A stretch of DNA of 25,119 nucleotides, from IMG/VR virus record IMGVR_UViG_3300008448_000581, positions 1 through 25,119 of that record, one strand, 5' to 3'. Positions 1 to 25,119 of the stretch are shown piece after piece (position 1 is the first letter of the stretch; each line of letters starts with the position of its first letter). The notes under the pieces were generated by a model. The model was not told the origin of the DNA. It saw nothing but the letters and a program-made list of their open reading frames with translations, and made no database searches. This stretch comes from a virus. The position numbers and the translations under genes are program-made.

Positions 1-341
1 AGGAAAAGGCCAAGCAGTTGCCGGAACCCAAAACCTATCACTTGCTGTGTGCGTTACCGGAAATTCAAGAAACAACGGATGGCGGCATCATTAAGTCAGC
101 GCAGAGCATCCATTACGAAGAAGTGCTGTCCCCGGTGTTGTTTGTAGTCAGCATTGGGCCGGATGCTTATAAGGATGAAAAGCGTTTTCCGAGTGGCCCG
201 TCATGCAATGTGGGTGATTTTGTGTTGGTGCGTCCTAACACTGGCACCCGCGTCAAGATTCATGGCCGTGAGTTTCGTATCATTACCGATGATTCCGTAG
301 AGGCAGTGGTTGCCGACCCAAGAGGAATTAAACGTGCGTGA
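1..341 (+). CDS. Phage GroES-like co-chaperonin (5' partial)
   Basis: The reading frame is open from the window edge (first full codon at 3, reading EKAKQLPEPK) and stops with TGA at 339-341, so the true start is upstream. The TTG at 18 is therefore probably internal. The visible 113 residues contain the core expected of a phage co-chaperonin of the GroES (Cpn10) fold: a mobile-loop-like stretch with GGIIKSAQ, a beta strand VLFVVSIGPDAYKD, then GDFVLVRPNTGT and a C-terminal DDSVEAVVADPRGI. Related phage proteins cap the host GroEL chamber, and in T4 the analogue gp31 is needed to fold the major capsid protein. Placement just before scaffold and capsid genes fits that role. No GroEL is in the window, so it would use the host's. 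The family call rests on recalled similarity to phage proteins annotated this way. Confidence 0.75.
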   Translation, partial: EKAKQLPEPKTYHLLCALPEIQETTDGGIIKSAQSIHYEEVLSPVLFVVSIGPDAYKDEKRFPSGPSCNVGDFVLVRPNTGTRVKIHGREFRIITDDSVEAVVADPRGIKRA

Positions 342-348
342 GGAAAAT

Positions 349-930
349 ATGAGCGAAGACGATCAAAAAATTGTTTTGCGAACGCAAGCAATTTTAGACG
401 GGCTTGTTCATTATTTTACCGGCAAGCCATGTCACAAAGGGCATGTGGCAAAACGATATGTAAAGACTGGTCATTGCGTTGATTGCACAACCGATAGAAA
501 CAGAAGCGAAAAAAAAGTTGAATATCGGAAACAATATAAACAACGCAATTACTCAAAAATTTTGTTGAAAAACAAAATGCTGTATTCAGCTAATCCTGAT
601 AAATATAGGAAATATAACAGAGAGTACCAGAAAAAACATGTTGAAACGTTGCGCCCAAAAAATGCATTTCGTGCAATGCAAAGAATTGCCGCAAAACTGC
701 AAAGAACGCCATTATGGCTAACAGAAGACCATAAATGGATGGTAAGCGAGATTTACGATTTAGCGGCAAAAAGAACAAAGGCAACTGGTACAAAATGGGA
801 AGTGGATCACGTCGTGCCGCTAAGGGGAAGTTGTGTGTCGGGGCTTCATGTGCCGTGGAATTTGCAAGTTATTTTAATGGCGCAGAACCGCTCTAAAGGA
901 AATACGTTTAATTATCAGGCCATTGCGTAA
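349..930 (+). CDS. HNH homing endonuclease with N-terminal Cys/His module
   Basis: A 193-residue protein. I chose ATG 349 because GAGGAA lies just upstream; the longer frame from TTG 310 would overlap the co-chaperonin by 32 bases. The C-terminal HNH nuclease motif is clear: VDHVVPL (D153, H154), then VSGLHVPWNL (H167, N171) and AQNRSKGN (N180), as in the HNH fold that binds one metal ion and nicks or cuts DNA. The N-terminus carries C28-x3-H32-x10-C43-x2-C46 inside YFTGKPC...GH, a likely zinc-binding module followed by a very basic helical linker rich in K, R, Y and N. It stands alone between co-chaperonin and scaffold and splits neither, so it is a free-standing homing endonuclease. Bases 541-600 have 18 G+C of 60 by my count, against 39 of 60 in the capsid gene at 3481-3540, which suggests recent acquisition. 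Its stop codon overlaps the scaffold ribosome binding site. Confidence 0.88.
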   Translation: MSEDDQKIVLRTQAILDGLVHYFTGKPCHKGHVAKRYVKTGHCVDCTTDRNRSEKKVEYRKQYKQRNYSKILLKNKMLYSANPDKYRKYNREYQKKHVETLRPKNAFRAMQRIAAKLQRTPLWLTEDHKWMVSEIYDLAAKRTKATGTKWEVDHVVPLRGSCVSGLHVPWNLQVILMAQNRSKGNTFNYQAIA

Positions 931-940
931 GGGGGTTATC

Positions 941-1873
941 ATGGCAAAAGAAAACGAATTAGCAATAAACAATGGCATCTCGCATGGAGATGACGAAGAA
1001 CAAAATGTGGTGTTTGAAATTGAAGGCGAAGCACCCATTGAAATAGTGGATGACACGCCAGAGGAGGATCGAAACAGACCTCCAATGAAGGACGAGCCTC
1101 AAGAAGTTACAGAGGACGAGCTTCAAAGTTACAATGAGAGTGTTCGGAAAAGAATTAAGCATTTCAGTCGCGGCTATCACGAGGAGCGCCGTGCCAAGGA
1201 AGCTGCCTTGCGCGAGCGTGAAGAGGCGCTGCGTGTTGCTCAGACCATGGTGGAAGAGAACAAACGCCTGAAAAGCACGGTTACGCAGAACCAAGAAGCA
1301 CTGCTAGAGCAGGCTAAACGTGCCACTCAAGCGGAGCTGGAAAAGGCCAAAGAAGAGTATAAGAAAGCCTATGATATGGGCGATTCTGATGCTCTCGTGG
1401 CCGCACAAGAAAGCCTCACGGCTGCCAAAATTAAGGCAGATCGGGTGGCTAACTTTAAGCTGCCTCCTTTACAAGAGGAAGAGCCTAAGCTAAAACCAGA
1501 ACAACCCGAGCCGGTATTCGATAAACGCGCCGCAGAATGGGCGTCAAAGAATACTTGGTATGGAAATAACGAAGCAATGACGACTTATGCGTGGTCGTTG
1601 CATGATGAAATGACGAAACAGGGTATTCCGCCCGGTTCGGATTATTACTGGAACAAGCTGGATGCGGAAATTCGCCAGCGGTATCCAGAGCACTTTGACC
1701 CTTCTGATGCGCCTTCTCAGAAGAAAGCACCTGTAGTGGCTCCGGCCACGCGCAGCACAGCGCCCAAAAAGATCGTGCTGACGAAAACGCAGGTAGATGT
1801 CGCCCGGCGGCTTGGCCTCACTCCTGAAGCCTATGCCAAAGAGGTTGCGAAACTTAATCAAAGGAATGTTTGA
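941..1873 (+). CDS. Putative capsid scaffolding protein
   Basis: A 310-residue protein starting at ATG 941, with AAGGGGG at 929-935; the upstream TTG at 923 has no such site. It is highly charged. An acidic N-terminus (about residues 15-70, rich in D, E and P) is followed by a long predicted coiled coil of K/E/A/R heptads (about 70-170), then a proline-rich linker and a short C-terminal helical segment VDVARRLGLTPEAYAKEVAKL. An acidic, helical protein with a compact basic C-terminal helix, two small genes before the major capsid protein, is the usual form of a phage scaffold that directs procapsid assembly and then leaves. Its stop TGA (1871-1873) overlaps the next ATG, so the two are probably translationally coupled. 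The function is inferred from architecture and position; no catalytic motif is expected. Confidence 0.72.
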   Translation: MAKENELAINNGISHGDDEEQNVVFEIEGEAPIEIVDDTPEEDRNRPPMKDEPQEVTEDELQSYNESVRKRIKHFSRGYHEERRAKEAALREREEALRVAQTMVEENKRLKSTVTQNQEALLEQAKRATQAELEKAKEEYKKAYDMGDSDALVAAQESLTAAKIKADRVANFKLPPLQEEEPKLKPEQPEPVFDKRAAEWASKNTWYGNNEAMTTYAWSLHDEMTKQGIPPGSDYYWNKLDAEIRQRYPEHFDPSDAPSQKKAPVVAPATRSTAPKKIVLTKTQVDVARRLGLTPEAYAKEVAKLNQRNV

Positions 1874-2322
1874 TGGACAAGCAAATCAGAACGACTCGTG
1901 AAAATGAAACCCGTACCGCTGTGGAGCGCCCGGATCGGTGGCGTCCTGCACAGTTGCTACCCACTCCGAACCCGGAACCGGGATACAGGTTTAAATGGAT
2001 TCGAGTTTCCATGATGGGCAAGGACGATCCGAAGAACATTTCTAACAGCTTTGCCGAAGGCTGGGAGCCTGTGAAGCTTTCCATGCACCCGGAAGTCAAA
2101 CTGTTTTCGTTCGGGGAAAGCCGTATTCCAGACAGTATTGAAGTCGGTGGCTTGTTGCTTTGCAAGATTCCAGAAGAGTTCATGGAGCAGCGTTCCGCCC
2201 ACTATCAGAACGTGGCGGAGCAAGCGATGCAATCCGTGGATAACGACTACATGAAACAGAACGACCCGAGGATGCCGGTCTTTAGAGAGCGTCAATCTTC
2301 GAGTACGTTCGGACGACGATAA
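1873..2322 (+). CDS. Conserved phage protein, head module, function unknown
   Basis: A 149-residue soluble protein whose ATG overlaps the scaffold stop codon (TGATG at 1871-1875). It has an arginine- and proline-rich N-terminus (ERPDRWRPAQLLPTP), a central region with aromatic and hydrophobic strands (YRFKWIRVSMMG, EVGGLLLCKIPEEFM) and an Arg/Ser-rich tail. I see no membrane segment, signal peptide or catalytic motif. Tight coupling between scaffold and decoration or capsid genes suggests a head assembly or minor head component. I recall similar proteins at the same place in uncultivated phage genomes, always unnamed, so I give no function. Confidence 0.7.
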   Translation: MDKQIRTTRENETRTAVERPDRWRPAQLLPTPNPEPGYRFKWIRVSMMGKDDPKNISNSFAEGWEPVKLSMHPEVKLFSFGESRIPDSIEVGGLLLCKIPEEFMEQRSAHYQNVAEQAMQSVDNDYMKQNDPRMPVFRERQSSSTFGRR

Positions 2323-2338
2323 ACATTAGGAGAGAAAC

Positions 2339-2935
2339 ATGCCTTATCCGACCGTTTCGATCCCGTATGGCTTGGCACCTGTCAATCGTATTGACGGCAT
2401 GCCTTATGCTGGAGCCACTCGGGCAATCCCGATTGCTGTGGGTTACGCCACGGCGATCTTCAATGGCGACACCGTGAAACTGGATACCTCCGGCTTTCTG
2501 GTTGCCGACACTGGCACCAATAACGCGACCCCGGTTGGCGTGTTGGTGGGCGTTGAGTACATCAATGCACAAGGTCAGCGGATTTTTGGTCAGTATTACC
2601 CGGCCTCCGCATCGACCTCGTCCTTCCCTGCCCGCGCGTTTGTGATTGATGACCCGATGGTAGCCTTCAAGGTTGCCGTGGTGTCGTCTGGCACGACCAT
2701 TGGCTCGGTTGGCCGCGCAGCGATTGGTGCCAACATGGCTTTGGTGCAGACCGCAGGCAGCACCGCGACCGGCGATTCGTATGCCGCCGTGTTGTCGTCC
2801 AGCCCCGCAACCACCAACACCCTTCCGGTGCGTGTGATTGATGTGGTGCCGGAAACCGCCACTGGCGCAGACGCGTTCACGGAAGTGATCGTTAAGATCA
2901 ACACTCACCAGTACAACAGCACGACTGGTATCTAA
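2339..2935 (+). CDS. Putative capsid decoration/stabilisation protein
   Basis: A 198-residue protein with a strong ribosome site AGGAGAG (2328-2334) before ATG 2339. It is rich in A, G, T, S and V with few charges and almost no predicted helix, as in beta-rich virion proteins. Motifs include PYGLAPVN near the N-terminus and a small beta domain around residues 30-110 (GDTVKLDTSGFLV, PVGVLVGVEY) that resembles beta-tulip decoration proteins. The position directly upstream of the major capsid protein matches decoration proteins that bind the outside of expanded capsids. A short head fibre is an alternative. The name comes from position and composition, not from a decisive motif. Confidence 0.6.
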   Translation: MPYPTVSIPYGLAPVNRIDGMPYAGATRAIPIAVGYATAIFNGDTVKLDTSGFLVADTGTNNATPVGVLVGVEYINAQGQRIFGQYYPASASTSSFPARAFVIDDPMVAFKVAVVSSGTTIGSVGRAAIGANMALVQTAGSTATGDSYAAVLSSSPATTNTLPVRVIDVVPETATGADAFTEVIVKINTHQYNSTTGI

Positions 2936-2946
2936 GGAGCTAAATC

Positions 2947-3858
2947 ATGGCAATTTCACGTTCCCAGCTACTCAAGGAACTGCTCCCGGGCCTGAACGCG
3001 CTGTTCGGTCTGGAGTACGCCCGTTACGGCGAAGAGCATAAAGAAATCTACGAAACCGAATCTTCGGAACGTAGCTTTGAAGAAGAAACCAAGCTGTCCG
3101 GTTTCTCCGCTGCTCCGGTCAAGCCAGAAGGCCAATCCATGCAGTATGACAACGCGCAGGAAGCATGGACTGCACGGTATAACCACGAAACCATCGTCAG
3201 CGGTTTTGCGATCACCGAAGAAGCCATTGAGGACAACCTCTATGATTCTCTGTCGGCTCGTTACACCAAGGGGCTGGCCCGTTCGATGGCTTACACCAAG
3301 CAAGTCAAAGCGTCCTATGTGTTGAACAACGCCTTCTCCACCACCGTCACCTACGGCGATGGAAAGTCGCTGTGCGCCACGGATCACCCGCTGGTTTCTG
3401 GTGGCACCAACAGCAATCGCCCCACCATCGGCGCCGACCTGAACGAGACTTCGTTGGAAAACGCAGTCATTCAGATCGCCGGCTGGACGGACGAACGTGG
3501 CCTGTTGATCGCCGCCAAGCCCCGCAAGCTGATTGTTCCCCCTCAGTTGCAATTCGTCGCCACCCGCCTGCTCGGCACGGAACTCCGCGTCGGCACCACG
3601 GATAACGACATCAACGCGCTGAAGAACAACGGCTCGATCCCGGAAGGCTACACCGTCAACCACTGGCTGACCGACCCGAACGCGTGGTTCCTCATCACCG
3701 ACGTTCCGAATGGGCTGAAACACTTCGTGCGTACGCCCATGCAGACTGGAATGGATGGAGATTTTGACACGGGCAATGTTCGTTATAAGGCCCGCGAGCG
3801 GTATTCTTTTGGAGTGAGCGATCCGCTCGGTATCTTCGGTTCGCCCGGTTCGAGCTGA
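2947..3858 (+). CDS. Major capsid protein
   Basis: A 303-residue protein, ATG 2947 with AAGGAG at 2934-2939. The length and position (scaffold, decoration, capsid) fit an HK97-fold major head protein. Features include an N-terminal helix and extended arm (about residues 1-60), an internal region with WTARYNHETIVSGFAITEE and LARSMAYTKQVKAS like Mu gpT-type head subunits, a conserved LCATDHPLVSGGTNSNRPT turn, and a C-terminal NVRYKARERYSFGVSDPLGIFGS. It would form the icosahedral shell. The gene is distinctly G+C-rich (39 of 60 bases at 3481-3540) and is followed after 30 bases by an intrinsic terminator, as expected for a very highly expressed gene. I did not see a clear protease site, and no maturation protease lies in the window. 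Confidence 0.85.
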   Translation: MAISRSQLLKELLPGLNALFGLEYARYGEEHKEIYETESSERSFEEETKLSGFSAAPVKPEGQSMQYDNAQEAWTARYNHETIVSGFAITEEAIEDNLYDSLSARYTKGLARSMAYTKQVKASYVLNNAFSTTVTYGDGKSLCATDHPLVSGGTNSNRPTIGADLNETSLENAVIQIAGWTDERGLLIAAKPRKLIVPPQLQFVATRLLGTELRVGTTDNDINALKNNGSIPEGYTVNHWLTDPNAWFLITDVPNGLKHFVRTPMQTGMDGDFDTGNVRYKARERYSFGVSDPLGIFGSPGSS

Positions 3859-3888
3859 TGTAAAATCAAATACTTACGAGTGTTTGGA

Positions 3889-3909
3889 GGGGCCGAAAGG
3901 CCCCTTTTT
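3889..3909 (+). terminator. Intrinsic terminator after the capsid gene
   Basis: A perfect six-base-pair G/C stem, GGGGCC (3889-3894) with GGCCCC (3899-3904), encloses a GAAA tetraloop and is followed directly by five T (3905-3909). This is a classic rho-independent terminator. It would end much of the transcription from the head module and reduce read-through into the endonuclease and glycosyltransferase. Confidence 0.9.
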
Positions 3910-3981
3910 CATGCCTGTTTGCTTTTTGTTGGTTCCAGTGGTACATTACGGTCACTAGCTTTGTATCGCAAGGAGACGACG

Positions 3982-5061
3982 GTGACACAGGTAATCTACA
4001 AAATTATCAACTTGGTAAATGACAAATTTTATGTTGGAAGCACAAACAACAAGAAGGTGCGGTTTAGGCAGCACCGTAAATTGCTTCGAGGAAATCGACA
4101 CCATTGCAAGCATCTTCAAGCCGCATGGAACAAGTATGGTGAAGACAAATTTGATTTTCGAGTCATAGAAGAAGTCAGCACTGGAATATCATTGCAAGAA
4201 GTAGAAGATAAATACTTGCAAGAACACGTAGGTAAGCCATATTGCTACAACAGTGGATATGCTTCACAAGCACCTTGGAGGAATGCTCCTGCTCATGTAA
4301 CGCCAAATTTTGGGAAAGCCGTTAGTGAAGAGCAAAAGCAAGCCATTTCAACAACGCTAAAAGCTTTCTACGCAGAGAACTACTACAACCATCCGCGCGT
4401 AGGGAAATTGCATTCCGAAGAGACAAAAGCAAAAATCAGTGCAAGCAAGAAAGGCCAAAATGCCGGTGAAAGCCATTACCGTTACGGCCAAGTGTTGTCT
4501 CCAGAAGTGCGCGCAAAAATCAGTGCTACACAAGCTGGCAGGCCAAGCCCGCGCAAGGGGCAAAAAATGTCTGAGCAAGGGCGTAACAACGTCAAAGCTG
4601 CCGTCAAGCGTGGAGAAGAATCACATTTTTTCGGCAAGCGCCCGGTCAATGCAGACGATTTACAACGCGCCATTATTGCAACGCTACCTGACAGATTGGT
4701 ACGCGAATTTAAAAGCCTTACTGAAATGCGTAATACGTTAGGCGTGTCAATCGCAACGATTATTCGGGCATGCAAATCAGGCAATCCGGTGAAGTGTGGA
4801 GCAATTGCCGGGTGGGTGTTGTCATACAAAGACGCGCCACAAAATGTTGCGCCTGTCATCCCGCCGGAGTATGCACACCTGCCGCGCAGTCGCCAGCAGG
4901 CAAAGGAAGAAGGAGCCAAACAATACTTCACCGGCATTCCCTGTGATCGCGGCCATTTAAGCGTTAGATCGACTAAAGGAACATGTATAGAATGCAGGCG
5001 CGAAGACGATAAGCTCGCATATCAAAAAACCAAGGAGACAGCATGCAAGAAAAACGTGTAA
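3982..5061 (+). CDS. GIY-YIG homing endonuclease with NUMOD-like repeats
   Basis: A 359-residue protein. I chose GTG 3982 because AGGAG (3971-3975) sits six bases upstream and the nuclease domain begins at once; the frame is open back to GTG 3880 but that would run through the terminator. The N-terminal GIY-YIG domain (about 1-92) shows IYK (5-7), YVG (17-19), the catalytic arginine region R27-x3-H31, and probable metal-binding E75. Next come NUMOD3-like DNA-binding repeats (GKLHSEETKAKIS near 141, a second near 169-187, perhaps a third near 194), a helix-turn-helix resembling NUMOD1 (about 243-267), and a C-terminal C321-x3-H325-x9-C335-x2-C338 module in YFTGIPC...GH. It is a free-standing mobile endonuclease between capsid gene and glycosyltransferase. 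It overlaps the glycosyltransferase by 19 bases and contains that gene's ribosome site. Confidence 0.88.
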   Translation: MTQVIYKIINLVNDKFYVGSTNNKKVRFRQHRKLLRGNRHHCKHLQAAWNKYGEDKFDFRVIEEVSTGISLQEVEDKYLQEHVGKPYCYNSGYASQAPWRNAPAHVTPNFGKAVSEEQKQAISTTLKAFYAENYYNHPRVGKLHSEETKAKISASKKGQNAGESHYRYGQVLSPEVRAKISATQAGRPSPRKGQKMSEQGRNNVKAAVKRGEESHFFGKRPVNADDLQRAIIATLPDRLVREFKSLTEMRNTLGVSIATIIRACKSGNPVKCGAIAGWVLSYKDAPQNVAPVIPPEYAHLPRSRQQAKEEGAKQYFTGIPCDRGHLSVRSTKGTCIECRREDDKLAYQKTKETACKKNV

Positions 5062-5771
5062 GCCTGACAGGTCGCAAACTGATGATTGCTATTCCCGCGT
5101 ATGACGGAAAGATCAATATCCAGTCTGCCTTTGAACTCCCGCAACTGGCTTTGTCTGCGGCGAAGTACGGGTTCAATATCCAGCTTGTTCATATGTCAGG
5201 CTGCTCGATCATCACCCGCGCTCGCAACTCTTTGGTCAATCAGTTCCTAGAGTCGGACTGCACAGAACTTCTGTTCATCGACGCTGACATTCACTTCAAG
5301 CGCGATGATGTGATCCGCATCATGGCTCTTGGCGGGGATAAAGATGTGCTGGCAGGAGCGTACCCGCGCCGTGCCAAGGATCAAATGTTCTTTACCGACA
5401 TCTACTACAACGATCACGGCGGCATTGACCTGACGGAAGAAGGCTTGCTACAGGTAGAGCGTATTGGTACCGGGTTCATGTTTATCCGCCGCCACGTATT
5501 TGAAGTACTGCGCGACAAACACCCGGAGTGGAAGTATTGGGTGGATGTGGAGAAAACGCACCATTACTCGTTTTTTGACTTCTTGGTTACGCCGGAAGGG
5601 TACATGGGCGAGGACTATTTGTTCTGTGATCGAGTCAGGGCAGAAGGGTTTAAGGTCTATTTGGATTCGGAGATTAACCTCGGCCACTACGGAACAACGG
5701 AATTTACCGGCCATTTTGGGGAGCAAGTGCTCCAGCCGATGATTAAAAACGCTATGAAAAACAGTGTTTGA
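5043..5771 (+). CDS. Phage glycosyltransferase, GT-A-like
   Basis: A 242-residue cytoplasmic protein, ATG 5043 with AAGGAG at 5032-5037 inside the endonuclease gene. The GT-A-type nucleotide-sugar fold is indicated by an N-terminal strand LMIAIPAYDGK, an ARNSLV helix, and the metal-binding DxD-like FIDADIHF (about residue 77-84). It also has a GTGFMFIRR strand and a C-terminal GEDYLFCDRVRAEGF segment ending in a conserved-looking histidine (LGHYG). Such enzymes move a sugar from a nucleotide donor to an acceptor, with DxD holding the metal and diphosphate. The acceptor is unknown: neighbouring virion proteins, phage DNA or host surface sugars are all possible. Position next to the capsid gene favours virion glycosylation, but only by inference. 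Confidence 0.8.
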   Translation: MQEKRVSLTGRKLMIAIPAYDGKINIQSAFELPQLALSAAKYGFNIQLVHMSGCSIITRARNSLVNQFLESDCTELLFIDADIHFKRDDVIRIMALGGDKDVLAGAYPRRAKDQMFFTDIYYNDHGGIDLTEEGLLQVERIGTGFMFIRRHVFEVLRDKHPEWKYWVDVEKTHHYSFFDFLVTPEGYMGEDYLFCDRVRAEGFKVYLDSEINLGHYGTTEFTGHFGEQVLQPMIKNAMKNSV

Positions 5772-5817
5772 CCGCACTAAACAGCCGTGCTAAAAAGTAG
5801 GTAACCCGGGAATACTG

Positions 5818-5862
5818 GGTGTGTCCGACAGACCCGGCTGACTTCATGCAGACGGACACACC
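5818..5862 (+). promoter_or_regulatory. Ten-base perfect inverted repeat in leader
   Basis: GGTGTGTCCG (5818-5827) is perfectly complementary to CGGACACACC (5853-5862) across a 25-base loop, inside the 112-base gap between the glycosyltransferase and the next gene. No T-run follows, so it is not a normal terminator. It ends ten bases before the GAGGGA ribosome site (5872-5877). It could be an RNA stem in the 5' leader, a processing site or a binding site. The upstream part of the gap also contains CCCGGG and GGGT blocks that could form competing pairings. Confidence 0.55.
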
Positions 5863-5883
5863 GAACCGCATGAGGGACAATTT

Positions 5884-6372
5884 ATGACGTTCAGCACCTT
5901 TTCGGGGCCGCTTCGCGCTGGCACCGTCAAAGAGGGCGTGGGTGAAAACACCGGCCTCGTTCAACTGGCTCGCTCTGCCACTATCGGCTTTGCAGCGATG
6001 ACCACCTCTCCCACCGCTCAGGCACTCTTCACGCTGCCTGCCGGTTCTAAGATTCTTCGTTTCAATGTGGAAGTCGTTACTGCCATTTCCGGCGGTTCGG
6101 TATCTAACGTCGGCGTGACTGTTGGCGATTCGGGTACGGCCAACAAGTACGTCACCACGTTCAATACGGGTTTGACTTCCGTGAAAGTGGCACAGGCGAC
6201 CATTGATGCAGCAACGGTAGTGGCGCAGACCAATAATCTTGGCACATCGGATGTCGCCGTGCTGGGCACCTTCACGGCAGCGGGCGGGAACCCCACCGCC
6301 GGTTCAATTGTTGTCACGGTGGAATACATTCAGCGTCTTGATAATGGGGCGCAAGTTCCGCTATCGGCTTGA
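5884..6372 (+). CDS. Putative beta-rich virion structural protein
   Basis: A 162-residue protein, ATG 5884 with GAGGGA at 5872-5877. It begins MTFSTFSGPLRAGTVKEG followed by NTGLVQLARSATI, a start I recall from phage structural proteins that use FSGP-type N-termini. The rest is a run of predicted beta strands rich in T, V, A, S and G (LPAGSKILRFNVEVVTAI, AVLGTFTAAGGNPTAGSIVV) with almost no helix. No enzyme motif is seen. It opens a set of surface-type proteins (5884-8385) after the glycosyltransferase, so it may be a head fibre or tail accessory protein. Confidence 0.6.
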   Translation: MTFSTFSGPLRAGTVKEGVGENTGLVQLARSATIGFAAMTTSPTAQALFTLPAGSKILRFNVEVVTAISGGSVSNVGVTVGDSGTANKYVTTFNTGLTSVKVAQATIDAATVVAQTNNLGTSDVAVLGTFTAAGGNPTAGSIVVTVEYIQRLDNGAQVPLSA

Positions 6373-6388
6373 CGTTTAGGAGCCTGTT

Positions 6389-6643
6389 ATGGCTAAAACA
6401 AACTATAGCCCTACGTTCCCGATGTACCCGGGAGGGGCGGTTGCAATTACGCCAAGCAATACCGTCAACCTTGCTAATCCTGCGGTTATCTATGTGGGTA
6501 GTACGGGTAACGTACGTGTGCTGACTGCACAGGGAGATGATGTTACGTTTGTCAACGTCCCTGCTGGCGCAGTTCTCCCCGTGCAAGTCATTCGGGTATA
6601 TTCCACAAGTACTACTGCCACTAACCTTGTAGGTATCTATTAA
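6389..6643 (+). CDS. Spike-base-like small virion protein
   Basis: An 84-residue protein, ATG 6389 with TTAGGAG at 6377-6383. The pattern of PGGAVAITPSNTVNL, AVIYVGSTGNVRVLT, TFVNVPAGAVLPVQVIRVY and a terminal ATNLVGIY matches the small all-beta proteins annotated as 'spike base protein' in the gene transfer agent family typified by RCAP_rcc01079. Those sit on the capsid vertex or spike. The fit is by recalled motif order, not by alignment. The next gene's ATG follows its stop after one base, so expression is likely coupled with the LamG-like protein, and the two may form one surface assembly. Confidence 0.6.
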   Translation: MAKTNYSPTFPMYPGGAVAITPSNTVNLANPAVIYVGSTGNVRVLTAQGDDVTFVNVPAGAVLPVQVIRVYSTSTTATNLVGIY

Positions 6644-6644
6644 G

Positions 6645-7994
6645 ATGTCTTTTGGGCTTGGCTTTGGGTTTCCTAGACAACGGCCGGGGGCTGTGGGTTG
6701 GACTCCCGCCCAGCTATCCACGGCGCTGTGGCTTGACGCCGCTGACGCCGGTACCATCACGCTCAACGGCTCAACGGTCAGCCAGTGGAATGACAAGTCG
6801 GGCAACGGGCGGAACGCTACGCAATCGACAGCGGCAAACCAGCCGTATTGGGGCAAAGGGCGAAATCTCTTATTGCGAAGTCAAAGTTTTGACGACGTTA
6901 TTTGGGCGAAAGGTGCTACCTCAGTAACTGTAAACAGTATTTCTGCCCCAGACGGCACTATATCCGCTACCAGATTTATTGCGGATTCATCATTTAATCA
7001 GCATTTTTTGACGCAACCCATTAGCCTTTCAAGTGGGCAGCACGCGCTTTCATTATTTGTAAAATACACGGGCCATCGTTACATCCAATTAAGGTTTGGA
7101 GCGGCATTTATTGCCGGTGGATTGGGGTATGCGAATTTTGACTTGTTGGGTGCCGTTGTGGGGACTGTAGGCGCAGGGCTTACATCAGCTTCAATAGTGA
7201 CAGACGCTAACGGGTGGTTACGTATCGTTATTGTAGGGACTGTGTCTGCGGCTACAGCCAGTGTGGGGGCTTGGCTAGTTGATAGCCTTACTGCCTCATC
7301 AGCCCCAACAGTTTCAATACCATCCGCCGAAGTTGGGATTTTTGGTTTCCAGCTAAACCCCGGCTCTGCCGCAGACACTTACCAACAAACAGAAAGCATC
7401 GCATTCCCAGTGGCGACTGGGATTAACGGCCGGCCCGCGCTGGATTTCAACGGCACCTCGCATGTGTTGAACCTTGTGAATGGTTCAATCCCAACAGATG
7501 ACAATAACTATTCAATTTTTGTCGTTATGCGCTGGAAAGCAGTGACAAATAGTATTGTAATAGGACGGGTTGGCGGCGCTGCGGGGTCGGGTTCCGCGTG
7601 CTATCTGGGGGTTATTGGCGGAAACATCATGGGCAATTGGTGGTCGGGCACTGGGATCTCACTGGACATTCCGGTGGCAAATACCGATGCCTTGTATGAT
7701 GTTGTTTATAACAACACGACGTCCGAAATAACCGGGGTCAAAAATGGTGCCGTAGTCGAAGTTTTTCTTACCCCATACGACCGGAAGAGTTATGCAGATC
7801 AACAATCAATAGGCGCAAATCTTCTTTCGAGCAACCTTTACATGAACGCGCTATTTGCCGAGACAATTGTTGTTCATGGCGCTTTATCAGGCAGTAATCG
7901 CCAGCGCGTTGAAGGTTATTTAGCTTGGAAGTGGGGGATGCAAGGCAGTTTGCCAGTCAATCATCCTTATAAAAACGCTCCACCTACGGTGTGA
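6645..7994 (+). CDS. LamG-like binding protein with an inserted module
   Basis: A 449-residue protein starting one base after the previous stop; it has no strong ribosome site of its own (AGG at 6631 only), so coupling is likely. Residues about 19-68 (GWTPAQLSTALWLDAADA, QWNDKSGNGRNATQ, NQPYW) are the first half of a concanavalin/LamG-type domain. Its second half resumes near residue 260 (GINGRPALDFNGTSHVL) and runs through strands such as NYSIFVVMRW to the WKWGM ending typical of these proteins. Between them lies a separate jelly-roll-like module of about 190 residues beginning RNLLLRSQSFDDVIW. Such domains often bind carbohydrate, so a role in host or particle attachment is plausible but not shown. 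There is no signal peptide, which agrees with a virion protein rather than a secreted one. Confidence 0.75.
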   Translation: MSFGLGFGFPRQRPGAVGWTPAQLSTALWLDAADAGTITLNGSTVSQWNDKSGNGRNATQSTAANQPYWGKGRNLLLRSQSFDDVIWAKGATSVTVNSISAPDGTISATRFIADSSFNQHFLTQPISLSSGQHALSLFVKYTGHRYIQLRFGAAFIAGGLGYANFDLLGAVVGTVGAGLTSASIVTDANGWLRIVIVGTVSAATASVGAWLVDSLTASSAPTVSIPSAEVGIFGFQLNPGSAADTYQQTESIAFPVATGINGRPALDFNGTSHVLNLVNGSIPTDDNNYSIFVVMRWKAVTNSIVIGRVGGAAGSGSACYLGVIGGNIMGNWWSGTGISLDIPVANTDALYDVVYNNTTSEITGVKNGAVVEVFLTPYDRKSYADQQSIGANLLSSNLYMNALFAETIVVHGALSGSNRQRVEGYLAWKWGMQGSLPVNHPYKNAPPTV

Positions 7995-7995
7995 C

Positions 7996-8385
7996 ATGAC
8001 CGACTATCTCGTTTTCCAGACCCAGCAAGCCGCGCAGTTAGCACTTGAAGTTATCTACGCCAACATGGTTGCGGCGATCAGCTCGCCCGATCTGCTGAAT
8101 GTTGCAACAGGGCAGGTGGTCGATAAAGACGATCTGACGCCTGATGAGGCGGTGCAGGTCAATGCTGACCAGCGACAGTTTCCAGTGTTCGGAGTGAATG
8201 CGGCGACCGGGCTCAAAGACCATGACAGCGGCTTCACAACCTCGTGGGCAACGGCGCAAGAAACGGTTGATGGCAAGTGGGTGTTTCCGCAACCAGACCA
8301 AGCCTTGATGGATGGCGTGGCGGATTATGTTGTCGAGCCGTACAATCCCGATTGGTTTCCGACAGAACCTACACCAAATGGCTAA
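7996..8385 (+). CDS. Small acidic protein downstream of LamG protein, unknown
   Basis: A 129-residue acidic protein starting at ATG 7996, one base after the upstream stop. It has an N-terminal amphipathic helix (FQTQQAAQLALEVIYANM), a DKDDLTPDEAVQVNADQRQ stretch, and a tryptophan-containing C-terminal part (TTSWATAQETVDGKWVFPQP) ending PDWFPTEPTPNG. I do not recognise a family. A small acidic protein coupled to a probable adhesin could be a fibre assembly chaperone or a partner subunit, but no motif proves this. The next gene begins eight bases before its end. Confidence 0.62.
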   Translation: MTDYLVFQTQQAAQLALEVIYANMVAAISSPDLLNVATGQVVDKDDLTPDEAVQVNADQRQFPVFGVNAATGLKDHDSGFTTSWATAQETVDGKWVFPQPDQALMDGVADYVVEPYNPDWFPTEPTPNG

Positions 8386-8647
8386 AAAATCGGTATCTTT
8401 AGCAGTCGTGCGCGGGGAAAAATTGCCGGTATCGCAAGGGGCAGGGCTGACCGCGAAAGGTCGAGCCAAATATAATCGTGAGACGGGGGCAAACTTGAAA
8501 CCTCCGGCACCAAGTCCTAAAACTAAAAAGGATGCGGCGCGTAAGAAATCATTTTGCTCGCGCATGGGGGCCATGCCCGGGCCAATGAAGGATGAGAAAG
8601 GTCGCCCCACGCGTAAAGCTGCGAGTTTGAAACGTTGGGGGTGCTAA
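8378..8647 (+). CDS. Small basic conserved phage protein (DUF6321-like)
   Basis: An 89-residue basic protein. ATG 8378 overlaps the previous gene by eight bases; the frame stays open to 8312, but this ATG gives the conserved start MAKKSVSLAVVRGEKLP. The pattern GLTAKGRAKYNRETG, then KKSFCSRM and a terminal LKRWGC is one I recall in phage proteins grouped as DUF6321 (recollection, not checked). Two cysteines, one in the SFC motif and one as the last residue, are the most distinctive points. Function is unknown; the high K/R content suggests nucleic-acid contact or binding to acidic virion proteins. It opens the cluster of tiny basic genes. Confidence 0.68.
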   Translation: MAKKSVSLAVVRGEKLPVSQGAGLTAKGRAKYNRETGANLKPPAPSPKTKKDAARKKSFCSRMGAMPGPMKDEKGRPTRKAASLKRWGC

Positions 8648-8649
8648 AT

Positions 8650-8859
8650 ATGCGGTATGAGGATTTGGACGACACAACCCGAGCAGGGTTAGATGCGCTG
8701 TCAATCTTTACGGTAGTGGGGACGCTCATAGATATGCTGCCTTCCATCGCTGCGGTTGTGACAATAGTATGGACGAGTATTCGTATCTACGAAACCGATA
8801 CCGTTCAAAAACTGCTTCGCCGTAAAGCATCTGACGAAAAAAACCCAGATGCCAAGTAA
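8650..8859 (+). CDS. Small membrane protein, holin-like
   Basis: A 69-residue protein from ATG 8650, two bases after the upstream stop. An acidic N-terminus (MRYEDLDDTTRAG) is followed by one hydrophobic segment (about residues 17-41, with VVTIVW at its end) and then a polar RIYETDTVQKLLRRK tail. The IVWT-x-IRIYET-x-TVQ ending is one I recall from phage proteins annotated as holins. One membrane span and a charged tail fit a T7-type holin. However, the recognisable endolysin is 7.6 kb downstream beside another holin-like gene (15520), so a role in tail-tip membrane contact is also possible. Confidence 0.6.
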   Translation: MRYEDLDDTTRAGLDALSIFTVVGTLIDMLPSIAAVVTIVWTSIRIYETDTVQKLLRRKASDEKNPDAK

Positions 8860-9211
8860 AAGCACAAAACAAGCGCGCTTCATGCGGGCAGTGGCTAACA
8901 GCCCTGAGTTTTCTAAAAAAGTAGGGGTGCCGACTTCTGTCGGTAAAGAGTTTGTACGCGCCGATAAAGGCCGCAATCTTAACGAGGGTGGGGAAATGGC
9001 TGAATCCAAAAAGATGGTGAAGAAAGAAGTGGCGTTCATGAAAGCTAAGGGTGCGCCTAAGTCAATGATTGCCCACGAAGAATCGGAAGTGAAGGGCATG
9101 AAGAAGGGCGGCAAGTGCTACGCTGCGGGCGGCTTCACCAAGTCGGCAGACGGCATCGCACAGAAGGGCAAGACCAAGGCAAAGCAGATTGTGATGAAAG
9201 GCAAGAAGTAA
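8849..9211 (+). CDS. Lysine-rich small phage protein, ADGIA motif
   Basis: A 120-residue strongly basic protein, ATG 8849, overlapping the preceding gene by 11 bases. It has three parts: an N-terminal KQARFMRAVANSPEFSKKVG followed by GVPTSVGKEFVRADKG; a middle MVKKEVAFMKAKGAPKSMIA; and a C-terminal KKGGKCYAAGGF, then KSADGIAQKGKTKAK (from about residue 98). The last motif recurs almost unchanged at the end of the next gene's product. There is no membrane segment or catalytic signature. A DNA-associated or internal virion role would suit the charge, but that is inference. Its stop TAA overlaps the next ATG. Confidence 0.7.
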   Translation: MPSKSTKQARFMRAVANSPEFSKKVGVPTSVGKEFVRADKGRNLNEGGEMAESKKMVKKEVAFMKAKGAPKSMIAHEESEVKGMKKGGKCYAAGGFTKSADGIAQKGKTKAKQIVMKGKK

Positions 9212-9513
9212 TGCCGGAAGAAAAGCGTAGCGAAGACCCGCTGGAAGGCGCTCAGTACGGCCCGAAAGAGCCTCGTAGTCGTGCGCAGCGCTTGATGGAC
9301 ACGTTATCTGACGTTGATCTTTACGCAGCCGCGCAGTCATTAGGCCCGACCGGATATGGTGTTGGCGGTATGACGAGCGTTGCAGGGAAAGCGTCAAAAG
9401 CCGCCAAGCCAGCAAGTAAGGCAAAGTATGCTAAGGGCGGTGCAGTTGGGTCGGCGTCTAAGCGTGCAGATGGGATTGCTCAACGTGGCAAGACAAAAGG
9501 CCGTATGGTCTGA
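9211..9513 (+). CDS. Small basic phage protein, ADGIA motif
   Basis: A 100-residue protein from ATG 9211 in a TAATG overlap with the preceding gene. The N-terminus is charged (MPEEKRSEDPLEGAQYGPKE), the centre has a likely helix RAQRLMDTLSDVDLYAAAQS and a glycine-rich GPTGYGVGGMTS, and the C-terminus is KYAKGGAVGSASKRADG followed by IAQRGKTKGRMV. The ending is a close copy of the end of the upstream protein, so the two probably share a partner or destination. No known domain can be assigned. Confidence 0.7.
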   Translation: MPEEKRSEDPLEGAQYGPKEPRSRAQRLMDTLSDVDLYAAAQSLGPTGYGVGGMTSVAGKASKAAKPASKAKYAKGGAVGSASKRADGIAQRGKTKGRMV

Positions 9514-9525
9514 TGGAGAGTCATC

Positions 9526-9777
9526 ATGATGGCAAGCAGGGGTATGGGCGCAATCAGCCCGTCCAAGATGCCCAAGGGCAAGAAGATCAAGCGCAAGGAT
9601 CATCCTCAAGATGTGACGATGTATCAGGAGGGTGGCAAGGTTGGCCTGTACGAGAACATCAATCGCAAACGTGAGCGTATTGCAGCGGGTTCCAAAGAGA
9701 AGATGAGGAAGCCCGGTAGCAAAGGCGCTCCGACCGAGGAAGCGTTCCGTAAGTCGGCACTCACAGCCAAGAGGTAA
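9526..9777 (+). CDS. Small basic phage protein, GAPTEEAF motif
   Basis: An 83-residue protein from ATG 9526 with TGGAGAG at 9513-9519; a second ATG follows directly. It is rich in K, R and G and has no hydrophobic segment. Recognisable pieces are KMPKGKKIKRKDHP, VTMYQEGGKVGLYENI, and RKRERIAAGSKEKMRKPGSK leading to GAPTEEAFRKSALTAKR. The last block resembles endings I recall from small proteins of uncultivated phages. YQEGGK is a variant of the Y-A-x-G-G motif in its neighbours. Function is unknown. Confidence 0.68.
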   Translation: MMASRGMGAISPSKMPKGKKIKRKDHPQDVTMYQEGGKVGLYENINRKRERIAAGSKEKMRKPGSKGAPTEEAFRKSALTAKR

Positions 9778-9779
9778 CT

Positions 9780-10496
9780 ATGGCAACATCCGGCACGACG
9801 GCGTTTAACCCGGAATTTACCGAGCTGGCTGAAATGGCGTGGGCACAAGCTGGCCGTGAAATGCGGTCTGGCTTTGACCTTCGCGTGGCTCGGTTTGCCA
9901 TGAACATGCTGACGATTGAGTTGGCAAATCGTGGCATCAATCTTTGGACAATCGAGCAGGGCACCATTCCGCTTGAGCAGGGCGTCAATACCTACAATCT
10001 TCCAGCTGACACGATTGATCTGTTGGAGCATGTCATTCGCACCAGTGCAGGCATGCAGAACAACCAGACTGATCTGAATATCACGCGGATCAGCGTATCA
10101 ACCTACTCCACAATCCCAAACAAACTGACACAAAGCCGACCGATCCAAGTATGGATTCAACGGCTGCGGGACAATCCAAAGATTACGGTGTGGCCGACGC
10201 CCGATCAAGGCACGGCTGGAAACCCGTACTATACGTTTGTCTATTGGCGTATGCGCCGTATTCAGGATGCAGGCGCGGGGATTGAGACGCAAGACCTGCC
10301 GTTCCGGTTTCTCCCGGCAATTATTGCTGGCTTGGCGTATCAGATTGCGCTTAAGACGCCGGAGCTGATTCAGCGTGTGCAAGTTCTCAAGTCTGAGTAC
10401 GACCAACAGTTTGACTTGGCTGCGGGCGAAGACAGAGAAAAGGCCGCTCTTAGGCTTGTGCCACGCGCTCAGTTTATTGGTGGTGGTGCGCGGTAA
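9780..10496 (+). CDS. Head-tail adaptor / tail tubular A-like protein
   Basis: A 238-residue protein, ATG 9780 three bases after the previous stop, with GAGG at 9770-9773. An N-terminal helix pair (FTELAEMAWAQAGREM, DLRVARFAMNMLTIELANRG) leads to WTIEQGTIPLEQGVNTYNLP, a central beta part with PIQVWIQRLRDNPKITVWPT and YTFVYWRMRRIQDAG, and C-terminal helices PFRFLPAIIAGLAYQIALK. Helical bundle plus beta domain with the Y-N-L-P turn is typical of adaptor proteins like T7 gp11 or P22 gp4, which join the portal to the tail nozzle. A second protein with the same layout is at 11338, so the two may be paralogous rings. Assignment is by architecture and recalled similarity. Confidence 0.65.
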   Translation: MATSGTTAFNPEFTELAEMAWAQAGREMRSGFDLRVARFAMNMLTIELANRGINLWTIEQGTIPLEQGVNTYNLPADTIDLLEHVIRTSAGMQNNQTDLNITRISVSTYSTIPNKLTQSRPIQVWIQRLRDNPKITVWPTPDQGTAGNPYYTFVYWRMRRIQDAGAGIETQDLPFRFLPAIIAGLAYQIALKTPELIQRVQVLKSEYDQQFDLAAGEDREKAALRLVPRAQFIGGGAR

Positions 10497-10879
10497 TGAG
10501 TAACAGGTTTTCCAGCGGCAAGTTCTCAATCGCACAGTGTGATGTGTGCGGATTCAGGTATAAACTGAAAGAGCTTAAAGCGCTGGTGATTAAAACAAAG
10601 CAAGTCAGCATCTTGGCTTGCCCGACATGCTGGACGCCGGATCATCCTCAACTTCAATTGGGTATGTATCCGGTAGATGATCCACAAGCGGTACGGAATC
10701 CACGCCGTGATAGTACCTATACACAGTCCGGCCAAACCAGTATTGGTACGTTTGGCGAAGGCAGCCGGATTGTGCAGTGGGGATGGAATCCGGTCGGTGG
10801 GGCAAGTTTGGATGCGGCAGGCCTGGTGCCTAATGCGTTGGTCGCCAAGGCAGAAGTAGGCCAAGTAACAGTTTCTTAG
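10496..10879 (+). CDS. Zinc-ribbon phage structural protein
   Basis: A 127-residue protein starting in a TAATG overlap with the adaptor gene. A zinc-ribbon knuckle pair is plain: CDVCG at residues 15-19 and CPTCW about 24 residues later, separated by KLKELKALVIKTKQVSILA. Next come the conserved-looking PDHPQLQLGMYPVDDPQAVRNPR and a glycine-rich C-terminal half that may be extended or beta-rich (GTFGEGSRIVQWGWNPVGG). Zinc-ribbon proteins of this form often lie beside adaptor genes in phage tail modules. It probably binds one structural zinc ion and belongs to the neck or tail, though that role is inferred from context. Confidence 0.7.
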   Translation: MSNRFSSGKFSIAQCDVCGFRYKLKELKALVIKTKQVSILACPTCWTPDHPQLQLGMYPVDDPQAVRNPRRDSTYTQSGQTSIGTFGEGSRIVQWGWNPVGGASLDAAGLVPNALVAKAEVGQVTVS

Positions 10880-10888
10880 GGGATAAAC

Positions 10889-11083
10889 ATGGAAATGAAG
10901 AAAGTGGCTAAGACGGAAGCCAAAAAAGCGGTCAAAGCGCATGAGAAAAAGATGCACGCTCAGAAGTTTGCCAAAGGCGGCAAGACCAACGCTCAAATGA
11001 AAGAACTCGGGCGCGGTTTGGCTAAGGCGGCAAATCAGAAGAAGTCGTCATTCACCTACAAAGGCGAAAAGACCAATGCCTAA
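10889..11083 (+). CDS. Tiny lysine-rich phage protein
   Basis: A 64-residue, very basic protein (ATG 10889, site TTAGGGG at 10876-10882). The N-terminal half is an A/K helix (KTEAKKAVKAHEKKMHAQ), followed by FAKGGKTNAQMKELGRGLAK and a K/S/T-rich end. FAKGG is another example of the aromatic-A-x-G-G motif of this cluster. It overlaps the next gene by eight bases. Composition recalls DNA-binding or internal virion peptides, but nothing more specific can be seen. Confidence 0.68.
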   Translation: MEMKKVAKTEAKKAVKAHEKKMHAQKFAKGGKTNAQMKELGRGLAKAANQKKSSFTYKGEKTNA

Positions 11084-11333
11084 GTTCAGCAAGAAGTTGA
11101 TGGGCAAAGAGGTTGGTCAGGCATCTACCTACGCGGAGCCGCATACCATGCAAGGTAAAAAGACTAAAGAGCAGGACTACGGGCGGGACATCCCGTTCAA
11201 AAAGAAGAAGAACTGGAAGCCAATGGATGGCGTGTCCATGAGCCTTGACGATGACGTTAAGACTACTGGCATCAAGATTCGTGGCACCGGCGCTGCTAAA
11301 AAGGGTGTGACGGCCCGAGGCCCGATGGGTTGA
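11076..11333 (+). CDS. Small basic phage protein, IKIRGTGAA motif
   Basis: An 85-residue protein, ATG 11076, overlapping the previous gene by eight bases. After KFSKKLMGKEVGQ it has YAEPHTMQGKKTKEQDYGRD, a lysine patch (PFKKKKNW), an acidic DDDVKTTG, and a C-terminal IKIRGTGAAKKGVTARGPMG. I recall this last motif as a conserved ending in small proteins of related uncultivated phages. No fold or function can be assigned. Its stop is four bases before the next start. Confidence 0.68.
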   Translation: MPKFSKKLMGKEVGQASTYAEPHTMQGKKTKEQDYGRDIPFKKKKNWKPMDGVSMSLDDDVKTTGIKIRGTGAAKKGVTARGPMG

Positions 11334-11337
11334 GATC

Positions 11338-11988
11338 ATGCTGTATGCCGATCTGGTAGCCCGCGTCAGCGATACGACGGAAAACACTTTTGATACCGCC
11401 GTGATGGATAACTTCATCCGTCAGTCGGAAACACGCATTTACCAGACGGTACAGCTTGCGAATCTGCGGAAGGACACAAGCGGCACGCTGGTGATTGGGA
11501 CGCCGACGGTCAATTGCCCGACCGACTTACTGTCTATTTATTCAGTAGCCGTGGTGGATGCAGGCGGTGCGTGGAATTTTCTGCTCAACAAAGACATCAA
11601 CTTTCTGCGGGAAGCGTACCCGAATCCTAATACGACGGGGACGCCACGGCACTACGCTATTACCCAGCCCGCAACGGGTAATGACTTGACGTTACGCCTG
11701 ACGTTCGCGCCGACGCCGAGCGCAGCATTGACGTATGAAATCAATTATTCCTACCGGCCAGAATCTATTGTCACGGCTAACGAGACATGGCTTGGGGATC
11801 ACTTTGATAACGCGCTGTTCAATGGCACGTTGGTTGAAGCGGCTCGATACATGAAGGCCGAGCCTGACATTGTGAAGCTGTACAACGATATGTACGAGCA
11901 ATCGATTGCACTCCTCAAGAACTTGGGCGATGGCAAGCAGCGTCAGGACGGCTACCGTAGCGGCCAAGTCAGAATACAGGTGAATTGA
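11338..11988 (+). CDS. Phage adaptor / tail tubular A-like protein
   Basis: A 216-residue protein from ATG 11338. An N-terminal helix with DNFIRQSETRIYQTVQLANLR is followed by beta structure (GTLVIGTPTVNCPTDLLSIY, PRHYAI, LRLTFAPTP, YEINYSYRPES) and C-terminal helices with FNGTLVEAARYMK and YNDMYEQSIALLKNLGDGKQ. The Q-S-E-x-R-I helix, Pro-Thr-Asp-Leu turn and YxINYxxRP strand are what I recall in the SU10-type adaptor family, which links portal and nozzle. Its stop overlaps the next ATG (TGATG 11986-11990). It is probably part of the same neck complex as the 9780 product. Confidence 0.72.
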   Translation: MLYADLVARVSDTTENTFDTAVMDNFIRQSETRIYQTVQLANLRKDTSGTLVIGTPTVNCPTDLLSIYSVAVVDAGGAWNFLLNKDINFLREAYPNPNTTGTPRHYAITQPATGNDLTLRLTFAPTPSAALTYEINYSYRPESIVTANETWLGDHFDNALFNGTLVEAARYMKAEPDIVKLYNDMYEQSIALLKNLGDGKQRQDGYRSGQVRIQVN

Positions 11989-12401
11989 TGATTGCCCAGA
12001 CCCAATGCACCAGCTTCAAGGCAGAGTGCTACCAAGGCATTCATGACCTGATAAACGACACCATTAAGGTAGCGCTCTATACCAGCGCAGCAGACTTGAG
12101 CGAAAGCACGACGGCATATTCCGCAACCAACGAAATTACGGGCACCGGATATGTAGCAGGCGGTCAGGTGATGACGGGCGTTACCGTCAATTCCAGCGGC
12201 TCGGTAGCGTATGTGAATTTCAGCAATGTGGTATGGACTCCAGCGCAATTTACGGCTCGTGGCGCGTTGATTTATAACGCCAGCAAAGCTGATCGAGCTA
12301 TTGCAGTGCTGGATTTTGGTTCAGACAAAAGTACCAGTACGACCTTTACATTGAGCATGCCCGCAAACACCGCGACGAGCGCACTTATCAGGTCGGCATA
12401 A
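11988..12401 (+). CDS. Conserved phage virion protein, unknown
   Basis: A 137-residue protein whose ATG (11988) overlaps the adaptor stop; the upstream TTG at 11985 has no separate site. It begins with a short helical part (FKAECYQGIHDLINDTIKVA) and then becomes beta-rich and T/S/A-rich (LYTSAADLSESTTAYSATNE, GYVAGGQVMTGVTV, VNFSNVVWTP, AIAVLDFGSDKSTS). I recall this ND-T-I-K-x-A-L-Y-T start in many phage genomes directly before tail fibre genes, without a named function. Position suggests a fibre attachment or tail protein. Confidence 0.68.
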   Translation: MIAQTQCTSFKAECYQGIHDLINDTIKVALYTSAADLSESTTAYSATNEITGTGYVAGGQVMTGVTVNSSGSVAYVNFSNVVWTPAQFTARGALIYNASKADRAIAVLDFGSDKSTSTTFTLSMPANTATSALIRSA

Positions 12402-12410
12402 GGAAAATAA

Positions 12411-15400
12411 ATGGCAACTGCATACACTTCATTGCTTGGATTGGCACTTCCTGTAACGGGCGAACTTTCAGGTACGTGGGGCGACACGGTCAATAATGCA
12501 ATTACGTCATTGCTTGATAGTGCAGTGGCAGGCACGACCACGTTAAGCACCGATGCAGATGTAACGCTGACGACCACGACCGGGGCTACCAACCAAGCGC
12601 GGCAGGCCATTCTGTTATGCAGCGGTGCAAGGACGGCGATCCGCAACATCACGGCTCCGGCACAGTCCAAGATGTATGTGGTTATCAACAACACCACTGG
12701 CGGCTATGGTGTAGTCATTCGTGGCGCAGGCCCGACGACGGGTGTGACGGTTGCCAATGGCAAAACGGCAGTAGTGGTATGGAACGGCAGCGACTTTGTG
12801 GAAGTGGCCCCGGCGGTGGCAACGAACTTGTCGGGTGGAACAGCAGGCGCATTGCCTTACCAGACGGCAGCAAATAACACCGCATTCCTGAGTATCGGCA
12901 CGAACAACTTTGTGCTGACTTCCAATGGCACCGCGCCGGTATGGACAACCAACACCGGCACCGGGAATGTGGTGCGGGCTACGAGTCCGACCATTACGAC
13001 GCCAACGATTACAACCAGCATTACGGCACCGCTTCTCATTGGCGGCACCGGCACCACCAGCACGCTGGCATTGCGCTCCACTTCTGGCGTAGGCACGACG
13101 GGTGCAGACATCATCTTCCAGACTGGCAATAACGGTGCCACGGAAGCGATGCGTATTCTAAACAGCGGAAACGTTGGCATTGGGACGAGTAGTCCAGCTG
13201 CTAGATTGACAGTGAGTGGCGGCCAAATTTTGGCAATTAGTTCAGGGGCGGTAAGGGCTACATTAGATAGTACCGATGCCAATACAGGCTCAATTCAGTT
13301 TAACCAAAATGGCGTAGCAAGGGCATATTTTGGAGGAGCAAATTGGGCGATAACACCAGCCGGGTCAGCAAATGATTTTGCTCTTGTTACTGCGGGCGCT
13401 TACAACTTGATTTTAGGCACAAACAATGCCGAAAGATTGCGTATTGATAGCAGTGGACGAGTGTTGATTGGTACCGCTAGCGCAACTTCTATAAGCGGTT
13501 TTACCGCTAGGACTGAAACGCAATTTACCACATCGGAGTATGCAAGCTCATTTGTTCGGCAGGCGGGGGCAACCGCCACATCAGCATGTTCAATTAACAT
13601 CTGCCGAACACGTGGGACTGTTGTTGGGGCTTTAACAACAGTAGCGAACGGAGATGCCATTGGTCTCATTAACTTTCAGGGTACGGATGGCGTTGGTTAC
13701 TATTCAACAGCTTCCATTGCAAGCTTGGTTGATTCAACCGTCAGCACCGGAATTATTCCCGGTCGTTTGACGTTTTCTACAACATCAACGGCAGGCACTC
13801 CGACTGAACGTATGCGTATTGATAGCGCGGGGAACGTCGGCATTGGCATATTAAGCCCGGCTCGTATGTTGCATGTATCAAGCACAAATTTATCAGCATT
13901 TTTTGACCGTGACGGAGGGAATCCCGGGGCAATAGGGTTGCGAGGAAGTCGTGGTACTTTATCTGCGCCGACACAATCGCTGGCAAATGACACGCTTGGG
14001 ACCATATCAGGATTTGGTTATACGAGTTCCTCAGCATTTACAACCGCTGGCATTGCAAGTATGACGTTCTACGCAGCAGAAGCGCTAACGAGCACGGCGC
14101 AAGGGTCGTATATAACATTTGCTACGACAGCTATAGGCGCATCCACGTTAAGCGAACGGATGTTTATTAGCAGCGCAGGGAATGTTGGTATTGGAACGTC
14201 ATCCGCAAGTGTTCGATTGCAGCTGGCCGATTCCTCATCGACAGTATATACGTCTACATCAGCAGCTTTAGTTGCGCCTAGAGGGTTGATTTCAGCAGAA
14301 AATACTAGCATTACTACGGGATCGTATTCTGGAATAGCTTTAAATGCCAAAAATGCAAACAATAACTCGGCTATTGGTTATATTGGAGTAATATCAGAGC
14401 CAACAGATTATGTTTGTGATATTGTATTTGGCAGCCGAACCGGCGCAACCGCGTACGCAGAACGTATGCGTATTGACTCTACAGGCAACGTAGGAATTGG
14501 GACTAACAGCCCGACGGCTAAACTAAGTGTTAGCGGAAATATCAGTACCGCAGAAAAGACCAACGCTTATATTGGGGTGGATATTGCCACATCCGCAGGC
14601 AATGGCGGCGATCTAACCCTTAAAGCAGGTAACGGAAGCGGCGCGGGGAACACGTCAGGTGTTTTGTACTTGGCTTATGGGCGTGGGGCATCCACAGCGT
14701 CTAACGGTTACATGGCTTTTGGGCGGGCAGCCGCGACCAATACAGCAGGTCTGGATTCTAACGGCGAGTTCATGCGCATCGACAGCGCAGGCAACGTAGG
14801 AATTGGGACAAGCTCTGCCGATGGTTATGCGTCGCGGTTTTTGCAACTGTACGGGGCAACTGACTCCTCTATTCGTCTGACCAACAGCACGACTGGAACA
14901 ACGAAAAACGACGGCTCAGACATTCAAGTGGCTGGCCTTGACTTGCAAATTATCAACCGTGAAAGCGCGGCAATTAGGTTTTACACGGGAATTGCCGAGC
15001 AAGCGGCTATTGATGCCAGCGGCAACTTTCTTGTTGGTGTTTCGTCTGTATCCGCAGCGGGAGGGGTTTCATTTAGGGCAGATGGAATTTCAAGAAACGT
15101 GGTTTGGAACAGAAGTTCAACCTCTTCAACTTCATACCCGTTGGAATTTCAAAACGGCGGAGTAGTAGTCGGTTCTGTTTCATACAACAACACTTCAACG
15201 TCTTACAACACCACCTCGGACTACCGACTCAAGGAAAATATCAGGCCAATCGATCGGGCATTGGAAAAAGTGATCGCACTGCGGCCGGTGGCCTACACTT
15301 GGAAGGGGAACGGATCAGACGGCGAAGGGTTTATTGCCCATGAACTACAGGAAGTGTGCCCGCAGGCGGTGACGGGAACCAAAGACGAGCAGGATGAAAC

Positions 15401-15518
15401 AGGCAACCCACGTTATCAAGCAATCGACCAAAGCAAATTGGTCAGCTTGCTCACCGCGGCCATTCAAGAACTCAAGGCCGAACTTGACGCGCTAAAAGCG
15501 CACATCAAAGGAGACTGA
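12411..15518 (+). CDS. Tail fibre with S74 intramolecular chaperone
   Basis: A 1035-residue protein, ATG 12411 with AGGA at 12401-12404. The N-terminus (LPVTGELSGTWGDTVNNAIT) is a recalled tail-fibre attachment start, followed by a beta-rich domain to about residue 140. The shaft (about 245-880) carries seven repeats of the form E-x-M-R-I-D-S-x-G-N-V-G-I-G-T. The C-terminal 100 residues are a peptidase S74 chaperone: TSDYRLKENI with the Ser936/Lys941 pair used for self-cleavage, then EKVIALRPVAYTWKG, GFIAHELQEVCPQAV and a final coiled coil LLTAAIQELKAELDALKAHI. In endosialidase and other fibres this domain trimerises the beta-helix, then cuts itself off before Ser. The mature fibre should therefore end at about residue 935. 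The product most likely binds the host surface. Confidence 0.88.
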   Translation: MATAYTSLLGLALPVTGELSGTWGDTVNNAITSLLDSAVAGTTTLSTDADVTLTTTTGATNQARQAILLCSGARTAIRNITAPAQSKMYVVINNTTGGYGVVIRGAGPTTGVTVANGKTAVVVWNGSDFVEVAPAVATNLSGGTAGALPYQTAANNTAFLSIGTNNFVLTSNGTAPVWTTNTGTGNVVRATSPTITTPTITTSITAPLLIGGTGTTSTLALRSTSGVGTTGADIIFQTGNNGATEAMRILNSGNVGIGTSSPAARLTVSGGQILAISSGAVRATLDSTDANTGSIQFNQNGVARAYFGGANWAITPAGSANDFALVTAGAYNLILGTNNAERLRIDSSGRVLIGTASATSISGFTARTETQFTTSEYASSFVRQAGATATSACSINICRTRGTVVGALTTVANGDAIGLINFQGTDGVGYYSTASIASLVDSTVSTGIIPGRLTFSTTSTAGTPTERMRIDSAGNVGIGILSPARMLHVSSTNLSAFFDRDGGNPGAIGLRGSRGTLSAPTQSLANDTLGTISGFGYTSSSAFTTAGIASMTFYAAEALTSTAQGSYITFATTAIGASTLSERMFISSAGNVGIGTSSASVRLQLADSSSTVYTSTSAALVAPRGLISAENTSITTGSYSGIALNAKNANNNSAIGYIGVISEPTDYVCDIVFGSRTGATAYAERMRIDSTGNVGIGTNSPTAKLSVSGNISTAEKTNAYIGVDIATSAGNGGDLTLKAGNGSGAGNTSGVLYLAYGRGASTASNGYMAFGRAAATNTAGLDSNGEFMRIDSAGNVGIGTSSADGYASRFLQLYGATDSSIRLTNSTTGTTKNDGSDIQVAGLDLQIINRESAAIRFYTGIAEQAAIDASGNFLVGVSSVSAAGGVSFRADGISRNVVWNRSSTSSTSYPLEFQNGGVVVGSVSYNNTSTSYNTTSDYRLKENIRPIDRALEKVIALRPVAYTWKGNGSDGEGFIAHELQEVCPQAVTGTKDEQDETGNPRYQAIDQSKLVSLLTAAIQELKAELDALKAHIKGD
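13143..15047 (+). repeat. Seven repeats in the fibre shaft
   Basis: Coding copies of E-x-M-R-I-D-S-x-G-N-V-G-I-G-T begin at 13143, 13431, 13806, 14154, 14460, 14766 and 14997 in the same frame, spaced 288, 375, 348, 306, 306 and 231 bases. The second and seventh copies are the most diverged. The long spacers differ in sequence while the repeat is kept, as in a triple beta-helix whose loops vary. Confidence 0.85.
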
Positions 15519-15519
15519 A

Positions 15520-15693
15520 ATGAATGCAACTATCGTAGCAGCACTGGCCCGCCACATCTTGACTGCCGCAGCCGGTGGCATGGCCGTGAAGTACGGCGTG
15601 GATGGCGGAACGCTTGATGCAATCATCGGCGGCTTTGCAGCATTGGCCGGGGTAGGTTGGTCAATCATGGACAAGAAGAGGGTCCAACAGTGA
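15520..15693 (+). CDS. Putative holin (Pam3 gp28-like)
   Basis: A 57-residue protein from ATG 15520 with AAAGGAGA at 15507-15514. Two hydrophobic helices are visible, about residues 5-24 (ALARHILTAAAGGMAV) and 32-49 (LDAIIGGFAALAGVGWSI), separated by a short polar turn KYGVDGGT, and a charged tail DKKRVQQ. The R-H-x-L-T near the N-terminus and G-x-x-W-S-I-x-D-K-K at the end fit the small two-helix family typified by Pam3 gp28, proposed holins. It heads the lysis cassette and overlaps the next gene by four bases. By family role it would make the inner membrane permeable so that endolysin reaches the peptidoglycan. Confidence 0.72.
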   Translation: MNATIVAALARHILTAAAGGMAVKYGVDGGTLDAIIGGFAALAGVGWSIMDKKRVQQ

Positions 15694-16019
15694 CGATTCA
15701 GTACGAGTGGGTGATAGGCCCGTTTGATGTGCGCTTAGAAGCCGACGGATTGACTAAAGTTATCTACGGTGTGCATTGGCGATTGGTCGGTACAGAGGAT
15801 GGCTTTCAAGCATCTGTATATGGATCACTTGGTCTGCCGCCGCCGGAATCAGAACACTTCACACCATTTGAAGAATTGACAAAAGAAATGGTTATTAAAT
15901 GGGTTGAGCATTATCTTGGTAATGATAAAATTGCCGAGCTTAAGATTGCATTGGCTAACGATATTGATAGGCAACGCAATCCGGTAGATGTCACCATTCA
16001 ACCTCCGTGGAGTGAGTAA
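15690..16019 (+). CDS. Conserved phage protein (DUF7936-like)
   Basis: A 109-residue protein. I chose GTG 15690, which overlaps the holin stop (GTGA) and gives the conserved start MTIQYEWVI; the frame extends to 15657 only within the holin gene. Motifs YEWVIGPFDV, VIYGVHWRLVGTEDG, SVYGSLGLPPP and FTPFEELTKEMVIKWVEHYLG, with a proline-rich end, match small proteins I recall as DUF7936. It appears as a compact beta domain followed by helices. It has been seen next to lysis and tail genes, but its function is unknown. Confidence 0.72.
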   Translation: MTIQYEWVIGPFDVRLEADGLTKVIYGVHWRLVGTEDGFQASVYGSLGLPPPESEHFTPFEELTKEMVIKWVEHYLGNDKIAELKIALANDIDRQRNPVDVTIQPPWSE

Positions 16020-16168
16020 TGATTAAGCTGGAACTGTCTGTTGAAGAAGTGCAAATTGCATTGGTTGGTCTGTCAAAGCTTCCCTATGAAGCTGTTGCAG
16101 GCGTGATTGACAAGATCAAAACACAAGCACAACCGCAGGTTCAGCCCGCAGAACAAGCGGCAGAGTAA
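16019..16168 (+). CDS. Very small conserved phage protein
   Basis: A 49-residue protein starting at ATG 16019 in a TAATG overlap with the upstream stop. It reads MIKLELSVEEVQIALVGLSK then LPYEAVAGVIDKIKTQAQ and a Q/P/A-rich tail. The pattern I-x-L-E-L-S-x-E-E-V, then LxxLPYxxVxxVIxxIxxQ, is one I recall in tiny phage proteins after the DUF7936-type gene. It is likely an all-helical pair. Coupled translation, a conserved pattern and its place in the cassette support a real gene despite its size. Confidence 0.68.
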   Translation: MIKLELSVEEVQIALVGLSKLPYEAVAGVIDKIKTQAQPQVQPAEQAAE

Positions 16169-16174
16169 TACAAT

Positions 16175-16204
16175 GGCGATGGGCAGTCCGGCCTGTCCAT
16201 CGTC
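16175..16204 (+). promoter_or_regulatory. Stem-loop before the endolysin gene
   Basis: GGCGATGGGCAG (16175-16186) can pair with CTGTCCATCGTC (16193-16204) over all 12 positions, two of them G-U, closing a six-base loop TCCGGC. No T-run follows. It lies in the 88-base gap before the endolysin, whose GTG start has no clear ribosome site. A smaller GTAGT...ACTAC stem follows near 16223-16240. It could be an RNA control element, a stability hairpin or a processing site. Confidence 0.5.
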
Positions 16205-16256
16205 TAGCAATCAGCCGTGCCAGTAGTCATTCTCCACTACGATCACGGACTGAATT

Positions 16257-16769
16257 GTGAAAGAAAACTTCGACAAAGCCTTTGCTCGTCTCCTTGTTCA
16301 TGAGGGGACTTTCTCAAACCACCCCCAAGATAAAGGCGGCGTCACCATGTACGGCGTCACTCAGCGCGTCTGGGAAGAATGGGTCGGGCATCCTGTCGAT
16401 GAAAAGACCATGCGTAACCTTACGCCGGATATGGTCAAGCCTCTCTACAAACACAAGTATTGGGACAAGGTATGCGGCGATGATCTGCCCGCCGGGGTGG
16501 ATTATTGCGTGTTTGATGCTGCCGTAAACAGTGGCCCCGGTCGTGCAATCAAGTGGCTTCAACAGGCAGTGGGCGCAACACAAGATGGGGCGTTAGGCCC
16601 AAAGACGCTTGCCGCCGTCAAAGCAGCAGACCCAAAATTACTGGTCGTTGGATACAACGCCATTCGCCTTGCTTTCTTACAAGACCTCCCGACATGGGGC
16701 ACGTTCGGTCGCGGCTGGGGACGGCGCGTTGCTGACGTTAAACAAGAAGCAAGCAGCATGGTTGCTTAA
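16257..16769 (+). CDS. Endolysin, GH108 muramidase with C-terminal PG-binding part
   Basis: A 170-residue protein. The GTG at 16257 is chosen because the family start KENFDKAFARLLVHEG follows at once, although no good ribosome site precedes it. Glycoside hydrolase family 108 marks are the H15-E16-G17 motif with catalytic E16, then NHPQDKGGVTMYGVTQ and a helix YKHKYWDKVCGDDLP. The second half, from about residue 80 (YCVFDAAVNSGPGRAIKWLQ, GATQDGALGPKTLAAV), matches the small peptidoglycan-binding domain usual in this family. It would cut the MurNAc-GlcNAc bond of the cell wall after the holin opens the membrane. The length of about 170 residues is normal. I see no signal-anchor helix, so it depends on a holin for export. 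Confidence 0.88.
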   Translation: MKENFDKAFARLLVHEGTFSNHPQDKGGVTMYGVTQRVWEEWVGHPVDEKTMRNLTPDMVKPLYKHKYWDKVCGDDLPAGVDYCVFDAAVNSGPGRAIKWLQQAVGATQDGALGPKTLAAVKAADPKLLVVGYNAIRLAFLQDLPTWGTFGRGWGRRVADVKQEASSMVA

Positions 16770-16780
16770 GGAGCAGCAAA

Positions 16781-18661
16781 GTGCCGTTAAAAAAGATTCT
16801 ACTGACTCCCGGAGTTGTGAAAGAAAACACGCGCTACACCAATGAAGGACGTTGGTATGACTGCGACAAGATTCGCTTCAGACAAGGTACCCCAGAAAAA
16901 ATCGGCGGGTGGTTACGGTTTTCATCTGCTACGTTTTTGGGCTTATGCCGCAGTTTGTGGAACTGGATTACGTTAGCCAGTCTGGATTTGGTTGGTGTAG
17001 GTACGCACTTAAAGTTTTACATTGAAAGTGGCCTACAGTATTACGACATCACTCCAATTCGAGATACGGCAACGCTTACTAACCCATTCACAGCAACCAA
17101 CGGGTCATCCACGATCACCGTGCAAGATGTAGCGCATGGATGTGTGACCGGTGACTATGTGACGTTCTCTGGGGCTACAGGTCTTGGTGGCAATATCACG
17201 GCATCGGTGCTGAACAGAGAGTATCAAGTCACGGTGGTATCAGTGGATTCATACACTTTCACCGCTACGGCAACGGCTAATGCAACGGACGCAGCAGGTT
17301 CGCCGGGTGGCGGGACGGTAACAGCGGCATACCAAATCAATACCGGGCCCGCGTTCAGCGTGCCCCTTTCTGGTTGGGGTGCCGGGCCGTGGGGTGGTGG
17401 ATCATGGGGATTGACCTCGTCTAACCAAGACCTTCGTCTGTGGAGCCAGTCAAACTTTGGCGAGGACTTGGTATTCAACCCTCGTGGGGGCGGCATTTAT
17501 TATTGGGATGCAACCGCAGGCTTAACTTCGCGTGGCGTTAATATCAGCACACTTCCCGGCGCATCAGGCACACCGACTCGTGCCGACTTCATCTTTGTGT
17601 CGGATTTCAACAGGTTCTTGTTTGCATTCGGAACGACCGATGTAGTGACGTTGGCTTACGACCCAATGTTGATTCGATGGTCAGACCAAGAAAATGCTGC
17701 AAGCTGGACGCCTAGTGCAACAAGCCAAGCCGGGGATATTCGGCTTTCTCATGGGTCAGGCATCGTCGGCGCATTGCAAGTCCGTCAGGAAATCATGGTC
17801 TGGACGGATGCAGCGTTGTATTCACTTCAATATCTTGGCGCGCCGGAAGTGTGGGGGTCGCAACTGCTTGGCGACAACATCTCAATCTGTTCGCAGAACT
17901 CGATGATTATGGCCTCGGGTGTGGCCTACTGGATGGGTGTTGATAAGTTTTACAAGTATGACGGACGAGTGCAGACCTTGCGCTGCGACCTCCGGCAATA
18001 CATTTATCAAGATATCAATACGGCTCAGTATGGTCAAATCTTTTGTGGGACGAACGAAGGATTTAATGAAGTCTGGTGGTTCTATTGTTCCGCAAATTCA
18101 ACGACGGTAGATAGATACGTTGTGTATAACTACCTTGATGATATTTGGTATCACGGCAATATGGCGCGTACGGCATGGTTGGACAGTGGACTTCGCCCGA
18201 CTCCGATAGCAGCAACGTACTCAAATAATCTTGTGAGCCACGAAGTAGGCAACGACGATCAAGAAGGGGCGACGGCAGTACCAATTACGGCGTACGTGAC
18301 TTCGGCAGAGTTTGACCTAGATGACGGCCATAACTTTGCATTTATCTGGCGGATATTGCCGGATATTACGTTCCGTGGATCAAGCACCGGAAGCCCACAA
18401 GTTACCATGTATGTGCTGCCGCTAGACAACAGCGGGTCTGGATACCACGTAGATAATGTATCGGCAAATCAATCGGTTGGCGGAACAAGCTATGCAACGG
18501 TAACGCGCGTGGCGACGGTGCCGGTAGAAGAATTTACGGGGCAGGTATATACGCGTGTCCGGTGCAGGCAAATGGCATTGAAAGTAGAGAGTACCGGATT
18601 GGGTGTGGCATGGCAGTTAGGCGCACCACGTTTCGATTTCAGACAGGATGGGAGACGGTAG
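16781..18661 (+). CDS. Tail nozzle / DNA stabilisation protein (T7 gp12, P22 gp10-like)
   Basis: A 626-residue protein, GTG 16781 with AAGGAG at 16768-16773. The N-terminus KKILLTPGVVKENTRYTNEG, RWYDCDKIRFR and EKIGGWLRF is a recalled marker of this nozzle family, in which protein rings seal the tail end with beta-propeller domains. A separate beta domain rich in T, V and A occupies about residues 100-190 (TNPFTATNGSSTITVQDVAH, YQVTVVSVDSYTFTAT). Later blades include LRLWSQSNFGEDLVFNPRGG, FVSDFNRFLFAFG, EIMVWTDAALYSLQYLG, and GVAYWMGVDKFYKYDG. The end is beta-rich with RCRQMALKVES. It would join the adaptor rings to the tail tip and hold DNA in place. The name is by motifs and position, not alignment. 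Confidence 0.75.
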   Translation: MPLKKILLTPGVVKENTRYTNEGRWYDCDKIRFRQGTPEKIGGWLRFSSATFLGLCRSLWNWITLASLDLVGVGTHLKFYIESGLQYYDITPIRDTATLTNPFTATNGSSTITVQDVAHGCVTGDYVTFSGATGLGGNITASVLNREYQVTVVSVDSYTFTATATANATDAAGSPGGGTVTAAYQINTGPAFSVPLSGWGAGPWGGGSWGLTSSNQDLRLWSQSNFGEDLVFNPRGGGIYYWDATAGLTSRGVNISTLPGASGTPTRADFIFVSDFNRFLFAFGTTDVVTLAYDPMLIRWSDQENAASWTPSATSQAGDIRLSHGSGIVGALQVRQEIMVWTDAALYSLQYLGAPEVWGSQLLGDNISICSQNSMIMASGVAYWMGVDKFYKYDGRVQTLRCDLRQYIYQDINTAQYGQIFCGTNEGFNEVWWFYCSANSTTVDRYVVYNYLDDIWYHGNMARTAWLDSGLRPTPIAATYSNNLVSHEVGNDDQEGATAVPITAYVTSAEFDLDDGHNFAFIWRILPDITFRGSSTGSPQVTMYVLPLDNSGSGYHVDNVSANQSVGGTSYATVTRVATVPVEEFTGQVYTRVRCRQMALKVESTGLGVAWQLGAPRFDFRQDGRR

Positions 18662-18718
18662 ATGCACGAAGCGATGGAAAGTAGTAGAATGGCGTAGTTT
18701 TCATTTTTGGAGAATCTC

Positions 18719-19351
18719 ATGCCTCGCTTTGTTGATCGTACTGGACATCGCTACGGACGTTTGACCGCTGCCGAGCAGGTCGGCACCAATCACTACAAAA
18801 AAATATTATGGCGTTGTGTTTGCGATTGCGGGAATGAGGTAGTGGTAAATAGCAGCGCATTAGGGAGTGGAAAGACATTGTCATGCGGCTGCTACTTAAA
18901 AGAGCGCATCACTAAACACGGTTCATCTAAAAAATCTTCGTACAATACTTGGCGGGCTATGGTGCGCCGCTGTCACACGCCAACGGATAAAGACTATCCA
19001 CGTTATGGTGGAAAAGGGGTAACTGTGTGTGAGCGATGGCGTGAATATACCAATTTCGCTGCCGATATGGGCGAACCCAGCGGAGACGAAACGCTTGATA
19101 GGATTGATACGTATGGAAACTACGAACCAACCAATTGCCGTTGGGCTGGGGTAAAAACGCAAAACAGAAATGTACGTGTCCGGGCGTCCAGCAAGACTGG
19201 CGTAGTCGGAGTTAGTGAAACACAACACGGAACCTACATAGCAAAAGTGACCGTCGGGAAAAAAGCGTTTTACTCCAAGCGCTTCAAAACAATAGAAGAA
19301 GCTGCCGCAGCACGCAAACAGCTTGAATGTTTGCACTGGGGAGAAGTTTAA
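18719..19351 (+). CDS. Homing endonuclease: zinc finger, HNH-like and AP2-like
   Basis: A 210-residue protein, ATG 18719 with TGGAGA at 18708-18713. Domain order: an N-terminal Cys cluster (C33/C35/C37, then C56-x-C58), likely a zinc finger in RCVCDCGNEV...SCGCYLKE; an arginine-rich middle SYNTWRAMVRRCHTP; an HNH-type core E-T-L-D-R-I-D (126-130), then YEPTNCRWAGVKTQNRN (about 135-151); and a C-terminal AP2-like DNA-binding segment (about 159-205, TGVVGVSE...YSKRFKTIEEAAAARKQLE). This order is typical of free-standing phage endonucleases that cut a neighbouring allele and spread by repair. It sits between nozzle and structural gene. A stretch at 18901-18960 has 25 G+C of 60 by my count. The stop overlaps the next ATG. 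Confidence 0.85.
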   Translation: MPRFVDRTGHRYGRLTAAEQVGTNHYKKILWRCVCDCGNEVVVNSSALGSGKTLSCGCYLKERITKHGSSKKSSYNTWRAMVRRCHTPTDKDYPRYGGKGVTVCERWREYTNFAADMGEPSGDETLDRIDTYGNYEPTNCRWAGVKTQNRNVRVRASSKTGVVGVSETQHGTYIAKVTVGKKAFYSKRFKTIEEAAAARKQLECLHWGEV

Positions 19352-20712
19352 TGGCACTTATAGACGCTCGAATGCCAGCAGTACCAAACTTGCCACTAGG
19401 CCCGGTTCAGTACGACCGTCAGTTTGTGGATCAGTTTTCAAACGTACTGCGTTTGTACTTCAATCAGCTTAACAACGTAGTGGGGAAGCTCGTGGCAAAC
19501 CAAGGACCATACGAAGTAGGCTTTTACGGCATGGCTGTCGATGCGTTCGGGCGTGCCCGAGTGAGCACCCCTTTTTCGTTGTTCGATAGCCAAAGCCGAT
19601 ACGCATCTGACAACCAGTTTGACACCTCGACAGCGATAGGCGGCACGGCAACTTATCAGGCCAATGAAAGTACGGTTGATCTAGGCGTGACGACAAGTTC
19701 CGGTAGCGAAGTGGTGCGGCAGACCTTCCGAAACTTTCCCTATCAGCCGGGTAAAAGCCTGTTGATTTTGGCAACGTTTGTTATGAATGCGGCAAAGACC
19801 AATCTTCGCCAGCGGGTAGGGTATTTCAGCACGCAGAATGGCATCTTCTTGCAGCAAGATGACTCCACCGTGTCCTTCGTACTTCGTACTTACACCAGCG
19901 GGGCGGTGGACGATACGCGGTCTGTATCTCAAGCCAACTGGAACGGCGACAAGCTGGACGGCACGGGCGTGAGCGGTATTACGCTTGATCTGACCAAATC
20001 TCAGATTTTGTTTATCGATATTGAGTGGCTGGGCGTAGGCAGCGTGCGGTGCGGATTCGTTATCGACGGGCAGTACATCGTGGCGCATACCTTCACCAAC
20101 GCCAATCAAAATGCCAAGGTCTATATGACCACGGCTATTCTGCCGGTGCGCTACGAGATCACCAACAAGGCTGCCACTGCCAGCGCCTCGACCATGAAGC
20201 AGGTTTGCTCCTCGGTTATCAGTGAGGGCGGCTACGAAGCAACATCGATTGACCATGTGGCGCGACGCACCACGGCATTGGGCACAATCAGCACAACATT
20301 CCTGCCGCTGGTCTCTATCCGGCTTGCCTCCACAGCACTCGGCGCTGTTGTACTCCCAAACCGAGTACAGGTGTTGCCGACAACCAACCAGAACTACGAA
20401 GTCGCGTTGTTTAAAAATCCGACCCTGACAGGGGCAAGCTGGGCAGCGGTTGATACGGACGCCAATGTGCAATACGACGTTGCATCCACGGCGATGACAG
20501 GCGGGAGTATTGTGCAGACGGACTACGTGACGACCAGCGGTAGCGGGGGAGTGGGGAATCTAGTCGCGCCAACCGGCTACAACTTCGACTTGCAGTTGGG
20601 CGTGTCGCTGGCGAATGTGAGCGACATCTACACGGTGGCGATACGAACAGTATCCGGTGCCACGACGGGCGACGCCGTAGGATCGCTGTCGTTTTACGAC
20701 CTGACTCAGTGA
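19351..20712 (+). CDS. Putative phage tail/virion structural protein
   Basis: A 453-residue protein, ATG 19351 in a TAATG overlap, with GGGGAGAAG (19338-19346) inside the upstream endonuclease gene. The N-terminal segment YDRQFVDQFSNVLRLYFNQLNNV is a helical motif I recall at the start of several phage tail-tip and fibre proteins. Residues about 60-330 form a large beta-rich domain with DAFGRARVSTPFSLFDSQ, VVRQTFRNFPYQPGKSLLI, QRVGYFSTQNGIF and FIDIEWLGVGSVRCGFVIDG, resembling a jelly-roll. The C-terminal part is another beta domain ending AVGSLSFYDLTQ. No catalytic residues are evident. It is likely a tail spike or tail-tip component linked to the nozzle. Confidence 0.68.
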   Translation: MALIDARMPAVPNLPLGPVQYDRQFVDQFSNVLRLYFNQLNNVVGKLVANQGPYEVGFYGMAVDAFGRARVSTPFSLFDSQSRYASDNQFDTSTAIGGTATYQANESTVDLGVTTSSGSEVVRQTFRNFPYQPGKSLLILATFVMNAAKTNLRQRVGYFSTQNGIFLQQDDSTVSFVLRTYTSGAVDDTRSVSQANWNGDKLDGTGVSGITLDLTKSQILFIDIEWLGVGSVRCGFVIDGQYIVAHTFTNANQNAKVYMTTAILPVRYEITNKAATASASTMKQVCSSVISEGGYEATSIDHVARRTTALGTISTTFLPLVSIRLASTALGAVVLPNRVQVLPTTNQNYEVALFKNPTLTGASWAAVDTDANVQYDVASTAMTGGSIVQTDYVTTSGSGGVGNLVAPTGYNFDLQLGVSLANVSDIYTVAIRTVSGATTGDAVGSLSFYDLTQ

Positions 20713-20719
20713 GACAGAT

Positions 20720-23700
20720 ATGGTGATGATGGGGCCAAGGCTGTTTGAGCCGATTCCGCAGGACAAGAATGATCCTAACAATGCATATTATAAAAGCAAT
20801 CCCGATTGGGAATTGGTTACTGTTCCGGGCCAATATGTTGAGCCTGTATATACTCCACAAACTGGAGAGGGAGGCGGAGATTTAATTAGGCCGGGATACC
20901 AATTCCCAGATACTCAAGTATGGCAAAAGAAACAGGGAACTCCAGACGTTCGATTAACGCTGGGCGCAGATTCTGTCAGCAATGTTAAGCCAATGTTCTC
21001 AAAACAAGGAAACATTAACATTGGCACTCAAATGACATACAACGGCGTACCTGTTGTATATGTCCCACAAGAGTTTGCTAACCAAGGTTTGTTCAAAAAT
21101 GGAACGCAGTATTATTCTTCTGCTTATTTGAACAAAGACCTATGGCAATTTGCCAAGCCAGTAATTCTTGACCAACCAGTTATAGACAAAAACACAAGTT
21201 TAAAATCTGCTCTTGGTGATTACCAATACAAAAACTATGGCTATATTATTGACCAAGAAAAGTACAATCAATATAAAGCCAACACGGTTAATTTGACTAA
21301 AGAATGGGGAATGAATGCATACGGCGGTTGGAAAACGTCCGTTCCTATACAGGGTATTACAGAGCGTAACGGTCAATTGATGTATTACGGGATGCGAGGC
21401 AGTCCGTCAGCGGGAGAGCTAACCACGTTTGATGCCAGCGGACAGGGGATGTTAAATCCTTGGAAGACGGGTAGCAGCGGGTTTATTCCTCGTCTTGGTG
21501 GGTATATTGGCGACTTTATTTCTGACATCCGACCAATTGCGCAGGTAGCCTCCATATTCAGCCCGCCAGTAGCCACGTTCTTGGCAGCATACGACGCCAC
21601 CACAGCGGCCACGCAGGGCAAGTGGGGGCAGGCGATGATGGCCGCACTCCCCATGTTCGTGCCGTCAGCCAGCGGCCAGCCTCCGATTATTGACATTCCA
21701 GCAGTGGCCGAGGCTACCAAATCTCTGTCATCGGCGTTGAACATTTCCACGCAAGCAGCAGGGAACATGGTTCGCGGCGCAGTAGAGTTGGCGGCAAACG
21801 GCGGCGACCTTAAACAGCTTCTTACCAAGCAAGTAGCCAACTATTTAGGCGCTCAAGCGGGCGGATTTGTAGAGAAATTATTTACCGACAACAAACTTGA
21901 TGGGCTGGCGCAGGTAGCAAAATCGGTGTCGGCGGCAGGCACGCGGGCATTGTTGCTTAATCAAAATGTTGGTGATGCTACCAAGTCGGCGTTTATCAAG
22001 ACCGCTGTGCCAATGGCAATGGAAACCGTTCCGGGCTGGGCCGATTTTGCCAAGAGTAATCCCAACGCAGCAAATGACCTGAAATCAGCGGCAGTGACGG
22101 CGGCGCAGACAGGCGACTTCAAGGCCGTGGTGCAGGACTATTCTGGACGCGTGATTACGCGGGCGGCTACAGATGCAGCAGAACGCGAACTCAACGCGGA
22201 AGGAAAGTCGCTCACTGATTCGCAGAAGCGTCTTATCTCTAGCACTGTTACGTCGGCCATTCAGGGCAAGCCTATTGATGCCGCGTTACAGCGATATGCT
22301 ATAGACGAGGCCAAGCGCACTGTCAATAACGGCATTGCAGTATCACAAGGCTGGGAGAGTGACGCACAAAAAACCTCGGCTCAGAAGATGTATGGCAATA
22401 CCATCAAGCCGCAGGAATACATCGCCAAGCAACAAGGGTGGGAGGATTTAGCCGAGAAAAACGCAGCGCTGAAAGCGTATGGCAATACTATAACCCCGGT
22501 TGGGTTCAAGGAGCGGGAGCAGGTCAAGAGCGTTGACCCGACGTTTGATGCAGCCGCGTATTCAAAGCTGAACGAAATCACTGGCGACCCATACCGGCAC
22601 TTTCTTGAGCAGGGCAAACAGTCCAACTTGCCAACCAATTACGAGAAAGGTGCGGAGGCCGCGCTTCGTTCAATTGGATACAAGCCTGATGGGGACGACA
22701 TCAAGAACGTGGCTGACTTGTTCAAGCAGTCGGCCAATCCTGATGTGGCGCTGAATCAATACTACGATCAGCATTGGGTGACGCCGGAAGAAGCGGCAGC
22801 AGTGGCAAAAGATGCCGGGTTTGACCTCACGCCAGAGCAGCTATCTCGTTACACAGGGCAAACAAAAACCGGCCAGCAGGCGGTGCTGGAAGATGTTTCT
22901 ACGGCAGCACGCATCGGCAAGACGGCGCAGGACACGCGAAACGCGTTCATTGACAAGCAGCTTGAGCCGGTGATTCAGGCGTACAAGAAAGAAGGCTATT
23001 CCGACGCCGAAATTCAAGCAGCACTCCCCGGACTTCGGGATCAGCTTAACGCGGCTGTTGGAAACAAAGTAACGGCGATGTCTGACTATGCCAGCCAAGT
23101 AAAAGCGGTGTATGGAGACAAGTCGCCCGAGTATGCAGAGGCACAGAGGAAGCTACTCGATGCTCAATCGGCACTTGGAGGATACGGTGTCGTAAAAGAA
23201 GGCGATCAGTATAAAAATGTATCAGGCGAAGCAATCAAATATGATGCGCCGACTTCTTCCTCATCATGGATTAGCAGTCAGCAGCAAAGTATGTCAGGCG
23301 TGTATGATTCTTATGGCCGTGAATACACGGTAGGTGATTATTTGCGATTGCCGTCCGGTGCAAATGTATATGACCAGAGCGGAAAGCAAATAAAAATTGG
23401 CGATGGCATGGCAATTGAAATTGCTGGGACGCCTGCAAGTGAGATAGGCACTTTAGCGCAGATTGGTAAAACACCAACAGATAAGTGGCTTCCCGGCCCA
23501 TTAGAGGCAATGTTTGGCGGTCAGACAAGCGGAGGTGCAAAAACTGGTGGTGGATTTTCTTTGCTAGGCAAAACGGGTGACGGAGATGCGGTTTATGGAA
23601 AAGAAGGATTGGATTTTACTTTAATAAATTACGCAGATGGTACGACAAAAGCAGTAAATCCAAAAACGCAACAGGTGTATTTAGTCCCTCCTCAGAAAGC

Positions 23701-24616
23701 GCAGGAATTAATACCAAAAAAACAAGATGTTACTCCAAATGTTGTGCCAAAGCCGCCAGAACCTAAGCAAACACAAGTAGAAGAACTGATAAAGCAAGCT
23801 ACGGAGCAGGCGCAGCAGCAGCGTGTCAGCGCAGAGGAAGTGCAAGACCTTCTCAAGAAAGCGGGCTATCAAGCCACGCCGGAAGAGATCGCACAATTCA
23901 CCGGCGTAAAACCGATGGAACAAGTGACATCGGACATTCAGAAGTACGTTGATCCGCGCATGGTGACATCGGAAGAAGTCTTGCAGATGTATCGTGACCT
24001 CGGTTTGCAGTCTCCAACGGAAGCGGATATTGCAAGGTTTGTTGGTCAACGCGAACAAGCAGGCATGCCGGATATAATCAGACCATACCTGCCTACTGCT
24101 TCGGCCAATGTGATTACGCAACAGGCGGAAAAGGACAAGCTGAACGTGCAGCAACAGCAGCAACAGTTTGGTGACATAAACAACCGCATCAATCAATTGC
24201 AGCAGCAAGGCTTGTCACAAACAGAGGCGACTAACCAAGCACTGCGGGAACTGGCCGCGGGACAGGCTGGGTTGGGGCAGCGGATTGGCGATGTTCAGAC
24301 CGGCTTGCAAGGGCAGATTGGAAATTTAACTGGCGATATAACGAAGTTGCTGACAGGTCTTGGCACACAGATTGGAAAAACAAACCAAGGATTACAGCAA
24401 CAGATCGGCCAAGTCCAACAACAAGCAAACCTTGCTAATCTTATGACATTGCTTGGCGTGGCAAAGCAACAGGAAAAAGAGCCTCCGCCGATTCCGTTAA
24501 CGGGCAAGATTACGCCTTATGAGTTTTCCACCGACTTATTAGCCGGTATTTATCAGCCGCCAAAGACAGGGCTATTTGGCACCAATCAACAACTTTTGAA
24601 TCTGTCAAAGGAATAA
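20720..24616 (+). CDS. Large repeat-rich internal/ejection-type virion protein
   Basis: A 1298-residue protein from ATG 20720; only a weak GAGA lies upstream. About residues 1-240 are polar and Y/N/Q-rich (PGYQFPDTQVWQKKQ). Residues about 250-310 include a hydrophobic segment (FSPPVATFLAAYDATTAATQ, AMMAALPMF) that could touch membrane. The middle (320-720) is mostly helical with two tandem 29-residue repeats (QGWE, starts 543 and 572). Three further helical repeats begin at about 687, 1036 and 1082 (V-T/S-x-E-E-V ... G-F/Y/L ... Y/F-T/V-G). A Q-rich coiled coil with GLxxQIG units runs from about 1184. Size, helicity, repeats and position at the end of a tail module suit an internal virion or ejection protein like T7 gp15/gp16, or a tape-measure equivalent. 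I see no lysozyme or transglycosylase motif. The specific role is inferred. Confidence 0.65.
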   Translation: MVMMGPRLFEPIPQDKNDPNNAYYKSNPDWELVTVPGQYVEPVYTPQTGEGGGDLIRPGYQFPDTQVWQKKQGTPDVRLTLGADSVSNVKPMFSKQGNINIGTQMTYNGVPVVYVPQEFANQGLFKNGTQYYSSAYLNKDLWQFAKPVILDQPVIDKNTSLKSALGDYQYKNYGYIIDQEKYNQYKANTVNLTKEWGMNAYGGWKTSVPIQGITERNGQLMYYGMRGSPSAGELTTFDASGQGMLNPWKTGSSGFIPRLGGYIGDFISDIRPIAQVASIFSPPVATFLAAYDATTAATQGKWGQAMMAALPMFVPSASGQPPIIDIPAVAEATKSLSSALNISTQAAGNMVRGAVELAANGGDLKQLLTKQVANYLGAQAGGFVEKLFTDNKLDGLAQVAKSVSAAGTRALLLNQNVGDATKSAFIKTAVPMAMETVPGWADFAKSNPNAANDLKSAAVTAAQTGDFKAVVQDYSGRVITRAATDAAERELNAEGKSLTDSQKRLISSTVTSAIQGKPIDAALQRYAIDEAKRTVNNGIAVSQGWESDAQKTSAQKMYGNTIKPQEYIAKQQGWEDLAEKNAALKAYGNTITPVGFKEREQVKSVDPTFDAAAYSKLNEITGDPYRHFLEQGKQSNLPTNYEKGAEAALRSIGYKPDGDDIKNVADLFKQSANPDVALNQYYDQHWVTPEEAAAVAKDAGFDLTPEQLSRYTGQTKTGQQAVLEDVSTAARIGKTAQDTRNAFIDKQLEPVIQAYKKEGYSDAEIQAALPGLRDQLNAAVGNKVTAMSDYASQVKAVYGDKSPEYAEAQRKLLDAQSALGGYGVVKEGDQYKNVSGEAIKYDAPTSSSSWISSQQQSMSGVYDSYGREYTVGDYLRLPSGANVYDQSGKQIKIGDGMAIEIAGTPASEIGTLAQIGKTPTDKWLPGPLEAMFGGQTSGGAKTGGGFSLLGKTGDGDAVYGKEGLDFTLINYADGTTKAVNPKTQQVYLVPPQKAQELIPKKQDVTPNVVPKPPEPKQTQVEELIKQATEQAQQQRVSAEEVQDLLKKAGYQATPEEIAQFTGVKPMEQVTSDIQKYVDPRMVTSEEVLQMYRDLGLQSPTEADIARFVGQREQAGMPDIIRPYLPTASANVITQQAEKDKLNVQQQQQQFGDINNRINQLQQQGLSQTEATNQALRELAAGQAGLGQRIGDVQTGLQGQIGNLTGDITKLLTGLGTQIGKTNQGLQQQIGQVQQQANLANLMTLLGVAKQQEKEPPPIPLTGKITPYEFSTDLLAGIYQPPKTGLFGTNQQLLNLSKE
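22346..22519 (+). repeat. Tandem 29-residue repeat (QGWE units)
   Basis: Two coding units of 87 bases each start at 22346 and 22433. Both read Q-G-W-E, an alanine- and lysine-rich stretch, then a YGNTI core and a short end (KPQEYIAK or TPVGFKER). They share TATGGCAATAC at DNA level and lie head to tail in the same frame. Confidence 0.8.
22778..24049 (+). repeat. Three dispersed EEV-helix repeats
   Basis: Coding units near 22778, 23825 and 23963 give V-T-P-E-E-A...G-F-D-L-T-P-E-Q-L-S-R-Y-T-G, V-S-A-E-E-V...G-Y-Q-A-T-P-E-E-I-A-Q-F-T-G and V-T-S-E-E-V...G-L-Q-S-P-T-E-A-D-I-A-R-F-V-G. They are two-helix hairpins of about 29 residues. The last two are 46 residues apart; the first is 349 residues earlier. 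Confidence 0.75.
24269..24433 (+). repeat. GLxxQIG hendecad-like repeats
   Basis: The coding region gives GLGQRIGDVQT, GLQGQIGNL, GLGTQIGKTNQ and GLQQQIGQVQQ from about residue 1184. Most spacings are 11 residues, with one longer gap after the second unit. This is the spacing of an 11-residue coiled-coil repeat rather than heptads, in a Q/G-rich context. Confidence 0.7.
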
Positions 24617-24618
24617 CA

Positions 24619-25119
24619 ATGAGTGCAGAAGATTACATCGATCAAGGCGGGCTTGGTCAAGGCGGCGGATCAAACTGGCTTGATGACATCCTCAAAGGAA
24701 TTACGGGCGGTGGGTCAAGCGGAACGACCGGAGGCGGATCAAATGCTGTTGGAGATATTCTGAAAGGAATCTTTGGAGGTGGCGGTGCCGGTGCCGGTGG
24801 AACGGAAGGTGGCAAAAACATCATTCAGTCAAACGCTGGCAACATCACAGCATTGCTTGGTTTGTATGCACTTATGGGCGGGAACAAGCCCAAAACCGCT
24901 GGTTATGCAGGATCAATCCCTAGGCTTACGGCGACGCGAGAACAGTACGCACAACCGGCTGGCCGTCGTCCCGGATCAGAAGCCGGTCGGCATTTTGGCG
25001 ATGTCCGATATGCAGCTGAAGGCGGGTATCTTCGAGGGGCAACGGGCGGTATGGCGGATGAACTGGATACGACCATTGATGGGGAGCAACCGGCCAAACT
25101 GAGTCATGGCGAGTTTGTC
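24619..25119 (+). CDS. Glycine-rich phage protein with HGEFV motif (3' partial)
   Basis: The frame starts at ATG 24619 (AAAGGA at 24607-24612) and is open to the last base, giving 167 residues without a stop. The N-terminal half is glycine- and serine-rich (DILKGITGGGSSG, DILKGIFGGGGAG) with two DDIL/GDIL-KGI repeats. A short hydrophobic helix NITALLGLYALMGG follows. The C-terminal part has RYAAEGGYLRGATGGM, then a DGEQPAKLSHGEFV ending. I recall the last motif, in the form D-G-x-Q-P-A-x-L-S-x-G-E-F-V, as a common signature of minor virion proteins after large ejection-type proteins. It is probably another tail or internal component; its full length lies outside the window. Confidence 0.72.
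   Translation, partial: MSAEDYIDQGGLGQGGGSNWLDDILKGITGGGSSGTTGGGSNAVGDILKGIFGGGGAGAGGTEGGKNIIQSNAGNITALLGLYALMGGNKPKTAGYAGSIPRLTATREQYAQPAGRRPGSEAGRHFGDVRYAAEGGYLRGATGGMADELDTTIDGEQPAKLSHGEFV

What the first reader, a model, noticed from the sequence alone, without database searches (positions are those of the whole stretch)
8378..11333. Cluster of tiny lysine-rich proteins sharing an aromatic-A-x-G-G motif
Six of the nine genes here encode basic proteins of 64-120 residues. Several carry a short motif: YAAGGF, YAKGGA, YQEGGK and FAKGGK, with RYAAEGGY in the partial 24619 product. None shows an enzyme motif. Adjacent genes with different bodies but the same tag suggest a shared partner or destination, such as capsid interior, DNA or a host protein. 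I think this is the best candidate for an undescribed system here. It differs in form from the bacterial KGG stress repeat as I recall it.
Basis: partly seen in the sequence, partly recalled or inferred. Interest (0 to 1): 0.68.

Follow-up and report, generated by a model that had tools for sequence, protein, structure and literature searches.

The report
Shared C-terminal tag on phage proteins
A family of common water-dwelling phages puts the same short, positively charged tail on many otherwise unrelated small proteins made next to its head-building genes, most likely as an address label that carries them into the virus particle; this label appears not to have been described before.

Summary
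The aromatic-A-x-G-G motif is the front edge of a longer C-terminal tag. Tag A, GGxVxSAS(K/R)R(A/G)DG(I/C)Ax(K/R)GKT(K/R)GxM-x-COOH, ends window genes 8849 and 9211. A related tag B, GIKxRGTGAATKGxMARGPM, ends gene 11076. Genes 9526 and 10889 carry only the GG motif. Gene 8378 is Pfam DUF6321.

I found 258 distinct tag A proteins. Their bodies fall into at least 84 families; 227 same-contig pairs include none with related bodies. Third codon positions vary freely, so the tag is selected as protein. The unified core R-[AGS]-x-G-x-[AC]-x-[KR]-G gave 200 matches, all within 30 residues of a C-terminus; shuffles expect 0.9.

In contigs with the adaptor gene, 194 of 195 tag A genes lie between major capsid protein and adaptor. 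Tag B occurs once per contig in 77 of 77 contigs. No family library or searched paper holds tag A or B.

Best explanation: a docking tag that brings exchangeable, disordered, basic proteins into the assembling head, working like the T4 capsid-targeting sequence. The tag is shown; the destination is inferred from gene position. Nucleic-acid binding is the main rival. No virion proteomics were found.

The parts
8378..8647 (+). Small basic protein, 89 aa, Pfam DUF6321; ends in Cys like its relatives; carries neither the GG motif nor the tag core
   Evidence: PF19846 E 1.4e-26; invariant residues in 52 relatives
8849..9211 (+). Small basic protein, 120 aa: N-terminal three-helix domain (phrog_16759), disordered tail ending in tag A
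   Evidence: phrog_16759 E 1e-20; model; homologues with tag
9119..9208 (+). Tag A of gene 8849: YAAGGFTKSADGIAQKGKTKAKQIVMKGKK
9211..9513 (+). Small basic protein, 100 aa, unique body ending in tag A
   Evidence: no PHROG, Pfam or NCBIfam match; tag
9427..9510 (+). Tag A of gene 9211: YAKGGAVGSASKRADGIAQRGKTKGRMV
9526..9777 (+). Small basic protein, 83 aa, with GG motif YQEGG (9622-9636) and a C-terminal phrog_16028 part; no tag core
   Evidence: phrog_16028 E 9.1e-20; GG column conserved in 92 relatives
10889..11083 (+). Small basic protein, 64 aa, with GG motif FAKGG (10967-10981); no tag core here, but some relatives of this body carry the tag A core at the N-terminus or tag B at the C-terminus
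   Evidence: KGG column conserved in 45 relatives; tag-bearing relatives
11076..11333 (+). Small basic protein, 85 aa, ending in tag B
11259..11330 (+). Tag B of gene 11076: KTTGIKIRGTGAAKKGVTARGPMG
2947..3858 (+). Context: major capsid protein, left border of the tag A island
   Evidence: phrog_371 major head protein E 3.8e-22
9780..10496 (+). Context: first adaptor (SU10_adaptor), right border of the tag A island
   Evidence: PF24175 E 1.3e-11
11338..11988 (+). Context: second adaptor-like virion protein, directly downstream of the tag B gene
   Evidence: phrog_2941 E 3.1e-11

Best explanation
The cluster is an island of small, basic, largely disordered proteins that share a short C-terminal docking tag (tags A and B, one motif superfamily). 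Shown: the tag exists, is selected as protein, sits on many unrelated bodies, is confined to the head-neck gene module of one phage lineage, and in the 8849 model is a flexible tail. Inferred: the tag binds one constant partner in the assembling head (scaffold, inner shell surface, portal or adaptor), so that each new body that acquires it is carried into the particle. Inside, the lysine-rich bodies probably lie against the packaged DNA and leave with it at infection. It would work like the T4 capsid-targeting sequence, with bodies exchanged rapidly and the tag kept. My confidence that the tag is real and translated is about 0.97; the number given below is for the head-docking mechanism.
For: Tag real and protein-level: 258 distinct tagged proteins, none on the opposite strand, third codon positions free; unified core 200 matches, all C-terminal, 0.9 expected. 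One tag, many bodies: at least 84 body families, 0 of 227 same-contig pairs related. Tied to the head module: 194 of 195 tag A genes in contigs with the adaptor lie between capsid and adaptor; in contigs found through tag B, 99 of 105; hits confined to this region in near-complete contigs, as far as I checked positions. Tied to one lineage: 79 of 79 tag-found contigs carry its genes, 3 hits in 84,980 cellular species. Flexible basic tail: charge about +6, pLDDT about 50 or lower over residues 81-120 of gene 8849. Mosaic island: adaptors 60-80% identical share about 10% of tagged bodies. Other cluster proteins sit among head genes in unrelated phages. Precedent: T4 internal proteins, a diverse set sharing only a targeting sequence (PMC3012670; PMC7697877).
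Against: No virion proteomics for any tagged protein; gene position is not proof of packaging. Lineage co-occurrence could be plain inheritance. Bodies look disordered, unlike the compact T4 IPI*. The T4 tag is N-terminal and cleaved; here it is C-terminal and no S78 protease was found in 10 contigs. Several relatives with the same capsid family lack tag A: HTVC023P, CRP-902, DSL-LC04, QDWS535. Four contigs carry the core at the N-terminus of a 10889-type protein.
Confidence: 0.45

Rival explanations
1. The tag is a nucleic-acid-binding peptide. The proteins coat or condense the phage genome (or bind RNA) by charge, and the tag itself, not a capsid partner, makes the contact.
For: Tag charge about +6, bodies mostly net basic and disordered.
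Against: Positions R, G, D, G, A, G, T are kept strictly rather than just charge, which suggests a specific partner. The restriction to one gene module is not explained by generic DNA binding.
Confidence: 0.27
2. The proteins act on the host cell: the tag recruits them to one host target and the bodies vary with the host.
For: Fast exchange of bodies, as in host-directed gene sets; T4 internal proteins combine packaging with a host role (PMC3012670).
Against: Every tagged gene lies in the late head-neck module, none was found in the rest of near-complete contigs where I checked positions. A shared tag across phages of presumably different hosts needs a universal host target.
Confidence: 0.13
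3. The [YFM]-A-x-G-G site is a protease site, by analogy with viral proteases that cut small basic core proteins after GG, and the rest of the tag is a released peptide.
For: GG lies at a fixed distance before the core in 133 of 258 tagged proteins, always with a hydrophobic and a small or basic residue before it. Some bodies also carry a GG motif near the N-terminus.
Against: No S78 prohead protease in 10 contigs. The search for C48-type proteases was uninformative. The most strictly kept residues lie downstream of the GG, in a peptide that would be discarded. The analogy rests on memory.
Confidence: 0.07
4. The tag is a by-product of DNA: a repeated recombination site or chance composition of lysine- and glycine-rich proteins.
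For: The island is highly mosaic.
Against: Third codon positions are nearly free while the first two are fixed. The two window tags differ at most synonymous sites. The core is about 200-fold above shuffles and always C-terminal in the called genes. Within-contig tags are barely more alike at third positions than between contigs (0.49 against 0.43), which argues against recent copying.
Confidence: 0.03

Closest known systems
T4 capsid-targeting sequence (CTS) and internal proteins IPI-III
   Same: One short shared peptide on a diverse, rapidly changing set of small proteins; head context; lysine-rich proteins.
   Different: T4 CTS is about 10 residues, N-terminal and cut off by the head protease; here 25-30 residues, C-terminal, and no cleavage or S78 protease seen. 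No sequence relationship claimed. Packaging is shown for T4 and only inferred here.
Encapsulin C-terminal targeting peptides
   Same: C-terminal, on flexible tails, guide proteins to a capsid-like shell, cargo genes next to the shell gene (PMC6668986).
   Different: Encapsulin cargo are folded enzymes and ferritin-like proteins; here disordered basic proteins of unknown activity. No sequence test against encapsulin peptides was made.
DUF6321 (PF19846) and phrog_16028 / phrog_16759 proteins
   Same: Window genes 8378, 9526 (C-terminal part) and 8849 (N-terminal domain) belong to these families; DUF6321 is also found at the C-terminus of larger phage proteins.
   Different: These families have no known function. 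Tags A and B are separate from them, apart from occasional fusions (L081).
Bacterial KGG stress-induced repeat
   Same: K-G-G rich small basic proteins.
   Different: No Pfam match; a single C-terminal core with different residues rather than a repeat.

Membership tests
T4-type capsid-targeting sequence | Short peptide shared by otherwise unrelated proteins of one phage | tested here: met
   258 tagged proteins, at least 84 body families, no related bodies within a contig
T4-type capsid-targeting sequence | Peptide at the N-terminus | tested here: not met
   Core within 30 residues of the C-terminus in 200 of 200 matches; N-terminal core in only four further contigs
T4-type capsid-targeting sequence | Removed by a prohead protease | tested here: inconclusive
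   No S78 protease in 10 contigs; other protease types not excluded; no cleavage data
T4-type capsid-targeting sequence | Carries proteins into the head | not testable with these tools
   No virion proteomics available; gene position only
Encapsulin targeting peptide | C-terminal peptide encoded next to an HK97-type shell gene | tested here: met
   C-terminal, downstream of the capsid gene; capsid assigned to the phage major head protein family phrog_371; the HK97-type fold itself is inferred from that family, not modelled here
Encapsulin targeting peptide | Dedicated enzymatic or ferritin-like cargo | tested here: not met
   No enzyme or ferritin family among 83 body types
DUF6321 (PF19846), gene 8378 only | Match above the Pfam gathering score | tested here: met
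   93.3 bits against cut-off 28.5
Bacterial KGG repeat family | Match to the Pfam model | tested here: not met
   Pfam scan at E 0.1 of the window proteins gave no KGG match

The most novel reading that the evidence does not exclude
An abundant aquatic phage lineage uses a conserved C-terminal address to load an open-ended, rapidly exchanged set of small basic proteins into its head and deliver them with the genome: a modular cargo system with interchangeable bodies.
Probability: 0.35. Interest if true: 0.85.

Novelty: new variant of a known kind. Interest (0 to 1): 0.66.

Why it matters
Most genes in aquatic phages have no known function. A protein tag that marks hundreds of them as one class, in a fixed genomic place, gives a concrete handle: find what the tag binds and a whole set of unknown genes gets a shared role. 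If it is a head-loading signal, it would be a C-terminal counterpart of the T4 capsid-targeting sequence in a common environmental lineage, and its variable bodies would be a list of candidate injected proteins. The tag also lets such genes be recognised in metagenomes where similarity searches fail (82 of 83 body types match no PHROG).

Tried and rejected
Family libraries for the bodies and the tag (PHROGs, Pfam, NCBIfam, PADLOC, PDB sequences): nothing useful beyond DUF6321, phrog_16759, phrog_16028 and the adaptor family.

Fold searches with AlphaFold models of DUF6321 and gene 8849: no match below E 0.001.

Protease-site idea: no S78 protease found; the C48 search was uninformative because its controls did not ring.

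Gene conversion between tags of one genome: third positions are only slightly more alike within contigs, so rejected as the main cause. Tag residues are a little more alike within contigs (0.733 against 0.694, 0 of 500 permutations), too small an effect to build on.

L167 (Patulibacter MAG) as a cellular tagged protein: rejected; the tag joins an acyltransferase-like frame near a contig end and looks like a chimeric assembly.

The 24619 product as a further tagged protein: no core motif and no relatives found.

Gene 11076 with tag B as a query against the phage collection: no match at E 5.

phiKZ literature for PHIKZ165.1: the mentions concern PHIKZ165, not 165.1.

RNA families and tRNAs in the window: none. 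Promoter and terminator patterns of the region: not above shuffles.

A Walker-A-like look of the core (GxxxxGKT) was noticed and set aside: it lies in a tail without an NTPase fold and the K is sometimes H.

Literature searches for the tag letters and for shared C-terminal motifs of small basic phage proteins: no paper.
Full report
What was checked. The window is a 25,119-base IMG/VR virus record holding the structural half of an aquatic phage. The capsid protein's nearest isolates are Planktothrix phage Pag-Yong1, phage DSL-LC04 and Pelagibacter phage HTVC023P. The nine genes of the finding lie between the capsid gene (2947) and a second adaptor-like gene (11338), interleaved with an SU10_adaptor protein (9780) and a conserved protein (10496). 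The six small basic proteins and all four motifs are present as described. Several genes are joined by overlapping stops and starts (8849/8859, TAATG at 9211, 11076/11083), as read from the sequence.

The motif is more than composition. A post-hoc form of it occurs in 4 of the 9 proteins against 0.02 expected after shuffling. In an independent set of 616 small basic proteins from relatives, [YFML][AK].GG occurs 349 times against 22.9 expected. Small proteins that are not basic show little or no excess.

The motif is the edge of a larger tag. Alignment to relatives showed that genes 8849 and 9211 share a C-terminal stretch around ADGIAQ(K/R)GKTK. The consensus, tag A, is K-[MYF]-[AK]-x-G-G-x-V-x-S-A-S-[KR]-R-[AG]-D-G-[IC]-A-x-[KR]-G-K-T-[KR]-G-x-M-x-COOH. 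In 180 of 258 distinct tagged proteins the chain ends exactly four residues after the searched core, and none lies on the opposite strand. When 83 proteins with different bodies are aligned, nearly all of the consensus falls in the tag.

It is selected as protein. Across 250 distinct core DNA sequences the first two positions of the fixed codons are nearly invariant, while third-position identity is 0.25-0.56. The fixed residues are partly imposed by the search pattern, but the third positions are not. The two tags in this window differ at most synonymous sites.

The bodies are unrelated and change quickly. They form at least 84 families at a permissive threshold and 121 at E 1e-6. Of 227 pairs in the same contig, none share a body (strictest clustering). 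Contigs whose adaptors are 60-80% identical share about 10% of their tagged bodies. Of 83 representatives, 82 match no PHROG. Pfam gives DUF6321 once and four isolated weak hits, which I regard as chance. Bodies are poor in order-promoting residues (0.15 against 0.29 in large untagged proteins) and mostly net basic; the tag carries about +6.

A second, related tag. Gene 11076 ends in KTTGIKIRGTGAAKKGVTARGPMG. Tag B occurs once per locus in 75 loci, on varied bodies, including the 10889-type body in L043 and L140. It was seen again, once each, in 77 of 77 further contigs (found through tag B itself) and in 9 of 10 long contigs. Tags A and B share the core R-[AGS]-x-G-x-[AC]-x-[KR]-G. That core occurs 200 times in 2,891 predicted proteins, always within 30 residues of the C-terminus, against 0.9 expected. 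Some relatives without the strict tag A have a variant such as GGKVRGAGCAKKGVRPCKMM in the same island.

Where it occurs. Searching with the tag alone found at least 497 of 600 pattern-matching viral contigs (cap reached). In 84,980 bacterial and archaeal species it found 3 contigs: two carry this phage's genes, and the third is a probable chimeric contig end. All 79 analysed tag-found contigs carry genes of this phage lineage, and 194 of 195 tag A genes in contigs with the adaptor lie between capsid and adaptor. Starting from the capsid protein instead, 25 of 38 complete intervals have tag A and none has it elsewhere in the locus. In contigs found through tag B, which were not used to define tag A, 99 of 105 tag A genes lie upstream of the adaptor; 35 of 37 contigs with enough upstream sequence have one. 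Four of the six exceptions carry the core at the N-terminus of a 10889-type protein, so it is a movable peptide module and not only a chain end. Among isolates, Pag-Yong1 (and two records of the same length and similarity) carries tag A; DSL-LC04, HTVC023P, CRP-902 and QDWS535 do not.

The other small proteins. Gene 8378 is DUF6321, which PHROGs also show at the C-terminus of larger proteins and which carries tag A in L081. DUF6321 and the 9526-type protein are neighbours in unrelated cyanophages: in S-SBP1 between capsid-assembly and capsid genes, and in KBS-P-1A shortly after the head-tail connector. In DSL-LC05 DUF6321 follows the terminase and lies a few genes before the portal. The N-terminal domain of 8849 is predicted as three helices with high confidence, the tail as disordered. 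It recurs in phiKZ-like and other jumbo phages and in PHROGs annotated as virion structural.

How it most likely works. Established: a translated, conserved, mostly C-terminal, basic peptide tag on an exchangeable set of proteins, confined to the head-neck gene module of one lineage. Inferred: a constant head component binds the tag and recruits the proteins during assembly. The closest working model is T4, whose internal proteins are a diverse set sharing only the capsid-targeting sequence (PMC3012670) and whose tag carries foreign proteins into heads (PMC7697877). C-terminal encapsulin targeting peptides are the other precedent (PMC6668986). It is not filed as a T4 CTS: position is tested and different, and cleavage is unshown. 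The main rival, direct nucleic-acid binding, fits the charge but not the strict sequence. A host-directed role fits the turnover but not the gene position.

Limits. No virion data were found for any tagged protein. The retrieved contigs are the best-scoring 80 per search, so rare occurrences in other lineages could be missed. Gene calls in Python came from a simple greedy caller. Absence from the literature rests on an open-access library and exact letter searches.

Noticed in passing
window 8650-8859: Acidic 69-aa protein with one likely membrane span, set inside the basic cluster; no relatives among the loci fetched by then. Possibly holin-like (inference).
   Followed up: no
window 3-341: Reads as a GroES-like co-chaperonin (inference); annotated isolates with the same capsid family have a GroES gene at the matching place.
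   Followed up: partly
window 3880-5061, 310-930, 18707-19351: Proteins that look like homing or HNH-type endonucleases, one of them inserted directly after the capsid gene (from sequence and memory, not scanned).
   Followed up: no
window 5043-5771: Glycosyltransferase-like protein (phrog_1574) kept beside the capsid gene in many relatives.
   Followed up: no
L087 (phiKZ) 6001-6177: PHIKZ165.1 of phiKZ is a 58-aa stand-alone copy of the gene 8849 N-terminal domain; the domain recurs in many jumbo phages and starts some proteins annotated as virion structural.
   Followed up: partly
tagged proteins, all loci: 91 of 258 tag A proteins end in cysteine, and DUF6321 proteins also end in an invariant cysteine. 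Disulfide or metal contacts are possible; not explained.
   Followed up: no
L016, L036, L074 and others: Several cluster proteins start with M-R-x-Y-Y-x-x-G-G-x-V, an N-terminal version of the GG motif.
   Followed up: no
L167 6746-8425: Probable chimeric contig in a Patulibacter MAG: a phage tag fused to an acyltransferase-like frame near the contig end.
   Followed up: yes
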